Shown here one piece after another: positions 1-64,000 of a stretch of 64,000 nt of DNA. Where the stretch lies: positions 992,001 to 1,056,000 of the forward strand of contig NZ_JAWJZH010000001.1 of assembly GCF_033063295.1 (NCBI RefSeq), given 5' to 3'. Below the pieces are notes generated by a model. That model saw only the letters and a list, made by a program, of their open reading frames with translations. It did no database searches and had not been told where the DNA came from. The translations under genes and the position numbers were made by a program. Within the stretch, counting starts at the first letter, position 1. Each line of letters begins with the position of its first letter. The stretch comes from Nitrosomonas sp. Is35 (GTDB taxonomy: Bacteria; Pseudomonadota; Gammaproteobacteria; Burkholderiales; Nitrosomonadaceae).

Positions 1-898
1 CGGAGCCGCCGATGGCGTTTTCGATCACTGCATTTAATCCGAGTGACAAATTATCAATCGCAGCAAGACCTGCCGGGATAAGACCGACCGAACTGAGCGT
101 GCCGGGCGCGGCGGGATTGAGATTGAGCGTGACCGCTGTCGTCAAACCGGATGCATCGAGCGTGTCGGTGCCGCCGTCATCGTAGATGGTTTGCACGACA
201 TGGCCGCTATCTGTCGTGAATGTGTAGGTGTCATCGCCGGTATGAACCGGCTTGGTATTATAAAGATAAGCCAGCGCTGCATAATCATACGGTGCCAGAT
301 TGATCCGCTCGAGTCCTTGGCTTTGCTGGGTGTACGACATGATGCTGAATAGTTCCGAATCCTCCACGCCGGTCAAGAACGGTCCGTCATTGGGATTCGA
401 TGATCCAGGATCCGCTGCGTTGTAATCGCCCGGATGCTTCAATCCAAGCGTATGGCCGATTTCGTGAATCAAAGTCGAATAGGCATTCGTACCCTGTACC
501 ACGTGGGTTGTTTGCGATACCGCGGCGACATTGTTGATGTACAGATCGCCCGCGGTATCGCCGGTTAATTTTTCCGGATAATAGGCATAACCGGCTGTCG
601 CTGCCTGGGAATTATTGCCGAAACGAAGCTGGCCGTACGATGACGCGGAATCAGACACCTCGGTGAATGTGATGTTGAATTGCGACGACAGTGTAGCCAG
701 GATTTCCCGCACGGCGGTTTTCTGATCGCTGGTCATTACGCTGAAACCGTTGCCATCGTGAGCCGGATTTGCATATACCGGTAACGCCGACATGAAGCTG
801 TACGTCAACGCCACGGTTCCGCTGGGTCCCGCATCCCAGCGGATGTCACTGCCCGCCAGTACAGCGTCAATACGATAATCGTCCGTAATACTCGGCAT
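1..898 (-). CDS. Serralysin-like RTX metalloprotease (M10), 3' end beyond window
   Basis: Reading the minus strand from ATG at 896-898 gives 299 residues with no stop before the window edge, so the gene is partial. Residues 145-155 carry the metzincin zinc motif HEIGHTLGLKH, and residues 185-190 (SIMSYT) are the Met-turn of the serralysin family. The last visible residues (ENAIGGS) match the lead-in to RTX calcium-binding repeats, which should follow outside the window. No signal peptide is seen, as expected for type I (ABC exporter) secretion through a C-terminal signal. The start is supported by AAGGAG five bases upstream. A TATAAT box on the minus strand at 950-955 could be the -10 element, but no good -35 partner was found. 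The role would be a secreted, calcium-stabilised endopeptidase; the substrate is unknown. Confidence 0.88.
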   Translation of the reverse strand, partial: MPSITDDYRIDAVLAGSDIRWDAGPSGTVALTYSFMSALPVYANPAHDGNGFSVMTSDQKTAVREILATLSSQFNITFTEVSDSASSYGQLRFGNNSQAATAGYAYYPEKLTGDTAGDLYINNVAAVSQTTHVVQGTNAYSTLIHEIGHTLGLKHPGDYNAADPGSSNPNDGPFLTGVEDSELFSIMSYTQQSQGLERINLAPYDYAALAYLYNTKPVHTGDDTYTFTTDSGHVVQTIYDDGGTDTLDASGLTTAVTLNLNPAAPGTLSSVGLIPAGLAAIDNLSLGLNAVIENAIGGS

Positions 899-1227
899 AC
901 TTTTCTCCTTGCAAAATGTACAGATAGGCAATTAATTCTTGGTTTGCGGATTATATAGCGATGAAAAACAGAGCAATCGCAATAACATCATAACTTTCTT
1001 GTTCTAATTTGAGGTTTTAATACCGAACCCAACAACTACTTGAGCTAGCTATGCTATCAGATCAGTTTCTTAAACACGCACGCCATTGATGAAAAAAATT
1101 TTATCCGATGGACCTACTTCCATATCAAATCAGGATAAACTGCAATTCTCACACACAGGTCGAAGTCCTCTCGGCTCAGTGAAAAAAATGTCCGTCAAAA
1201 TGGAACAACTCCAAGTAGCCGAGAAGA
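899..1227. other. Intergenic region, no gene supported
   Basis: This 329-base gap separates the protease start from the end of the ABC permease gene, both on the minus strand. It should contain the protease promoter (possible -10 at 950-955). Small open frames here have no family features and no convincing ribosome binding site. I see no RNA gene or repeat in it. Confidence 0.6.
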
Positions 1228-1983
1228 TCATTTTCGGATTTTGTATCCTGTTTTCAACATTCGCAATGTCCACCACGATACTGCCAGGAAACATACCATC
1301 AGAATCCCAAGGCTGAGGTATGGTGAAACTTCTGAGGAGCGAAAGAAACCGTAGCGAAATCCATCCACCATGTAGAAAAACGGATTCAGATACGATAATC
1401 CTCGCCAAAATGCAGGTAACGAGGAGATCGTATAGAAAACGCCCGACAAAAATGTCAGTGGCAGGATGGCAAAGTTTTGCAACGCAGCAAGGTGCTCAAA
1501 TTTTTCCGCCCAGATTCCCGCAATGATGCCTAAGGCGCCCAGTAACGCAGTGCCCATCAAGGCAAATGCGAATACCCATGCGAACGAGTACAGGGGAAGT
1601 TCAAAAAAACTCACCGCCACCACGTAAATACCCAGCCCTACAATCAGCCCACGAACTACCGATGCCAGCACATAAGCAGTGAATATTTCCTGGTAGGAAA
1701 GCGGCGATAACAGCATGAAGATGTGATTGCCCGAGACCGTCGATTGAATCAGGCTTGATGAGGAGTTGGCGAAAGCATTCTGCAACATAGCCATTATCAC
1801 CAGTCCTGGAATCAGAAAAACTGTATAGGTCACACTTGGAGATACCCGCGCTTGTTCTTCCAATACGTGAGAAAAAATCAGCAGATAGAGCAAGGTAGAC
1901 AGTATGGGAGCAAATAAGGTCTGGAATCCGACTTTCCAAAATCGTAGCAGTTCTTTATAGAGTAGTGTAAGAAATCCATTCAT
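1228..1983 (-). CDS. yadH: ABC-2 type transporter permease (YadH-like)
   Basis: The 251-residue product has about six hydrophobic segments and the general look of ABC-2 permeases, including a conserved region around residues 175-200 (ILPLTFLSGVFYTISSLP) typical of the YadH/NodJ group. It would form the membrane channel of an exporter with the ATPase encoded directly upstream. Its ATG overlaps the ATPase stop in an ATGA, which implies translational coupling. It is the last gene of the operon gshA-gshB-ATPase-permease. The substrate is unknown; the link to glutathione synthesis genes makes a thiol conjugate or a redox-related cargo thinkable, but that is inference from position alone. Confidence 0.87.
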   Translation of the reverse strand: MNGFLTLLYKELLRFWKVGFQTLFAPILSTLLYLLIFSHVLEEQARVSPSVTYTVFLIPGLVIMAMLQNAFANSSSSLIQSTVSGNHIFMLLSPLSYQEIFTAYVLASVVRGLIVGLGIYVVAVSFFELPLYSFAWVFAFALMGTALLGALGIIAGIWAEKFEHLAALQNFAILPLTFLSGVFYTISSLPAFWRGLSYLNPFFYMVDGFRYGFFRSSEVSPYLSLGILMVCFLAVSWWTLRMLKTGYKIRK

Positions 1984-2903
1984 ACCGATGCCAATTCCTG
2001 ATTCTCTGCGCCACGCATGATTTTTACGAACACTTGCTCAAGATCTGGCTGCAATATCTGTAGTTCCAGGACTTGGGTCTGGGTCGCGCGTAATACGGCC
2101 ATCACATTTTCAAGCTGGAAGTATTCCTCGATTGCCAGAACGTAGTAGCCTTGGTCATGACTGATCGTCAATGGCTGTAAAGCTACCGGAAGGGTATCAG
2201 GAGATAACTGGAGTCGTATCCGGTATCCAGCGATGTTGCTGATGAGATTTCTGACGTTATCGAGCACGATGATACTGCCATTTTTGAGCATTGCCACGCG
2301 GTTGCATAAAGCCTCTGCTTCTTCGAGATAATGCGTAGTGAGCACAATGGTATGACCGTTGTGGTTTAATCGCTTAATGAAGCGCCACAGGGACTGGCGC
2401 AATTCCACGTCCACACCTGCGGTGGGTTCATCCAAAATGATTACCGGGGGTTTGTGAACCAATGCCTGAGCTACCAAAACACGCCGCTTCATGCCGCCGG
2501 ACAACGAACGCATGTTGGTATCGGCCTTATCGGAAAGGTCGAGATGGTGGATTATCTCGTCTATCCAGCTGTTATTCTTCTTTAGGCCGAAATAGCCGGA
2601 TTGAAACATAAGCGTTTCCCGAACGGTAAAGAACGGATCAAATACCAACTCCTGCGGCACCACGCCTAGCATGCGACGTGCCTCACGATACTCGGCGATG
2701 ACATCATGTCCCATTACCCTGACACTGCCGCTGCTGGCAAGGGTAAGACCTGCGATGATATTGATCAGCGTCGTCTTTCCCGCTCCATTGGGACCCAGCA
2801 AAGCAAAGAATTCGCCGGTATTGATTTCGAGATCAATGTTGTTCAAGGCATGCAATGCACCGAAATGCTTGTGCACCTGCCTGACTTCGATTGCCGTAGT
2901 CAT
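1980..2903 (-). CDS. yadG: ABC transporter ATP-binding protein (YadG-like)
   Basis: The 307-residue protein is a single nucleotide-binding domain with Walker A GPNGAGKT (37-44), the signature LSGGM (134-138), Walker B VIILDEP (154-160) and the switch histidine in TTHYLEEAE (about 189-197). The C-terminal 80 residues look like the extra domain found on ABC-2 exporter ATPases. It powers the permease encoded immediately downstream, and the two genes overlap by four bases. Its start in turn overlaps the stop of gshB by four bases, so the exporter is translationally tied to glutathione synthetase. The family assignment is firm; the YadG name rests on general resemblance. Confidence 0.9.
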   Translation of the reverse strand: MTTAIEVRQVHKHFGALHALNNIDLEINTGEFFALLGPNGAGKTTLINIIAGLTLASSGSVRVMGHDVIAEYREARRMLGVVPQELVFDPFFTVRETLMFQSGYFGLKKNNSWIDEIIHHLDLSDKADTNMRSLSGGMKRRVLVAQALVHKPPVIILDEPTAGVDVELRQSLWRFIKRLNHNGHTIVLTTHYLEEAEALCNRVAMLKNGSIIVLDNVRNLISNIAGYRIRLQLSPDTLPVALQPLTISHDQGYYVLAIEEYFQLENVMAVLRATQTQVLELQILQPDLEQVFVKIMRGAENQELASV

Positions 2904-3898
2904 GAAGAAAACTCCGTTTCAACCGAAGGAATGGCCGTTGCGTATCGCTCGGCGATACGGCTTTCCAGCGCATTCACCAGCATTTTCGCCGAGTTGAACC
3001 CAGTCTGATCGGCAATCTCCTGCATGCAGGTAGGACTGGTAACATTTATCTCAGTGAGATAATCACCAATCACATCCAGCCCCACCAGCATCAATCCTGC
3101 ATCGTATAGCACGGGACCAAGCGCTTCAGCGATTTCGCGATCCCGCCGGGTAAGTTGCTGCGCAACACCTATCCCACCTGCGTTAAGATTGCCGCGTGTT
3201 TCGCCAGGCTTGGGAATGCGTGCAAGCGAGTAAGGCACCGGTTCTCCGGCGATCAGCAGGATGCGTTTATCACCCTGAGCGATATCGGGAATGTACCGCT
3301 GAGCCATGATTGTGCGTGTGCCATAGTGCGTAAGGGTTTCCAGGATTACGCTCATGTTGTGATCGGCACCGTGAATGCGAAATACGCTGGCTCCTCCCAT
3401 GCCGTCGAGCGGCTTGAGCACAATGTCGCGGTGTTCGTTCAGAAAATCGCGAATCAGAGCTTCCTGCCGGGTCACCAGGGTAGGTGGGGTAAATTGCGGA
3501 AACTTGGCAATGGCAAGTTTTTCATTATGATCGCGTATCGCCCGTGGACTATTGAAGATACGTGCCCCCTGACTTTCCGCCAATTCCAGCAGATAAGTGG
3601 TGTAGACATATTCCATGTTAAATGGCGGGTCCTTACGCATCAAAACAGCATCGAATTCCTGCAGCGGGATTTCCTCCGGCTCCTTTGTCCAGTACCAGCG
3701 GTGTCCATCGCCATCCTTGCCGGTTAACTCCAATTCGCGCGCAAACCCCACGGTTTGCGCGCCTTTCCATGCCAAGTCGCCTTGTTGCAGGGTAAATATT
3801 TGATGATGGCGGGTCCCCGCTTCACGCATCATGGCAAAGCTCGAATCCTTATAAGTTTTGATGGAATCCAGCTGGTCGAGAATAAAGGCAAGTTTCAT
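2900..3898 (-). CDS. gshB: Glutathione synthetase
   Basis: This enzyme joins gamma-glutamylcysteine and glycine with ATP to make glutathione in the cytosol. The 332-residue protein starts with the typical GshB N-terminus (MKLAFILDQLDSIKTYKDSS), followed by an ATP-grasp fold with the glycine-rich loop in LKPLDGMGGASVFR (about 162-175) and the metal-binding end EINVTSPTCMQEI (about 288-300). Length is slightly above the enteric enzyme. The start ATG is at 3896-3898. It lies 93 bases downstream of gshA and overlaps the ABC ATPase gene, so the four genes probably form one transcript. Confidence 0.96.
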   Translation of the reverse strand: MKLAFILDQLDSIKTYKDSSFAMMREAGTRHHQIFTLQQGDLAWKGAQTVGFARELELTGKDGDGHRWYWTKEPEEIPLQEFDAVLMRKDPPFNMEYVYTTYLLELAESQGARIFNSPRAIRDHNEKLAIAKFPQFTPPTLVTRQEALIRDFLNEHRDIVLKPLDGMGGASVFRIHGADHNMSVILETLTHYGTRTIMAQRYIPDIAQGDKRILLIAGEPVPYSLARIPKPGETRGNLNAGGIGVAQQLTRRDREIAEALGPVLYDAGLMLVGLDVIGDYLTEINVTSPTCMQEIADQTGFNSAKMLVNALESRIAERYATAIPSVETEFSS

Positions 3899-3991
3899 TT
3901 AGTAGAGTGTCATCCAGTTACCGGCGGTGAGTAGGCATTAGCACGACCATTCCTTGGAAGTACTTGAGTTGTTTGCATAAAGTATACGAAT

Positions 3992-5650
3992 TCATTGCGC
4001 AGCAGTTTCGATCTTCCGGTCAGGCAAGTTTTTAGGCAAGATCTGGGAATGGATGATGCTGGCTGAGACGTCTTGCGAGAAATAATTGCTCAGATATTTA
4101 TCGAAAGGGATCTCATTCGTTGCATCGAGCTGTTTCTGTTGCGCCAGCGATGTCTTGACCTGGAAATCAAAATTCCTCTTTATTGCAGCATCTAGCGCGG
4201 ACTTCCGGAAATAACGAGTGTATTCATGGGATTTTTGTAATGCCAGCTCGGTAACTGACATCTTTTGCGTACGCATGGCTGAAAGCATCCTTGCTGAAGC
4301 CGTCAACTCGGGATGGTGAATTTTTTCGATCTGCTGGAGCAATGCGCGGGTATAGGGTGTATTGGCATTACCGTTATCCAGGATCTCACAGATCTCTCGC
4401 ATCTGCTCGCATAGTATCAGCGCCCACTGCCGCAGTGGGACTTCATGACCGTTGTCCAGTAGCTTCAGCTTCGGATCCCTGCCTCGATTGGCCACTGTCA
4501 ATACGTTATTACTGATCTCGTCATGCAGCTTCAGGTCATGCCCCGCATTGGGCTGGAATAGACAGAAAAGACTCAATGCTTCAAGAAAGCGCGTTGTTTC
4601 GATCGAAATGCCCGTCGATTCAAACATATCAACATCCACGGAGCGTATTTCAATATATTGCACCCCTCGATTTCCCAGTGCTTGAAGCGGCCTCTCATTC
4701 GGTCGCGTCGGCTGTTTCGGCCGCACCGAAGTGTAATACTCATTCTCGATTTGCAGGAAATGGGTATTCAGTTGCCGGTACTGGTCGCCCACCTTTGCTC
4801 CGATCTTCTCGTATCCGAGATGAGACATCGTTGTTGCCCTGCTCAAGTCCCGTATATAGTCATCAATGCTATTAAAGGAAATATGAAACACCGATTGAAC
4901 TGGATTCAGATAGCCGATCTCGCTCATCCTCAAAGAGGTCGCGTAAGGTTTGTAATAGGAGGTTTCATCGAACTTTTCCAAGGTGCGGGAATGCGCCGAC
5001 TGACGGCTTTCGACAAAGCTTTTGGCGACTGCCGGGGACGAACCAAATAAATACAAGATAAGCCAACCATAACGCTGCAAGTTTCTGATCATTCTCATAT
5101 ATGTCTGCGTTGTGAACGATTGCAGATCGCTGGCATGCTTCATGAAATGCTGGTATTGGGGCCAAAATGGCTCGGGAAGCGAGTAGTTGAAATGGATTCC
5201 GGCGATAACCTGCATGCAACGGCCGTAACGATAGCTTAAACCCTGACGGTAGATGTGCTTCATCCTCCCGACATTGGATGGACCATACTCGGCAATGGGA
5301 ATTGCCGGATCCCGCAAATCACCAACAGGCATACTTGCCGTCAGCAATAATTCGTCATTGATATTTGTACAGACATATTTATGCAAGTCCGCCAAGTAAT
5401 TCAGCATTTCCGTTCCATCTGATAATGCTGGTGTGATCAATTCAAGTAATGCTTCAGAGAAATCAGTTGTTATATTCGGATGAGTCAGCGCGGCTCCAAG
5501 CTGACTCGGATGAGGTAACAATGATATTGATCCCTCCTGATTAATTCGGAGACTTTCTTTTTCGATACCTTTCAAGCCATGAATTAATAAGGGTTGAAGT
5601 GATTCGTTGATGGTTGTAATGCGATTGTTACAAGATGATCGTCTTGACAT
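3992..5650 (-). CDS. gshA: Glutamate-cysteine ligase (proteobacterial type)
   Basis: This enzyme catalyses the first, rate-limiting step of glutathione synthesis, ATP-dependent ligation of glutamate and cysteine. The 552-residue protein shows the GshA N-terminal pattern GIEKESLRI (about 29-37) and further conserved stretches such as NVGRMKHIYRQGLSYRYG (about 125-142) and GVQYIEIRSVDVD (about 330-342). It is some 30 residues longer than the enteric enzyme. The start is backed by a strong GGAGG eight bases upstream. The region directly upstream contains one copy of an 81-base inverted repeat shared with the lysR promoter side, so a shared regulator is possible. Confidence 0.96.
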   Translation of the reverse strand: MSRRSSCNNRITTINESLQPLLIHGLKGIEKESLRINQEGSISLLPHPSQLGAALTHPNITTDFSEALLELITPALSDGTEMLNYLADLHKYVCTNINDELLLTASMPVGDLRDPAIPIAEYGPSNVGRMKHIYRQGLSYRYGRCMQVIAGIHFNYSLPEPFWPQYQHFMKHASDLQSFTTQTYMRMIRNLQRYGWLILYLFGSSPAVAKSFVESRQSAHSRTLEKFDETSYYKPYATSLRMSEIGYLNPVQSVFHISFNSIDDYIRDLSRATTMSHLGYEKIGAKVGDQYRQLNTHFLQIENEYYTSVRPKQPTRPNERPLQALGNRGVQYIEIRSVDVDMFESTGISIETTRFLEALSLFCLFQPNAGHDLKLHDEISNNVLTVANRGRDPKLKLLDNGHEVPLRQWALILCEQMREICEILDNGNANTPYTRALLQQIEKIHHPELTASARMLSAMRTQKMSVTELALQKSHEYTRYFRKSALDAAIKRNFDFQVKTSLAQQKQLDATNEIPFDKYLSNYFSQDVSASIIHSQILPKNLPDRKIETAAQ

Positions 5651-5678
5651 TTGTCCTCCGACATTGCCTGCAATAGGT

Positions 5679-5759
5679 AAGTGGTCAGAGTATAGGTCAG
5701 CAGATAGATGGGCGTGTAGTATGTTAAATTGGTACTCAGTGTCCTATTTTTGCAACTAT
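5679..5759 (+). repeat. 81-base inverted repeat, copy A (upstream of gshA)
   Basis: Positions 5679-5759 match the reverse complement of 6741-6821 at about 75 of 81 bases, without gaps. The copy lies between the stop of lysR and the start of gshA, roughly 30-110 bases upstream of the gshA ATG. It may carry promoter or operator sequences. No target-site duplication is visible outside the pair. Confidence 0.9.
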
Positions 5760-5819
5760 TTGGATGCGGCGCGCTGAGATCGATTCGTTGGGCAAGTTCC
5801 GGAGCGCTCTTAAGTTTGC

Positions 5820-6728
5820 CTAGTCGTCATGCAGCGTCTCGAAACGTTGTGCGAGAAAATCAATTAACGCCCGCACGGAAGGCAGAAGACCGCGACGGGA
5901 CGGAAACACCGCATGAATGATTACCCGGCGTGGCGCCCAGTCGGGTACCAGCCTGACCAATAAACCAGCCGTCAGCTGGTCTCGTACCGCAATCACTGGC
6001 AGCTCTACTACGCCAACACCGGCCACAGCAGCATCTCTAAGCGCAATCATGTCCGTTGTCACGAAGCGTGGCGTGTGATGAATTGTTGCTTGTGTGCCAT
6101 CGGGTCCATGCAGCACCCAGTTATGCGTTTGTTGCAGGATCCCTCCTAGGCTTAGACTCGGCCAGTTGCTCAAAGCAGCAGGTGTTGCAGGAAAACCGAG
6201 CTGTTGGACAAGGATAGGGCTGGCCACCAGACATTGGCTTCGATCAGCCAGGATGCGCATAACCAGATCACTGTCCTGCAATGGTGGGTGGCGCACGCGA
6301 AGGGCAACATCCAGTGACTCGCTGACCAGATCGACACGACGGTTAGTCGTTTCCATCTGCACCATGACATGCGGGTAGCACACCATGAAATCGGCCAGCA
6401 TTCCTCCCACATAAGCATTCACCAGCGGGATGGGGCATGTCATCCGGATTACACCGCGGGGCTCATTTTTTAGTGTGTCTATTGCTTCCTGAGCCGCCTC
6501 GGCTTCCACCAGCATCGCCTTGCAATGCAGGTAATAGTTCTGTCCGGCCTCGGTAACCGCAAAGTGACGTGTTGAGCGCTGGATCAGGCGCACACCCAAG
6601 CGCTCTTCCAGCTTGGCGATGCGGCGGCTGAGCTTCGACTTCGGCATGCCCAGCACTCGGCCTGCCGGAGCAAAACCGCCATGATCCACGGCCTGGACAT
6701 AGTAGTAGAGGTCATTCAGGTCTTGCAT
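5820..6728 (-). CDS. LysR-family transcriptional regulator
   Basis: The 302-residue protein has a LysR-type winged helix-turn-helix at its N-terminus (residues about 5-63, with AGRVLGMPKSKLSRRIAKLE as recognition region) and a periplasmic-binding-protein-like effector domain from about residue 90. It belongs to the large AaeR/DsdC-like group often found beside oxidoreductase or transferase genes. The gene is bracketed by two inverted copies of an 81-base sequence; copy B begins 13 bases before its start codon. A glutathione S-transferase gene is divergent on the other side, which is the usual geometry for a LysR target. The effector is unknown. Confidence 0.92.
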   Translation of the reverse strand: MQDLNDLYYYVQAVDHGGFAPAGRVLGMPKSKLSRRIAKLEERLGVRLIQRSTRHFAVTEAGQNYYLHCKAMLVEAEAAQEAIDTLKNEPRGVIRMTCPIPLVNAYVGGMLADFMVCYPHVMVQMETTNRRVDLVSESLDVALRVRHPPLQDSDLVMRILADRSQCLVASPILVQQLGFPATPAALSNWPSLSLGGILQQTHNWVLHGPDGTQATIHHTPRFVTTDMIALRDAAVAGVGVVELPVIAVRDQLTAGLLVRLVPDWAPRRVIIHAVFPSRRGLLPSVRALIDFLAQRFETLHDD

Positions 6729-6740
6729 AGAAACCCACCC

Positions 6741-6821
6741 ATAGTTTCAAAAATAGAACACTGAGTACCAATTTAACATACTACACGACCATCCGTCTGC
6801 TGACCTATACTCTGACCGCTT
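6741..6821 (-). repeat. 81-base inverted repeat, copy B (lysR promoter side)
   Basis: This is the partner of 5679-5759 in opposite orientation. It sits immediately upstream of the lysR start codon and about 145 bases before the divergent GST gene, so it probably includes the lysR promoter and the LysR binding site. The two copies differ at about six positions. Confidence 0.9.
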
Positions 6822-6964
6822 GCTAATTACTTTGCTTCAGTAAGAGATTACCCTACAGGAAGAAGTAAATACCCTTGGCACTACTACCGGCGGCAAACAT
6901 CAGCACCATGCCCCTAACAAAGATACCTACTTAACAATAAACTGCATTGCAAAAGGAATTTTCC

Positions 6965-7762
6965 ATGTCCACACAATCAAATGTCGAACGCACGCTGTAC
7001 GGATTCTGGCTCTCACCTTATATGAGCCAGGTTGCGCACGTCCTCTCGGAATCTGGTCTACCTTATCGCTATGAACGAGTGTCTCCGTTTCAAGGGAGCA
7101 CGCTCACGCCAGAACACTTAGAAAGAAACCCTCTTGGAAAAATTCCCAGTCTTAGGGATGTCAATGGTGTTGATATTGGGGAAAGTCACGCTATTTGTCG
7201 TTATCTCGCGAAAATCTACCCAGAAGTGCAAAAGTTTTACCCTATTGATGATCCTTTGCTCTGCGCACAGGTCGATGCCAAGAATGACTTCATCACTTTC
7301 TCCATAGCAGGCCCATTCTTCAACTGGTTCGTTATCAGCGGATATTTTCCAAAAGCTTGGAAACTCAAGGTTGATAAAGAAGCCCATATTTATAATCTTT
7401 TTTCTGTCTTACTGAGCAAATTGTGGCTATCCCGGCTAGTTAATGGCTCGAAAATGGATCCGTTCCTACTTGGCAAAGAACCTTTTCTGCCAGATTTTCA
7501 GTTGTTCTATACACTCGAGCTTAGCCAAATGTTTTCTGAATTGTTCGAAATACCCGAAATGCATCTATTTCGAGACGATCCAGTATTGCAGAAGTTTTAC
7601 GATGCTATGTGTGAACGTCCTTCTACTCGAGAAATACTAGCGGCCAAAGAATTGGAGCTGGAGGTTACGAAGAAGGAACTCTACGGTGGATTTGGTGCGG
7701 CCTACCTTGACAAGCATATCGACAAACGAGTTCTTGAAGGACTACTCGGACGTGAAGTCTAA
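6965..7762 (+). CDS. Glutathione S-transferase family protein
   Basis: The 265-residue product begins with a thioredoxin-fold GST domain (residues about 9-85): the N-terminal strand and SPYMSQV turn, the cis-proline region NPLGKIPSL, and the glutathione gamma-glutamyl contact ESHAICRYLA. An all-helical C-terminal domain follows. Such enzymes conjugate or reduce substrates with glutathione in the cytosol. An in-frame TTG at 6947 could extend the protein by six residues, but AAAGGA seven bases before ATG 6965 favours the start given. The gene is divergent from lysR and near gshA/gshB, consistent with a glutathione-linked regulon. The C-terminal extension after about residue 225 is unusually long, and the substrate cannot be told. 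Confidence 0.88.
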   Translation: MSTQSNVERTLYGFWLSPYMSQVAHVLSESGLPYRYERVSPFQGSTLTPEHLERNPLGKIPSLRDVNGVDIGESHAICRYLAKIYPEVQKFYPIDDPLLCAQVDAKNDFITFSIAGPFFNWFVISGYFPKAWKLKVDKEAHIYNLFSVLLSKLWLSRLVNGSKMDPFLLGKEPFLPDFQLFYTLELSQMFSELFEIPEMHLFRDDPVLQKFYDAMCERPSTREILAAKELELEVTKKELYGGFGAAYLDKHIDKRVLEGLLGREV

Positions 7763-7772
7763 TTCACTGGAG

Positions 7773-7831
7773 TTGGAGTTGCCCCCTTTAAACAGATCAT
7801 AATGTGTCCGTTCAAAGGGGGGCAGCTCCAA
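7773..7831 (+). terminator. Long hairpin downstream of the GST gene
   Basis: Positions 7773-7789 pair with 7814-7831 over about 17 bases with one bulge and one mismatch, giving a GC-rich stem and a 24-base loop. It lies ten bases after the GST stop. No T-run follows, so it may be a terminator of the non-classical kind, an mRNA-stabilising structure, or a remnant of a mobile element end. Confidence 0.5.
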
Positions 7832-7921
7832 TACACGAATGTGTCTAGTTTGGGGTCTTATCGATCAGAAAATTACTAAGCACTTCTTCTTCATTCTCTT
7901 GTGCTGTTACTTAAGATCAGA

Positions 7922-8620
7922 TTACCAAGGCACAATCTGACCATCGAACGCATAAAACTTCCCGGAATCTTGCAGTGTAAGGTTGGAAATCACGCGGCGC
8001 ATGCCGGCGACGCTTTGTTCGGCGGTGATCAATGCGCCGGGGCCGCCCATATCGGTTTTAACCCAGCCGGGGTGGAGCAGGACGGCGATGATTTTTTGGG
8101 GATTCAAGTCGATCGACAGGCTTTTCATGACGATGTTGACACCCGCTTTGCTGGAGCGGTAGATATAGCTCCCGCCGCCGCGGTTGTCGGCGATGCTGCC
8201 CATTTTGCTGGTGATGGTGACAATGGTTTTGAGTTCGCTGCGTGCGATCTGCCGGATAAAGGCTTCGGTTATTTTCAGCGGCGCCATGGTGTTGACCGCG
8301 AAGGCATGCTGCCAGGCGGCATAGTCTGTTTCGCCCAGAGCATCACCGTGCGCGGGGGGATAAACGCCGGCATTGTTGATAAGCAGGTCAATCGGCTGCT
8401 GGGATAATGTTTGAGCCAATTGATCAATCTGCGCGTGATCGGTGACATCCAGCGCATGCACGGTGGTTTGATCCGGGTATTGTGCGGCGAGACGATTGAG
8501 CGCTTCGGCGGTTGCCGGTTTGCGGCAGCAAGCAACTACCCGCCAGCCATCTGCGGCATATTGCCGCACAAACTCCAGACCGATACCCCGGTTCGCGCCG
8601 GTAATCAACATTGTTCTCAT
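7922..8620 (-). CDS. Short-chain dehydrogenase/reductase (C-factor-like)
   Basis: The 232-residue protein is a classical SDR: cofactor loop TGANRGIG (7-14), NNAGVYPP motif (about 84-91), and catalytic serine and YRSSK (tyrosine and lysine spaced by three) near residues 140-160. The short length and the end motif resemble the C-factor/carbonyl-reductase-like branch that uses NAD(P)H on small carbonyl compounds. The start ATG has GAGAG upstream. It stands alone on the minus strand between the GST and cytochrome P460 genes, so context does not identify its substrate. Confidence 0.9.
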   Translation of the reverse strand: MRTMLITGANRGIGLEFVRQYAADGWRVVACCRKPATAEALNRLAAQYPDQTTVHALDVTDHAQIDQLAQTLSQQPIDLLINNAGVYPPAHGDALGETDYAAWQHAFAVNTMAPLKITEAFIRQIARSELKTIVTITSKMGSIADNRGGGSYIYRSSKAGVNIVMKSLSIDLNPQKIIAVLLHPGWVKTDMGGPGALITAEQSVAGMRRVISNLTLQDSGKFYAFDGQIVPW

Positions 8621-8923
8621 TTTTCTCTCGCGTATTTATTGCAGGAATAGGGTTGCTGAAATGTGCCGGTTGAATGTGACAGAGTTAATGTTAATCATGA
8701 TCTTATCAATCTCCAATTGTGTTAAGTGGGTTCCAATTCATGATAGCACTTTCCCGGATGGTTAATGGAGCGTGATCAATGACGTGAAAAACATTGTGCT
8801 ATGTAGGTGATTATTAAGACTACATATTCACTTGACGAAGATAGTATGTCTGACTACCATAAAGAAAGCAGCATGGATTATTGCTGTTTTTTTGTCTTTC
8901 TTTAACTATTTTAAGGGCTTATT
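8621..8923. other. Upstream region of cytochrome P460 gene
   Basis: This 303-base gap separates two divergent genes. Apart from the P460 promoter candidate at 8832-8860 I see no gene, repeat or RNA structure in it. Confidence 0.6.
8832..8860 (+). promoter_or_regulatory. Candidate sigma-70 promoter of the P460 gene
   Basis: TTGACG at 8832-8837 and TACCAT at 8855-8860 are separated by exactly 17 bases. Transcription would begin about 55 bases before the P460 start codon at 8924. The -10 match is moderate. Confidence 0.4.
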
Positions 8924-9520
8924 ATGTTACAGTTTAAAAAGACGTTATTAGGTGGTATTGCACCATTACTGTTATCCATTGCACTGGCAAGTCCAGTAAT
9001 TGCTTCCGATACGCATCATCATGCACACGGAAAAGACCATAATTTTGGTGCCTTTAATAAAGATAATGTATTGCTGACGCCTAGAGGGTACCGTGAATGG
9101 GTTTTTGTCGGCGCACCGGTCACACCGAATGAATTGAACGACGGCAAAGCCGCGTTCCCTGAATTTCACAATGTATACATCGATCCAACTAGCTGGAATC
9201 ATTGGAAAAAGACCGGTGAATTCCGTGATGGAACGGTTATTGTCAAAGAACTCGTGAGCGTAGGATCAAAATCAGCACCGAGTGGAAATGGTTATTTCGC
9301 GGGAGAATTCAATGGAATCGCTGCGATGGTGAAAGACTCCAAACGTTTCCCGAACAGACCGGGTAACTGGGCATTCTTCGGTTTTGAATCATATGAAGCT
9401 AAGGAAGGCGCAATACAAGCTGATGAAGCTTGCGCAGCTTGCCATAAAGATAATGCCGCGCAAGACATGGTATTTACTCAATACTACCCCGTATTACGCG
9501 CTGCCAAGCCTAAAAAATAA
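8924..9520 (+). CDS. cyp: Cytochrome P460
   Basis: Cytochrome P460 is a periplasmic c-type haem enzyme known from ammonia oxidisers, where it can convert hydroxylamine (with nitric oxide) to nitrous oxide or otherwise handle hydroxylamine. The 198-residue precursor has a signal peptide (cleavage near residue 28), the family core beginning at TPRGYREWV (52-60), and a single haem motif CAACH at 170-174. K108 in DGTVIVKEL is the likely lysine that cross-links to the haem, the family hallmark. The residue just before the first haem cysteine is alanine (A169), where, from memory, the N. europaea enzyme has its distal-pocket glutamate. The start has AAGGG upstream and a hairpin terminator follows. 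Confidence 0.95.
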   Translation: MLQFKKTLLGGIAPLLLSIALASPVIASDTHHHAHGKDHNFGAFNKDNVLLTPRGYREWVFVGAPVTPNELNDGKAAFPEFHNVYIDPTSWNHWKKTGEFRDGTVIVKELVSVGSKSAPSGNGYFAGEFNGIAAMVKDSKRFPNRPGNWAFFGFESYEAKEGAIQADEACAACHKDNAAQDMVFTQYYPVLRAAKPKK

Positions 9521-9563
9521 TGAAGCCGATGGCGCGACATTAGCCATCACAAGCTTTTAAACG

Positions 9564-9602
9564 AGGCAATTTGATTTGTAGTGAATATGAATCAAATTGC
9601 CT
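9564..9602 (+). terminator. Rho-independent terminator after cytochrome P460
   Basis: A perfect 13-base stem (9564-9576 with 9590-9602) closes a 13-base loop and is followed by TTTTATTT. It serves the P460 gene and, being symmetric, may also serve the convergent gloB gene that ends at 9634. Confidence 0.9.
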
Positions 9603-9633
9603 TTTTATTTGAACATCGTTATGGGGTATATTT

Positions 9634-10407
9634 TTAGAAGTTATTTTTCCATTCTCGCAATACCGAGAAAACGCTGAGTGGATCCGGGAGCGGTATTGCA
9701 GCGTGCTGCTGCGCGCTTTCGATGAGTGCTTGCTGATCGCAGCGCAAGAAAGGATTCACGGCTTTTTCGAGAAATAGTGGCGTGGGAAGCGTTGGGATAT
9801 TTTGCTGGCGCAATTGTTGCGCGGTGATTTCCAGTTCGATGAGCTTCCGGTTTTCCGGATCGACTGTTCGAGCAAAACGGATATTACTGAGCGTATATTC
9901 ATGGGTGCAATAAATATGGGTATCTTCGGGTAACTGAGCGAGCTTCTGCAAGGATTGGTACATTTGCTGCGTGCTTCCTTCGAATATCCGCCCGCAGCCG
10001 CAAGAAAAGAGCGTATCGCCGCAAAACACCAGAGCAAATGGATCGGTTCCATAATAAGCGATATGGCCGCGGGTATGCCCGGGAATATCCATGACGGTAA
10101 GACGCAGCGGCAGTTGTGGCACATCGATCTGATCGTTTTCCCGGACCGGATGGGTAACTGCCGCGATGGTTTCATTGCAAGGTCCGTATACTGGCACAGT
10201 GGATAGTTTCTGTAGCTCGGCAATACCTCCGGTATGATCGCTATGATGATGGGTGATAAGAATCGCGCATAATTGCAATTTTTCCGTTTGCAAATAATCT
10301 ATAACGGGAAACGCTATACCCGGATCGATTACCACGGCATAATCCCGATTGTGAATGACCCAGATGTAATTGTCTCTAAATGCAGGTACCGGATGAATGT
10401 TCAGCAT
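9634..10407 (-). CDS. gloB: Hydroxyacylglutathione hydrolase (glyoxalase II)
   Basis: Glyoxalase II hydrolyses S-lactoylglutathione to lactate and glutathione, the second step of methylglyoxal detoxification. The 257-residue protein is a metallo-beta-lactamase-fold hydrolase with the binuclear metal motif THHHSDH (52-58), the further ligands in GHTRGH and FCGDTLFSCGCGRIFEG, and THEYTLSN (about 167-174), which binds glutathione. Length and motifs fit the bacterial enzyme. It is divergent from the methyltransferase-rnhA-dnaQ set, an arrangement conserved in many beta- and gammaproteobacteria. It also belongs to the glutathione theme of this window. Confidence 0.96.
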   Translation of the reverse strand: MLNIHPVPAFRDNYIWVIHNRDYAVVIDPGIAFPVIDYLQTEKLQLCAILITHHHSDHTGGIAELQKLSTVPVYGPCNETIAAVTHPVRENDQIDVPQLPLRLTVMDIPGHTRGHIAYYGTDPFALVFCGDTLFSCGCGRIFEGSTQQMYQSLQKLAQLPEDTHIYCTHEYTLSNIRFARTVDPENRKLIELEITAQQLRQQNIPTLPTPLFLEKAVNPFLRCDQQALIESAQQHAAIPLPDPLSVFSVLREWKNNF

Positions 10408-10490
10408 GAAATTTCCCTGTCTTACAAATGGTGAGGCTGATGCTTTGATCAGATAAGTCCAATAGTATAAATTTAAGCAGAATTTTGATT

Positions 10491-11261
10491 ATGACTGCAC
10501 AAAATGTTCAACAATGGTTCGAGTCCTCGCTTGGTCAATATCTGATCGAACATGAGCAGTGCTACTTTGATCAGGTTGTGGCGAATATTTTTGGCTACAA
10601 TGCCGTGCAAATCGGCTGGCCGCAATTTAATTTTCTGCGTTTGAATAGAATGCCTTTTCATTTTTCCGTCGGACTCGAGACTGGAGCATCCTTACGTGCC
10701 GCGCCGGGTTTTCTGCCGATTCAGAGCAACAGTGTGGATCTTGTCATTCTGCCACATGCGCTTGAGTTTAATGCCAATCCGCACCAAATTTTACGCGAAG
10801 TGCATCGAGTTTTGATACCGGAAGGTCATGTCGTGATATCCGGTTTTAATCCGTTCAGTTTATGGGGGATGTGCCATTACTTGCGGTCGACCCGGCGGGA
10901 ATTTCCCTGGAACGGTCAATTTATTGCGTTATCACGGCTTAAAGATTGGTTGAAGTTATTGGATTTTGAAATGGCTGGCGGCCGGTTATGCTGCTATACA
11001 CCACCCTTTAAGCAAGAAAAGTGGCGCAAACGGCTCAGTTTTATGGAAGCGGCAGGGGATCGCTGGTGGCCGATTTCCGGGGGAGTGTATTTTTTGCATG
11101 CGATTAAGCATATGCACGGTATGCGGATTATCAAGCCGAATTGGAAGAGCTGTCTCGATGCCCGGAAAAAAATGGTGCCGGTCGCGCAAAGAGTAAACGA
11201 AGCTTCGCTTGAAGAGAAGTCAGCGGAAAAGCTGAATCAGACTGATGAGTTACGTCGATAA
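10491..11261 (+). CDS. yafS: SAM-dependent methyltransferase (YafS-like)
   Basis: The 256-residue protein has the later part of a class I methyltransferase fold: the acidic strand in [15 protein letters not shown] (about 80-94), then [25 protein letters not shown] (about 106-130), matching Methyltransf_11 proteins. The first glycine-rich SAM loop is degenerate. Its position between gloB and rnhA is that of yafS in enteric bacteria, which supports the name. The ATG at 10491 is preferred over a TTG two codons upstream. The stop overlaps the rnhA start (TAATG), indicating coupling. The methylated substrate is not known. Confidence 0.82.
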
Positions 11262-11725
11262 TGAGCACAGCGGATGCTAAAGTGGTTGAGATTTATACGG
11301 ATGGCGCTTGCAAAGGAAACCCGGGCGTTGGGGGATGGGGTGCTTTGCTGCGCTATGCCGGTCATGAGCGTGAGATTTTCGGCGGAGAGCAATTAACCAC
11401 CAACAATCGCATGGAATTACTCGCGGCCATACGCGCTTTGGAGTCACTCAAGCGTCCTTGCAAAGTGCACCTTCATACCGATTCGCAATACGTTCAGAAA
11501 GGCATCAGCGAATGGCTCGATGCGTGGAAAGCACGGAATTGGCGAACCGCGAACAAAAAACCCGTAAAGAATGAAGATTTATGGAGACTGTTGGACGAGT
11601 TAGCGCAACACCATGAGATTGAATGGTGTTGGGTGCGTGGGCATTCTGGGCATGTGGAGAATGAGCGCGCCGATCAACTGGCCAATCGTGGCGTGGAAAT
11701 GATAACTTCCGGAGAGGTACAATAA
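11261..11725 (+). CDS. rnhA: Ribonuclease HI
   Basis: RNase HI cuts the RNA strand of RNA-DNA hybrids and removes primers and R-loops. The 154-residue protein has all expected catalytic parts: the first aspartate in [13 protein letters not shown] (about 10-22), the glutamate in [14 protein letters not shown] (about 46-59), the aspartate in HTDSQYV (about 70-76), and the histidine/aspartate region [14 protein letters not shown] (about 123-136). Length is that of the E. coli enzyme. It shares one base with the preceding methyltransferase gene and lies 15 bases before dnaQ. Confidence 0.97.
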
Positions 11726-11740
11726 ATTCAAGGATCTGAT

Positions 11741-12478
11741 ATGCGCCAAATTGTACTGGATACCGAAACGACCGGGTTGGAGCATAAGCTCGGTCATCGT
11801 CTTGTTGAAGTAGCGGCGGTGGAGTTATGGAACAGGCAGCTTACGGGTAACCACTTTCACTATTATCTTAATCCGGATCGTGAAAGTGATGAAGGAGCGT
11901 TGCAAGTGCATGGATTAACAACGGAATTCCTTCAGGATAAGCCGAGATTCCATGACATCTCCAAGGAGTTTCTAAATTTTATCAACGATGCTGAACTGAT
12001 TATCCATAACGCACCGTTCGATGTCGGATTTCTCAATCATGAATTGAGTTTGATCAATTTAAAAACACTGGACAAGTATTGTGCTGCGATAACGGATACT
12101 TTGAAACTCGCGAAGGAATTTCATCCGGGTAAACGTAATAACCTCGATGCGCTATGCGAGCGCTATAGCATTGATAACTCAAAGCGCACGCTGCACGGTG
12201 CATTATTGGATGCGGAGCTATTGGCCGAAGTTTATCTGGCCATGACGCGCGGCCAGGAAAGTTTACTGATCGACCTGGAATATACCGAGATCGCTCAGTA
12301 CGCCGTTGAAAATCTGGATAGTTTGAATTTGAGAATTATCGAAGCAACGGCTGAGGAATTGGCGCAGCATGCGATGGTATTAGAAAAGATCGCGCACGAG
12401 AGCAACAATAAATGCCTGTGGAGAAAGCTCGAAAGCGCAAATGCCAGTGATACGGAATCAATCGGGACGAGGCATTAA
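11741..12478 (+). CDS. dnaQ: DNA polymerase III epsilon subunit (proofreading exonuclease)
   Basis: Epsilon is the 3'-5' exonuclease of the replicative polymerase. The 245-residue protein has Exo I DTETTGL (7-13), Exo II around IIHNAPFDVGFLNHEL (about 87-102) and the Exo III region HGALLDAELLAEVYL (about 151-165) with the general-base histidine. The C-terminal 60 residues would bind the alpha subunit. It is the last gene of the methyltransferase-rnhA-dnaQ run and is followed by a hairpin terminator. Confidence 0.96.
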   Translation: MRQIVLDTETTGLEHKLGHRLVEVAAVELWNRQLTGNHFHYYLNPDRESDEGALQVHGLTTEFLQDKPRFHDISKEFLNFINDAELIIHNAPFDVGFLNHELSLINLKTLDKYCAAITDTLKLAKEFHPGKRNNLDALCERYSIDNSKRTLHGALLDAELLAEVYLAMTRGQESLLIDLEYTEIAQYAVENLDSLNLRIIEATAEELAQHAMVLEKIAHESNNKCLWRKLESANASDTESIGTRH

Positions 12479-12530
12479 ATTTGATAGCTAACCTGCGGGG
12501 GGTTGTCAAAACGTTCGATTAGAGAACAGT

Positions 12531-12562
12531 AGAGTTTTGCCGGTGATGCCGGGCAAAACTCT
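12531..12562. terminator. Hairpin between convergent dnaQ and cheZ
   Basis: An 11-base perfect stem (12531-12541 with 12552-12562) with a 10-base loop lies between two convergent genes and probably terminates transcription from both sides. The A/T-rich outer part of the stem gives short T-runs on each strand. Confidence 0.75.
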
Positions 12563-12623
12563 AGTCAAATAAGTAGCGTTAAAGAGAGGTGAGAATTGCA
12601 GTGAATGATGAGGCGAGCCGCAA

Positions 12624-13385
12624 CTAGAACCCAAGACTGGCGAGTAGATCATCAACCTGATCTTGATTGCATACCACATCATTGCGTTTTTCGGGATTTG
12701 TGACCGGACCGTTCAGGAGTCCTTCATCAGCAACGATAATATTTTTCTTGGCTGGAACGTTTGCAAGTAGTAGATCTATCAGGTCTTTCTCCAAACTTTG
12801 CACCATGTTTGTAACTTTCTTGATTACTTGACCGGTAAGATCCTGAAAATCTTGCGCCATCATGATTTCCATCAGTTGCGTATTGGTGGCGCTAGTTTGT
12901 TCCGGAATTTTATCAAGATATTGCAGCGTATCAATTAGCAATAATTTAAATTTTTCCGTATCTGGGTTGGTTTGATGAGTTTCGAACGCTTGTTTCCATT
13001 GTTCAGATAAATGTATAGCATCGGCGGAAATTTTCTCTTGAATTGGCATGGCAATTTCAGTTGCATTCAGTGTCCGTTCCGCTGCTTGCTCGGTTTTGGT
13101 CGCTATATAGGATAATTTATCTTGCGCTTCGGGTACTTCGGATGCAATTGCCTGAAGGCGCTTGTCGTATCCCAGTTCACGCAGACTATCGTGTAAGTTT
13201 CTGGTTAATTGTCCAATCTGATCAATCACTTTTTTATTAGTAGTCATTGATTCGCTGACTTCCATATTTTGAGCCATTTCATCTGGCGGTGTATCGGCTA
13301 ATTTGATGGATTTATTGGGTTTGCTGCTGACTGTTTCTTGGGAAGCATCTTCCGTTTTAGCTTTCATAAGACGTTTTGTATTCAT
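12624..13385 (-). CDS. cheZ: Chemotaxis phosphatase CheZ
   Basis: CheZ removes phosphate from CheY-P and so ends the motor-switching signal. The 253-residue protein is mostly helical. It contains the CheZ active-site helix MMAQDFQDLTGQVIKKV (about 167-183), where the glutamine after DLTG acts in catalysis, and a C-terminal CheY-binding tail QDQVDDLLASLGF. Residues 1-45 are a low-complexity lead. The gene is 33 bases downstream of cheY on the same strand. No other chemotaxis genes are in the window, so this is an isolated pair or the end of a larger cluster that has been split. Confidence 0.93.
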   Translation of the reverse strand: MNTKRLMKAKTEDASQETVSSKPNKSIKLADTPPDEMAQNMEVSESMTTNKKVIDQIGQLTRNLHDSLRELGYDKRLQAIASEVPEAQDKLSYIATKTEQAAERTLNATEIAMPIQEKISADAIHLSEQWKQAFETHQTNPDTEKFKLLLIDTLQYLDKIPEQTSATNTQLMEIMMAQDFQDLTGQVIKKVTNMVQSLEKDLIDLLLANVPAKKNIIVADEGLLNGPVTNPEKRNDVVCNQDQVDDLLASLGF

Positions 13386-13418
13386 TTTGAACTCATCGGT
13401 TTGTTATGAAAAGAAATT

Positions 13419-13826
13419 CTATGCTTTTACAGCTATTTTGGCTTCCATGTTCTGGAATATCTTATTCAATTTTTCTTCCAGTACAGCAGCAGTGAAAGGT
13501 TTCACAATATAACCGCTCGCTCCCGCTTGGGCTGCAGCAACGATATTTTCTTTTTTCGCTTCAGCGGTGACCATGAGTACAGGGATATTTTTTAATGCTT
13601 CATTGGCACGTACATTCTGAAGCATGGTTAACCCATCCATATTGGGCATGTTCCAATCGGATACAATAAAATCAAAATTGCCATCTTGTAGCTTGCGTAA
13701 AGCTACCGCACCATCTTCAGCCTCATCGACATTGACAAATCCTAGTTCTTTTAAAAGATTGCGAACGATTCTACGCATGGTAGAAAAATCATCCACTACT
13801 AAGAATTTTAAATTTTTGTCAGGCAT
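13419..13826 (-). CDS. cheY: Chemotaxis response regulator CheY
   Basis: CheY is a single receiver domain that, when phosphorylated, binds the flagellar switch. The 135-residue protein has the acidic pair in [18 protein letters not shown], the phosphorylated aspartate in [14 protein letters not shown] (about residue 64), the threonine in PVLMVTAEA, and the lysine in [16 protein letters not shown]. These match the chemotaxis CheY group closely. An upstream in-frame start at 13946 would add 40 unrelated residues; GGAGAAG just before ATG 13826 supports the shorter form. It is followed directly by cheZ. Confidence 0.95.
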
Positions 13827-14113
13827 TCTCTTCTCCGTAAATAACAATATTTTATGTACTACCAGAATTGCTTTGATTTTTAACCAGCTCATCAGCTCTT
13901 GCTGCATGATTTTCACTTCGCCGTTGTTTTTACGACAGTCAAGCATGAAAGTTTAGAATAAATCTGAAAATTCCTATGAGCGGTGCAGAATGTAGCGCTA
14001 AGTTTGCTTTGAAGCTGCTGAGCCGTACAAGGTTAATAGTATTACGGGAGATTGATGGAAGATGTTGAGTGAGAGAAAGTAAGTTTCGCTTGAATAACCG
14101 GATTACACGGAAT

Positions 14114-15103
14114 CTAGCGGCAGTAATCGTTTTCTTTGAACCATTTGACCGCATCCCTAAGCGCTTCAACAGCGGGGCGGTGTTGATAACCCAATTCCCG
14201 ATTTGCTTTTACGCTGGAGAAAAACATTAATTTCTTGGCCATGTGAATGCTGTCGAGTGTGGCACGAGGCTCCGTGCGTGTGAAGAGTGCGATCTTTTCC
14301 ATACACCACGCCATCGGGAGCATGACATTGATGGGTATGTTGACGCGCTTTTTGCGTGTTCCGTTAATTTCGTCGATGAGTTGCAGAATTTGCAGCAGCA
14401 ACATGTTATCACCGCCCAGAATATAGCGTTCTCCAGCCTTTCCGCGCTGAAATGCCAGTAAATGGCCTTGCGCGATGTCGTCGACATGCGCAATATTCAA
14501 ACCGGTATTGACGTACGCCGGCATGCGTCCCATTAAGGTATCCAGCACGATGCGTCCGGTCGGTGTGGGGCGCACGTCTCCAGGGCCGATCGGCGTGGAA
14601 GGATTAACGATGATTAATGGTAAGTGATATTCATCAACGAGTTGTTGTACCAATTTTTCAGCTTGGTATTTGGAACGCTTATAGTGACCTTTAATGCCCG
14701 CAAAATTGGCGGGCGTTTCCTCAGTGGCGGGTGAACCATCGGTGTTTAACCCGAGTGTTGCCACACTGCTGGTATAAACCATGCGTTGAATGCCTCCCTC
14801 ATGGGCAGCTAGAATCAGCGCACGCGTACCGGTCACGTTAATTTCATGCATGATCGCGGGATCCGGAACCCACAGCCGATAGTCGGCAGCAACATGAAAC
14901 AGATTATCGCAACCCCGGACGGCGCGTTTGAGCGATTCATGATCGCGCAAGTCGCCTTCGGCAATTTCAACAGGGAAATTTTTCAGATTTCTCCGGTCGC
15001 TATTCGGTCTTACTAGAGCACGGACTTCATGCCCGGCCGCAAGCAGGCACCGCATCACCGCGGAGCCAAGAAATCCTGTTGCGCCTGTGACTAATGACTT
15101 CAT
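14114..15103 (-). CDS. hpnA: Hopanoid-associated sugar epimerase
   Basis: The 329-residue protein is an extended SDR/NAD-dependent epimerase with the cofactor loop TGATGFLG (6-13) and active-site YKRSK (about 140-144), the tyrosine and lysine being catalytic. The overall pattern (NLFHVAADYRLWVPDP, NPSTPIGPGDVRPTPTG) is that of HpnA, found in hopanoid gene clusters and thought to act on hopanoid side-chain sugars. The gene lies 77 bases downstream of the squalene synthase gene on the same strand, which supports the hopanoid assignment. No squalene-hopene cyclase is in the window. Confidence 0.92.
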   Translation of the reverse strand: MKSLVTGATGFLGSAVMRCLLAAGHEVRALVRPNSDRRNLKNFPVEIAEGDLRDHESLKRAVRGCDNLFHVAADYRLWVPDPAIMHEINVTGTRALILAAHEGGIQRMVYTSSVATLGLNTDGSPATEETPANFAGIKGHYKRSKYQAEKLVQQLVDEYHLPLIIVNPSTPIGPGDVRPTPTGRIVLDTLMGRMPAYVNTGLNIAHVDDIAQGHLLAFQRGKAGERYILGGDNMLLLQILQLIDEINGTRKKRVNIPINVMLPMAWCMEKIALFTRTEPRATLDSIHMAKKLMFFSSVKANRELGYQHRPAVEALRDAVKWFKENDYCR

Positions 15104-15180
15104 GATTTTTTGAAAGCGAACCTGTATTCCGGCCTGGCTGGTATTGAAGAGTATCCGGAACCTAAGACGGTAGCGATCAT

Positions 15181-16239
15181 TTACCGGATTTCCGGTAGTG
15201 CTTCATTATTCAAAGCAGCCACCGGCAAGTTCCGGGATGTCAGCTTGAACAATAATTCCAGGATCCAGTCATGACTGGCAAATAAACTGGTCGTTACAAT
15301 GGTGGCTTTGACACTGCGGCGGCTGATTTTAACTTGAGCTCCTTCCGAAAAATCCCGGTGTTGATTGATTTTATTTAATGTCAGGATGGCCATACCAATG
15401 GCCCATAAGCAGAACCTGCGGATTCCTTTTTCTTTTTGGGGGATCAAGCTGGTATAGGTCAGCGCATTTTGTAAATGACCTTTGGCGACTGCCAATAGCT
15501 CCGCTAATCCGGCTTGAAATTTCTCATCGGATATTCCAGGCCGCAAGTCGCGCAGATTGAATCCGTTTTTAAGAAAAATATCCTGCGGCAGCCAGCAAGC
15601 GCCTCGCTTACGGTCATCCCAAATATCCTTGAGAATGTTCGTCATTTGCAATCCCTGGCCGAACGATACGGAAAGCTTCATCAAAACGGGTTTATGGCGA
15701 TTGATTTCTTCCGAATAATCGCAGAATAATTCGGTTAACATTTCACCGACAACACCGGCCACGTAATAGCAATATTCATTCATTGCCGCCAGATCTTTCA
15801 ATCCATCCAGCGATTCCGTTTCCTGATAATCCGCCATCCCCTTGGCCATGATTCGCACGCAACGCTCCAGCGCTCTGCGTTGTGTCGGGTTAAAGCTGTG
15901 TGTGACGCGAATGACCGCCGGGGTGTTTTTGATTAAATCATGCTCCGCCGGAATGGTATGGGCGGAAAGCAGCGGGTAGAGCTGGTGCGCGAATTCCTCG
16001 GCTGAAGCATTGCCGCACACGACCTCGGCAAACATGTCCGATAATTCCCGGGTCTGTTCGTTGGTCAATGCGCTATCGTCTTCAATCGTATCGGTAATGC
16101 GGCAAAGCAGATACGCATTGCCGATCACGCGGCGCAACGTCTCGGGTAATTGCGGGATAGTCAGCGCAAAAGTGCGTGAAACACCTTGCAGGATATGGTC
16201 TTGATACTGCGCATCATCGATACTGGGTTGGCTTGTCAT
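15181..16239 (-). CDS. Squalene synthase, eukaryote-like type
   Basis: The 352-residue protein belongs to the squalene/phytoene synthase family. It has the first aspartate-rich motif as DTIEDD (about 50-55) preceded by LLCRI, and the second as NILKDIWDDRKRG (about 200-212), with SRTFALTI near residue 21. DTIEDD and the single-gene arrangement resemble eukaryotic farnesyl-diphosphate farnesyltransferase rather than the HpnC/HpnD pair. The likely reaction is two farnesyl diphosphates plus NADPH to squalene, the hopanoid precursor. A hydrophobic stretch near residue 275 may touch the membrane. hpnA follows directly; lysA lies upstream on the same strand. Confidence 0.88.
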   Translation of the reverse strand: MTSQPSIDDAQYQDHILQGVSRTFALTIPQLPETLRRVIGNAYLLCRITDTIEDDSALTNEQTRELSDMFAEVVCGNASAEEFAHQLYPLLSAHTIPAEHDLIKNTPAVIRVTHSFNPTQRRALERCVRIMAKGMADYQETESLDGLKDLAAMNEYCYYVAGVVGEMLTELFCDYSEEINRHKPVLMKLSVSFGQGLQMTNILKDIWDDRKRGACWLPQDIFLKNGFNLRDLRPGISDEKFQAGLAELLAVAKGHLQNALTYTSLIPQKEKGIRRFCLWAIGMAILTLNKINQHRDFSEGAQVKISRRSVKATIVTTSLFASHDWILELLFKLTSRNLPVAALNNEALPEIR

Positions 16240-16306
16240 TACGGATTTGTCATAAAACGATACGGCATGTTACTACAATTGAACGTATCTCCAAATGTTC
16301 TGTCAT

Positions 16307-17563
16307 TTATTGCGGCAGTACGCGCTCAGCAGCCATTAATTGATCGATCGTCTCACGTTGCCGGATGATGTGGATTTGATCCTGATCGACCATGATTTCG
16401 GCGGCGCGCGGCCGGGTGTTGTAATTTGAGCTCATGCTCATGCCATAGGCGCCGGCGGACATCACGGCCAGCAAATCGCCATCCTTCAGACTGAGTTTAC
16501 GGTCATGACCGAGAAAATCGCCGGTTTCGCAAACCGGGCCGACCACTTGGTAGTTTCTGGCTTCGCCTGCATTTTGATGCACGGGCAGGATCGCATGATA
16601 AGCATCGTACAAGGCTGGTCGCATCAGGTCGTTCATGGCGGCATCGACAATGGCGAAATCACGCGCCGAAGTGTGTTTAAGGTATTCAACCCGCGTCAGT
16701 AAAATACCGGAATTACCCACCAATGAACGGCCCGGTTCGATTAACAAGCGTTGTTTGACTGTCCGGGTACCGGCGCATAGCGCGGAAACATAGTCTTTGA
16801 TGCTTGGCGGTGTTTCATCGGTGTAGCGGATGCCCAAGCCGCCGCCCAAATCCAGGTGCTCAATGGAAAGACCTTGCGATTGTAAGGTTTCGAGTAAATT
16901 GAGCATCTTATGGCCGGCTTGCTGGAACGGTTCAAGCTCGGTGAGCTGGGAACCGATGTGACAATCCAAGCCAGTAAACCGGATATGCGGATATTGCTGT
17001 GCCGATTGATAAATCCGTCCAGCCTCGCTGGCGGGAACGCCAAACTTATTTTCCTTAAGGCCGGTTGAGATATAAGGGTGCGTCTTGGCATCCACATCCG
17101 GGTTGACGCGTAGGCTGACGGGCGCAATCTTGCCCATGTCTTTGGCGATCTGGTTCAACACAATTAACTCAGCTTCGGATTCCACATTGAAACAGAGAAT
17201 GTTGGCATCCAACGCCATGCGCATTTCATCAACATGTTTCCCAACACCGGAAAACACGGTTTTGCCCGGATCGCCGCCCGCTTTGATGACACGCTGTAAT
17301 TCTCCACTCGATACGATATCGAAGCCGCTGCCGAGCCGTGCGAAAAGGTTGAGGATGGCGATATTCGAATTGGCTTTTACCGCGTAACAAATCAGATGGC
17401 TCCGGTCCGCAAATGCCGCATCGAATGCCTGATAGGCTTTGGTTAAAGCGGCGCGCGAGTAGACATAACAAGGTGTGCCGAATTCCCGGGCAATCTGCTT
17501 AAGCGGAACCGATTCTACAAAAAGCTCATTGTTGCGGTAATCGAATTCAGGAAAACCGCTCAT
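16307..17563 (-). CDS. lysA: Diaminopimelate decarboxylase
   Basis: LysA makes lysine from meso-diaminopimelate with pyridoxal phosphate. The 418-residue protein has the PLP lysine in ICYAVKANSN (about 58-67), the glycine-rich phosphate site in LDLGGGLGIRY (about 232-242), EPGRSLVGNSG (about 276-286), and the active-site cysteine region GPVCETGDFLG (about 341-351). It is a fold III decarboxylase of standard length. Its start codon overlaps the stop of lptM in ATGA, the same lptM-lysA order as in many proteobacteria. Confidence 0.96.
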   Translation of the reverse strand: MSGFPEFDYRNNELFVESVPLKQIAREFGTPCYVYSRAALTKAYQAFDAAFADRSHLICYAVKANSNIAILNLFARLGSGFDIVSSGELQRVIKAGGDPGKTVFSGVGKHVDEMRMALDANILCFNVESEAELIVLNQIAKDMGKIAPVSLRVNPDVDAKTHPYISTGLKENKFGVPASEAGRIYQSAQQYPHIRFTGLDCHIGSQLTELEPFQQAGHKMLNLLETLQSQGLSIEHLDLGGGLGIRYTDETPPSIKDYVSALCAGTRTVKQRLLIEPGRSLVGNSGILLTRVEYLKHTSARDFAIVDAAMNDLMRPALYDAYHAILPVHQNAGEARNYQVVGPVCETGDFLGHDRKLSLKDGDLLAVMSAGAYGMSMSSNYNTRPRAAEIMVDQDQIHIIRQRETIDQLMAAERVLPQ

Positions 17564-17688
17564 TTTTTCTCTACTTGATCAGATGACGCGGTGCTGGCTT
17601 CCTCAACCTTGGGAAGGTAGAGCGGCCCCTTCAGACCACAAGCGCTGAGTAAGTAAGCGGAGAGCAGCAGGGCTGGAATTAAACGCAT
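17560..17688 (-). CDS. lptM: LPS assembly small lipoprotein LptM (YifL-like)
   Basis: Reading the minus strand from ATG 17686-17688 gives a 42-residue lipoprotein: a short hydrophobic signal, the lipobox LSAC with the acylated cysteine at residue 17, then GLKGPLYLP, which is the signature of the LptM/YifL family. In E. coli this lipoprotein binds the LptD/E translocon and helps its oxidative maturation. The stop overlaps the lysA start by four bases. The small size explains why it is easy to miss. Confidence 0.9.
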   Translation of the reverse strand: MRLIPALLLSAYLLSACGLKGPLYLPKVEEASTASSDQVEKK

Positions 17689-17781
17689 GCAAAACCTCTG
17701 GAACAATAATGACGGGATACTAACATAAGAGAATGATAAATTAACCCAACTTGAGATTAATTTTGACTGCCCAAGCCGGGA

Positions 17782-18405
17782 TTAATCGTGTGGTAATGTG
17801 GCGGCCAGCCAATTAACCAATTCATCCAGCAGTTGATTAGTCGCCGCGCTTAATGCAGACACCGCTCCCGCTGCATCGGCCGAAGGCGCTTTTGCCGTGA
17901 TGTTGAAATCTTTCTGCGCCAGCAGTTTGCGTGTACTGCGTTCGATCAAACTGGCGCGCAAACCGGCCACAATGCGGCTATCCGCGGCTGTATCAAACAC
18001 TTGTGAGAATTCTTCCAGCTCGGTATGTAGTACATGATCGGCAGTTGCGATGCTGTTGTCTTTAATCACTTGTTCTTGCGTACCGGCGACGATACGGTTG
18101 CGCAGCTGCTGCGTAAACAGAGCGGCAGGCGTGGCAATCCAGCGATTACTGGCGTAGGTGTACGATTGTGTTGGATTGTGATACAGCAGGCGGTAATGAA
18201 TCGCTTTGCTATCCAGCCATACCGGCGCTGTCGTGTCCGTAACCAGCAAGCTATTCTTCCGCAGCTGGGCGGGCTGAACCGATGGCTGGGATAACGCTGG
18301 TGTCTGGATACCAAAATCGTACACAGCTGTGGATTGCGATTTATGCAGAACAGTACAACCCGGCAGCAGGCAGATGATGGCGAGCAACAAGAGTATTCTG
18401 GTCAT
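17782..18405 (-). CDS. Mla/Pqi-type transport auxiliary lipoprotein (PqiC-like)
   Basis: The 207-residue protein starts with a lipoprotein signal (MTRILLLLAIICLLPGC, cysteine 17) and continues as an ABC_trans_aux/PqiC domain: YDFG near residue 30, WLDSKAIHYRLLY (about 62-74) and the pattern ASNRWIATPAALFTQQL. Such lipoproteins stand in the outer membrane opposite MCE proteins and help pass lipids across the periplasm. A longer in-frame reading to 18555 lacks a signal. AAGGAG before ATG 18405 and a 4-base gap to the MCE gene fix the start. It is the last gene of the mlaE-mlaF-mlaD-like operon. Confidence 0.87.
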   Translation of the reverse strand: MTRILLLLAIICLLPGCTVLHKSQSTAVYDFGIQTPALSQPSVQPAQLRKNSLLVTDTTAPVWLDSKAIHYRLLYHNPTQSYTYASNRWIATPAALFTQQLRNRIVAGTQEQVIKDNSIATADHVLHTELEEFSQVFDTAADSRIVAGLRASLIERSTRKLLAQKDFNITAKAPSADAAGAVSALSAATNQLLDELVNWLAATLPHD

Positions 18406-18409
18406 TGGC

Positions 18410-19300
18410 TTACTCCTTGGGGGACACAAAACCGGCTTCTCCAGGACCCGGCAAGGGGGAAGGGCGGCCAAATAATAAACTTTGCGGGTTTTCTTCCAAT
18501 TGATGCAAAACCTTATCAAAATTATGCGAACTACGGGCAATGCTGTGACTGGCATTGCGCAATTCAGGAATCGTCATGGCCAGTTCTTGCGTGCTGTGCG
18601 ACAAGCTGTCAAAAATGCCATCTTTCTGATTGATTTTGGCAACGGTTATATTGATTTCACCCAGGATCTGATCCAGACGTTTAACCAGCGTCGCTGATTC
18701 GATTGTGAGTTCAGTGAATGAGGTGAGCACAGGCTGCAAGTGACCGGCAATACCATCAAAATTGCGCGTGGCTTTTTGAATATTATGCAGAATATGGAAA
18801 ACTTGATCTTGATTCTCATCGTTCAGCAAATGGTTCATTTTTAACACTAACTGATTGACATTGGTGAGTAAGTCCTGCCCGGATCCGGCGACTTCGTCGA
18901 GCAATGAACGGCGCATCGGGATTCGCGCGTCATGGGCCAGTTGATCAGTACCGATGCCATCGTCGTTCAGTTGAATGTAAGCCAATCCGGTAACGCCTTG
19001 ATAGCCCAACTGCGCGTAAGTGCTGCTTCTGAGTATGACATTCTCGTTCACTGAAATACGCACAAGAATTTGCTGCTGATTCTCCGGATCAAATTCGATA
19101 TTTTCAACTTTACCGATGTTAACACCGCGATAATGCACCGCCGACTGCGGATTAAGCCCGCTCACCGATTCTTTGGTGACGACGAGATAATCGATGCGCT
19201 GAATGTTGCTGCCACTAAACCACACCGTCACTAAAGCGATGGCGATGCTCAGAAAAATGACAAAGATACCTGCTACGAGGGCATGGGCACGGTTTTCCAT
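18410..19300 (-). CDS. mlaD: MCE-family lipid transport protein (MlaD-like)
   Basis: The 296-residue protein has one N-terminal membrane segment (about 8-29) and a single MCE domain (about 40-118, with VSGLNPQSAVHYRGVNIGKV) followed by a long helical tail. MCE proteins form hexameric periplasmic rings through which phospholipids pass between the membranes. It overlaps the ATPase gene upstream by 28 bases. The long C-terminal helix (about 150-280) is larger than in MlaD of E. coli and more like the PqiB/YebT or beta-proteobacterial type, so the exact substrate and direction remain open. Confidence 0.9.
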   Translation of the reverse strand: MENRAHALVAGIFVIFLSIAIALVTVWFSGSNIQRIDYLVVTKESVSGLNPQSAVHYRGVNIGKVENIEFDPENQQQILVRISVNENVILRSSTYAQLGYQGVTGLAYIQLNDDGIGTDQLAHDARIPMRRSLLDEVAGSGQDLLTNVNQLVLKMNHLLNDENQDQVFHILHNIQKATRNFDGIAGHLQPVLTSFTELTIESATLVKRLDQILGEINITVAKINQKDGIFDSLSHSTQELAMTIPELRNASHSIARSSHNFDKVLHQLEENPQSLLFGRPSPLPGPGEAGFVSPKE

Positions 19301-20085
19301 GTTTGCTCCGAGTTGTTTTGTTGCTCAATTTTATGCCGTATGCTTTTGAAGTAACTATTGATAAAAGGATGCGGAAAGCGGTATACCTGGTCCAAGGCGC
19401 CGATGACAACCACTTGTTGATCGGCTAGAACGGCAACCCGGTCGGATAGCGCGACCAATGTATCCAAATCATGCGTCACCATGACAATCGTCAGATCCAT
19501 TTCGCTGCGCAATGCCAGCACTAATTCTACGAAACTTTCACTCAGCTCGGGGTCCAGTCCGGCGGTGGGTTCGTCCAGAAACAGTATTTCCGGATCCAAT
19601 GCCAGCGCTCTTGCCAGCGCCACGCGTTTGATCATGCCGCCGGATAAGGCGGCGGGCATTTTGTTCGCGTGCTCGGGTCCGATGGCCACCATATTCAGTT
19701 TAACCATCACCAGATCCCGGATCACGTCTTCGCTCAAGGTGTGCAATTCACGCAAAGGCAGCGCAATATTATCGAATACAGTCAACGCGCTGAATAATGC
19801 GCCTTGCTGAAAAAGCACGCCTGAACGGCTGCGGATATTTTTTCTGTGTGGATTGATGTCAGCGTTTGAACGAGTGCCGCCAAAAACTTTGACGCTGCCT
19901 TGCGACGGTTCTTCCAATCCCAGCATCTGGCGTAACAACGTGGTTTTTCCGCTGCCCGATCCGCCGATCAGTGTCAGTACTTCACCGCGGTAAACGCATA
20001 AATTGATATCGCGATGCACGATATGATTTCCGAAACGGGTATAGAGCGATTCAATCTCGATGATGCATTCCGGTTTTGTCATCAT
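19273..20085 (-). CDS. mlaF: ABC transporter ATP-binding protein (MlaF-like)
   Basis: The 270-residue nucleotide-binding protein has Walker A GGSGSGKTT (about 37-45), the signature ALSGGMIKRVALARAL (about 145-160), Walker B EILFLDEPTAGLD (about 168-180) and the switch histidine in VMVTHDLDTL. The sequence LDPELSESFVELV after Walker B is typical of MlaF. It energises the MlaE permease encoded immediately upstream; the mlaE stop touches this start (TAGATGATG). Two ATGs in tandem (20085 and 20082) are possible. Confidence 0.92.
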   Translation of the reverse strand: MMTKPECIIEIESLYTRFGNHIVHRDINLCVYRGEVLTLIGGSGSGKTTLLRQMLGLEEPSQGSVKVFGGTRSNADINPHRKNIRSRSGVLFQQGALFSALTVFDNIALPLRELHTLSEDVIRDLVMVKLNMVAIGPEHANKMPAALSGGMIKRVALARALALDPEILFLDEPTAGLDPELSESFVELVLALRSEMDLTIVMVTHDLDTLVALSDRVAVLADQQVVVIGALDQVYRFPHPFINSYFKSIRHKIEQQNNSEQTWKTVPMPS

Positions 20086-21252
20086 CTAGGTAAGCCCCAC
20101 GTCTGAGAACAATATGGCGAAAATGGCGTCGATAATGATCACCATGGTGATTGCGGTTACCACCGAAGAAGTGGTGCCTTCACCCAGGCTTTCAGTGTTG
20201 GGTTTGATCCTTAAACCGAAATGACACGCGATGAGCGCGATGACCATGCCGCATACAGCCCCTTTGCCGAGTCCGAGCCATAAGTTGGCAATCGGCACTG
20301 CATCCGGCAGTGCTGACAAAAAGTATTGCGCGTTCAAACCTAACTGCCATTCCGCAGCGACTATGCCGCCCAGCAAAGCGATCGCGCTGGTCCACACCAC
20401 CAGCAAAGGCATCGCGATACCGAGTCCCAGCACTTTCGGTAATATCAGACGCTGGCTATGCGAGATGCCCATCACCGTCAGGGCATCCAATTCCTGAGTT
20501 ACGCGCATGACACCGAGTTGCGCCGTCATGGACGACCCGGAGCGGCCGGCAACCAGGATCGCCGCCAGCATGGGGCCCAGTTCACGGATGATACTGATTC
20601 CCAATATGTTGATAATAAAGATATCCGCGCCAAATAACTGTAATTGTTTGGAAGAAAGATAACTTAAAACAATACCGATCAGAAACCCGACCAGCGCGGT
20701 AATGCCGAGCGCCTGCGCCCCGGTGCGGTATAAGTTGGCGGAGATTTCGCGCCAGGGGATATAAACCGGATTGCGGAACAAATAAATTACATCGAGCAGC
20801 AATTGGCCAATCAAGCTGACCAGACCGATGGCATGTTGCCATAACAGCAAGGCCAATCCGCCCAAAGCGGTTAAAGGCCAGAGCAAATCCCGGTATGGGG
20901 TTTCCGTTTTGATCGCTGGGAGTTGCTCCAAACGCGCAAACATTTTTTCGTGTTCCGGGCGCAGCTGAAGATGTTCCGGCCGTTGCGCTTTCCACGCACG
21001 CCACAGCAGGGTCGTGCCCGCGATATCCATTTGCTGGATGCCGGTCAGATCCCAGTGCAGATCGCGATTTTTGGCTTGCTTGCTCAGCTCATCCATGAGT
21101 GACTTGAGGATCGGCTCTAACGCCGTCAACGTATAGTTACCGGTTAAAACGATATGCGCGAGACCAGCTCTGGTGGAAAGCTGAAACCATTGTTGCATCG
21201 TATTGGCAGGCGGATCGCTGGTGTGCATTAATTCTGGCTTGGGTTCATTCAT
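20086..21252 (-). CDS. mlaE: MlaE-family permease with N-terminal STAS domain
   Basis: The 388-residue protein combines a STAS-like domain (about 20-110, with DLTGIQQMDIAGTTLLWRAW) and a MlaE permease domain (about 140-388) with five or six membrane helices and the EQ-loop-like stretch LGVMRVTQELDALTVMGIS. In E. coli the STAS protein MlaB is separate; here the two are fused. The permease moves phospholipids with MlaF and the MCE protein. Alternative starts at 21273 (ATG) and 21279 (TTG) exist, and none has a clear ribosome binding site, so the N-terminus is uncertain by up to nine residues. First gene of the operon. Confidence 0.88.
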   Translation of the reverse strand: MNEPKPELMHTSDPPANTMQQWFQLSTRAGLAHIVLTGNYTLTALEPILKSLMDELSKQAKNRDLHWDLTGIQQMDIAGTTLLWRAWKAQRPEHLQLRPEHEKMFARLEQLPAIKTETPYRDLLWPLTALGGLALLLWQHAIGLVSLIGQLLLDVIYLFRNPVYIPWREISANLYRTGAQALGITALVGFLIGIVLSYLSSKQLQLFGADIFIINILGISIIRELGPMLAAILVAGRSGSSMTAQLGVMRVTQELDALTVMGISHSQRLILPKVLGLGIAMPLLVVWTSAIALLGGIVAAEWQLGLNAQYFLSALPDAVPIANLWLGLGKGAVCGMVIALIACHFGLRIKPNTESLGEGTTSSVVTAITMVIIIDAIFAILFSDVGLT

Positions 21253-21427
21253 AGGAATGCCAAGTATAGTCATAAACAATCGGGATAATTTTTACTCTTT
21301 AAAAATCCGGATATCCTTTTGAAGGATACTCTGATCTGACCGGCTAACAGCAGTTATTGTAACGTGTTACAGCAAAACAGTTGAATCGGATTGCGGGCGC
21401 GGCAGGAAAAACGGGAATGCAACGGCG

Positions 21428-22888
21428 CTATTTGGTTTGTGCAACGGCAGCGCGCGCCAGCGCCGGGTTATCCGAAAAGTATTTTTTGATGCCCAGGAAC
21501 ATCGCGTCCGCCATTCTATCCTGATAGCCCTTGCTGCGTAGTTTTTCTTCTTCTTTGGGGTTGCTGAGAAACGCGGTTTCCACCAGGATGGAAGGAATGT
21601 CGGGTGATTTCAGCACCGCGAAACCCGCTTGCTCGACATTTCTTTTGTGCAAGTGATTAATGCCGCCTAACTGTTTTAAAACGTATTCGGCGAGCTTCAC
21701 GCTATCGTTGATAGTCGCATTCAGCGACAGATCCAGCAGCAGCTCCTTGATGTCTTTTGATTTCGAGGTGATATCGATGCCGCCCATCAAATCGCTATCA
21801 ACGCTGTTTTCCTTGTTGGCAAGCCAGCTTGCCGTGGTCGAGGTGGCGCCATGTTCGGACAGCGTGAAAACCGAGGAACCGTGCGCGTGCGCTTTGGGAT
21901 TGGCATCGGCATGGATCGACACGAACAAGTCGGCATTGGCGCGCCGGGCGTTAATGCGGCGTTGCGGCAGTGAAATGTAATAATCGCCGTCACGGGTCAG
22001 AACGGCGCGCATATTGGGTTCCTTGTCGATCCGCTCTTTCAGTTTTCGCGCGATCGCCAGGGTTACATCTTTCTCGTAGGTGCCCTGATTGCCGACTGCA
22101 CCGGGATCCTTGCCGCCATGACCGGGATCGATGGCGACGATAATGATGCGTGGAGCTTTGCTGGGTTTGCGGTTTTGCGCAGTGGGAGACGAAGCGGGAG
22201 AATTATTGTTCTGCTTGGCTTGATTCAACTGCGGCTTGGGCGCGTGCGGCCAGACAAGCGGGGCTTGCGGGCTGGTTTTGGGTTGTTTGGCGCCGCCTTG
22301 CACCAGCGTGGCAACCAATTCATCCAAAACATCCGCTTCAAAATCCGTGCTAGCAGCAGAACCGGAGCGGGCAGTCTGATCCGCCTTGCCGGTTTTATCC
22401 GGATGATGGATATCCAGAATCAAGCGATGCGCAAAATTCTCCTTGGGCTCGATCACAAAGGTGCGCGGCACGACATTGGCTTTCAGATCGAACACCAGCC
22501 GGATGACGTGCGGTTTATATTGCCCGACGCGGATTTTCTGCACGAAAGGATCAATCGCATCGACCTTTTGCGGGAGTGCCGAAAGCGCCTGTGAGAGTTT
22601 GGTATTGCTTAAATCGATAACCACGCGGTGCGGGTTTTCCAGCATGCTTAATTCATATTCAAGCGGCTGATTGGACTCCAGGGTGATGCGCGTGTAATCC
22701 GGCGTTAATCCGACACGAACCGATTGAACGGTAGTATCTGCGGCCAGCGCTGTTTGACTGGAACCTATCCAGCAACAGAAAAAGACCAGTATAAAAAATA
22801 TCAGGAAGTTTTTTTTGACGGCAGCATAGGTGTTGCTATTGGAATACGCAATCACTCGCTTTTTGGGTTGTTCCAATGTATCAAACAT
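21428..22888 (-). CDS. amiC: N-acetylmuramoyl-L-alanine amidase (AmiC-like)
   Basis: This periplasmic zinc amidase cuts the peptide from peptidoglycan during daughter-cell separation. The 486-residue precursor has a membrane/signal segment at about 27-49, an AMIN domain (about 55-150) that targets septal peptidoglycan, a proline/asparagine-rich linker (about 195-245), and an Amidase_3 catalytic domain with zinc ligands in IDPGHGGKDPG, YEKDVTLAIA and FVSIHADANP and the catalytic glutamate in ILVETAFLSNP. It has no LysM domain, which separates it from AmiB-type forms with LysM. The gene overlaps the end of tsaE by 37 bases, the order tsaE-ami seen in many proteobacteria. Confidence 0.94.
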   Translation of the reverse strand: MFDTLEQPKKRVIAYSNSNTYAAVKKNFLIFFILVFFCCWIGSSQTALAADTTVQSVRVGLTPDYTRITLESNQPLEYELSMLENPHRVVIDLSNTKLSQALSALPQKVDAIDPFVQKIRVGQYKPHVIRLVFDLKANVVPRTFVIEPKENFAHRLILDIHHPDKTGKADQTARSGSAASTDFEADVLDELVATLVQGGAKQPKTSPQAPLVWPHAPKPQLNQAKQNNNSPASSPTAQNRKPSKAPRIIIVAIDPGHGGKDPGAVGNQGTYEKDVTLAIARKLKERIDKEPNMRAVLTRDGDYYISLPQRRINARRANADLFVSIHADANPKAHAHGSSVFTLSEHGATSTTASWLANKENSVDSDLMGGIDITSKSKDIKELLLDLSLNATINDSVKLAEYVLKQLGGINHLHKRNVEQAGFAVLKSPDIPSILVETAFLSNPKEEEKLRSKGYQDRMADAMFLGIKKYFSDNPALARAAVAQTK

Positions 22889-23358
22889 TGTTTTCCTGCC
22901 TCTGTGCCAGCCCGGATTTCAATCCTGCGGCCGTTGTCAAGAATGCTGAAGATGAGCTGCAAATCGGCTTCCGGCAATAAATTGCCTGCTTTTTCAGGCC
23001 ATTCCACCAAACAAATTGCGTCTGAATTAAAGTAATCGCGGAAGCCTGCTTCTTCCCATTCGAGGTAATCATTGAACCGATAAAAATCAAAGTGATACAA
23101 GTATAACGCAGAGATTTTATAGATTTCAACTAAATTATAGGTAGGACTTTTGACTACATGCTGATATCCGAGGCCGTGTAGAATACCGCGCGTCAAGGTT
23201 GTTTTGCCCGCACCGAGATTGCCGCTCAGATAAATGGCCAGTCCGGAATGCAAGCAGGCAGTCAGTTTTTTACCGAATGCCAGCGTTGCCGCTTCATCTG
23301 CAAGAAAGCAGGTAACACCTTGTGCTGATTCAGTATCTGTCGAACGAGCGTTATGCAA
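22852..23358 (-). CDS. tsaE: tRNA threonylcarbamoyladenosine biosynthesis ATPase TsaE
   Basis: TsaE is the ATPase of the complex that puts the t6A modification on ANN-decoding tRNAs. The 168-residue protein has Walker A LSGNLGAGKTTLTRG (about 44-58), KSPTYNLVE (about 70-78), the conserved YHFDFYR (about 88-94) and the VEWPEKAG motif. The only start in this frame is TTG at 23358, which overlaps the divergent queG start codon by six bases. It overlaps amiC at its 3' end by 37 bases. Confidence 0.93.
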   Translation of the reverse strand: MHNARSTDTESAQGVTCFLADEAATLAFGKKLTACLHSGLAIYLSGNLGAGKTTLTRGILHGLGYQHVVKSPTYNLVEIYKISALYLYHFDFYRFNDYLEWEEAGFRDYFNSDAICLVEWPEKAGNLLPEADLQLIFSILDNGRRIEIRAGTEAGKQCLIHWNNPKSE

Positions 23359-24465
23359 GAAAATACCTCAACTAATAAATTGCCGGATTACACCGCCTTG
23401 GCGGCTGCCATCAAAACCTGGGGCAAGGAACTCGGATTTCACGATGTCCGCATCGCCGATGCGCAGGCGGATATGTCGGTGGTGGAATCCGGTCTGTTTC
23501 AATGGCTGGCGCAAGGATACCACGGTGACATGGATTATATGGCGAAACATGGCACCAAACGTACCCGGCCCGCCGAGCTTGAGCCCGGCACGCAGCGGGT
23601 GGTTTCGGTGTGCATGAACTATGCGCCGCCTGCTGTCAAAAATAGCTGGGATGTGATCCATGACGGTGACCGGGCCTTCATTTCGCGCTATGCGCTGGGG
23701 CGCGATTACCATAAAGTGATCCGCGCGCGACTACAAAAATTGGCCGACCGGATAACCAGCGAAGTCGGCACCTTCCAATATCGCGTATTTTCCGACAGCG
23801 CGCCGGTGATGGAAGTGGCCTGGGCGCAGAAATCCGGTCTGGGGTGGCGCGGCAAGCACACCTTATTGTTGAATCGCCAGGCCGGTTCGATGTTTTTTCT
23901 CGGTGAAATGTATATCGATTTGCCGCTGCCCGCCGACGATGCGGTGGGGGATTATTGCGGCAGTTGCTCCCGCTGCATCGATATTTGCCCGACGCAAGCG
24001 ATCATCGGGCCGTATCAAGTCGACGCGCGCCGTTGCATTTCCTATCTCACCATCGAATCGAAAGACAGCATTCCCGAGCCATTGCGGCCGCTGATCGGTA
24101 ACCGCATCTATGGCTGCGACGATTGCCAATTGGTATGCCCGTGGAATAAATTTGCCAAAATTACCAACGAAAACGACTTTCATGTGCGTAATGGCATGGA
24201 CGATGTGTCGCTCATTGAGTTATTCGGTTGGGATCAAGCCACATTCGATGCAAAACTGGCCGGCAGCGCGATCCGCCGCATCGGTCATACGCAATGGCTG
24301 CGCAATATCGCCGTCGGTTTGGGCAATGCGCCGTATTCCGCGGAAATCGTCAGCGCACTGCAAGCGCGCGCGGACGACCCATCGCACATGCTGCGTGAGC
24401 ATGTGCAGTGGGCGTTGCAGCAACAGGATCAAAAAAGAACCGCTATTCAGGAGTCATCAACATGA
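23353..24465 (+). CDS. queG: Epoxyqueuosine reductase
   Basis: QueG reduces epoxyqueuosine in tRNA to queuosine, using cobalamin and iron-sulphur clusters. The 370-residue protein has the cobalamin/active-site region [20 protein letters not shown] (about 139-158), the two ferredoxin-like 4Fe-4S motifs [16 protein letters not shown] (about 203-218) and [11 protein letters not shown] (about 257-267), and C-terminal HEAT-like repeats. Its ATG at 23353 lies inside the start region of divergent tsaE. The stop overlaps the purT start by ATGA. Confidence 0.95.
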
Positions 24466-25673
24466 AAACACCATCAATCATCGGTACACCGCTGAGTGCA
24501 TCGGCAAAAAAAGTCATGCTGCTCGGCAGCGGCGAGCTCGGCAAGGAAGTCATCATCGCATTGCAGCGCCTCGGCGTTGAAACCATTGCGGTGGATCGCT
24601 ACGCCAACGCGCCGGGGCATCAAGTAGCGCATCGCGCGCATGTCATCAACATGGCGGATGGTCAGGCTTTGCGGGCATTGGTCGAAATGGAGCAACCCGA
24701 CATCATCGTGCCGGAAATCGAAGCGATCGCCACCGACATGCTGATCGAAATCGAGCAAGCCGGTATCGCGACCGTGATCCCGACGGCCCGTGCCGCGAAA
24801 CTGACGATGAATCGCGAAGGCATCCGCTGTCTGGCGGCGGAAACACTCGGTTTGCCGACATCGCCGTATGCTTTTGCCAATAGTTTGGATGAATTGCGCG
24901 CCGCGATCGACGGCAAAATCGGTTATCCCTGCATCGTCAAACCGGTCATGTCATCATCCGGAAAAGGGCAATCGCGTATCGATCAGGCCGGGGAGGTGGA
25001 AGCGGCGTGGCATTATGCCGCCAGCGGCAGCCGGGTCGATCAGGGGCGGGTCATCGTCGAAGGCGTGATCCACTTTGATTATGAAATCACGCAGCTGACA
25101 GTGCGCGCGTTGGATACGCATGGTGAAGTGCAAACGCATTTCTGCGAATCGATCGGGCATGTGCAGGTGCATGGCGATTATGTCGAAAGCTGGCAACCGC
25201 AGGCGATGTCCCTGGCGGCACTGCAACGTGCACGGGAAATCGCCAAGATCATCACCGATGATTTAGGCGGGTTGGGCATTTTTGGCGTGGAATTGTTCGT
25301 CAATGGCGACGACGTGTGGTTCAGCGAAGTCAGCCCGCGACCGCACGACACCGGTATGGTGACGATGTGCAGCCAGAAACAGAGCGAGTTCGACTTGCAC
25401 GCGCGCGCGATTTTGGGGCTGCCGGTCGATACGGCGCTGCTCGCACCCGGCGCCAGCGCGGTGATTTACGGTCAACTCGAAGCCAAAGGCATCGCATTTT
25501 CCGGCGTAGCCGAAGCGCTGCAAGTACCGCAAAGCGATATCCGCCTGTTCGGCAAGCCGGAATCGTTCAAACGCCGCCGCATGGGCGTTGCGCTCGCAAA
25601 TGGCGCGGATACCGGCGAAGCCCGCAGCCGTGCTAAACTTGCCGCCAGCCGGGTGACACCGATCAAAGATTAA
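24462..25673 (+). CDS. purT: Formate-dependent phosphoribosylglycinamide formyltransferase
   Basis: PurT formylates glycinamide ribonucleotide with formate and ATP, the folate-independent version of the third purine step. The 403-residue ATP-grasp protein has the N-terminal nucleotide/substrate region [20 protein letters not shown] (about 14-33), the ATP-binding segment [12 protein letters not shown] (about 160-171), and the metal-binding end [16 protein letters not shown] (about 286-301). AGGAG nine bases before ATG 24462 fixes the start, and the ATG overlaps the queG stop. Confidence 0.96.
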
Positions 25674-25685
25674 TTTTTAATCAAC

Positions 25686-25834
25686 ATGTGGGCGTCTCTA
25701 AAAATTCAGAGTTTTAGACAAGACGAGGCGAGAGCAAAAAATATTTTCGCGGCATATGATTGATATGTAAGGAAATATTTTTTGTGATCAACGAAGTATT
25801 GTAACAAAATATGAATTTTTAGAGATGCCCACAT
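25686..25834. repeat. MITE-like element with 23-base terminal inverted repeats
   Basis: The 149-base segment between purT and the mutarotase gene begins with ATGTGGGCGTCTCTAAAAAT (25686 on) and ends with its reverse complement (25812-25834); the two 23-base arms differ at one position. The interior is AT-rich and has no coding frame. The bases AAC flank both ends and could be a 3-base target duplication. It looks like a non-autonomous insertion, but the parent transposon is not in the window. Confidence 0.72.
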
Positions 25835-25850
25835 AACAAAGGAAAATATC

Positions 25851-26759
25851 ATGACAATCGAACAACTCAACACGCAATTTGGCATCGCAGGCAAAGTGGA
25901 ATTTATCGCTGGCAACGGCGGACTGCCGATGATTCAAGTGAAAACCGCCAAAGCTAAAGCACTGATTTCAATTCATGCCGGTCAGGTGTTGTCGTATCAA
26001 CCCGCCGGTGAACCGGAAGATGTAATGTTCTTGAGCGCGAAAGCGTATTACCAGGACGGCAAAGCGATCAAAGGCGGCGCGCCAATTTGCTGGCCGTGGT
26101 TCGGCGCCGATCCGGAAGGCAAAGGCCGCCCCGGGCACGGTTTCGTGCGCAATCGCGGCTGGAATGTGGTGGCGACCGAGGCACTGGCCAATGGCGACAT
26201 CAAAGTCACCATTGGTTTGGACGACACGCCGGAAACGCAAGCCATCTGGCCGCATGCCTTCAGTCTGCGGCAGGAAATCGTCATCGGCGACAGCTTGAAT
26301 CTGTCATTGATCACGCGCAACACCGGCAAGGAAGCATTCACCATCACTCAGGCGTTTCACACTTATTTCAAGGTCGGCGACATCTCCCGCGCAAAAGTAT
26401 TGGGGCTGGCCGGTTGCGATTATCTCGACAAAGCCGGTGGTGGCAGCACACAAAAACATCAATCCGGTGACGTGACCATCGATGCCGAAGTCGACCGCAT
26501 CTATCTGAACGTCGGCAATACCCTGACCATCGACGACGCAGCCTTGAACCGCCGCATCCAGATCACCTCGCAAGGCAGTAAAACCGCGGTGGTGTGGAAT
26601 CCCTGGGAGAAAATTGCCAAGGATATGGCGGATCTGGAAGATCACGATTACCAGCGTCTGCTGTGCGTGGAAACGACTAATGCGGCGGATGATGTTGTTG
26701 AAGTTGCGCCGGGTGGGGAGTGCCGGTTGGTGGCTAATTATCGGGTGGTGCTCGGGTAA
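25851..26759 (+). CDS. D-hexose-6-phosphate mutarotase (YeaD-like)
   Basis: The 302-residue protein is a galactose-mutarotase-fold enzyme of the YeaD/glucose-6-phosphate 1-epimerase group, which interconverts the anomers of hexose-6-phosphates. It shows GGAPICWPWFG (about 67-77), PGHGFVRNRGWNV (about 85-97), the catalytic histidine in QAFHTYFKVGDI (about 164-175), and VVWNPWEKIAKDMADL (about 245-260). AAGGAAAA precedes ATG 25851. The MITE-like element ends 17 bases before the start codon, so the promoter may be partly formed by it. Confidence 0.92.
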   Translation: MTIEQLNTQFGIAGKVEFIAGNGGLPMIQVKTAKAKALISIHAGQVLSYQPAGEPEDVMFLSAKAYYQDGKAIKGGAPICWPWFGADPEGKGRPGHGFVRNRGWNVVATEALANGDIKVTIGLDDTPETQAIWPHAFSLRQEIVIGDSLNLSLITRNTGKEAFTITQAFHTYFKVGDISRAKVLGLAGCDYLDKAGGGSTQKHQSGDVTIDAEVDRIYLNVGNTLTIDDAALNRRIQITSQGSKTAVVWNPWEKIAKDMADLEDHDYQRLLCVETTNAADDVVEVAPGGECRLVANYRVVLG

Positions 26760-26875
26760 ATAATCGGTTATGAATTGGAACATGGACTCGCACCTAAGAT
26801 TTGATCAAGTCAATTTTGTGATTGATATTGTTATGTCAAGATATGATCCTTTTGTGTTATTGAGCAATTTTTGAT

Positions 26876-28522
26876 ATGCAACCAACAACCTCTATTAAGT
26901 TATCGAAGCATAGCATAGAAACACAATTTGTATTTTTCTATAATATTGGAGCGCAAATACAAAAATTCACTATCCCATCAGAGGATCAGAATTTTGAAAA
27001 AAGGAAGCTTTTAGGATCTCGGTTATATGAGTCTGCTTTTTTTGATAACCCAATACCTATTATTTGCGCTGTACATTTTCATGCCAAAGATGACTATATT
27101 GTGTCTTTAAATGAAAAAGTATTGGGAAATTCTCAACCACCAATAAAACTTTCAAGACTTCCATGTACTTATTATCGAGAATTGTCCACTCATAATACTG
27201 ATGCTGATAAGTTCGCTAAAAAATTAGAAGAAGTAAAAGATTTGGGCTTTTCACCTTTGGAATTCACTCTTTTTAAAAATGGGATACTAGCAGTTACTCT
27301 TAGATTAACTAACGAAGAGGAATTGGATGATTTTAAATATGTAGAATTAATTACCAGATCAAAGCAAATTGATAACAAAGATGATTTGGCTAATCTCGAT
27401 GATAATTCTTGCTCGATGATGAAGCTCGCTGGGAAAATCATGAATGTGATTGAACAAAATTTAGTGAATTATTTAAATAAGCATCAAATGACAGGAATAT
27501 CTCTAGCTACGGGTAAAGAAGAAGAAATTAGGTTTCATTGCACTAAACATAACTCTAATTTTTATGAAACGGAAAAAATTGATGATTTGAATGATGCTGC
27601 CTTAAATTCATTCCGTTCCTATAAAGATGGGAGATTTAATTTTCATACGTGCCTTATAACTACTACTCCATTCATTGGTACAGTAATTGATTTGTCGAAC
27701 CGACATATTGGCAGGCAATCTGAAAATAAAACAGCAGCAAGAATCCATAGAGAAAGAGAGATGCAGCTTGCACTTGCATGCGCCAGAATAACTAAGGAGT
27801 TTTTAGATAATTTTAATGACCCTGAGTTATATCTCGAGCGTGAGCTACCTAGACGAAACTTATATCATCCTGGCCCGAGTATTGTATTTGTGGGGCGTAG
27901 AGGGTGGGCATGTATTGTGAGAGAAGATCGTGATTCCAAATCTTTTCAACTTCATGTGATAGAAATCGTTCTATTGGTGATCACTTCAATCCTTGCATCT
28001 ACTAAATATACGAGGGATTTTATTAAGAGAGTTACAGAAGAGGGCGATGAAAAAGGAAAGAAATTTTTGTATGAATTTCAGAATGAAAAAAATAAAGTTA
28101 AGATTGATGTTAACTCAATAGTTAATTTTGCAAATTTTGTTTCAAGAATAAAACTTGGCTTGCCTCATCTTAATTTGGGAATTTTACTAAGTTCACATAT
28201 CTCTACCCATACGGGTATAGCAGCCATTCGTAGATTAAAATACTTAACTAAACATGATGATCTTGTTCTGGCAGCAAACAATTTAGTTGAAAATTACAAT
28301 TCCTTTTTTACGAGTATTGATGAAATTTGGAAAACTAAACAATTTCGCATAAATAAAAGGCTTTTAATTGTGGGTATAGCCAGTATTTTCATTAGTATCG
28401 CTACTACTTATTACGCAATGACGCAAAAAAATGAACCAACAAAGAATTGTGAATCAACTCAAAAGGTGCATGCTGTGCGAGGACAAGAAGTTGTAGCTTC
28501 GCAATGCCACCCAATCGAATGA
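26876..28522 (+). CDS. Uncharacterised 548-residue protein with C-terminal membrane anchor
   Basis: I do not recognise this protein. It is 548 residues, rich in Lys, Asn and Asp, and its DNA is far more AT-rich than its neighbours, which points to horizontal transfer. Most of it is soluble and charged. A weakly hydrophobic helix lies near residues 362-380 (VIEIVLLVITSILASTK), and one strong membrane segment (about 499-520, LLIVGIASIFISIATTYYAM) lies near the end, followed by a short tail with two cysteines. This suggests a cytosolic sensor or effector body fixed to the inner membrane by its C-terminus. It has its own transcript, with a 116-base leader, and ends where a patchwork of gene fragments begins. 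Confidence 0.72.
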   Translation: MQPTTSIKLSKHSIETQFVFFYNIGAQIQKFTIPSEDQNFEKRKLLGSRLYESAFFDNPIPIICAVHFHAKDDYIVSLNEKVLGNSQPPIKLSRLPCTYYRELSTHNTDADKFAKKLEEVKDLGFSPLEFTLFKNGILAVTLRLTNEEELDDFKYVELITRSKQIDNKDDLANLDDNSCSMMKLAGKIMNVIEQNLVNYLNKHQMTGISLATGKEEEIRFHCTKHNSNFYETEKIDDLNDAALNSFRSYKDGRFNFHTCLITTTPFIGTVIDLSNRHIGRQSENKTAARIHREREMQLALACARITKEFLDNFNDPELYLERELPRRNLYHPGPSIVFVGRRGWACIVREDRDSKSFQLHVIEIVLLVITSILASTKYTRDFIKRVTEEGDEKGKKFLYEFQNEKNKVKIDVNSIVNFANFVSRIKLGLPHLNLGILLSSHISTHTGIAAIRRLKYLTKHDDLVLAANNLVENYNSFFTSIDEIWKTKQFRINKRLLIVGIASIFISIATTYYAMTQKNEPTKNCESTQKVHAVRGQEVVASQCHPIE

Positions 28523-28909
28523 ATGAGAACCTCATCTTGGAACTGCTAGACCAAGCAGTAAGCAGGGAGGCATGTCTTGACATCGTGAACTCATGATAAT
28601 GAATAGCTTGTCGTTTCACTTGCCAGTCACGGGCGATGCTCACGTATCCATTCCATGAGCGCTTCATCCATGCGTGTTTGCCAGCCGCTGCCGGTAGCGC
28701 GGAACGTATCGACCACTTCGCGCGATAAGCGGATGGTGATTCGTTCTTTGATAGAAAACTCTACTGTAATTCTTTAATGTTGGGAGGATTCTAGGCATTG
28801 GTCCTGTCACTCAGGGGGTATTCATGAATAATTCAGTGGGATAAGCTCTCAGCTTCGCCGGAAGTAATTTAACTGCACAAGTGGAAATATAAAGAATTAC
28901 CAAAAAACT
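28523..28909. other. Intergenic patch with a brnA fragment
   Basis: This 387-base gap separates the orphan gene from the SLC13 transporter gene. Only the brnA 3' fragment (28627-28750) is recognisable. The rest shows no gene, though it must hold the transporter promoter. Confidence 0.6.
28627..28750 (-). pseudogene. 3' fragment of a brnA antitoxin gene
   Basis: The minus strand encodes KERITIRLSREVV followed by the same end as the intact antitoxin at 30512-30796 (final residues MEWIREHRP and a stop at 28627). DNA identity to 30512-30637 is high, but the similarity stops abruptly at 28750, so about the first half of the gene is missing and an in-frame stop lies upstream. This is a duplicated, truncated copy. 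Confidence 0.8.
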
Positions 28910-30280
28910 ATGATCCGGTATTGGTCGCTTATTCTCGGTCCCTGCTTCGCCATAGCTCTGGCCATCAGCATGAACGCCTCCGGCTGGGACGCCAAAGCCT
29001 GCTGGGCTGGCGCCATCGTAACACTGTGTGTCGTCTGGTGGATTTTTGAGCCGATTCCGATTCCGGTGACGTCGATCATTCCGTTGGCGGTGTTTCCGCT
29101 GACGGGGGTGCTGACTAAGGGGGACATTGCGCGAGCATACGGTGACGATATGGTGTTGCTGATGCTCGGTGGTTTCATGATCTCGGCGGCGCTGGCGCAT
29201 TCCGGCGCGCATCACCGGCTGGCGCTTGGGTTGATCAAGATAGTCGGCGGGCACAGTAGCCGGCGTATCGTGTTCGGGTTTTTGTGCGCCTGCGCATTCA
29301 TCAGCATGTGGATTTCCAATACCGCCACCACGTTGATGATGTTGCCGCTGGCACTGGCTGTGATTGCGCAGAGTGGCGACAAAAAACTGGCTATTCCGTT
29401 GTTGTTGTCGGTTGCTTACGGCAGCAGTATCGGCGGATTGGGGGCGCCGATCGGTACGCCGCCGAATCTGGTGTTCATGCGCGAGTACGAGAGTTTTACC
29501 GGGATTACGGTGAGTTTTACGCAGTGGATGAGCTGGGGCGTGCCGGTGGTGGTGTTGATGGTGCCGCTGGCCGGATTGTGGCTGACCCGGCAGTTACGGC
29601 ATACAGGTGAATTGACGATGCCGCCCGCTGGACCTTGGCGTGCGGAAGAATGGCGCATGCTGCTGATTTTCGGTTTGACCGTGCTGGCGTGGGTTACGCG
29701 CAATGAGCCGTTCGGCGGCTGGAGCGTCTGGCTGGGTTTGAAAGGCGCGACCGATGCGACGGTGGCATTGCTCGCCGTGGTGGTGATGTTTTTGATTCCG
29801 AACGGCCGTGGCGGTAAGTTGCTGGATTGGGATACCGCGGTCAAGGTGCCGTGGGGTATTTTGATTTTGTTTGCCGGAGGGATTGCGATTGCGCAGGCAT
29901 TCATGGAAACCGGATTGTCGCAAGCGGTGGGCGAGCAGTTGTCCGTTTTGTCCGGTCTGCATCCGTTGATCATCATTGTATTCGTTGCACTATCGGTTAC
30001 TTTTCTGACTGAAATAACGAGTAATACGGCCATCACCGTTCTGTTGATGCCCATTCTCGGTCCGGCTGCGCTAGCCGCCAATGTCGATCCCGCGCTGCTG
30101 ATGCTGCCAGCCGCGATGGCCGCCAGCTATGGTTTCATGATGCCGGTCGGCACGCCGCCGAATGCTATCGTGTTCGGCACCGGTCTGGTGCCGATGACCA
30201 GCATGGCGCGGGAAGGCCTGGTACTTAACTTTATTGGGGCTGCGGTGATTACGGTGGTGTGTTATTGGCTGGTCGGTTGA
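28910..30280 (+). CDS. SLC13/DASS-family anion symporter
   Basis: The 456-residue protein has about twelve membrane segments and the two SLC13 motifs: SNTATTLMMLPLALAV (about 133-148) and GAPIGTPPNLVFMREY (about 181-196), repeated in the second half as TSNTAITVLLMPILGPAA and MPVGTPPNAIVFGTG. Such sodium-coupled carriers take up dicarboxylates, citrate or sulphate. For an ammonia oxidiser, sulphate or a dicarboxylate would be plausible. It lies between decayed pieces of brnA and ampD, so it probably arrived in, or was exposed by, a rearrangement. Confidence 0.92.
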   Translation: MIRYWSLILGPCFAIALAISMNASGWDAKACWAGAIVTLCVVWWIFEPIPIPVTSIIPLAVFPLTGVLTKGDIARAYGDDMVLLMLGGFMISAALAHSGAHHRLALGLIKIVGGHSSRRIVFGFLCACAFISMWISNTATTLMMLPLALAVIAQSGDKKLAIPLLLSVAYGSSIGGLGAPIGTPPNLVFMREYESFTGITVSFTQWMSWGVPVVVLMVPLAGLWLTRQLRHTGELTMPPAGPWRAEEWRMLLIFGLTVLAWVTRNEPFGGWSVWLGLKGATDATVALLAVVVMFLIPNGRGGKLLDWDTAVKVPWGILILFAGGIAIAQAFMETGLSQAVGEQLSVLSGLHPLIIIVFVALSVTFLTEITSNTAITVLLMPILGPAALAANVDPALLMLPAAMAASYGFMMPVGTPPNAIVFGTGLVPMTSMAREGLVLNFIGAAVITVVCYWLVG

Positions 30281-30292
30281 TTAATCAAGTCT

Positions 30293-30447
30293 CGATGCAG
30301 ATCGTTGCCGTATCTTCCCCAATCGAAACAACGCCCCGGATCGGTTTTGCGCCGGGAGGGGATGTCAGAGTATCCGGCGATCCTTGATCAGGTAGCGATC
30401 GCATAAGCACTGTGTCAAAGGAGTTAAAGCGGTTTTGTGCGCAACTG
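30293..30447 (-). pseudogene. Decayed fragment of an ampD amidase gene
   Basis: The stretch matches the central to C-terminal coding part of the intact ampD (31351-31500), including the region coding the zinc-binding GHSDIAPGRKTDPGPCFDW. It has scattered substitutions and a 2-base loss that breaks the frame, and no start. It lies directly after the SLC13 gene and ahead of the intact brnA. Confidence 0.75.
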
Positions 30448-30511
30448 CGACTGGAATGTGATAGCTACCACATATTCATGAAGGTGAACGGTTTTTCGTT
30501 TCACCTGCAAA

Positions 30512-30796
30512 TCATGGACGGTGCTCTCGTATCCACTCCAGGAGCGCTTCATCCATGCGTGTTTGCCAGCCGCTGCCGGTAGCGCGGAACGATTCAACCA
30601 CTTCGCGCGATAAGCGGATGGTGATTCGTTCTTTGGTTACAGCCGCGCGCGGCCGGCCTACTCGTTTCAATTTCGCAAACTCGGCATCGGTTAGCGGTAA
30701 AGCATCCGGATCGGACATCGCGGCTGCGTTGATGGCAGCATCTTCTTCCGGGGTCGGTAGATACACTCTTTTGCCTGATTTAGTCTTGAGATACAT
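30512..30796 (-). CDS. brnA: BrnA-type antitoxin
   Basis: The 94-residue protein has a charged N-terminus and a C-terminal ribbon-helix-helix fold (ITIRLSREVVESFRATGSGW, about 59-78), then the BrnA end MDEALLEWIREHRP. BrnA neutralises the ribonuclease toxin BrnT and represses the operon. ATG 30796 is chosen since a longer reading has no family features; it overlaps the end of brnT by 17 bases. A truncated copy of its 3' half lies 1.9 kb to the left. Confidence 0.9.
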   Translation of the reverse strand: MYLKTKSGKRVYLPTPEEDAAINAAAMSDPDALPLTDAEFAKLKRVGRPRAAVTKERITIRLSREVVESFRATGSGWQTRMDEALLEWIREHRP

Positions 30797-31064
30797 AGCG
30801 TTTAATCTCTCTAGCATTTGCCTTGCGCAGGCTAATAATGCGGCGATAGTCGCCGCGGTCGGTAAATACCACATAAAATAAGCGTGTTTCGATGAGCGCG
30901 AGGGCGATGATGCGTACTTCACCGTATTCCATGCGCGTATCCTGCCACAATTGAGCGGATTCCCAATCAAGTTCAGAAGCCAGCGCCATTGATACGCCAT
31001 GTTTGGTGATATTGACAGCATCTTTGGCGGGATCGAATGTGATTTTCACGCACATATTGTGCAT
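30780..31064 (-). CDS. brnT: BrnT-family ribonuclease toxin
   Basis: The 94-residue protein has the BrnT pattern: ITFDPAKDAVNITKHGVSM (about 8-26), a central ESAQLW, the basic RIIALALIETRLFYVVFTDRG, and RRIISLRKANAREIKRY (about 74-90), which holds the catalytic arginines of this RelE-like fold. It would cut RNA and slow growth unless bound by BrnA. An inner ATG at 31055 is also possible; neither has a clear ribosome binding site. A 41-base palindrome covers the start, as expected for an autoregulated toxin-antitoxin operon. Confidence 0.9.
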   Translation of the reverse strand: MHNMCVKITFDPAKDAVNITKHGVSMALASELDWESAQLWQDTRMEYGEVRIIALALIETRLFYVVFTDRGDYRRIISLRKANAREIKRYVSQD

Positions 31065-31100
31065 ACAGAAATAATCTTGATCAAGTTATTTTTGTATGCA
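31060..31100. promoter_or_regulatory. Palindromic operator candidate at the brnT start
   Basis: Positions 31060-31080 and 31081-31100 form an imperfect palindrome (one mismatch and one missing base) centred on TTGATCAA. It overlaps the brnT start codon. BrnA is a ribbon-helix-helix repressor of its own operon, so this is the likely binding site. Confidence 0.6.
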
Positions 31101-31295
31101 TGGCAAGGGACTGCGTTCTAATATCACTTATTCATGGAGGTGGAGTAATAACAGGAATTCCAGCATAACAGCGCTAGGAGTCCGTTTTGACATGACGACC
31201 ATGCAATGAATGAAACATCAAACTGAGATTAGATTCTGTCTTAAAATTTCTTCTGTTTGGCGAACCATAAAGCTGTTGATCCAAGCAAAGCAGTG

Positions 31296-31886
31296 CTACA
31301 GTTTTTCATGGCCGATTGAGATATGCCTGGCCGCAAGGAATAAATCGCCGCGATTTACATCGGCGGTGTAGCGCCGCCAATCGAAACAAGGCCCCGGATC
31401 GGTTTTGCGGCCGGGGGCGATGTCGGAGTGTCCGGCGATATCCTTGACCGGGTAGTGATCGCACAAGCACTGTGTCAGAGCAGCCAAAGCGGTATATTGC
31501 GCATCGGTAAACGGTGTGGTGTCGCTGCCTTCCAGCTCGATACCGATGGAGAAATCGTTGCAACGTTCCCGGCCTTGCCATTGCGAAACACCGGCATGCC
31601 AAGCGCGTTGCATACAAGGCACAAACTGAATGATCGTGCCATCGCGGCGGATAAAGAAATGCGCTGAGACTTTCAATCCCTGTAACGTTTGATAATAAGG
31701 ATGTGCCTGCGGGTCGATTTGATTGGTGAACAATTCGATTACGCCGTCGCCGCCGAATTCGTCTGGCGGGAGACTGATATTGTGGATCACCAGTAAGCTG
31801 ATTTCCGTGCCCGCCGGGCGTTCATCGCAATTGGGCGAAGCGATAAATTGAGCGGAATCCAGAAGACCTGCGGCATCGATTGGCAT
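31296..31886 (-). CDS. ampD: 1,6-anhydro-N-acetylmuramyl-L-alanine amidase
   Basis: AmpD is a cytosolic zinc amidase that recycles peptidoglycan fragments and thereby controls beta-lactamase induction in some bacteria. The 196-residue protein has zinc ligands in LLVIHNISLPP (about 31-41) and GHSDIAPGRKTDPGPCF (about 152-168), plus HAGVSQWQGRERCNDFSIGIELEG with the catalytic glutamate (about 95-118). Size matches the enteric enzyme. A damaged partial copy lies at 30293-30447. It is divergent from tmk. Confidence 0.93.
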   Translation of the reverse strand: MPIDAAGLLDSAQFIASPNCDERPAGTEISLLVIHNISLPPDEFGGDGVIELFTNQIDPQAHPYYQTLQGLKVSAHFFIRRDGTIIQFVPCMQRAWHAGVSQWQGRERCNDFSIGIELEGSDTTPFTDAQYTALAALTQCLCDHYPVKDIAGHSDIAPGRKTDPGPCFDWRRYTADVNRGDLFLAARHISIGHEKL

Positions 31887-31960
31887 GCGTTAAAATAAGC
31901 CGATAATTAACTGATCGCGCATGGTAGCGTACCTTCATAAAACTTGAAAACCGGAATCGC

Positions 31961-32587
31961 ATGAAGCAAGGTAAATTCATTACGCTGGAAGGCATCGACG
32001 GCGCGGGCAAATCGACGCAGCTGGCCTGGATTGTCGAGCTATTGCAGCGTGTGGGAATCCCCTCTGTGGTTACCCGCGAACCGGGTGGAACCGCTTTGGG
32101 GGAAAAGCTGCGCGATATATTGCTTGATGGATCGTTCATGATTTACCCTGAAACGGAAGCGCTGTTGATGTTCGCTGCTCGCCGTGAGCATCTTGGAAGA
32201 GTGATCTTGCCCGCGTTAACGAAAGGTCAATGGGTCATATCGGACCGCTTTACCGATGCCAGCTTTGCGTATCAAGGCGGCGGACGGGGACTGGATACCG
32301 CTAAACTGGAAATTCTCGAACACTGGGTGCAGGGCGCTTTGCAGCCGGATTTGACGCTGTATTTCGATGTGCCGGTGGAAGTGGGGCAGCAACGTGTCAG
32401 TCAAGGGGGAAGCATAGATCGATTCGAGCAAGAAAAAGCGGAGTTTTTCCAGCGTGTGCGCGCAGCGTATCTGGACCGGGCCCGGCAGTTTCCCGGCCGC
32501 ATTAAAATCATCGACAGCAGCCAATCCTTAGCGGAAGTCAAAGCGGCAGTTGAACAGACATTGCGGCCTTTGTTGAACAATGTCTGA
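31961..32587 (+). CDS. tmk: Thymidylate kinase
   Basis: Tmk phosphorylates dTMP to dTDP. The 208-residue protein has the P-loop EGIDGAGKSTQ (about 10-20), the DRX-type motif in SDRFTDASFAYQGGGRGLD (about 93-111), and the REPGGT motif (about 38-43). It overlaps holB by eight bases, the tmk-holB order common in proteobacteria. Confidence 0.97.
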   Translation: MKQGKFITLEGIDGAGKSTQLAWIVELLQRVGIPSVVTREPGGTALGEKLRDILLDGSFMIYPETEALLMFAARREHLGRVILPALTKGQWVISDRFTDASFAYQGGGRGLDTAKLEILEHWVQGALQPDLTLYFDVPVEVGQQRVSQGGSIDRFEQEKAEFFQRVRAAYLDRARQFPGRIKIIDSSQSLAEVKAAVEQTLRPLLNNV

Positions 32588-33620
32588 TATTTATAGCTGG
32601 CAACACGATATCTGGCAGAAATTGACGCACAGCCGTCAATTCCAGGGGCACGCGCTGCTGCTCAAAGGCAAAAAGGGCACCGGTAAATACGAATTTGCCC
32701 GTCAATTAGCGAAGTCATTACTGTGTACAGCACCAGCAACCGGACAAAAAGCGTGTGGAGCGTGCTTGAGTTGCGGCTGGTTTGAGCAAGCTAGCCATCC
32801 CAATTTTTATCAGGTCATGCCGGAAGCGTTGCTCGCCAATTCAGATAGTAGTGCTGAAAAAGAAGACAGTGAAGAAAAATCCGGCGGCGCCGCACCGAAA
32901 AAAAGCGCCAGCCAGCAAATTGGCGTTGAGCAAATCCGCAAACTGACCGACTTTGTCTACATGAGCGGGCATCAGAACGGTCTCAAAATCATCCTGATTT
33001 ATCCGGCGGAAACCATGAACAGCGCGGCAGCCAATGCACTGTTGAAAAAACTCGAGGAGCCACCGGAGCAGGTATTGTTTCTGCTGGTGACGCATCAAGC
33101 GCAGCGTTTGTTGCCGACCATCCGCAGCCGCTGCCAGCAAATCGCGATGCCGCTACCGGATGCGGCGGCAGCGCTAGCTTGGTTAAAACAGCAGGAAGTC
33201 AGCGACCCTGAAGCCAGTCTGGCGGCCGCCGGTTTTTCTCCGTTAACCGCGCTGCTGCTGGCTAAAGGAGAAAATGCAGCGCAATACGGGCAATTCATCG
33301 AGCAAATCGGCCATCCCAGCCGGTTGGATCCGCTGTCCCTGGCGGAAGCTTTGCAACAAACCAATCTATCCATCGTCGTCAATTGGCTGCAAAAATGGTG
33401 TTACGACCTGGTCAGCTATCGCACCAGCGGAAAAATCCGCTACTACGTGAAACAGTTACCGGCCATCCAGGCGCTCAGCCAGCACATGGATTTGCCCGGG
33501 TGTGTGGCCTTCACCCGGGGGCTTAACGCCAAGCAGCAGTTATCGCATCATCCGCTGAATCCGCGCTTGTTTCTGGAAGAGATGTTCATCGCGTATGCCG
33601 CCATGATGACGCGGAAATAA
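32580..33620 (+). CDS. holB: DNA polymerase III delta-prime subunit
   Basis: Delta-prime is part of the clamp loader. The 346-residue protein has a degenerate P-loop GKKGTGKYEFARQLA (about 30-44), a zinc module CTAP...KACGACLSCGWF (about 51-69), and the SRC motif in IRSRCQQIAMPLP (about 181-193). Residues about 88-118 form an acidic/serine-rich insert (SDSSAEKEDSEEKSGG) that is longer than in the E. coli protein. It overlaps tmk and is followed by convergent DUF336. Confidence 0.93.
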   Translation: MSDIYSWQHDIWQKLTHSRQFQGHALLLKGKKGTGKYEFARQLAKSLLCTAPATGQKACGACLSCGWFEQASHPNFYQVMPEALLANSDSSAEKEDSEEKSGGAAPKKSASQQIGVEQIRKLTDFVYMSGHQNGLKIILIYPAETMNSAAANALLKKLEEPPEQVLFLLVTHQAQRLLPTIRSRCQQIAMPLPDAAAALAWLKQQEVSDPEASLAAAGFSPLTALLLAKGENAAQYGQFIEQIGHPSRLDPLSLAEALQQTNLSIVVNWLQKWCYDLVSYRTSGKIRYYVKQLPAIQALSQHMDLPGCVAFTRGLNAKQQLSHHPLNPRLFLEEMFIAYAAMMTRK

Positions 33621-33627
33621 TCACAGC

Positions 33628-34149
33628 TTATTTCTTTTCATACGTTTCATCGGCTTTCAGCACTTTCAGCGCCGCACTTGCACAGACTTCATCGAACTCA
33701 ATGCCCGGCGCGCCGCCGACACCGATGCCACCGACCACTTCACCGCCAATCTTGATCGGGAAGCCGCCGCCCAATAACAAAATATTCTCGTTCAAGCGCG
33801 TCAAACTTTGCAACTCCGGCTTTTGCGCGACCAGCACGGCGTATTTGTGCGTCGAATCGCGCAAGCTGTTGGCGGTGTAGGCCTTGCGGCGGCTGCTATC
33901 CAACGTGTGCGGCCCGGCGCCGTCGGCTTTCAATTGCACCTTGAGCAAGCCGGATTGATCGACAATCGCCACGCTGACTTTGAAGCCATCGTCGTGACAT
34001 TTTTTGATTGCCGCCATCGCCGCCTGGGTTGATAATTCCAGCGGTAAAACCTTTTGTGTGGGGAAATCCTGCGCGAAAGACAAGGTGGATAATAAGCACA
34101 GCGATAGCGCTGAAACACTGACTGCAACTTGTTTAAGTGTGTTGGTCAT
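33628..34149 (-). CDS. Secreted GlcG/HbpS-type (DUF336) protein
   Basis: The 173-residue protein has a signal peptide (MTNTLKQVAVSVSALSLCLL..., cleavage near SFAQD) and one DUF336 domain (VAIVDQSGLLKVQLKADGA, then SLRDSTHKYAV and GGFPIKIGGEVVGGIGVGGAPG). The family includes HbpS, which binds haem, and GlcG of glycolate operons; the cellular role here is unknown, but a periplasmic haem or cofactor binding role is likely. A longer reading to 34233 lacks a signal; AAGGAC precedes ATG 34149. It is divergent from the dienelactone hydrolase gene. Confidence 0.87.
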   Translation of the reverse strand: MTNTLKQVAVSVSALSLCLLSTLSFAQDFPTQKVLPLELSTQAAMAAIKKCHDDGFKVSVAIVDQSGLLKVQLKADGAGPHTLDSSRRKAYTANSLRDSTHKYAVLVAQKPELQSLTRLNENILLLGGGFPIKIGGEVVGGIGVGGAPGIEFDEVCASAALKVLKADETYEKK

Positions 34150-34231
34150 GATCAAGTCCTTTGGGTCAATTATTAGGGATGTATTGAGGCACGCAGTGAG
34201 ATTATCACTGCTTTCAAGTAAAGGAGGCAAC

Positions 34232-34945
34232 ATGATTACAAAAACGATCGATTATCAGGATGGCAGCACACCACTCGAAGGCTATCTGGCGTATCACGAA
34301 ACCGGCGCGCCGAAACCTGCTGTACTGGTGGCGCACGACTGGAGCGGGCGGCGCGAGCTGGCGTGTAAGGGCGCTGAAAGAATCGCCGATATGGGTTACG
34401 CCGGTTTTGCGCTGGATATGTACGGCAAAGGCATCTTCGGTGCGGATGGCGACGCGGACAGAAACGGCGCGTTGATGGCGCCGTTTGCGCAAGACCGGGC
34501 ATTGCTGCGCCGCAGAATCAACGCCGCGCTGCACGCCGTGCGGCAACTGCCCCAAGTGGACGCATCAAGAGTTGCGGCAATGGGTTACTGCTTCGGCGGT
34601 CTATGCGTGCTGGAACTGGCACGCTCCGGCGCGGATGTCAAAGGCGTGATCAGCATCCACGGTATCTTCGCGCCGGGCAATGTTCCCAACGAAACCATCA
34701 TCGCCAAAATACTCTGCCTGCACGGCCACGACGACCCGATGGTGCCGCCCGAACAAGTGCTAGCGTTTGAGACCGAAATGACCCGCGCCAACGCCGATTG
34801 GCAAGTGCACGTCTACGGCGGAACGATGCACGCCTTCACCAACCCGAAAGCTAATAATCCTGGCTTTGGCACGGTGTACAAGGAAGTGGCGGCGAGTCGG
34901 GCTTATCGATCGATTGCGGATTTTTTAGTCGAGGTCTTGGTATAG
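34232..34945 (+). CDS. Dienelactone hydrolase family protein
   Basis: The 237-residue protein is an alpha/beta hydrolase with the nucleophile in GYCFGGLCVLEL (about 115-126, cysteine at the nucleophile position), an aspartate in HGHDDPMVPPE (about 168-178) and the histidine in YGGTMHAFTNP (about 197-207). The cysteine in place of serine is the mark of dienelactone hydrolases, which open lactone rings in aromatic catabolism, though many relatives have other ester substrates. AAAGGAGG five bases upstream of ATG 34232 gives a strong start; earlier in-frame starts inside the divergent gene are unlikely. Confidence 0.9.
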   Translation: MITKTIDYQDGSTPLEGYLAYHETGAPKPAVLVAHDWSGRRELACKGAERIADMGYAGFALDMYGKGIFGADGDADRNGALMAPFAQDRALLRRRINAALHAVRQLPQVDASRVAAMGYCFGGLCVLELARSGADVKGVISIHGIFAPGNVPNETIIAKILCLHGHDDPMVPPEQVLAFETEMTRANADWQVHVYGGTMHAFTNPKANNPGFGTVYKEVAASRAYRSIADFLVEVLV

Positions 34946-35101
34946 ATAATTTTTTCTTGGTTTATTGATACTATTGGCATTAATTGTGGGAAAAATATCG
35001 TCTACTAGATAAATTTATAGCAGATGATTCTTTATGATATAAGCGATAGGATTTAGCAGAGGTGTCTACTTTGAATAGACAATTTAATAAACGGTAGTAA
35101 A

Positions 35102-36205
35102 GTGATTACTGAAAATATGAATTCTGATAAAGAAGAAATCGAAGGTCTTGGTAATGATGAAGATGCCTCTTTGGGTGATTACCCAATCGACACACTACTA
35201 ATTCGAAATGAACCACGAACAGTTCATGATGTATTACGTCGAATTAAATCGGGTGGTTATGTTATGGACCCAGACTTTCAACGTGATTTTATCTGGTCGG
35301 AAGATAAACAAAGTAAGCTGATCGAATCTGTGTTGATGAGAATACCGTTACCTGTATTCTATTTAGGCGAGGACGATCACGGCAGAATGATTGTTGTTGA
35401 TGGTTTGCAAAGGCTTTCAACTTTTGATCGTTTTGTAAATAACGAACTTCGATTAAAGCTTCCACAACAAACTGAATTAGATAATAAGTTCTTTAAAAAT
35501 CTTTCTCCTAAGCTTCAGAACCGAGTCGAAGATTGTAATTTAATTCTTTACATTATTGATGCCAAGGTGCCTGATCGAGCAAGGTTAGATATCTTTGAAC
35601 GCGTAAATAGTGGTGTGCCATTGACCAGACAACAAATGCGTAACTGTTTGTATGACGGGAAAGCCACTAAATTTCTGAAAGAAGAAGCTAAAAAAGATCT
35701 TTTCATAAAAGCAACAGGAGACAGTCTTTCAGCCAAAACTATGCGAGATAAAGAATTTGTTAATCGCTTTTGTGCATTCCGAATATTGCCACTTAATGCA
35801 TATAAGGGTGATATGGACGAATGGCTCGCTATGGCATTAAAAGAAATGAATAAATTTGATGAGGCATCGTTATTCAAGCTCTCCAATGAATTTCAAAATT
35901 CTCTACAAAACAATTTTATGCTTTTTAATGAGCATGCTTTCCGCAAGCATATACCTGGACAAGTCAAACGGGGGATCCTAAATGCTTCACTTTGGGATGT
36001 TATGATCACAGGATTGGCTCAATATACCAATGATCAAGTAAGGCGATATGCGGATGATCTTAAATCCTATTTTTATATCTTACTTGAGGATGATGCTTTT
36101 GTTTCTTCCATTACTTATGGCCCAAACAGCACTAGTAATGTGAAGTTTCGTTTTGAAGCAACTCAAAAAATGTTTAAGGAGGTGTTTGGTGCTAACGCGT
36201 CTTGA
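35102..36205 (+). CDS. DUF262-domain protein (GmrS/ParB-nuclease-like)
   Basis: The 367-residue protein carries a DUF262 domain: the FQRDFIWSEDKQSKLIESVL stretch (about 60-79) and the signature VVDGLQRLSTF (about 97-107), the counterpart of DGQQR. DUF262 is the nucleotide-sensing half of GmrSD-type restriction enzymes and of related anti-phage proteins; the DUF1524 HNH nuclease half is missing here. GTG at 35102 or ATG at 35117 may be the start. It opens a three-gene operon and overlaps the ATPase gene by 17 bases. The DNA is AT-rich compared with flanking genes, suggesting transfer. Confidence 0.87.
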   Translation: MITENMNSDKEEIEGLGNDEDASLGDYPIDTLLIRNEPRTVHDVLRRIKSGGYVMDPDFQRDFIWSEDKQSKLIESVLMRIPLPVFYLGEDDHGRMIVVDGLQRLSTFDRFVNNELRLKLPQQTELDNKFFKNLSPKLQNRVEDCNLILYIIDAKVPDRARLDIFERVNSGVPLTRQQMRNCLYDGKATKFLKEEAKKDLFIKATGDSLSAKTMRDKEFVNRFCAFRILPLNAYKGDMDEWLAMALKEMNKFDEASLFKLSNEFQNSLQNNFMLFNEHAFRKHIPGQVKRGILNASLWDVMITGLAQYTNDQVRRYADDLKSYFYILLEDDAFVSSITYGPNSTSNVKFRFEATQKMFKEVFGANAS

Positions 36206-37319
36206 TCTTCGTTACTTCAAATGTTTTGAGTTACTTCGATTACCTCTCGGACATCTAACACTTTTATCAGGAACTAACGCATCGGGCAAATCATCAGTAT
36301 TACAAGCTTTAGTCTTACTTCATCAGACAATGCGTGAACACGAGTGGTCTACACGATTGATGTTAAACGGGGAAGCTATAAAATTAGGCACGGTTTCAGA
36401 TGTTGTTGATAAACTTCATGGCAGAAAAAGCCTTAGTATTGGTGTAATAGACCATCACAAAACGTATTCGTGGAGTTTTAGTGGAGAGCGATCTGAACTG
36501 TCTATGTCGGTTGATCATGTAATGGTAGATCAGGATTGCATTAATCAACCAGAACGTTTACGTCATTTGCTTTCGCCTGAACTCACTACATCATTGGCTA
36601 ATCGTCTAAAAAACCTTACCTACATTACTGCCGAGCGTATCGGTCCGCGTGAAGTTTATGCGCTTGAAGATCGTCAAATTGCTTCTGTTGTTGGACCCGC
36701 AGGTGAACATGCAGTGAGTGTGCTGCATTGGGGGCGAGACGAACCCGTTTTGGATGGATTGGTTATTCAAGATGTAATAAATAAACGTTTGCATCAACTT
36801 GAAGCGCGTATGCAGATGTTTTTTCCAGGGTGCGGGTTAGAGGTGCAGCAGGTTCCGAGAGTGAATGCTGTCACACTAGGATTACGTACTTCCGATGCGA
36901 CAGATTTTCACCGTCCAATCCACGTAGGCTTTGGCCTTACGCAAGTATTACCTATCGTGATCGCCGCGCTCTCTGCTGCTGAAGAGGACATCCTGTTGAT
37001 TGAAAACCCAGAGGTACATCTGCATCCTGCAGGGCAGATGTTTATGGGGCAATTTTTAGCAGAAATTGCTAATGCTGGGATACAGGTTATCGTGGAAACG
37101 CATAGTGATCATGTACTTAATGGTATTCGTCGATTCGTTAAATCGGGCCGGATTCAACCAGAAAAGATTGCACTGCATTTTTTTAGATCAAGCTCTTCTA
37201 TTGATATAGCACAAGTAGTTAGTCCACAAATAGATGAGAGAGGGAATATTAATTCATGGCCAGATGGATTCTTTGATCAATTTGATAAAGACATGAATTA
37301 CTTTGCTGGATGGGAATGA
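36189..37319 (+). CDS. AAA/RecF-like ATPase with DUF3696 C-terminus
   Basis: The 376-residue protein is an ABC/SMC-type ATPase with Walker A GTNASGKSS (28-36), Walker B DILLIENPEVHLHP and a switch histidine in VETHSDHVLNGI; the final GNINSWPDGFFDQFDKD matches the DUF3696 end. Proteins of this group occur with nucleases in OLD-like and other defence pairs. GTG at 36189 with AAGGAGG six bases upstream is the best start, inside the end of the DUF262 gene. Its stop overlaps the start of the third gene (ATGA). It probably senses or loads on DNA ends and drives partner proteins, by analogy. Confidence 0.88.
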   Translation: MLTRLDLRYFKCFELLRLPLGHLTLLSGTNASGKSSVLQALVLLHQTMREHEWSTRLMLNGEAIKLGTVSDVVDKLHGRKSLSIGVIDHHKTYSWSFSGERSELSMSVDHVMVDQDCINQPERLRHLLSPELTTSLANRLKNLTYITAERIGPREVYALEDRQIASVVGPAGEHAVSVLHWGRDEPVLDGLVIQDVINKRLHQLEARMQMFFPGCGLEVQQVPRVNAVTLGLRTSDATDFHRPIHVGFGLTQVLPIVIAALSAAEEDILLIENPEVHLHPAGQMFMGQFLAEIANAGIQVIVETHSDHVLNGIRRFVKSGRIQPEKIALHFFRSSSSIDIAQVVSPQIDERGNINSWPDGFFDQFDKDMNYFAGWE

Positions 37320-38269
37320 TGGAAGTTCTGCTAAATGATTTGTCTCTTCATGGGCAATTTGCAAGTATCCATGACTTTCAAAATGCCATCCGTTCTATTA
37401 TGCGCATGCGAAATAAGGTGCAGCAGTTTGGGCGTGAGTTGTATTGCCATCGAAATTTAGTATTGGCTAAGGTTACTTACGAAATGACAATGCAGCAGGC
37501 TGTCATGTATTTTGACCAAAATGAGCGCAGAGCAATAATGGGATGGCTAACACAATATGGGCCATTCTGGGAAGATAGTCGCAATCATGGGCCAGATGAT
37601 TATTTTGAATCCCAAAAACAGATAGTGACCGATACGGCCTTAGGAGAAGCTGCGTATCGTTGTTTTAGTGGAAGTGAATATCAATTAATTAGCTTAGCAA
37701 CTTCAGATTGGTTGTTTACGCCGATACGTGTTGTTTGGTATCGCGATGACCAAATAACAGATATCGATGTTTTTAATCATTGGAAAACCAACACACTTGA
37801 AACTGCTCTACAAGTATCTTCGCCATTAATACAATCTTGGGAACAACTGGCTTCAACTATGCGAGGTCGTTGTGCCAACTTAATTTTTGCTGCTGATAGC
37901 TTTAAACCATTGCGCGGGCATCCCTTTGTTAGTAGTGCAGCTCAACGCATTGTTGAGCTTTTGCAAATTTTGGATAAGTTGAAAAGTTGTTTTGATACCC
38001 AAGGACAGAGGACGGCTGAAGGACATGAGATTTATCAGAATCATTTTACAGGTAACAAGGCTTGGTTTACTGACTCCTCAGATAGTGAAAAAACTGAATT
38101 TAAAGCAGAGCTTACTTTCAGTCACCCAGAGAATGAAAGTGAAACCTTATTCTGTACTTGGCATGGAAAAATAAAAACTCCTCAGTTCCGTATTCATTTT
38201 TCTTTTCCTATAAGTGGAAATGAACCTTTGTATGTAGTTTACGTCGGCCCGAAACTTACTAAGCGATAA
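37316..38269 (+). CDS. Third protein of the DUF262-ATPase operon, unknown
   Basis: I do not recognise this 317-residue protein. It has no signal peptide or membrane segment. The N-terminal 90 residues are helical and contain RELYCH (R40 and H45), an R-x4-H spacing like that of HEPN ribonucleases, though this may be chance. The middle has WFTPIRVVWYRDD-like strands and the C-terminus is beta-rich (LFCTWHGKIKTPQFRIHFSF). Tandem ATGs at 37310, 37316 and 37319 are possible; 37316 overlaps the ATPase stop. Tight coupling shows that it works with the two upstream proteins, perhaps as the effector. It ends ten bases before a convergent gene. Confidence 0.8.
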   Translation: MMEVLLNDLSLHGQFASIHDFQNAIRSIMRMRNKVQQFGRELYCHRNLVLAKVTYEMTMQQAVMYFDQNERRAIMGWLTQYGPFWEDSRNHGPDDYFESQKQIVTDTALGEAAYRCFSGSEYQLISLATSDWLFTPIRVVWYRDDQITDIDVFNHWKTNTLETALQVSSPLIQSWEQLASTMRGRCANLIFAADSFKPLRGHPFVSSAAQRIVELLQILDKLKSCFDTQGQRTAEGHEIYQNHFTGNKAWFTDSSDSEKTEFKAELTFSHPENESETLFCTWHGKIKTPQFRIHFSFPISGNEPLYVVYVGPKLTKR

Positions 38270-38279
38270 TCGTTATTTC

Positions 38280-39464
38280 CTACAACCGCTCCAACAAAAT
38301 CTGCCTGATTCCCTCATCACTCAACACAATCGGATTAGTTTTCATGCTGTTGCCGCGGCAATTGGCGATGACTTTGTCGAGTCCGGCTTCCTGCAAGCCG
38401 TAATGCGAGAGGCGTGGCAGGGCGAGTTCGTCGGTCCATTGTGTCAACAAATCGATTAGGGCATTAAAAGCCGTTTCCGGGTCGATAAAGCGTTTTTCAC
38501 AGAGAATTTCCGCAACGTGTAAATATTTCGCCAGTGCTTGGTTGTTGGGTTCTCGCGCTAATAAGCTGTGTATATTGACGCGGGTGGCGGCTGCGACCAG
38601 GGTGCCGCAGACGGCGCCGTGCGGGATCGGGTAGAAAGCGCCGAGCGGCGAAGCCAGGCCGTGCACCGAGCCCAAGCCCACTTGTGCTAGTGTGATGCCG
38701 GAGAGCAGGGCGGCGTACGCCATTTTTTCGCGATGGCGCGCCAGGTCGCCGTGTTGACGGTAAAGCGGAATCAGCGCATCGCGGGCGGCTTGCAGGCCGC
38801 TGATGGCCAGCGCGTCGGTGAATGCATTGGATTTTGTCGATACGTACGATTCCAGCAATTGCGTCAGCGCGTCCATGCCGTTGGCGGCGATCACACTGGC
38901 CGGGCAACTGGCCAGTAAGTCCGGGTCGACGATGGCGTATTCGGCGACCAATTTGTCGTGGCGGAAAGATTTCTTGAAACCGTTTTCGCCTTGCACGCTG
39001 AGTACGGCATTTTTGGTCGCTTCGCTACCGGTACCGGCAGTCGTCGGTACGGCGATGAACGGGATGGCAGGACCTTGGTAGGGTAATTCCGGGCCGACGC
39101 CTTCCAGGTAATCCATTACCGAGCGTTGTACTGGTAATAGTCCGGCTACGGCTTTGGCGGCATCCAATGCGCTGCCGCCACCGATGCCAACCACGGCCGC
39201 AAAACGATCATTGGCATAAGTTCTGACGAGATCATCGATCAAAGCAGGAGAGGGCTCTTCCGCTACTGTGCAGTGCTGCCAGCCGATTGCGCGTTGCGCA
39301 AGCTGATCAATCAAATAGGACCAATGTCCAGTATCGGTAAAGGAACGCGCGCCGGTAATCAGCAGGACGCGCGCGCCATAACTCGCGATAATATCCGGTA
39401 GTTTCTGTAAGGCGCCTGCGCCAAATTCGATGCGCGGCAATCGGGCGATGGAGAATGGTGTCAT
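38280..39464 (-). CDS. Iron-containing alcohol dehydrogenase
   Basis: The 394-residue protein is a type III (iron-activated) dehydrogenase with the NAD-binding GIGGGSALDAAKAVAG (about 92-107), the PTTAGTGSEATKNAV segment (about 139-153), and metal ligands in NGMDALTQLLESY (about 199-211) and GSVHGLASPLGAFYPIPHG (about 264-282). Such enzymes reduce aldehydes or oxidise short alcohols in the cytosol. Its start overlaps the stop of the upstream monooxygenase-like gene by four bases. Confidence 0.93.
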   Translation of the reverse strand: MTPFSIARLPRIEFGAGALQKLPDIIASYGARVLLITGARSFTDTGHWSYLIDQLAQRAIGWQHCTVAEEPSPALIDDLVRTYANDRFAAVVGIGGGSALDAAKAVAGLLPVQRSVMDYLEGVGPELPYQGPAIPFIAVPTTAGTGSEATKNAVLSVQGENGFKKSFRHDKLVAEYAIVDPDLLASCPASVIAANGMDALTQLLESYVSTKSNAFTDALAISGLQAARDALIPLYRQHGDLARHREKMAYAALLSGITLAQVGLGSVHGLASPLGAFYPIPHGAVCGTLVAAATRVNIHSLLAREPNNQALAKYLHVAEILCEKRFIDPETAFNALIDLLTQWTDELALPRLSHYGLQEAGLDKVIANCRGNSMKTNPIVLSDEGIRQILLERL

Positions 39465-39766
39465 TGGCCGCTCACGATCGGATACAAACCGTCATAAACG
39501 ATGCCCTTGCGCGGCTCGGCCATCCAATCCGCCACGGTATCGCGCCAGGCCAGATAATGCGCGGTTTCTTTATGCGCAGCCGCGTCCCGCTGGGTTTTGT
39601 AGGCTTCGTAAAATACAAATTTTGCCGGATCGTCCGTGGATTGCAGAATGTCAAAGCGCACGTTGCCCGGTTCGCGAATGGAGTTTTCGTGATTTAACCG
39701 GCAAGCAGCCTTGAATGCATCGATTTTTTCCGGTTTGACTGAAACATAGACAATGGTGACATACAT
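39461..39766 (-). CDS. Antibiotic-biosynthesis-monooxygenase (ABM) domain protein
   Basis: The 101-residue protein is a single ferredoxin-like ABM domain: MYVTIVYVSVKPEKIDAF, then EPGNVRFDILQSTDDPAKFV and HKETAHYLAW. Relatives act as small quinol monooxygenases (YgiN) or as LsrG-like isomerases. It is coupled to the iron alcohol dehydrogenase downstream (ATGA overlap), suggesting that they act on the same carbonyl or quinol compound. The reaction is not defined by the sequence. Confidence 0.88.
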   Translation of the reverse strand: MYVTIVYVSVKPEKIDAFKAACRLNHENSIREPGNVRFDILQSTDDPAKFVFYEAYKTQRDAAAHKETAHYLAWRDTVADWMAEPRKGIVYDGLYPIVSGQ

Positions 39767-39903
39767 GATCTGAGTCCTCAGTGTTGGATGGGTTGTGTAT
39801 CAATAGCTCGATGATTGATCGAGGCATAAGACGGCGGGTATTTTACTACCAAACTCGATAGCTGCTGCACTCGATCATGGAATGCGAACAGCGCTTAAGC
39901 AAT

Positions 39904-41172
39904 TCAGCGCTGGCTTGATTGATCGTCGCGGGCGCGTGCTTCGATGCGTTCGATGTGAATCAGCGGCACGAACAGCCAGATGGCGGCGGTCGTGCAGGTC
40001 GAGATGGTTACCAGCCAGGTGTACGCGAACGATCCCTCGCCGAGCGAAGTGTACAACTGCGCCCCGATATTCTGCGAAGCCAGTGTGCCAAAATTGAAAA
40101 TCGACATGAGCAATGCGAAAAAAGTGGCTTCCGCCCGTTTTGGGCAGGCCCGGGCGGCAAGATCCAGGAACGCCAGGGTGGTGATCATGTTGGTGACGCC
40201 CCAGATCATGTGGATGAACAACGCGGATGTTTCTCCGCGATAAGCCAGGTACGCCAGCAAGGTGATTACCGACAGACCGATCGCGATGTTGATCATGCGC
40301 CGCAGCGGCACCGTGCGCGACAGCGCTGCATAGATCATCGCACCGATGATGCTGAAGGTGGAGTCGATGGAGCTCAGGATACCGATGTATTGCTGGCTGA
40401 AGCCCAGTGTATCGGTTTTATAGTAGAAAAACGCCGGGCCGAATGACGGGCTGAAATTAAAGAGAAAAATAAAGGCCGCGACCAGCCATATCGAGCGCTC
40501 TCCAAATCCTTCCCGCAGTGCAATCCAGGTTTCCTGGAACGCTTCAGGTCCCGAATGCACGTACTTTTTCTCACGCACGAAGAAGATTGCCATCAGCAGT
40601 ACAGTAAACGGAAATATCGCTGAGACGGCAAACGCCGTGTGCAAGTCACGGTGTTCGGCAAAATATCCGCCAAGCAAGCCGACAAAGATCGATGCCGTGG
40701 TGATCGCGATCCATTGCACCGACTGGAAAGCGCCAGTCAGTCCATGCAATTTACCGTTTTCCACCATTAGCGCATCGCTGAGTACATCGTTATACGCCAG
40801 ACCGAACCCCATAATCGTATAAAGGATGGCGAGTTCCCAATAACTATACTGCGTGGTCAATGCGGCGACCAAACCCGCTCCGCACGCCAACGATGAAGTC
40901 AGCAGCATATAACTCTTGCGCCGTTGACCGAAGAGCGGCAGAAAGTCCGAGATCAACCCGTACAGGGGTTTGATGAACCAGGGAATCGATGCCAACAGAA
41001 AAAAAGCGGCTACATCGTCGGCTTCAAAACCTTGATCCTTGAAGGTGATCGAGATGGTTTGATCGGTCAATGCCGACATGCCTTGCGCGAAGTAAATGAT
41101 GGCGAACAGGGCGGCAAAACGCCTTGCCTCGACGGTCTTGAACAGAAGCAGGTATTTTGTCCAGACATTCAT
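39904..41172 (-). CDS. MFS transporter, BT1 folate/biopterin-like family
   Basis: The 422-residue protein has about twelve membrane helices and the BT1 pattern LLASIPWFIKPLYGLISDFLP (about 61-81) with QRRKSYMLL after it. BT1 proteins carry folate or biopterin in protozoa and plants; in bacteria the substrate is mostly untested. It is a lone gene, divergent from the acyl-CoA ligase gene. No family-specific substrate residue can be read. Confidence 0.85.
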   Translation of the reverse strand: MNVWTKYLLLFKTVEARRFAALFAIIYFAQGMSALTDQTISITFKDQGFEADDVAAFFLLASIPWFIKPLYGLISDFLPLFGQRRKSYMLLTSSLACGAGLVAALTTQYSYWELAILYTIMGFGLAYNDVLSDALMVENGKLHGLTGAFQSVQWIAITTASIFVGLLGGYFAEHRDLHTAFAVSAIFPFTVLLMAIFFVREKKYVHSGPEAFQETWIALREGFGERSIWLVAAFIFLFNFSPSFGPAFFYYKTDTLGFSQQYIGILSSIDSTFSIIGAMIYAALSRTVPLRRMINIAIGLSVITLLAYLAYRGETSALFIHMIWGVTNMITTLAFLDLAARACPKRAEATFFALLMSIFNFGTLASQNIGAQLYTSLGEGSFAYTWLVTISTCTTAAIWLFVPLIHIERIEARARDDQSSQR

Positions 41173-41394
41173 GTTCGCTGAGTTCGGCTTTTATCGTATT
41201 GGAATGAAAGGCTTCACGCTTTCTCAGTGTGCCGTAAAAAAGGTAAAAAATACGCAAAGATTGGTTTGCTGAGCATTATAGCTTGGCTATTCGGCTCCCC
41301 AACTGAAATTTAGCAGATAAAGACCGCTTAATCTTGAATGGCAAGATGGTATTCTTGATTGATATCATTATTGAAACGCTCAACTCGTAAAAAA

Positions 41395-43011
41395 ATGACA
41401 GCCTATCCACTTCTACTGAAACAGCTTTGGCATACACCGTTGGCGAACGCGCCCGGACAGGAAATTGTTTATCGCGATCAGTTGCGCTTGACTTACCGTC
41501 AGGTGTACGCGCGTATCAATCAGCTCGCGGCGGCGCTGGCAGCCGATGGTTTCGAGCAAGGTGATGTCATCGCCGTCATGGATCACGATAGCCACCGCTA
41601 TCTGGAATGCTATTTTGCCATCCCGATGTACGGTGCGACTCTGATGACGGTCAATACCAAGCTGACTCCGGCGCAGATTGCGTATACCGTGAATCATTCA
41701 GGCGCTGCGCTGCTATTGTTGCATGCCGATTTCATCCCGGTGATCGAAGCCATACGCGCGGAATTATCCGGTATACGGAAGATTGTCGTTATCGCCGATG
41801 GCGCAGTGCTGCCGCATACTGACATGCAGTTTGACGGCGAGTATGAATCCTGGTTGGCGGATAAAACGGAATCTTTTGATTTTGCCGATTTCGATGAAAA
41901 TACCCGCGCGACGGTTTTCTATACCACTGGTACGACTGGCGCGCCCAAAGGGGTTTATTACTCGCACCGGCAGTTGGTGTTGCACACGCTCGCTGCCGGT
42001 ATGGCGCTGGCGGCACCGGCGGCCCATCAGCGCTTGCATGCCGAGGATGTATACATGCCGCTGACACCGATGTTTCATGTGCATGCCTGGGGTATGCCGT
42101 ATATTGCCACGCTGCTCGGTATCAAACAGGTTTATCCCGGACGTTACGCCCCCGATCTCCTACTGAAATTGATTCGTGAAGAAAAAGTGACTTGTTCGCA
42201 TTGCGTGCCTACTTTATTAAAAATGATACTCTCGGCGGCACAAGCATCCGCCACGGATCTGCGCGGCTGGAAAGTCGTCATCGGCGGATCGGCGTTGCCG
42301 CATGCGTTGGCTAAGCAAGCGCTGGCAATGGGGGTCGATTGCTTTGCCGGTTATGGGTTATCGGAAACGGCGCCCATATTGACGCTGGCCCAACTGACCG
42401 GCGACAGCCTGCAAGCTTCCGCGCCGGATGATGCGCTGGCTGCGTTATGCTCCGCCGGGCGTGCGATACCGCTGGTAGAGCTAAAAATCGTTGATGAAAC
42501 CATGCGGCTGCAACCGCATGACGGACAAAGCAGCGGTGAGATCGTGGCGCGCGCGCCTTGGTTAACGGACGGTTATCTCGCTAACCCGGAAGCCAGTGCA
42601 GCGCTCTGGCAGGGCGGTTATTTGCATACCCAGGATATCGGCGTGATCGATCCGGATGGCTATCTGCACATTACCGATCGTTTAAAAGATATCATCAAAG
42701 TGGCCGGTGAATGGGTGTCGTCGCTGGAAGTCGAGAATGCCTTATCGCAGGTGCCCGGTGTCAAAGAAGTGGCCGTCATCGGCGTGCCGGATAAACGCTG
42801 GGGAGAACGTCCGCTGGCATTGCTGGCCGTGGATCAATCGATTTTCAGTGAATCGGCCGTGCATGAGCAAATGCGGCTATCCATCGAGCGCGGATTGATT
42901 TCAAAACATGCCTTGCTGACGAAATTCAAGCAAGTCGATACCATCGCCAAAACCAGCGTGGGCAAAATCGATAAAAAAGCTTTGCGGGCTGAGTACCTGG
43001 CTGCTGATTGA
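41395..43011 (+). CDS. Acyl-CoA synthetase (AMP-forming, fatty acid type)
   Basis: The 538-residue enzyme activates a carboxylic acid with ATP and CoA. It has the P-loop-like FYTTGTTGAPKGVYYSHRQ (about 176-194), GYGLSETAPILTL (about 319-331), the hinge TDRLKDIIKVAGEWVSSLEV (about 424-443) and the C-terminal lysine in KTSVGKIDKKALR. The hinge and GEWVSS form point to the medium/long-chain fatty-acyl group. ATG 41395 is preferred over the TTG at 41359, though neither has a clear ribosome binding site. Confidence 0.92.
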   Translation: MTAYPLLLKQLWHTPLANAPGQEIVYRDQLRLTYRQVYARINQLAAALAADGFEQGDVIAVMDHDSHRYLECYFAIPMYGATLMTVNTKLTPAQIAYTVNHSGAALLLLHADFIPVIEAIRAELSGIRKIVVIADGAVLPHTDMQFDGEYESWLADKTESFDFADFDENTRATVFYTTGTTGAPKGVYYSHRQLVLHTLAAGMALAAPAAHQRLHAEDVYMPLTPMFHVHAWGMPYIATLLGIKQVYPGRYAPDLLLKLIREEKVTCSHCVPTLLKMILSAAQASATDLRGWKVVIGGSALPHALAKQALAMGVDCFAGYGLSETAPILTLAQLTGDSLQASAPDDALAALCSAGRAIPLVELKIVDETMRLQPHDGQSSGEIVARAPWLTDGYLANPEASAALWQGGYLHTQDIGVIDPDGYLHITDRLKDIIKVAGEWVSSLEVENALSQVPGVKEVAVIGVPDKRWGERPLALLAVDQSIFSESAVHEQMRLSIERGLISKHALLTKFKQVDTIAKTSVGKIDKKALRAEYLAAD

Positions 43012-43164
43012 ATAGTATTGAGGCGGCTAAGCCCGGTGTGAAGTGGACTGAAACCAGAAGCGGCAGCGTTGATTTTGTTTTATCATCTTCAACACCAATT
43101 GAATTCTGCACTTATGTATCAGTCTAAAAAGCATCTTGCAGCATAACTCATCAGTGGAGCTTCT

Positions 43165-43581
43165 ATGCGAACTGTTAAACCGATGTATCTGGTCGTTGCA
43201 CTTGTGGTAATCCTGGCAAGCAATTCCGTTTGGGCGCGTAGCGGCGGGCATGTCGGCGGTCATAGTCATGGCCACAGTCATTTAAGTATCGGATTGGGTT
43301 ATTACGGGCCAGGGTTTTATGGCGGCTACGGCTATGGCGGATATGGTTTTGGCGGCTACGGGTTTGGTTATCCGTATTACTACCCGCCGATGTACACCTA
43401 TCCGCAAACGGTGATTGTGCCCACAACGCCGCCGGTTTATGTCCAGCAGCAACAGGCTCAACCAGCGCAACCGCAAACCAATTATTGGTACTATTGCCAA
43501 GAGGCCGATGGTTACTATCCTTATGTCAAAACTTGCCCGGGGGGCTGGATGCAAGTAGCACCGCAACCGCCTGGACAATAA
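43165..43581 (+). CDS. Small secreted Gly/Tyr/His-rich protein
   Basis: The 138-residue precursor has a signal peptide (MRTVKPMYLVVALVVILASN, cleavage near VWA), then a histidine cluster (HVGGHSHGHSH, about 29-39), a GYGGYG-repeat stretch (about 45-72), a Gln/Pro stretch and a short Cys-containing end (YYCQEADGYYPYVKTCPGGW). This domain order is common in small envelope proteins of beta- and gammaproteobacteria. Function is unknown; the histidines could bind metal. The next gene encodes a lipoprotein, 16 bases on. Confidence 0.8.
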   Translation: MRTVKPMYLVVALVVILASNSVWARSGGHVGGHSHGHSHLSIGLGYYGPGFYGGYGYGGYGFGGYGFGYPYYYPPMYTYPQTVIVPTTPPVYVQQQQAQPAQPQTNYWYYCQEADGYYPYVKTCPGGWMQVAPQPPGQ

Positions 43582-43597
43582 CGCGGAGAGTTCAAAC

Positions 43598-44143
43598 ATG
43601 TTCACACCGAAAAGATTATCCGTTTTATTGATGACCGGCATGCTGGCTGCCTGTGCCAATATGCCGACGGGTCCGAGCGTATTGACGTTACCCGGCACCG
43701 GCAAGAGCTTTGATCAGTTCCGCGCCGATGACTATGAATGCAGAGCTTACGCGTACCAGCAAATCGGCGGCACAACACCGCAGCAATCGGCTCGTTCCAG
43801 CGGTGTGGAAAGCGCGGCGATAGGCACCGGGCTCGGTGCTGCTGCGGGGGCTGCTTTAGGCGGCGGACACGGTGCTGCGATTGGAGCGGGTACGGGGCTT
43901 TTGCTCGGTAGCGCGGCCGGGGCAGGGACTGCTTCATCGTCCTGGTATGTCAACCAAGACCGGTATGACATCAGCTACATCCAGTGTATGTATGCAAAAG
44001 GTCATCGTGTTCCGGTGTCGGGAAATATCACTAACGATCAACCGGTGAGTACCGGCAGCAGCCCCAGAATTGCAACGCCACCGGCAAATTTCACGCCGCC
44101 ACCGCCCCCACCGGGTAATCCGCCACCACCGCCACCGCGCTAA
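43598..44143 (+). CDS. Glycine-zipper lipoprotein
   Basis: The 181-residue precursor has a lipobox near GMLAAC (cysteine 19), a middle glycine-zipper stretch with alternating Gly/Ala (about 76-112, AAIGTGLGAAAGAALGGG and AAIGAGTGLLLGSAAGAG), and a proline-rich end (PPPPPPGNPPPPPP). Glycine-zipper proteins of this type sit in the outer membrane or cell envelope, often in stress or surface structures. It follows the Gly/Tyr-rich gene by 16 bases and probably shares its transcript. Confidence 0.85.
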   Translation: MFTPKRLSVLLMTGMLAACANMPTGPSVLTLPGTGKSFDQFRADDYECRAYAYQQIGGTTPQQSARSSGVESAAIGTGLGAAAGAALGGGHGAAIGAGTGLLLGSAAGAGTASSSWYVNQDRYDISYIQCMYAKGHRVPVSGNITNDQPVSTGSSPRIATPPANFTPPPPPPGNPPPPPPR

Positions 44144-44214
44144 CCGGATCGCATGTGTGTAACAAGTGATGGCAGGAGTGCAGCAAAACCGGTTTGTATT
44201 ATTGGGAGACGCTG

Positions 44215-44400
44215 ATGATTGAACAGAAAAAGATAATCGAACCGGAAAAGGTAGCTTGTGAAGTGTGCCTTAAAGAAATACCGCTATCCGAAGCCACCAG
44301 TGTGAAAGCGACCGATTACATCGTGTATTACTGCGGACTGGAGTGCTACGATCAATGGAGAAAACAGAAAGAACCGCCTGCACCCGCAGGCAAAGATTGA
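44215..44400 (+). CDS. DUF3330-type small zinc-finger-like protein
   Basis: The 61-residue protein has CEVCLKEIPLSEA and YYCGLECYDQWRKQ, four cysteines spaced as in DUF3330/TRASH-like metal-binding domains often found next to metal-resistance or regulator genes. GGGAGA nine bases before ATG 44215 supports the start; a longer reading from 44194 is less likely. The role is not known; metal sensing is plausible. Confidence 0.75.
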   Translation: MIEQKKIIEPEKVACEVCLKEIPLSEATSVKATDYIVYYCGLECYDQWRKQKEPPAPAGKD

Positions 44401-44416
44401 ACGTGCGCGCTTGCCA

Positions 44417-44749
44417 TCAGGTTTTTGTCAGTACCCTCAAATCCAACGGAAGCTCTTCTCCGAGCCATTTGGCATCCACGGTATGGGCTTCCAGCTCGTT
44501 TTCCTGCACCGGATGAATGAGCACGGAAAGGCCTTGCCGCATTTCATCCAGGACTGGTGTGATTTTTTCGATCTCGGATGCCGGAATATGGATTTCAAAC
44601 ATTGGCCTGGAATGCGGGCCGATCGGCTTTGCAATCAACCGGCCGATGTAGGTCAATTGCGGAAGGGTTTGAGCAATGTTCTCCCGGACAATGGCAGCAC
44701 GATCGATTTCATTTTCCAGAAAATAAATATGGCCATGGAATGTTTGCAT
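44417..44749 (-). CDS. DOPA 4,5-dioxygenase-like protein
   Basis: The 110-residue protein matches the DOPA_dioxygenase family: FHGHIYFLENEIDRA (about 4-18), KPIGPHSRPMFEIHIP (about 41-56) and VLIHPVQENELEAHTVDAKW (about 76-95), with the conserved histidines that hold the metal. Fungal and plant relatives cleave the DOPA ring; the bacterial ones are mostly uncharacterised. It is convergent with the DUF3330 gene and separate from its other neighbours. Confidence 0.82.
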   Translation of the reverse strand: MQTFHGHIYFLENEIDRAAIVRENIAQTLPQLTYIGRLIAKPIGPHSRPMFEIHIPASEIEKITPVLDEMRQGLSVLIHPVQENELEAHTVDAKWLGEELPLDLRVLTKT

Positions 44750-44908
44750 GAGTGCCGCTTGTTTTCTCGTTAGTCTATCTTGTAGTTATCCTGTTTTTAC
44801 AGAATCCGTCGTGGTATGAACAGATATTAAACGGGCATTCAGCAAGCGCGCCATGCCTCCCGCGCCTTGCCGTATGACTTCTATGCGCGGAGCTTATTCG
44901 CCAATGCG

Positions 44909-45292
44909 TCATTGCGGCGGGATGACGTAATCCGCTGTCAGCATCTCCAGCAAATGCCCGTTCGGATCGCGAAAGTAAACGCCCCGTCCGTCATAACTGT
45001 GATTGATGGTCATATCATCCGCAGTTCCGGGGCCGCTGCCATATGGGATATGCCCGGCTTGCAGTCTGGCGAATATATCGTCGAATTCCTGCTCCGAGAC
45101 TTTGAACGCATAGTGCAGGGTGTCAAATTTCTCTTTGTTGTCAAAATCCAGGCATAGCGTGTCATTGACGCGCACGACGATGAAATGCGAGAACACACCA
45201 GCATATTCAAAGCCAAACAACCGGCTATAAAATTTTGCCGATGCGGTTTTATCGAAGCAGGGCACGATGGTGTGATTCAGGGTAATTGCCAT
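44909..45292 (-). CDS. VOC-superfamily (glyoxalase/bleomycin-resistance-like) protein
   Basis: The 127-residue protein is one vicinal-oxygen-chelate module: LNHTIVPCFDKTASAKFYSR (about 4-23), FSHFIVVRVND, LHYAFKVSEQEFD and YFRDPNGHLLEML (about 106-118), where histidine and glutamate are metal ligands. Substrates vary across the family and cannot be told here. It is 35 bases downstream of selO on the same strand. Confidence 0.88.
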   Translation of the reverse strand: MAITLNHTIVPCFDKTASAKFYSRLFGFEYAGVFSHFIVVRVNDTLCLDFDNKEKFDTLHYAFKVSEQEFDDIFARLQAGHIPYGSGPGTADDMTINHSYDGRGVYFRDPNGHLLEMLTADYVIPPQ

Positions 45293-45327
45293 TATCTTCT
45301 CCTGTTAAAGCATTCGCATTGAGCCGC

Positions 45328-46809
45328 TTACGTTCCGCAAAAGGTTTGATAGACACGCTCCGACGGCGCTGGCGGTGTGCGGTAATGATAGTGTTCCGGC
45401 AAATCGGTGAATGGATCGGCCAGTGCGGCAAGCAGTTGCTGCAACACGGTGTAATCGCCGTGTTCCGAAGCGGCGGATAATGCTTCTTCAACGCGGTGGT
45501 TACGTGGTATGACTGCCGGATTATGCGCTTGCATCAAACGCAACGACATCTCCCGGGAATCGGGCTGGCGCGCGAGCCTTGCTTGCCAGCGGGTGTGCCA
45601 TGCCACAAATCCGGCATCATGAAACACCGCGTCTTCGGGCAAGGATTCCGCGGCTAGCGCGCGAAATGTATTGGTGTAATCGGTTTGATTACTGTGCATC
45701 CAGCTCAAAAGAGCTGAGATCAGTGCGCTATCCTCGGTTTCTTCGGTGAGCAATCCCAATTTTTTACGCATCCCCCTCATCCACTGGTCTTGGTATATTT
45801 GCGGAAAAGCGTGAATCGCTTCTTCCGCCAGCGCCACGGCTTTTTCCTGCACCGGATCGATGAGCGGCAGCAGGGTTTCAGCCAAGCGGGCGAGATTCCA
45901 TTGTGCCATCACGGGCTGATTGCTATAACGATAGCGGCCGGACCGGTCGATCGAACTGAACACCGTGTGCGGATCGAACGCGTCCATGAATGCGCAAGGA
46001 CCGTAATCGATCGTTTCGCCGCTGATGCTCATGTTATCGGTGTTCATCACGCCGTGAATGAACCCTACTAGCAACCATTTTGCGACCAGCGCCGCTTGGC
46101 GCTCAATGACCTGATGCAACAGGGCCAGATAAGGATTTCCGGTATCGGCAAGAGCGCGATAATGGCGTTGAATGACGTAATCAGCCAGTATTTTAATGGC
46201 TTTCACGTCGCCTTGCCCCGCTGCATATTCAAATGTGCCGACGCGGATATGGCTTGATGCGACACGAGTCAGAATTGCACCGGGTAACACGGATTCCCGT
46301 ATTACGGGTTCGCCGGTGGTAACCACGGCGAGACTGCGCGTAGTAGGAATATTCAATGCATGCATTGCTTCGCTGATAATGTATTCGCGCAGCATGGGCG
46401 CCAACGCCGCACGGCCATCGCCGCGCCGTGAGAACGGCGTCTGGCCGGAGCCTTTGAGCTGGATATCGAATCGCTCGCCTGCCGGGGTGAGATGTTCGCC
46501 GAGCAGTATTGCGCGCCCATCGCCCAGCATGGTGAAATGACCAAACTGATGACCGGCATAGGCTTGCGCGACCGGTTGTGCCGTATCCGGCAGCGTATTT
46601 CCGGCAAACAGCAAAGCCGCCTGGTCTGCCGTTAATGCATGCAGATTCAGTCCGAGCGATTCGGCCAAAGCATGATTCAACAGGACCGCTCGCGGCGCGC
46701 GTACCGGCATTGGATGAACCGGTGCGTAAAAATAATCGGGCAAACGGGCATAGCTGTTGTCAAAGCGCCAGCCAACGCTATCGTTTGCCGGTTGTACATT
46801 GAATTTCAT
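45328..46809 (-). CDS. selO: Protein adenylyltransferase SelO (YdiU)
   Basis: SelO is a pseudokinase that transfers AMP to proteins and takes part in the oxidative-stress response. The 493-residue protein has the family markers [20 protein letters not shown] (about 80-99), [20 protein letters not shown] (about 107-126), and [20 protein letters not shown] (about 251-270) with metal-binding residues. The redox-active C-terminal cysteine is seen two residues from the end (FCGT). ATG 46809 is chosen over a longer reading from a TTG at 46848. Confidence 0.95.
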
Positions 46810-46939
46810 AGGTTTATTTCGCGTATGTTGGGTTGGAATTCTTATCAAGTGACACTATTGTAAAGGACACCGCCTATCTTGGTATGTTCCTGGTGCAAAG
46901 TGGTGATTCAACCAATCCGCTGACGGGAGCAACGATAAT

Positions 46940-48220
46940 TTATCGAACGGATTTTCCTTGCAGCATGCGGAGGAGCTGTTGGCGATAGGGATGGTACTGC
47001 ACTTCGATGGAATGCCGCGGGCGCGCAATGAAGTGTCGCGCCCAGAATGCGCCTTCAGCGTCGGCTTGCTCACGCCAATCGGATGGCAGCCGGATTTTGC
47101 CGCTGAGGAACTGACCGATCAGCCGCGCTTGCAACTCGGCCAGAGTCCAAATGCAGCCCTGCGGTTGTATCAAGCCGATGAAGAACAAACTGGGATGGCC
47201 GGGATGAAAAATGCGCAAATATAGCGGCACATGACTGGCGTTCTCCCAGTCAATGAAGTCCGTATCAAAGAAAGGAAAACTGATGGTATAACCAGTTGCG
47301 GCGATGATGACATCGTACTGCGCCGACGCGCCATCGGTAAACCGCACCGTGTGGTCGGCAACATCATGGATTGCAGGGCGAGGGTGTATTTTGCCATGCC
47401 GTATCCTATCGAAGATTACCGAGTTGATGGTCGGATGTGCTTGCGTGGGCGCGAAATCCGGCTCGGGCAATTGATAATCGCGGTAACGCCCGATCTGGAT
47501 CCGCAGGGAAATTTTTTGCAGGCGGTTTTTTATGCTTTGCGGTAGCCATTGAATGGAAGCCGCGAAAGTATCGGTCGGTTTTCCCATGACCAGTTTGGGA
47601 ATTATGTACTGCGGTGTGCGCAGGCTCATATCGACCCGCGCGGCATCGCGGCTGGCTTCAACCGCGCAATCGCAACCCGAATTACCGGCGCCGACCACGA
47701 GTACCCGCTTGTTTTCCAATCCTTGACTGGTTTTAAACTCGTGCGCATGCAGATACGTTCCGGCAAAACGGTCTTTCCATCCGGGATGGCGCGGCTTGGT
47801 GTGATGCCCGTTGGCGACGAGCAGATAATCGAATTCCGCTTGCGTGCCATCGTTAAGCAACAGCCGCCATCGTTCTTGCGCAATTTTTTCCACGCGCAGT
47901 ACGGCAACATTGAAGCGGATATATTGCTCCAATTGAAAATGCCGGGCGTAGGCCTGGAAATAAGCAAGTATCTGCTGATGGCTGGGGTAATCGGGATAGT
48001 CGTCCGGCATCGGAAAGTCACTGAATTGCGACATCGGTTTGCTGGAAATGATGTGCGTCGCCTTACTGATACTGCTGCGCCCCGGTGCGGTGCTGTATAC
48101 CCAGTTCCCGCCGATCTGATCGTTCTTTTCATAGCACACGATATCGTGCAATCCCGCTTCCACTAAGTGCTTGATCGCGGTGAGGCCGGAACAGCCGGCG
48201 CCGATTATGGCAATGCGCAT
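46940..48220 (-). CDS. Flavin-containing monooxygenase
   Basis: The 426-residue protein has the FAD loop IIGAGCSGLTAIKHL (about 5-19), the NADP loop VVGAGNSGCDCAVEA (about 175-189), and between them FAGTYLHAHEF, which fits the FMO/Baeyer-Villiger fingerprint FxGxxxHxxx(Y/F). AATGYTISFPFFD (about 290-302) is the late FMO motif. Such enzymes oxygenate N, S or ketone substrates with NADPH. A longer in-frame reading to 48343 has no family match before the MRIAIIG start. Substrate unknown. Confidence 0.9.
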   Translation of the reverse strand: MRIAIIGAGCSGLTAIKHLVEAGLHDIVCYEKNDQIGGNWVYSTAPGRSSISKATHIISSKPMSQFSDFPMPDDYPDYPSHQQILAYFQAYARHFQLEQYIRFNVAVLRVEKIAQERWRLLLNDGTQAEFDYLLVANGHHTKPRHPGWKDRFAGTYLHAHEFKTSQGLENKRVLVVGAGNSGCDCAVEASRDAARVDMSLRTPQYIIPKLVMGKPTDTFAASIQWLPQSIKNRLQKISLRIQIGRYRDYQLPEPDFAPTQAHPTINSVIFDRIRHGKIHPRPAIHDVADHTVRFTDGASAQYDVIIAATGYTISFPFFDTDFIDWENASHVPLYLRIFHPGHPSLFFIGLIQPQGCIWTLAELQARLIGQFLSGKIRLPSDWREQADAEGAFWARHFIARPRHSIEVQYHPYRQQLLRMLQGKSVR

Positions 48221-48506
48221 CTTGTGTAGGTTGATTCCGGTAAATTCATCTGATTTGTTTTGATGATAGCAGGTTATGGCTGCATCGTTATTATCCGCTC
48301 TGTAATCCAACCGGTAACGAAGCGCGGAGATGTGTATTGACATAAGCGCGATTTGTATTCAGCTGATATTCAGCCCAATGCTCACACAATGACAACTGAG
48401 ATACCGCAATTGATTAGGGTATCGGGCTTTAGAAAAGAGAACGGGCCTAAATCAAAAATTACGTTACAAAAATAGCCCGTCTGTGTGAATTTTCAGGAGA
48501 AATGTC

Positions 48507-48839
48507 ATGAGCACTCAACGAATACTTATTCCGCTTGCTTTCGCCGCAATTATTTTTCTGGGCGGCTGCGTGGCTACGCCGTATTACGGAGGAACGGGTT
48601 ATTACCGGGGCGCCGCATACGGTTACAGCTATCAGCCATCCTATTATGCCGGTCAAGGCTATATGGGCGGCGGGTTCGGATACTCCAATCGCGGACATAG
48701 GCATAATCATGGTCATATGCATCAAGGCGGCGGATATCGTCCTTTCGCGGGAGAACATAGGCATATCGGCGGCGGACATCAACACCATGGCCGGGGGCAC
48801 TGGGGTGGAGGCCACCGGGGCGGTCATCACCGGAGATGA
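48507..48839 (+). CDS. Small His/Gly/Tyr-rich lipoprotein
   Basis: The 110-residue precursor has a lipobox FLGGC (cysteine 21), then a Gly/Tyr-rich middle and a histidine-rich end (HRHNHGHMH, HRHIGGGHQHHGRGHW, about 63-102). About one residue in six after the cysteine is histidine, a strong hint of metal binding at the outer membrane. AGGAGA lies seven bases before ATG 48507. It resembles the secreted protein at 43165 in composition, not in order. Confidence 0.82.
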   Translation: MSTQRILIPLAFAAIIFLGGCVATPYYGGTGYYRGAAYGYSYQPSYYAGQGYMGGGFGYSNRGHRHNHGHMHQGGGYRPFAGEHRHIGGGHQHHGRGHWGGGHRGGHHRR

Positions 48840-48914
48840 GAAAGATAATGATGGATTTAATCGTAAATTCGCAGGGATTGCGTTATCCGATAAAGATTGA
48901 ATTGACGCAAAACG

Positions 48915-50438
48915 CTATGGCGCACCGTGCATCATTTTTTGCAATGTTTGGGTGAGTGCAAACAAAATTAGGGACGCAATCCCGGACAAGATCACGAAAA
49001 TCATGAAAAACTCGAACAAACCTGCGATTTCAAAGCCCGCAAATACCGGTGCTGCGGGCAATGCCGGATCGGGGTATAAAGCGCTCAGTATTCCTGCGAA
49101 TTTGCTGGCGGCCGCCATGGATGAGAACCATACGCCCATCAATAACGAAGCAAACTTCGCTGGCGCGAGTTTGACTACCATGGCCAACCCAATGGGCGAT
49201 AAACACAGCTCGCCGATGGTATGCAACAAATACAAACTGAATAACCACATCATGCTGACTTTGATGGTCGGATCCACGCCTTTGACGCCGAAGGCGATGA
49301 CGCAGTAGCCTAGCGACAAAAATAACAATCCTAGTGCCTGCTTGGCGGGTGATGAAGGCTCCCAATTGCGCCGCCCCAGGAATGTCCAGATCACTGCGAA
49401 TAATGGGGCCAGTATGATAATCAGCACGGCATTGATGGATTGAAAGAAACTCGTTGGGATCTCTGTTCCGAACAAATTTCTATCGGTCTGTTCTTCGGCA
49501 AAGAAGGTCAACGACGCACCGGCTTGCTCAAATGCCGCCCAGAAGAAAATCACGAAGAAAGCCAGAATATAAATCACGCCTATTCGCTTTTTTTCAATTG
49601 AGCTCAGGGCTTTATCGGCAATGATCGCCGCCGGACCGATGATCGTGATGGAAAAGATGCTTGATCCGATGAGACCCAGATCCATAAAACAATAAAAAAT
49701 AGCGAATAAAACCAACGCAGCAACCGTCCAAACCAGTTTTTGAGAAAGCGGCATCGCGGGTGTTTGGGTGTCATGTTCCGTTAGAATTTTTCTCTCCGGA
49801 ACCAGCCCGATTCCTGCGCCTTCGGGCGTGACGATGAGTTTGTTTTTGAGCAACTCGAAGGTGAAGATACTGACGATCATGCCAATGCAGGCAGCCAGAA
49901 AACCCCATTGGAAATCCGCCGGATTCCCCGTATCGCCCAAACTGCCGCACACCAGCGGCGCGAGAAATGCGCCAAGGTTGATGCCCATATAGAAAATAGT
50001 GAATGCAGCGTCGATACGTTGATCGCCTGCCGGGTAAAGCTGGCCTACCATCGTGGAAATATTCGGCTTAAAAAAACCGTTGCCAAAAATGAGGAATCCC
50101 AGACCGAGAAAGAGCATCGGTTGCGCGAAAGCAATATCGTTGTAGTTCGCTGCCGACAAAAACATGCAGAAATGTCCGGTCGCCATCAGGATGCCGCCAA
50201 TAAGAATGGCTCGCCTGTTGCCCCAATAACGATCCGCCATATAACCGCCAATGAGCGGCGTCAGATAAACCAAGCCGGTGTAGTTGCCATAAATCTCGGA
50301 CACCAGCGCTTTGTCGAGCAGCAAGGCTTTGATCATGAACAATGTGAAGATGGCGCGCATGCCGTAGTAACTGAAACGCTCCCACATTTCGGTAAAAAAC
50401 AAAAGGTATAGACCTTTAGGATGTCCTGTTGAGTTCAT
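48915..50438 (-). CDS. POT-family proton-coupled peptide transporter
   Basis: The 507-residue protein has about fourteen membrane segments and the POT markers: EMWERFSYYGMRAIF (about 17-31, the ExxERFxYYG motif) and GGYMADRYWGNRRAILIGG (about 64-82), followed by FFKPNISTMVGQLY (about 122-135). Such carriers import di- and tripeptides with protons. An intact peptide importer is of interest in an autotrophic lineage, but many ammonia oxidisers carry one. The gene is separate from its neighbours. Confidence 0.92.
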   Translation of the reverse strand: MNSTGHPKGLYLLFFTEMWERFSYYGMRAIFTLFMIKALLLDKALVSEIYGNYTGLVYLTPLIGGYMADRYWGNRRAILIGGILMATGHFCMFLSAANYNDIAFAQPMLFLGLGFLIFGNGFFKPNISTMVGQLYPAGDQRIDAAFTIFYMGINLGAFLAPLVCGSLGDTGNPADFQWGFLAACIGMIVSIFTFELLKNKLIVTPEGAGIGLVPERKILTEHDTQTPAMPLSQKLVWTVAALVLFAIFYCFMDLGLIGSSIFSITIIGPAAIIADKALSSIEKKRIGVIYILAFFVIFFWAAFEQAGASLTFFAEEQTDRNLFGTEIPTSFFQSINAVLIIILAPLFAVIWTFLGRRNWEPSSPAKQALGLLFLSLGYCVIAFGVKGVDPTIKVSMMWLFSLYLLHTIGELCLSPIGLAMVVKLAPAKFASLLMGVWFSSMAAASKFAGILSALYPDPALPAAPVFAGFEIAGLFEFFMIFVILSGIASLILFALTQTLQKMMHGAP

Positions 50439-50893
50439 GCGTTTTGCAATGGATTAACGTTGTCCGGATGCTGCTGGTGGTATTGTAAGTTTGAGCGGCG
50501 GGGCATTATAACCAGCGGAAGAAATCAGTGCGCATTTTGACTTCGGTAGAAGTATTGTCTCAGTAGAAAGCGATATCTGTTTTTTACATGAAAATATGAA
50601 TTCTTCGGTTATATTGTCAGGGGATCGAATCGCGATGTTGCAAAGATTTTCTGATGAATAGCTGAATGATGACAAGGTCCAGGAGGATCATTAAGCCGGG
50701 CTGAATTACTGGAACGTGCAGCGAATGCCGAAATGCATGCAATGCATATTACTCCCATCGTTTCGCGGCAAAATGGTGCTGCGTAGTCATCTAATGATGG
50801 TGTGCGGGGCAGACGATGCGATACCGGCTCTGCATCAGTTGTGCCTATCTTACTGGTTAACCGCTCGTGAGCCCAGATATGCTCCTTTGCCTG
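50439..50893. other. Intergenic region, no gene supported
   Basis: The 455-base stretch between the POT gene and the small membrane protein has no reading frame with family features. A short frame near 50695-50790 looks vaguely protein-like but is broken by a stop, so it may be a decayed gene. No RNA gene was recognised. Confidence 0.5.
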
Positions 50894-51151
50894 TCAGTAA
50901 TCCGCCGCATATTGCTGAGAGAGAAAATTCATGATGATCAATATGCAGGCGAGGAATACCGTGTAGTATGAAAATTTCTTAGCATCCCTTAAGTGATCAT
51001 CCTTGGAGGGGAACTTGATGTTGTCTACCTTGCTGGCATATCTTTTACTAATATATTCATAGGTTTTTTCATAGTTAGAGTGCATGTATTGATGGTAAAT
51101 CATCAATGCAAAAGAAATCACTAACCCGATCCACCCCAAAAGCTCAATCAT
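50894..51151 (-). CDS. Small two-helix membrane protein, unknown
   Basis: The 85-residue protein has a membrane segment at each end (about 3-18 and 64-79) and a charged middle (YISKRYASKVDNIKFPSKDDH). No family is recognised. It lies alone in a gene-poor stretch and has no strong ribosome binding site, so its expression is uncertain. Confidence 0.5.
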   Translation of the reverse strand: MIELLGWIGLVISFALMIYHQYMHSNYEKTYEYISKRYASKVDNIKFPSKDDHLRDAKKFSYYTVFLACILIIMNFLSQQYAADY

Positions 51152-51246
51152 TGTTTACCCCCGATGTTTTTAATGAATTGCATAGATAATAGAGTCCATC
51201 GTATCAATAAAAATTCGATGAATAAAATTTTTTGCGGAAGGGTGGT

Positions 51247-51312
51247 GAGCAGAACTGGGTCGGCACTATACGCAGTCTTGAGGGGCATAGGATCCGTTGC
51301 ACAGTTCTGCTC
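51247..51312. other. Stem-loop 1 (11-base perfect stem)
   Basis: GAGCAGAACTG at 51247-51257 pairs perfectly with 51302-51312 around a 44-base loop. It ends eight bases before a second perfect stem, which suggests a structured transcript or a mobile-element end. Confidence 0.45.
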
Positions 51313-51320
51313 ATAAGGAT

Positions 51321-51369
51321 CCCAGCGCGCCCAAGGAGTTGGGTTAGGAGTAAGAAAAGGCGCGCTGGG
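51321..51369 (+). terminator. Stem-loop 2, possible terminator
   Basis: CCCAGCGCGCC at 51321-51331 pairs perfectly with 51359-51369 around a 27-base purine-rich loop, and TTTAAA follows. The GC-rich stem plus short T-run could terminate a plus-strand transcript starting in the preceding gap. Confidence 0.45.
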
Positions 51370-51911
51370 TTTAAACTCTTCCAGCCATCCGGCTACGCAC
51401 AACATAATGCGCTGGCTGGTGCGGTACTGTTCTGAAATGGTGAGTGACCATCTTAATGCAATATTTTTAATTTATCTGTACGTGCGAACACGTAGGGTTA
51501 AACCCTTATTGATGGTCTGCAAAAGTTATACATGCACCGTAATTGCCATTCGCAGTAATTGGCGCAATAAGAATATGCCCCACAAGGTACTGAATTTTGC
51601 AGCGATAGCAGTACAACAGTGCGCCGGTCTCAGACCTGCAAAGCTAATATGTACAGTAACCTACGCGTGGAAGTTAACCGATCCAACGTGCGAAAGCACT
51701 ACAGCCCGCATACCGGAAAATATTGAAGTGAAGTAGTTTGGATTTGATTTGGCAGCAGGGTTTTACCAAGAGGTGGGATTACCTGGTTTGATAGAGGTGT
51801 GAAACTTTGTCAACCAAGCGCGAAAGCGCAAAGGGTAATCCCATGAGTAGTTTTCAACAGAAAGCCTGAATTGCGGCAATTCAACCCCATTTCCACCACA
51901 ACAACGCCAAT

Positions 51912-53084
51912 TTATCTTCTTCTCTCTCCCGGTATCCACGCCAGTTGCCAACCGGGTGCGGATTTGGCTTCCAGCAAGCCGGTCAGGCGGAAGTTGATCC
52001 ATTTGCGCGTGGGCATTTCCAGGTGCCGGTAGCTCCAGATCGCGATCGAAATAGCCGAACCGAACATACCCGCTACAAATAGGATGGATCCTGTTACGCT
52101 ACTTTCCACGGGCAGCCCGGTGATGCTTTCCCAATCCTGTTTTGCAACAAACTGGACCAGGTAATGCCACATATAAATAGAGAATGACAATACCCCAATC
52201 GTATGCAGGCCGCGCGTATCGAGGCAGGTGCATAAATAGCCGCGATCTTCCCAGGTCACCAGCACGATCAAGGCCATCAAGCCAATCACCAGAACATCGG
52301 TTACACCAAAGTGGAGCGAAAGAAAGAGTGCGATAGAGGCAACAATCTGAATAGATGTCAGGTATCTGTCCGGCAAAGCAGAAACCGTGTGACGTGCTAA
52401 GAACAGCAACATGCCGATTGTGAAAGCGGATGCGGCGCGGATGGTGGACAAACGAAAGTTGTCGTTGACATCGCTATCCGTCGCCATGCATAAGCAATAG
52501 AAAAGCACCGCAATGCATGACAACACCACTAAAGCTAGCATACGGTTATCGCCACTGATGGTCAGAAGCGCGGCAAAGAGCAAATAGCAAAAAAATTCCG
52601 CGCTCAGCGACCATGAGGGGAAATTCCAAGTGACCCAATCGAACATGCCCCACGAGTGGATCAGAAACAGATTGGCGGCCAGTGATTCGGGCGTGCGTAA
52701 GGAGTCGTCGAACAAGCAGCAGGCTTCTTTTCCCAATCCCCAGTTGATCAGTGCCAGCAGCGTAAAGAAAAGTACAGTTGCCACCAATGTAATGAAATGC
52801 AAGGGATAAATTCTGGCGATCCGGGCAATCAGATAATGCAAAGTGTCGCGCATGCTATAGCGTCTGGGATGTTCGATGTCATATACATAGGCCATGACGA
52901 ATCCACTGAGAATGAAGAAGAAATCAACCCAGAGGTAGCCTTTGTAAAAATACAGAGTGATTTCATCGGGATCTATCGATGAATGCAAATAGTATCGAAA
53001 ATGAACGAAGACAACCATCATGGCTGCCCAACCGCGCAATGAAGTATGCGAACGGATTTCTTTTTTATGTGAGATATGCATCAT
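51912..53084 (-). CDS. Acyltransferase 3 family membrane protein (OafA-like)
   Basis: The 390-residue protein has about ten membrane helices and the acyltransferase-3 start SLRGWAAMMVVFVHFRYY (about 15-32), with the arginine and histidine of the family, and FFFILSGFVMAYVYD (about 55-69). Such enzymes O-acetylate or otherwise acylate surface polysaccharides or lipids. A hairpin in its leader (53105-53136) may affect its expression. Substrate unknown. Confidence 0.88.
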   Translation of the reverse strand: MMHISHKKEIRSHTSLRGWAAMMVVFVHFRYYLHSSIDPDEITLYFYKGYLWVDFFFILSGFVMAYVYDIEHPRRYSMRDTLHYLIARIARIYPLHFITLVATVLFFTLLALINWGLGKEACCLFDDSLRTPESLAANLFLIHSWGMFDWVTWNFPSWSLSAEFFCYLLFAALLTISGDNRMLALVVLSCIAVLFYCLCMATDSDVNDNFRLSTIRAASAFTIGMLLFLARHTVSALPDRYLTSIQIVASIALFLSLHFGVTDVLVIGLMALIVLVTWEDRGYLCTCLDTRGLHTIGVLSFSIYMWHYLVQFVAKQDWESITGLPVESSVTGSILFVAGMFGSAISIAIWSYRHLEMPTRKWINFRLTGLLEAKSAPGWQLAWIPGERRR

Positions 53085-53436
53085 AAATTGAATTTTTCAC
53101 TGATGAAACCAGCCGTTCTTAACGGCAAGCGGTTTCAAATCTGCTGAATTGAAGTGTTGGGTCTGATGTATTGGATTTATGCGTAACGGGCGAATCGGGG
53201 AAATACCGGATTGAAAAAATGCGCGCTATTATAAATGATTGACTAACGACCGCTCCGCTAAATGTTTATCGGCAAGCAAAAATTAACAGTTTGGATGGAG
53301 TGGATCGGCGCCGGAAAGTTCCCGGCAAAATGCTAAAGTTCCTATCCAGCGATCAGCTTTCTGTCATTCACCTGGCGAAGATGGAATGAGAAGAGCATGA
53401 AAATTTTGCCTGACCGTAGCCAGGCAAAATCTCCTG
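53085..53436. other. Leader of acyltransferase gene and ADH 3' region
   Basis: The 352-base gap contains a 5' leader hairpin (53105-53110 with 53131-53136 enclosing 53112-53117 with 53121-53126) upstream of the acyltransferase gene and the terminator of the zinc alcohol dehydrogenase gene at 53403-53430. I see no gene in it. Confidence 0.55.
53403..53430 (-). terminator. Terminator after the zinc alcohol dehydrogenase gene
   Basis: A perfect 10-base stem (53403-53412 with 53421-53430) with an 8-base loop lies seven bases after the gene stop on the minus strand, and the strand continues with TTTTC. Confidence 0.8.
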
Positions 53437-54441
53437 TTACGGGTGACTTAATACAATGCGGTATTTCGCTTGACCGCTTGCCAATCTGGCCAGCGCTTCA
53501 TTGACCTGATCAAAACGGAAAACTTCAATGACCGGTTCTATCTTGTGTTGCGCGGCAAAACGCAACATGGTCGCGATACCGGCGGGGCTGCCGACGGGGG
53601 AGCCGGAAACCGAGCATTGATTGGCGATCAGCGGGAATACATTGATATCCAACGGTTCAAGCGGTACGCCGAGAAAATGCAAACGGCCTTTAGGGCGCAG
53701 GGTGGCGATATAGGCATTCCAGTCCAACTTGACATTCACGGTGGTTAGAATCAGATCAAAGCGGCCGGCTGCGGCAGCCAGTTCGCTTGGTTTTTTCGTG
53801 TCCAGCACATCGTGCGCGCCCATCGCCAGCGCTTCCTTCTTTTTGTCTTCGCTCGAAGTGAAGGCCGTTACCCGGCAACCCCATGCACGCAGAAATTGCA
53901 GTGCGATATGTCCTAAACCGCCAATACCGATGACGGCGACTTCGGCTGTGGGGGAAACGTTGTATTGCAGCAGCGGATTGAAAACGGTGATTCCGCCACA
54001 GAACAGCGGACCCGCATTTTGTGCGTTGAGGCCATCCGGCAATGCGACAACACTGACCGCTTTGGCGCGTACTTTGTCGGCAAAACCGCCGTGGTGGCCT
54101 ACGATGGTGGATTCCGGCTGTGCGCAAAGGTTATGGTCGCCGGACAGGCAGCTGTGGCACGTCATGCAATAACCGGCATGCCAGCCCAGGCCGACGCGCT
54201 GACCTATTGATAGATTATTGACATGCGCGCCTTTGGCCGCGATGGTGCCGATAACCTCATGCCCCGGCACAAAGGGATATTGGGTGATTCCCCAGTCATT
54301 GTGCAGCATGCTTAAATCGCTATGGCAAATGCCGCAATGCTCGACCGCGATTTCAACATCGTGATCGCCCAATGCGCCAGGATCGTATTCAAAAGGTTCG
54401 AGTTTTCCACCAGGCTTAAACGCCGCATACGCTTTAATCAT
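53437..54441 (-). CDS. Zinc-dependent NAD(P) alcohol dehydrogenase (YahK-like)
   Basis: The 334-residue protein is a medium-chain dehydrogenase with the catalytic zinc region [16 protein letters not shown] (about 36-51) and GHEVIGTI (about 60-67), the structural-zinc cysteines in [15 protein letters not shown] (about 92-106) and the cofactor loop [14 protein letters not shown] (about 170-183). It belongs to the cinnamyl-alcohol/YahK aldehyde reductase branch. It stands at the far end of a stress cluster that includes hsp20 and lon; aldehyde clearance would fit that setting. Terminators flank it. Confidence 0.93.
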
Positions 54442-54559
54442 GAATTTCCCTTTCTATCCGGTTAATCATCGGGTTCAGCGTATTATGCGGCAATACCATG
54501 CTGCATAGAAGACAAATGCTGCGGCACTCTGTTGACTAGGGCACGAATATCACCGGAAA

Positions 54560-54596
54560 AAAACCCGCAGCCGGTTACGGCTGGCCGCAGGGTTTT
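54560..54596 (-). terminator. Terminator after hsp20
   Basis: Stems AAAACCC/GGGTTTT (54560-54566 with 54590-54596) and CAGCCG/CGGCTG (54568-54573 with 54578-54583) form a hairpin downstream of hsp20. On the minus strand it is followed by a run of seven T. Confidence 0.88.
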
Positions 54597-54654
54597 GTGG
54601 CACTGGTAATTCAATGCGGCGAACAATAGTCTCCGCTGCTGCAAGCGGTTGCGG

Positions 54655-55104
54655 TTATTTAATGGCTATTTTTCTGGCGCCCGATCCGTTGATCTTGGGT
54701 AGTGTCAACTCGAGTATGCCGTCTTTATACTTGGCTTCCGTTTTTGATTCATCAACCGCACTGTGCAAGGTGAAGCTCCGGTAGCTGGAGCCTTGATAGC
54801 ATTCGCGGCAAATCACCCGGTCACCTTCTTTCTCTTCTTTTTCTTTTTTTGTTTCGGCACTGATGGAAACCCGGTTACCGTCGACTTGCACCTTAATGTC
54901 ATCTTTACTGACTCCCGGGATTTCGGCGCGGACGGTATAGGTTTTATCGTTTTCTTTGACATCGATCCGGATCAGCGGCGCGGTTTCCGGTTCACCGGAA
55001 AATGGGCGTAAACCGAATCCTTTGAACCAGTCGTCCATGTTCATGAAGGGATCGAGGCGCGCTAAATCGCCGGGTAGTGGAGAACGGCGGACAATTCTTG
55101 ACAT
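54655..55104 (-). CDS. Small heat shock protein (Hsp20)
   Basis: The 149-residue protein has a short N-terminus, an alpha-crystallin domain (about 45-140, with GVSKDDIKVQVDGNRVSI and AKYKDGILELTLPK) and a C-terminal I-x-I-like end (KIAIK). It keeps denatured proteins soluble for refolding or degradation. GGGAG nine bases before the ATG sets the start. It lies 23 bases downstream of the DUF2934 gene and shares its strand with lon and the rest of the stress block. Confidence 0.94.
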   Translation of the reverse strand: MSRIVRRSPLPGDLARLDPFMNMDDWFKGFGLRPFSGEPETAPLIRIDVKENDKTYTVRAEIPGVSKDDIKVQVDGNRVSISAETKKEKEEKEGDRVICRECYQGSSYRSFTLHSAVDESKTEAKYKDGILELTLPKINGSGARKIAIK

Positions 55105-55127
55105 GATTTTTACTCCCTGAGTAAGGA

Positions 55128-55412
55128 TTATTCTTTAATGGTGAGAAATTGAAAATCAATGCTGCCGCTATCAAACATATCCAACTCATTATCGACTTCC
55201 CGCTCAGCTTCAAGCCAATCGCGCAGGGCACCCGTCTCATTGCCCGCGAAGCCGCGCTTCTCGGCCCGGAAATAAGCCGCAGTGGCGATCATTTCCTGGC
55301 GGTCAAGCGGTGTTGCTGAATTCATGACCTGATGCGCGAGTATCCGCTCCTCGCTTTTTGATAACCTTGTTCCGGATTTCTTGGTTTCTCCTTCGCTGAC
55401 TTTGCTTGGCAT
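55128..55412 (-). CDS. DUF2934-domain protein
   Basis: The 94-residue protein has the DUF2934 pattern IATAAYFRAEKRGFAG (about 43-58) then DWLEAEREVDNEL (about 65-77). The family is widespread in stress and phage-like contexts but has no known function. AAGGAGG seven bases before the ATG gives a strong start. It directly precedes hsp20 and probably shares its transcript; two AT-rich palindromes lie upstream. Confidence 0.82.
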   Translation of the reverse strand: MPSKVSEGETKKSGTRLSKSEERILAHQVMNSATPLDRQEMIATAAYFRAEKRGFAGNETGALRDWLEAEREVDNELDMFDSGSIDFQFLTIKE

Positions 55413-55509
55413 TTGATAATCCTCCTTGAGCAGGATATTTATTCGTACTGAAAGATGAGATTGATAAAAACCTTTATCAATTGATTATCTTAGTGAAATT
55501 TTTTTAAAA

Positions 55510-55552
55510 AATAAGTAAGAAAATACTTATTTTTAACTAAGTAAATACTTAG
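55510..55552. promoter_or_regulatory. Two TAAGTA-n-TACTTA palindromes
   Basis: Arms 55510-55517 and 55524-55531 (8 bases, 6-base spacer) and arms 55537-55543 and 55546-55552 (7 bases, 2-base spacer) share TAAGTA/TACTTA. They sit between the unknown regulator-like gene and the DUF2934-hsp20 pair and could be operator sites or a weak AT-rich terminator. Confidence 0.5.
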
Positions 55553-55905
55553 ATATTGACAGCGCTTTTATTTTTCCGGTTGTTAAAACCGCGATCATTC
55601 CGCGTGTTCTCAGCCGCACCAAGAATTTCGCAGATACTTTTAAATTCACTGCGAATGGTGGCGGGCGTTCTTTTCAGGTGGGCAGCAAGCAGCTTGCAAT
55701 CGGTCGTTTCCAGAACAAGACTGGCTTCAAGCAGTTGATACAAAACAGGGGGCAGCATTTGCTCGGTGTCGATTGCACCGATGAGCTGCGCGGCATGCAT
55801 TTTCGCGCGCCGCAATTGACCCGATTCGTAGAAGGAATAATTGTTTTTTTGTTTGTAAAGATGACTAATGGCGTTAAAGTTGTCGAGAGTTTCAGCGTGC
55901 ATCAT
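55549..55905 (-). CDS. Small protein with LuxR-like helix-turn-helix
   Basis: The 118-residue protein ends in a helix-turn-helix-like stretch (LEASLVLETTDCKLLAAHLK then RTPATIRSEFKSICEILGA, about 64-102), recalling LuxR-type DNA-binding domains, after a helical N-terminus. No sensor domain is recognised. It sits between lon and the DUF2934-hsp20 pair, with palindromes just past its stop, so it may regulate the stress genes; that is inference. Confidence 0.6.
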   Translation of the reverse strand: MMHAETLDNFNAISHLYKQKNNYSFYESGQLRRAKMHAAQLIGAIDTEQMLPPVLYQLLEASLVLETTDCKLLAAHLKRTPATIRSEFKSICEILGAAENTRNDRGFNNRKNKSAVNI

Positions 55906-56222
55906 TTGAATTTACTCCTCACATTAGGCGATATTTCCAGGATAGCAAGACAATGTGACAACCATATAACAGACACATTGAATTGGCTTCCGGTGATTCA
56001 CTGTAACTGGACAGGGAGGAAACTACAATGCGGCAAATTGCCGCTTTATTTAGCCTTATTTTTTGTATTTAACTACCGCTTTGGTATTTTGGAACGGTTG
56101 GCGGCATAAATATATAAGCGCATCGCTTATCTTTCTCTAAGCAAAATGCCTAGAAATTCATGGATGGTGATTTAACGCGCACTGTTATCCGGAATCGCTT
56201 CCCATGTTCTGGTATTGTCTGT
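55906..56222. other. Intergenic region with a micro-ORF
   Basis: This 317-base gap before the end of lon has no full gene. A 14-codon frame at 56028-56072 (MRQIAALFSLIFCI) follows a good GGGAGGAAAC and looks like the start of a signal peptide, broken by an early stop; it may be a relic of a small lipoprotein gene. A short palindrome lies at 56114-56130. Confidence 0.5.
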
Positions 56223-58598
56223 TCAAACAAGCTTGAATCCGGATGCTGGCATCGGATTGGCGGTTTGATGCAATGCTGCTTGCATGGCGTCATCGGCGGT
56301 TTCCAGTAAAACAAACTGCATCGCCATGCGCGTTGCTTCCGGAACATCCCGCAGATCTTTCTGGTTACGTGCAGGCAACAACACGGTTTGAATACCGGCG
56401 CGCTGTGCCGCGAGTATTTTTTCCTTGATGCCGCCGACCGGCAATACCAAGCCGCGCAAACTGATTTCACCGGTCATGGCGACATCGTGTCGCACCGGCC
56501 GGTTGGTGAAAAGCGAAGCGAGCGCGATGAACATTGCCACACCCGCGCTCGGTCCGTCTTTGGGAATCGCGCCGGCCGGAACGTGCATGTGCACATCGAT
56601 GCCGTCAAACAGCGCTAACGGAATGTTGAGATCGCTGGCGCGCGCTTTGACCAGCGTGAGCGCGGCTTGCGCGCTTTCTTTCATCACATCGCCGAGCTGC
56701 CCGGTCAGAATCAGTCTTCCGCTGCCATTGATGCGCGTGGCTTCGATGAACAGAATATCGCCGCCCACCGGTGTCCAGGCCAGACCGGTGGCGACACCGG
56801 GTAAGTCGGTATGCAGCGCGAGTTCGTGTTCAAATTTTTCCGCGCCCAGGATCGCATCCAAATCGCTCACGCCGATTCGCACTTGCTGTTGCTTGCCTTC
56901 CGCAATGCGCAGTGCCACGTTCCGCATGACCCGGCCGATTTCCCGCTCGAACTGGCGCACACCGGCTTCACGGGTGTAGTTGGCCACAATGCTTTGCAGC
57001 GCTTCGGGCGTCAGCGTGCATTGATCCTCGCGCAGGCCATTCGCTTCACTTTGCCGCTGCACTAGATAACGCAGGGCGATTTGCAGTTTCTCTTCCTGCG
57101 TGTAACCGGGGAGATCGATAATTTCGATGCGGTCGCGCACCGGCGGCGGCACGTTGTCGATCACATTCGCGGTGGCGATGAAAATCACCCGGCTTAAGTC
57201 GAACGGCACACCGAGATAATTATCGCGAAACGTCGAGTTCTGCTCCGGATCGAGGATTTCCAGCAGGGCGGCGGAGGGGTCGCCTTGCATGCTGGCGGAC
57301 ATTTTGTCGATCTCGTCGAGCATCATGACACAATTACGCGCGCCCGCCTTGCGTAGCCCTTGCACGATGTTGCCCGGCATCGCGCCGACGTAAGTGCGGC
57401 GGTGGCCGCGCATTTCGGCTTCGTCATGCACACCGCCCAATGAGACGCGCACAAACGAACGCTGCAACGCGCGTGCGATGCTTTGGCCCAACGATGTTTT
57501 GCCGACACCGGGTGGTCCGACAAAACACAGAATCGGCGCCCGGCCGTGCGGTTTCAGTTTCTGTACCGCGAGGAATTCGATGATGCGCTGTTTGATTCGC
57601 TCCAGCCCGAAATGATCCGCTTCCAGAATCTGCCGCGCGCTATTCAGGTCGATCGGCGCCTCCTCGGGCAGCCGCCACGGCAATTCGGTCATCCATTCCA
57701 GGTAAGTATGCAGCATCGAGAATTCACTCGATGCGCCCGGCATGCGCTGCAAGCGGTGCAATTCTTTGCGTGTTTGTGTTTCGATATCGCCCGGCATGCC
57801 GGCTTTGGTGATGGCTTCGTCCAGTTGCGTGATTTCTTGATCGTTGTCGCCGTCTTCGCCGAGTTCTTTTTGAATCGCTTTCAACTGTTCGCGCAGCAGA
57901 TATTTGCGCTCGCGATCTTCCATTTGCTCTTTGGTGCGCTCGCCGATTTCCTGCGACAAGCGCAGAACTTCGATGCGGCGCGACAGAATGTGCAGCACTT
58001 TTTGCAGCCGCTCCTCGGTATCGATGGTTTCGAGCAGCATTTGTTTTTCGCTCACTTCGGCATCGAGCAGACTTGCGGTAATGTCGGCCAGATCGGAAGG
58101 CGCGCGCGTGGCTTGCAAAGCGTGCGCAAGTTCCGCTGGTACGCCGGGCAATAACGATAAAATTTCAATGGCGCGTTCGCGCAATTGCAGTGCCAGTGCT
58201 TCGGTTTGTGTGGTGATGGGCGCCGATTCCTCAATGCGCTTTATGCGTGCGGCGATGAACGGGTATCCTTCGACCAGTTCTTCGATGTGGAAACGCGCCA
58301 CGCCCTGGCATACGACGTGATGTGTTTTGTCGTCGGATGTCATATGCCGCATGATATTGGCGATTGTCCCGGTGCCACACAGTGCTTCCAATCCCGGATT
58401 GTCGACAGCGGCGTCTTTTTGCAGCACGATGCCGATCGGCGTTTTGGATTGCAGCGCGTGCTCAATGGTGGCGATGGATCGCATCCGGCCGACCGTGATG
58501 GGCATCAGTACATGCGGAAATAACACCACGTTGCGCATCGGTACCAATGCAATGACATCGGCAGGCAACTCGAATGGGTTTGTGGCGAGTGGTTCCAT
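56223..58598 (-). CDS. lon: ATP-dependent protease Lon
   Basis: Lon unfolds and degrades damaged and short-lived regulatory proteins. The 791-residue protein has the N-terminal substrate-binding domain (about 10-205), the AAA+ module with Walker [12 protein letters not shown] (about 362-372) and Walker [13 protein letters not shown] (about 424-435), and the protease domain with the catalytic serine in [12 protein letters not shown] and lysine in [20 protein letters not shown] precedes the ATG. It is the largest gene of the stress block; a second, housekeeping Lon may exist elsewhere in the genome. A promoter candidate lies at 58645-58673. Confidence 0.97.
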
Positions 58599-58644
58599 AG
58601 CGGCTCATCCTTCAGAATGTAAGGCGGTTTTAATATTCTCTTGG

Positions 58645-58673
58645 AATATTTGAGCGCTTAACCAGGAATTCAA
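58645..58673 (-). promoter_or_regulatory. Candidate sigma-70 promoter of lon
   Basis: On the minus strand TTGAAT (58668-58673) and AATATT (58645-58650) are 17 bases apart, about 47 bases before the lon ATG. No clear heat-shock (sigma-32) -10 box of the CCCCAT type was seen. Confidence 0.35.
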
Positions 58674-58697
58674 GTGAGATCCGCTGGCCTTGTGTAA

Positions 58698-58725
58698 GGT
58701 AACCGGCTTTGTTGTGCCGGTTACC
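58698..58725 (-). terminator. Hairpin after the CBS-domain gene
   Basis: A perfect 10-base stem (GGTAACCGGC at 58698-58707 with 58716-58725) and 8-base loop lie 16 bases past the CBS gene stop. There is no long T-run, so termination may be partial. Confidence 0.6.
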
Positions 58726-58740
58726 GGTAGAACTAGAACA

Positions 58741-59190
58741 TCACGGGCGATGCCGCGTTTCTTTCTTTTGCTCGTAGCGCACTAATTTGGCGAGATCGAG
58801 CAACTCTTCCGATAATAATTGCAGCGCATCGTCCAGCGTCAGGATACCGGTCAATTCCCCCGATTCATCGACGACTGGCAAACGCCGGATGGTTTTGCGG
58901 CGCATGAATTCGATGGCTTCAGACGATGGGGTATTTTCCTTAATGGTAAATACTTCCGCTGCCATAATGTCGCCAACGGTGATGACGGCTGCGTCCAATT
59001 CCGTTGCCACAACTTCCACCACCAGATCGCGATCTGTCACAACGCCGGCCGGAATCTGGCGGCCGTCACGCTTCTCGACCACGATGACCGCACCGACATG
59101 AAACTGGCGCATCAGTTTGGCAGCTTCCACAATGGTTGCATCCCGTTGGATAACAATGACTTCACGATTGCAAATTTCGCCGACAGACAT
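58741..59190 (-). CDS. CBS-domain protein
   Basis: The 149-residue protein consists of two CBS motifs in tandem (about 7-62 and 72-128; VVTDRDLVVEVVA, then KTIRRLPVVDESGELTGILT). CBS pairs bind adenine nucleotides and act as energy sensors. With no attached enzyme domain, it is likely a stand-alone sensor. AAAGGAGA precedes the ATG. It belongs to the stress block and lies between lon and the BCAM0308-like gene. Confidence 0.9.
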   Translation of the reverse strand: MSVGEICNREVIVIQRDATIVEAAKLMRQFHVGAVIVVEKRDGRQIPAGVVTDRDLVVEVVATELDAAVITVGDIMAAEVFTIKENTPSSEAIEFMRRKTIRRLPVVDESGELTGILTLDDALQLLSEELLDLAKLVRYEQKKETRHRP

Positions 59191-59238
59191 TTGATTTCTC
59201 CTTTCTGGTTGTTATGGAAAGACGGGCAAATTCACGGT

Positions 59239-59742
59239 TCAACGTGACCAATGCACGCGCAACAGGTTTTCCGCTGCGTTATAGTGAAACTCCAGCTCAC
59301 CCTGGTACGCATCGTGGATGGCTTCACCGATACCGCGCGCGAGATGAATGTCGGTGGTGGTGATCAGCACTTCGTGATCTTTTATCTCCATGGCCATGAT
59401 CCGTTTCAGCGGGTGCTCGGTTTTTTCCTGTTTCTCAACGTGCTGCATCAAATGCATGATTTCATCCCGGTGTGCGTGGAAGAAATCACCGTGCAAGGTC
59501 AGGAATCCAGCCGGGTATTGATCCTGAATGCGTTGGCAGGCCGGACAGTTATGCTCATGCGCATTGACCGGTGCAGCAAGCCATTGCCACCGGCCTTTGT
59601 GAAATACAGCGCTGCAAAGCGGACAAACGGTGGGTTCGGGGAGCTTGCTTTTGATTTGATAGGCGTCGTGAATTTTTTCCTGGAAAACACCGTCGTGCCG
59701 TGTGATTTGATGGAAGCCAGGGTGTGCGTTTTTTGTGCTCAT
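59239..59742 (-). CDS. BCAM0308-family protein (putative zinc-finger stress protein)
   Basis: The 167-residue protein has two CxxC pairs (CPLCSAVFH, about 39-47, and CPACQRIQDQYP, about 66-77), a histidine-rich stretch (HGDFFHAHRDEIMHLMQHVE) and a C-terminal LLRVHWSR. The family occurs with Lon, Hsp20 and HPF in betaproteobacteria; its function is unknown. GAAGGAGG before ATG 59742 gives a strong start; a longer reading to 59766 is unlikely. Confidence 0.8.
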   Translation of the reverse strand: MSTKNAHPGFHQITRHDGVFQEKIHDAYQIKSKLPEPTVCPLCSAVFHKGRWQWLAAPVNAHEHNCPACQRIQDQYPAGFLTLHGDFFHAHRDEIMHLMQHVEKQEKTEHPLKRIMAMEIKDHEVLITTTDIHLARGIGEAIHDAYQGELEFHYNAAENLLRVHWSR

Positions 59743-59800
59743 GATAAATCCCTCCTTCTGCTGCAACTGTTTCAGTTTGAATGAGAAGTCATTTTTTATC

Positions 59801-59830
59801 CTTTCACGGTCAACCGTGCGTCCGTGAAAG
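59801..59830 (-). terminator. Hairpin after the hibernation factor gene
   Basis: CTTTCACGG at 59801-59809 pairs perfectly with 59822-59830 (12-base loop), about 85 bases after the hpf stop on the minus strand. A clear T-run is missing, so it may instead be an mRNA 3' stability element. Confidence 0.5.
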
Positions 59831-59914
59831 ATTGAACATCCGTTTCATCTTGCGCGCTTTGATAATTTTGTCAAGCGTTTCCGTCATGGGATCCGCTGGC
59901 ATTTTTTCGCCGCG

Positions 59915-60217
59915 TTATTTGCGGGCGTGATCCTCCAGTTGACGCTTGGCGGCGTCGAAGGCATCGCGCACTGCGACGTAGACATCTTCATTGGCCACAC
60001 GATTGACCACGATTTCGCTGCCGGGTACCGTCATGTCGATGTGCACGTCAAACATCCGGCCCTGATGGTGGTGTTTGTGCGGGAGCTCGACGACGATCCG
60101 GCAGCTCGTGATGTGCGGATAAAACTTTTCCAGCTTTTCCGCTTTTTCGCGGATATGACTTTCAAGCGCTTCGGAGTGGGGGATATCGCGCGTGGTGATT
60201 TGCAGTGTGACTTCCAT
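59915..60217 (-). CDS. hpf: Ribosome hibernation promoting factor
   Basis: The 100-residue protein is a short HPF/RaiA (YfiA) domain: MEVTLQITTRDIPHSEALES, then EKAEKLEKFYPHITSCRIVV and VANEDVYVAVRDAFDAAKRQ. It binds the 30S decoding centre and silences ribosomes in starvation or stress. AGGAGGAAA precedes the ATG. It lies 45 bases downstream of rtcB, on the same strand, in the stress block. Confidence 0.93.
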   Translation of the reverse strand: MEVTLQITTRDIPHSEALESHIREKAEKLEKFYPHITSCRIVVELPHKHHHQGRMFDVHIDMTVPGSEIVVNRVANEDVYVAVRDAFDAAKRQLEDHARK

Positions 60218-60262
60218 GAAATTTTCCTCCTACTGAATTGAGTTAAACGTTTCCGGTAACAA

Positions 60263-61690
60263 CTATCCTTTGATACATACTTTGGGGCGCAGAAAAGCGA
60301 CTCTGCGCGCCAGTCCCGCTTGTTCCGTGACCTCGGCCACCTGATCGACATCCTTGTAAGCGCCTGGCGCTTCTTCCGCCGCGCCGCGCATCGAACGGGT
60401 GCGGATCAGGATGCCTTGCCGCTCGAGATCATTGATCAAGGTCCGGCCATCCCATTGTTTCAATGCTTGGTTGCGGCTCATGGCGCGGCCCGCGCCGTGG
60501 CTGCATGAGGCAAAAGCCCGATTGGTGCTGACGCCTGCGAGAATGTAAGAACCGGTACCCATGCTGCCGCCGATGATGACCGGTTGCCCCACGTCGCGGT
60601 ATCGGGTCGGCAGTTTGGGATGTCCGGGTGCGAAAGCGCGCGTGGCGCCTTTGCGGTGCACATGCAGCCAGCGGGTTTTGCCGTCCACTTCGTGCTGTTC
60701 TTCCTTGCAGGTGTTATGCGAGATATCGAACAGCGTTTCCAGTGAGGCCTGAGGATACACGTCGGCAAAGGTGTCGCGCGTCAAGTGCGTCAGGATTTGC
60801 CGGTTGGCTAAAGCGCAATTGATCGCGGCATTCATCGCGCCGAGATATTGCTGGCCTTCCGGCGATTTGACCGGAGCGCAGGCCAATTCCCGGTCGGGCA
60901 GGTGGATGCCGAGACGGCTGGCCGCCTTAGCCAGCATCACCAGGTAATCGGTGCCGATCTGATGGCCGAGTCCGCGCGAACCGCAGTGGATGGAAATCAC
61001 CAGTTGGCCTTCGCGCAGACCGAAAGCCTGCGCCGTCACGTTGTCGTAAATGCGTTCCACAACCTGAACTTCCAGATAATGATTGCCGGAACCCAATGTG
61101 CCCATTTCGCCGCGCTGGCGTTTTTTGGCCAGCTCGGATACGTTACCCGGCACCGCGCCGGAGACACAGCCGTTTTCTTCTACATAGTCCAGATCCGCGG
61201 CATCGCCGTAGCCCTGTTTTACAGCCCATTGCGCGCCGCCCAGCAACACTTGATCGAGTTGTTTTGGGTTGAGATTGATGTGACCTTCCTCGCCGACGCC
61301 TGCCGGGATCGTAGCGAACAACCGGTTGGCCAGTTGATTGAAGTAGGGCGCCGCATCGCGCACATCGAGATTGCTGCGCAGGCAGCGGATGCCGCAGGAA
61401 ATATCGAAACCGACACCGCCAGCTGAGATGATGCCACTTTGTTCGGCATCGAATGCCGCCACGCCGCCGATGGGGAAGCCGTAACCCCAATGCGCATCCG
61501 GCATGGTCATTGCTGCGCCAACCAGTCCGGGCAGTGCGGCGACATGGGCGATTTGTTCTAACACTTTGTCGTCCATGCTTTCGAGCAACGGCGCGCTGCC
61601 GTACAGCAGGACTTCCGCGCGTTTATCGCCGGATGCCTGAGGCAGCGTCCAAAGATAAGTGTGCAGCTGTTGTAATTGTTGTAGATTCAT
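60263..61690 (-). CDS. rtcB: RNA-splicing ligase RtcB
   Basis: RtcB joins RNA ends with 2',3'-cyclic phosphate (or 3'-phosphate) to 5'-OH, using GTP and Mn2+. The 475-residue protein has the metal-binding cysteine in GFDISCGIRCLRSN (about 92-105), HCGSRGLGHQIG (about 237-248), GGSMGTGSYILAG (about 389-401), and the guanylylated histidine in FASCSHGAGRAMSR (about 411-424). ATG 61690 is chosen; it overlaps the archease stop by four bases. Length and motifs fit the family. Confidence 0.96.
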   Translation of the reverse strand: MNLQQLQQLHTYLWTLPQASGDKRAEVLLYGSAPLLESMDDKVLEQIAHVAALPGLVGAAMTMPDAHWGYGFPIGGVAAFDAEQSGIISAGGVGFDISCGIRCLRSNLDVRDAAPYFNQLANRLFATIPAGVGEEGHINLNPKQLDQVLLGGAQWAVKQGYGDAADLDYVEENGCVSGAVPGNVSELAKKRQRGEMGTLGSGNHYLEVQVVERIYDNVTAQAFGLREGQLVISIHCGSRGLGHQIGTDYLVMLAKAASRLGIHLPDRELACAPVKSPEGQQYLGAMNAAINCALANRQILTHLTRDTFADVYPQASLETLFDISHNTCKEEQHEVDGKTRWLHVHRKGATRAFAPGHPKLPTRYRDVGQPVIIGGSMGTGSYILAGVSTNRAFASCSHGAGRAMSRNQALKQWDGRTLINDLERQGILIRTRSMRGAAEEAPGAYKDVDQVAEVTEQAGLARRVAFLRPKVCIKG

Positions 61691-62094
61691 ACATCCACCA
61701 CGCAACGGGACTCCCAAACCGGGCCAATTGGTTTTACCGCGAGCATGGTCAGCGTTGCACCTTTGACTTCCACGCCGCGTTCCAAGCCGTCGCGCCATTT
61801 TTCCCCGGCGGCTTTGGCGTGCCAATGATCATTCTGGTGCTGGATGTGAAAATGACTGAACACCATACCGAGTTCCCGCGCCTTTCCTAAAATGAGATTA
61901 AGCCAGACCACCAGCGCCAGTTCAAGGTCGGCTTCTTCAAATTCCAGGGCGACTACGATCACGGGTTGCACTGCTTCAATATTGGTAATAATCGCAAAAA
62001 CGGCATGCGCCGCTGCTTCAAACGATTGCTCGATTGTCAGGCCGCAGCCGATAATCCCGATGTCGGCATCGTGTTCAAAATACGATGAGCTCAC
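61687..62094 (-). CDS. Archease (RtcB cofactor)
   Basis: Archease helps RtcB turn over and broadens its nucleotide use. The 135-residue protein has the N-terminal FEHDADIGIIGCGLTIEQSF (about 5-24) with the acidic metal-binding residues, and the C-terminal region KGATLTMLAVKPIGPVWESR. It overlaps the start of rtcB by four bases, so the pair is made together. It is the first gene of the minus-strand run. Confidence 0.92.
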   Translation of the reverse strand: MSSSYFEHDADIGIIGCGLTIEQSFEAAAHAVFAIITNIEAVQPVIVVALEFEEADLELALVVWLNLILGKARELGMVFSHFHIQHQNDHWHAKAAGEKWRDGLERGVEVKGATLTMLAVKPIGPVWESRCVVDV

Positions 62095-62221
62095 TTTTTA
62101 ATCACTTTATAAAAATGTAGTTTTATTGTAGTATTTTTGCCGGAAGAAATGTATCAATCTGAACGATCGTTGCGATTGATCAAATCGGAACACACTGCAC
62201 AATAGCGATAAGGAGCACAGC

Positions 62222-62866
62222 ATGATTTTCGCCGACCGCATGGCAGCAGCCGGAAAGCTGGCGGATGCATTGTCCGGATATCGCGATAAAAATCCGCTGA
62301 TACTCGCTATCCCGCGTGGCGCGGTGCCGATGGCCAAGGCGATTGCGCAGCGGCTGAACGGTGAACTGGATGTGGTGCTGGTGCGTAAGCTCCGCGCTCC
62401 CGGTAATCCGGAGTATGCCATCGGTTCCGTCGACGAAAGCGGTTGGGTTTATTTGACGGAATATGCCGCACGGGCCGGTGCGGATCAAGCGTACATCGAT
62501 CAGGAAGTATCGGCGCAATTGGAAACCATCCGGCAGCGGCGCGCGCACTATACGCCCGGGCGCGCACCGATAGATCCTGCAGGGCGCATCGTGATTGTGG
62601 TTGATGACGGACTGGCTACCGGTTCGACCATGATTGCGGCACTGCATGCCTTGCGTAACCAGAAAACGGCGGAATTGATCTGTGCCGTACCGGTGGCGCC
62701 ACCGGAAACACTGAAGAAATTGCAGGGCAAAGCGGATCGCATTGTCTGTTTGTCAGCACCCGATGATTTTTATGCCGTCGGGCAGTTTTATACGGACTTT
62801 CCGCAAGTGAGCGATGACGAAGTGATTGCGTGTCTTGCCGCCGCGCCACGGCAGATTGTGGGGTAA
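62222..62866 (+). CDS. Phosphoribosyltransferase-domain protein
   Basis: The 214-residue protein has the PRPP loop in IVIVVDDGLATGSTMIAAL (about 122-140) and NPLILAIPRGAVPMAKAIA (about 24-42) typical of PRTase-like regulators. Such proteins occur with RtcB, Lon and heat-shock genes in betaproteobacteria, but the substrate is unknown. It is divergent from archease-rtcB and may be controlled by the same intergenic signals. Confidence 0.87.
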   Translation: MIFADRMAAAGKLADALSGYRDKNPLILAIPRGAVPMAKAIAQRLNGELDVVLVRKLRAPGNPEYAIGSVDESGWVYLTEYAARAGADQAYIDQEVSAQLETIRQRRAHYTPGRAPIDPAGRIVIVVDDGLATGSTMIAALHALRNQKTAELICAVPVAPPETLKKLQGKADRIVCLSAPDDFYAVGQFYTDFPQVSDDEVIACLAAAPRQIVG

Positions 62867-63135
62867 TCGCGCATGCTGTTGGCAGGAACATATTCGCCAG
62901 CACTTGAAATTGTATGAATCGCCATTACTTCTGATTGACGAGCGGAATGGCGGAAATATTCACCCGGTGCGGATTGAAAGCTTTGTTGCCTGAGAATTGA
63001 CATAAGAGTGAACCTTAAGCCCGATTCTTAATCGAATGGTTCATTGGTTACGGCTTCCTACTTTATTTTTGATGACCTATGTACCTCGATAAAATTTACG
63101 TATTACAAACGGGTGTAAGTCTTAAGGTTTCTACC

Positions 63136-63531
63136 ATGGCGTTGCAGGAATTGATTGCCAAAGCCATCAACACAAGAAAATTTCCCGAACTTCAGAGCAT
63201 TCGCAGTACCACGGACTTATACGCTTATCTGTCGGTAGTTGTGTGCGCTGGCGCTGAAGATTTGATCAAAAGGCGGCAACGGTGGATTAATCATAAAACA
63301 AAAGCGGATTTGATCGCCGGTCAACCGGTTCCATTCAATACCTTCTGCAATCTCTTCTGGCGTAATCTGGACGAGGATGACCCGGATGGCGATGAATGGC
63401 AACAACTGATTGCCAGTGACGAATTTTATTCACAACTGACCATTCTATTGCATAAATTGCGTATTGCCGAGCGTAACTTGCAGCAATATAACGGTAGCGG
63501 AATGCTTGATTTCAATCTCGGCTCGGCTTGA
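63136..63531 (+). CDS. Uncharacterised 131-residue protein
   Basis: I do not recognise this soluble, mostly helical protein (YLSVVVCAGAEDLIKRRQRW, then FWRNLDEDDPDGDEWQQLI). A start at 63079 would add 19 residues; TTAAGG before ATG 63136 favours the shorter form. It ends before a strong bidirectional terminator. It has no close functional link to its neighbours. Confidence 0.65.
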   Translation: MALQELIAKAINTRKFPELQSIRSTTDLYAYLSVVVCAGAEDLIKRRQRWINHKTKADLIAGQPVPFNTFCNLFWRNLDEDDPDGDEWQQLIASDEFYSQLTILLHKLRIAERNLQQYNGSGMLDFNLGSA

Positions 63532-63582
63532 GCCAGTGTGACCGGAACAATCAGAAGACCACGCTGTTTTGGTGTCATGAAG

Positions 63583-63611
63583 AACAATCCCGCTACTTGA
63601 GCGGGATTGTT
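63583..63611. terminator. Bidirectional terminator
   Basis: A perfect 12-base stem (AACAATCCCGCT at 63583-63594 with 63600-63611) with a 5-base loop lies between convergent genes. T-rich stretches flank it on each strand. Confidence 0.9.
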
Positions 63612-63643
63612 TTAAGTAAGGGCATATCTTACTTACATCAGTT

Positions 63644-64000
63644 TTACTTTTTGCGGCGGATGGCCGTACCGAGTAATCCCAATCCGATCAGCAACATCGC
63701 ATAGGTTTCAGGTTCTGGAACTGGTGAAACGTACCAAGCGGAATCCGGTGTATAGGATGTAGCTTGAACGTGCAGCGCTAACTGGCCATCAATCGGTAAA
63801 GGATCGGATCCCAAACCACTCACATGCCAGGTTACTGATTCATTGGCTGTCAGTCTGTCTGATGACCCGCCATCACCGAAATCGTAACGGAAATTAAAAC
63901 TTCCACCTGGGCCGCCGCCACTAGCTGGATTGACCACAGTCACGCCTCCACCTAAATCGGTTGAGCTGGATGTGGGTTCTGTGCCTACCACTGCCATTGA
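63644..64000 (-). CDS. PEP-CTERM protein, 5' end beyond window
   Basis: The visible 119 codons end in a PEP-CTERM sorting signal: VPEPETYAM, a hydrophobic helix LLIGLGLLG and a basic end (IRRKK). Such signals are cut by an exosortase and mark proteins for export to the cell surface or matrix. The frame stays open to the window edge and no signal peptide is seen, so the real start lies outside. The exposed part is Gly/Ser-rich and unlike any enzyme I know. Confidence 0.85.
   Translation of the reverse strand, partial: SMAVVGTEPTSSSTDLGGGVTVVNPASGGGPGGSFNFRYDFGDGGSSDRLTANESVTWHVSGLGSDPLPIDGQLALHVQATSYTPDSAWYVSPVPEPETYAMLLIGLGLLGTAIRRKK

Follow-up and report, generated by a model that had tools for sequence, protein, structure and literature searches.

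Three genes, nsnA, nsnB and nsnC, are found in the window, by which we mean the whole stretch of 64,000 nucleotides analysed, with a dienelactone-hydrolase gene on one side and an iron alcohol-dehydrogenase (Fe-ADH) gene on the other (Table 1). An in-frame ATG at 35117 is a second possible start of nsnA. The nsnA-nsnB overlap is identical in 35 of 62 measurable relatives, a count biased toward agreement, since the start codons of the relatives were picked nearest to those of the window. GC content is 0.368 in nsnA, 0.426 in nsnB and 0.396 in nsnC, compared with 0.589 and 0.570 in the flanking genes. The AT-richness of the trio is matched by none of 273 equally long segments (step 200, none overlapping the trio), the lowest GC among them being 0.415 (start 25601). 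An earlier note on this DNA had given the same coordinates, strand and overlaps and the AT-richness relative to the flanks, and all of these hold.

Table 1. Features of the nsnA-nsnB-nsnC locus (positions in the window)
Feature	Position	Strand	Description or basis
nsnA (gene A)	35102..36205	+	367 aa, GTG start; DUF262 (GmrSD_N) protein
nsnB (gene B)	36189..37319	+	376 aa, GTG start; OLD/PtuA/AriA-like ABC ATPase, DUF3696 tail
nsnC (gene C)	37316..38269	+	317 aa, ATG start; third protein, likely effector
nsnA/nsnB overlap, 17 bases	36189..36205	+	gene coordinates
nsnB/nsnC overlap, 4 bases (ATGA)	37316..37319	+	gene coordinates
Putative RelE/YoeB-like (BECR-type) domain of NsnC	37871..38266 (residues 186-317)	+	structural resemblance, invariant residues

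The trio is almost certainly a complete Menshen anti-phage system (NsnA-NsnB-NsnC). All three proteins match the Menshen models of PADLOC-DB (PDLC03877, PDLC03878, PDLC03896): the nsnA product matches NsnA over nearly its full length (E 2.1e-113), gene B matches NsnB over residues 2-373 of 376 (E 4.6e-105), and residues 2-317 of the third protein match positions 1-319 of 319 of the NsnC model PDLC03896 (E 6.9e-130). The next-best PADLOC names are much weaker (PD-T4-2_A, 1e-37, for gene A; HEC-03B, 1.3e-35, for gene B). The Menshen layout is present as three adjacent genes on one strand in the order A-B-C (35102-38269); family membership, gene order and intact motifs can all be read directly at the locus. 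Menshen is already known, both in PADLOC and in print. A 2023 review reports phage protection for Menshen as a system and describes it as a DUF262 system without DUF1524 (PMC10952713), a feature that the locus shares along with the three proteins, their order and the near full-length profile coverage. The same review connects an OLD-type TOPRIM domain with one of the components of Menshen, whereas none of the three proteins of the locus matches TOPRIM (Pfam, E <= 1).

The earlier note had proposed a three-gene defence system, possibly an undescribed one. The first part is supported; the second is refuted by the Menshen models. Gene C has no match in Pfam or NCBIfam (E <= 1) or among the PHROGs (E <= 0.1), as the note had said in finding no recognised family for it, so that a reader lacking the PADLOC models would call the trio new; profile search of the third protein with these models shows that its family is already named. 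Since each of the three proteins matches its Menshen model almost from end to end, there is virtually no chance that the trio is an undescribed three-gene system other than Menshen. The locus adds one more copy to a system that already has a name, and should therefore be annotated as Menshen and not pursued as new.

The third gene is a constant component of the system. Scanning 84,980 species genomes yielded 81 relatives, the best 80 of which were kept (79 loci). Where more than 2,500 bases lie upstream of nsnC, NsnB is encoded in 71 of 71 loci, and NsnA and NsnB precede NsnC on one strand in 70 of 71, a count that includes near-duplicates and the deleted locus L064. Only one of these loci (L071) is without NsnA, and in L040 genes A and B are set apart. 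In L064 (a stretch of OY282353.1) an internal deletion fuses NsnB residues 1-128 in frame to a later part of NsnC. Seen from NsnA, 35 stretches downstream of NsnA-family genes were read (29 + 6 places, the window's own excluded). Of the 34 distant loci that extend far enough, 27 by our count have A and B followed by a third gene; a stretch ending after B (L128) is not among the 34, and six of them have no NsnB beside NsnA (L121, L134, L139, L140, L141, L147). An NsnC model is matched by 29 of the 30 third-gene ORFs scanned, namely those of the 27 loci, the window, L148 and L123. The exception, L123 (1-5500), has an unrelated ORF in the C position, without a PADLOC match and probably an integrase-like member. 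The earlier note had named, as one outcome that would refute it, a third gene missing from the majority of related loci; these neighbourhood counts show the opposite. A shortened third gene is seen in L146 (2438-3405), a 213-aa NsnC whose match does not extend beyond the first part of the models. At 21 weaker NsnA-family places (L091-L110, L112) tblastn found no NsnB within about 1.5 kb, and these are probably other DUF262 families.

NsnA combines a ParB/sulfiredoxin-type N-terminal domain with a helical C-terminal half, its best fold matches being BrxU and SspE. It matches DUF262/GmrSD_N in Pfam (E 4.1e-23), and residues V99-R104, F165, N169, Q177, R180 and N181 are kept in 65 of 65 sequences. 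None of the three proteins matches DUF1524 (Pfam, E <= 1) or another HNH domain (Pfam), in agreement with the earlier view of a DUF262 protein without the DUF1524 nuclease half. GmrSD, BrxU and SspE share DUF262 and the ParB/Srx-type fold with NsnA but, according to the review, carry DUF1524 (PMC10952713); NsnA lacks it and is accompanied by an ABC ATPase and the third protein. The DUF262 protein PFLU4242, known from papers on plasmid cost, was set aside as a candidate relative, since it is described as carrying DUF1524 (PMC8544851).

NsnB matches AAA_15 (E 2.4e-23) and DUF3696 (E 1.7e-14) in Pfam and, more weakly than its own model, AriA (E 1.7e-26) and PtuA (E 9.7e-13) in PADLOC. It is an OLD/PtuA/AriA-like ATPase, in line with the RecF/OLD-like ATPases to which the earlier note had pointed. 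With L064 left out, K34, S35, H277, H279, E303, H305, S306, D307 and H308 are found in 71 of 71 sequences, and conservation is 65-71 of 71 at every position checked in Walker A, Walker B, the signature region and the E-T-H-S-D-H loop.

NsnC has 1061 relatives in the protein collection at E <= 0.001, and its patterns have no match in viral contigs. Its C-terminus most likely carries a RelE/YoeB-like (BECR-type) RNase domain, which is not of the HEPN type first suspected. The predicted structure of NsnC has a pLDDT of 92. The top five structural rows of the model are RelE, YoeB and RelK types and one further toxin-antitoxin chain, with 81-84 residues aligned to chains of 82-95. Foldseek with the model gave no match at E <= 0.001, and searching the sequences of the PDB with a profile of NsnC gave one irrelevant match only (E 1.8). 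In profile comparison R292 falls on the Arg of the HigB 'QWRLVF' strand with a score of 25.4, which none of 60 column shuffles reached and to which a probability of only 16% is assigned. Comparisons of the C-terminal profile with YoeB, PemK and PIN gave noise, and with ParE near noise.

Seven residues are shared by all 73 NsnC sequences compared (L064 left out): H283, K285, R292, H294, Y309, G311 and K313. They form the pattern H-x-K / R-x-H / Y-x-G-x-K within the last 35 residues. The basic and histidine residues among them (H283, K285, R292, H294, K313) lie on strands of the putative domain and probably correspond to the toxins' catalytic residues. This strict conservation holds for the NsnC branch of the window. 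In 30 unselected third-gene ORFs from distant loci H283 is found in 28, K285 in 27 and R292 in 26; in 39 chosen NsnC sequences (11-70% identical; L123, L136 and L146 left out) the respective numbers are 39, 37 and 38. The 249-aa third gene of L136 (2384-3133) matches other NsnC models but, when aligned, does not show the H-x-K / R pattern, so NsnC may come with variant C-terminal domains. In L125 (2520-3392) the last 100 NsnC residues weakly match the end of a HEC-07 model (E 1.2e-4), which hints at a C-terminal domain common to NsnC and a further candidate defence system.

A relationship between the C-terminal domain of NsnC and the C-terminal part of NsnB was considered and discarded. The hhalign score of 68.7, above all 60 shuffles, fell to 15.4 when the comparison was repeated without L064; the score is spurious and arises from the internal deletion in this one row. 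The earlier note had also pointed to an R-x4-H motif at NsnC residues 40-45 as reminiscent of HEPN ribonucleases. The string is present in the window's protein. However, among close sequences R40 is found in only 70 of 95 and H45 in 90 of 95, and among the wider set the counts are 40 of 74 for R40 and 48 of 74 for H45 (L064 included); moreover, the window's NsnC has no Pfam match at all; since the two residues are not conserved, the HEPN reading is rejected as scarcely credible.

NsnC is probably an RNase effector; resemblance to toxins and the invariant C-terminal residues make it the likeliest candidate for the effector role that had been suggested for the third protein. The explanation we favour, with moderate confidence as a whole, is that of a Menshen system with NsnC as effector, NsnB as clamp and NsnA as sensor or regulator. 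The C-terminal RNase domain of NsnC would be held inactive in a complex with the NsnB ATPase, while NsnA, a nucleotide-binding DUF262 protein of ParB/sulfiredoxin fold, would sense infection or set the state of the complex. Upon infection NsnB would change state and NsnC would be freed or switched on; RNA cleavage by NsnC would then stop the phage, with the infected cell probably being sacrificed. We infer four elements of this scheme: the RNase activity, the sequestration by NsnB, the identity of the sensor and the abortive outcome. The simplest reading models this logic on PARIS, in which the ATPase AriA is reported to detect a phage protein and to activate AriB to cleave tRNA (PMC12839542).

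An unlikely though serious alternative is that the roles within Menshen are reversed, NsnA being the effector (a nuclease or an NTP-depleting enzyme) and NsnC the phage sensor, with NsnB relaying the signal. NsnC diverges fastest of the three, as sensors often do (mean pairwise identity 0.434, versus 0.595 for NsnA and 0.556 for NsnB, in 60 common rows to which L064 does not belong), and the motif of NsnA is kept throughout. Mutation or deletion of the DUF262 gene is reported to abolish protection by Menshen and by Dazbog (PMC10952713), and the authors of ptuXYZ, a locus discussed below, call PtuX a putative nuclease (PMC11980606). Against this, a pure sensor would not obviously need seven invariant residues in its last 35. 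Moreover, apart from DUF262 no nuclease domain is matched by NsnA, and in its best fold matches, BrxU and SspE, the nuclease resides in the DUF1524 half, which NsnA does not have. Improbable is a modification-dependent, type IV-like restriction system in which NsnA reads modified phage DNA in the manner of GmrSD, BrxU and SspE and NsnB-NsnC supply the nuclease, which would cut DNA and not RNA: the locus has no DUF1524 or other HNH match, and the best structural rows of the C-terminal half of NsnC are RelE/YoeB/ParE-type toxins, not DNA endonucleases.

The leashed RNase can be put more specifically. We suggest tentatively that Menshen may be a toxin-type RNA-cleaving system in which the NsnC RNase is leashed by NsnB and released via a nucleotide switch in NsnA; the putative active site would comprise, just as tentatively, H283, K285, R292, H294, Y309 and K/H313. 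H283, K285, R292, H294, Y309 and K313 are thereby named as residues bearing on RNA-cutting by Menshen. If true, DUF262 sensors, OLD-type ATPases and toxin-antitoxin RNases would be joined in a single logic. RelE, YoeB and HigB toxins of the BECR fold resemble NsnC residues 186-317 in structure and in conserved basic residues; NsnC differs in its length of 317 aa and in belonging to a defence operon of three genes, and the ORF list of the window has no ORF between nsnC and its convergent neighbour that could encode a small antitoxin. PARIS (AriA/AriB) and Septu (PtuA/PtuB) combine an ATPase of the same broad ABC group with a separate effector, as does the locus; PtuB of Septu is an HNH nuclease. 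Unlike them, the locus has a DUF262 protein and NsnC, and the TOPRIM partner or domain of PARIS and Gabija has no counterpart in it (no match, E <= 1).

Closest in described anatomy is ptuXYZ, presented in 2025 as a novel locus with a DUF262 protein, a PtuA-like ATPase and a two-domain third protein, PtuZ, described as PIN-like at its N-terminus and YoeB-like at its C-terminus (PMC11980606). The YoeB-like assignment was made independently of ours. As described, ptuXYZ appears to resemble the locus in three respects: the DUF262 protein has no DUF1524, the ATPase is PtuA-like, and the third protein has two domains, the C-terminal one putatively of the YoeB-like BECR type. From this anatomy and the gene order, taking ptuXYZ by its description, we infer that Menshen and ptuXYZ share one architecture. 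The word Menshen is absent from the main text of PMC11980606, the only paper found on ptuXYZ or PtuZ; the principal publications on Menshen (Millman 2022; Li et al. 2025) may say more. If true, Menshen (2022) and ptuXYZ (2025) would be one system with two names. What the analysis gains is that two published names are tied to one architecture, with a constant third gene and the HEPN idea removed.

Within the genus, the closest relatives of NsnC come from Nitrosomonas MAGs (89% in one search, 92% in another), and the NsnC of the same-genus genome G026 has a C-terminal stretch identical to that of the Nitrosomonas aestuarii Nm36 record. The gap between the hydrolase and Fe-ADH genes (34946-38279 in the window; L329, L330, L333 and L334 in relatives) is a variable site in the genus. 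NsnC adjoins the ADH gene in two of 30 ADH loci read, the window's own and G028, in which the hydrolase matches over its last fifth only. The site is empty in two (G812, G807), with the hydrolase gene 30-50 bases from the ADH gene, and in five more the hydrolase gene is 163-1147 bases off. None of the window's gene set was found within the stretch in 21, three of which, read further, have the hydrolase beyond other genes. Between hydrolase and ADH genes lie a PEP-CTERM protein gene (three cases), MauE/glutaredoxin-type and glyoxalase genes (one) or at most 50 bases (two). Since NsnC is present in three of 61 relatives (the window's genome counted) versus 45 of 61 genus genomes for the flanking Fe-ADH gene, and the site is elsewhere empty or otherwise filled, the trio is a sporadic acquisition, probably a recent one, at a variable site. 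A defence hotspot is unsupported, as PADLOC assigned no defence family to the other gap occupants in the relatives read.

Elsewhere in the window, an AT-rich ORF of 548 aa (26876-28522, forward strand; GC 0.335) has no Pfam or PADLOC match. Its product has at least six matches in the protein collection, one 99% and five 33-63% identical, and by eye a hydrophobic stretch at residues 496-515; it is possibly an unstudied acquired gene. A BrnT toxin/BrnA antitoxin pair (Pfam E 3.6e-21 and 9.4e-21) lies on the reverse strand at 30512-31064, about 4 kb from the Menshen genes, and an Rfam match to psRNA2 (91.3 bits) is found on the reverse strand at 51657-51841.
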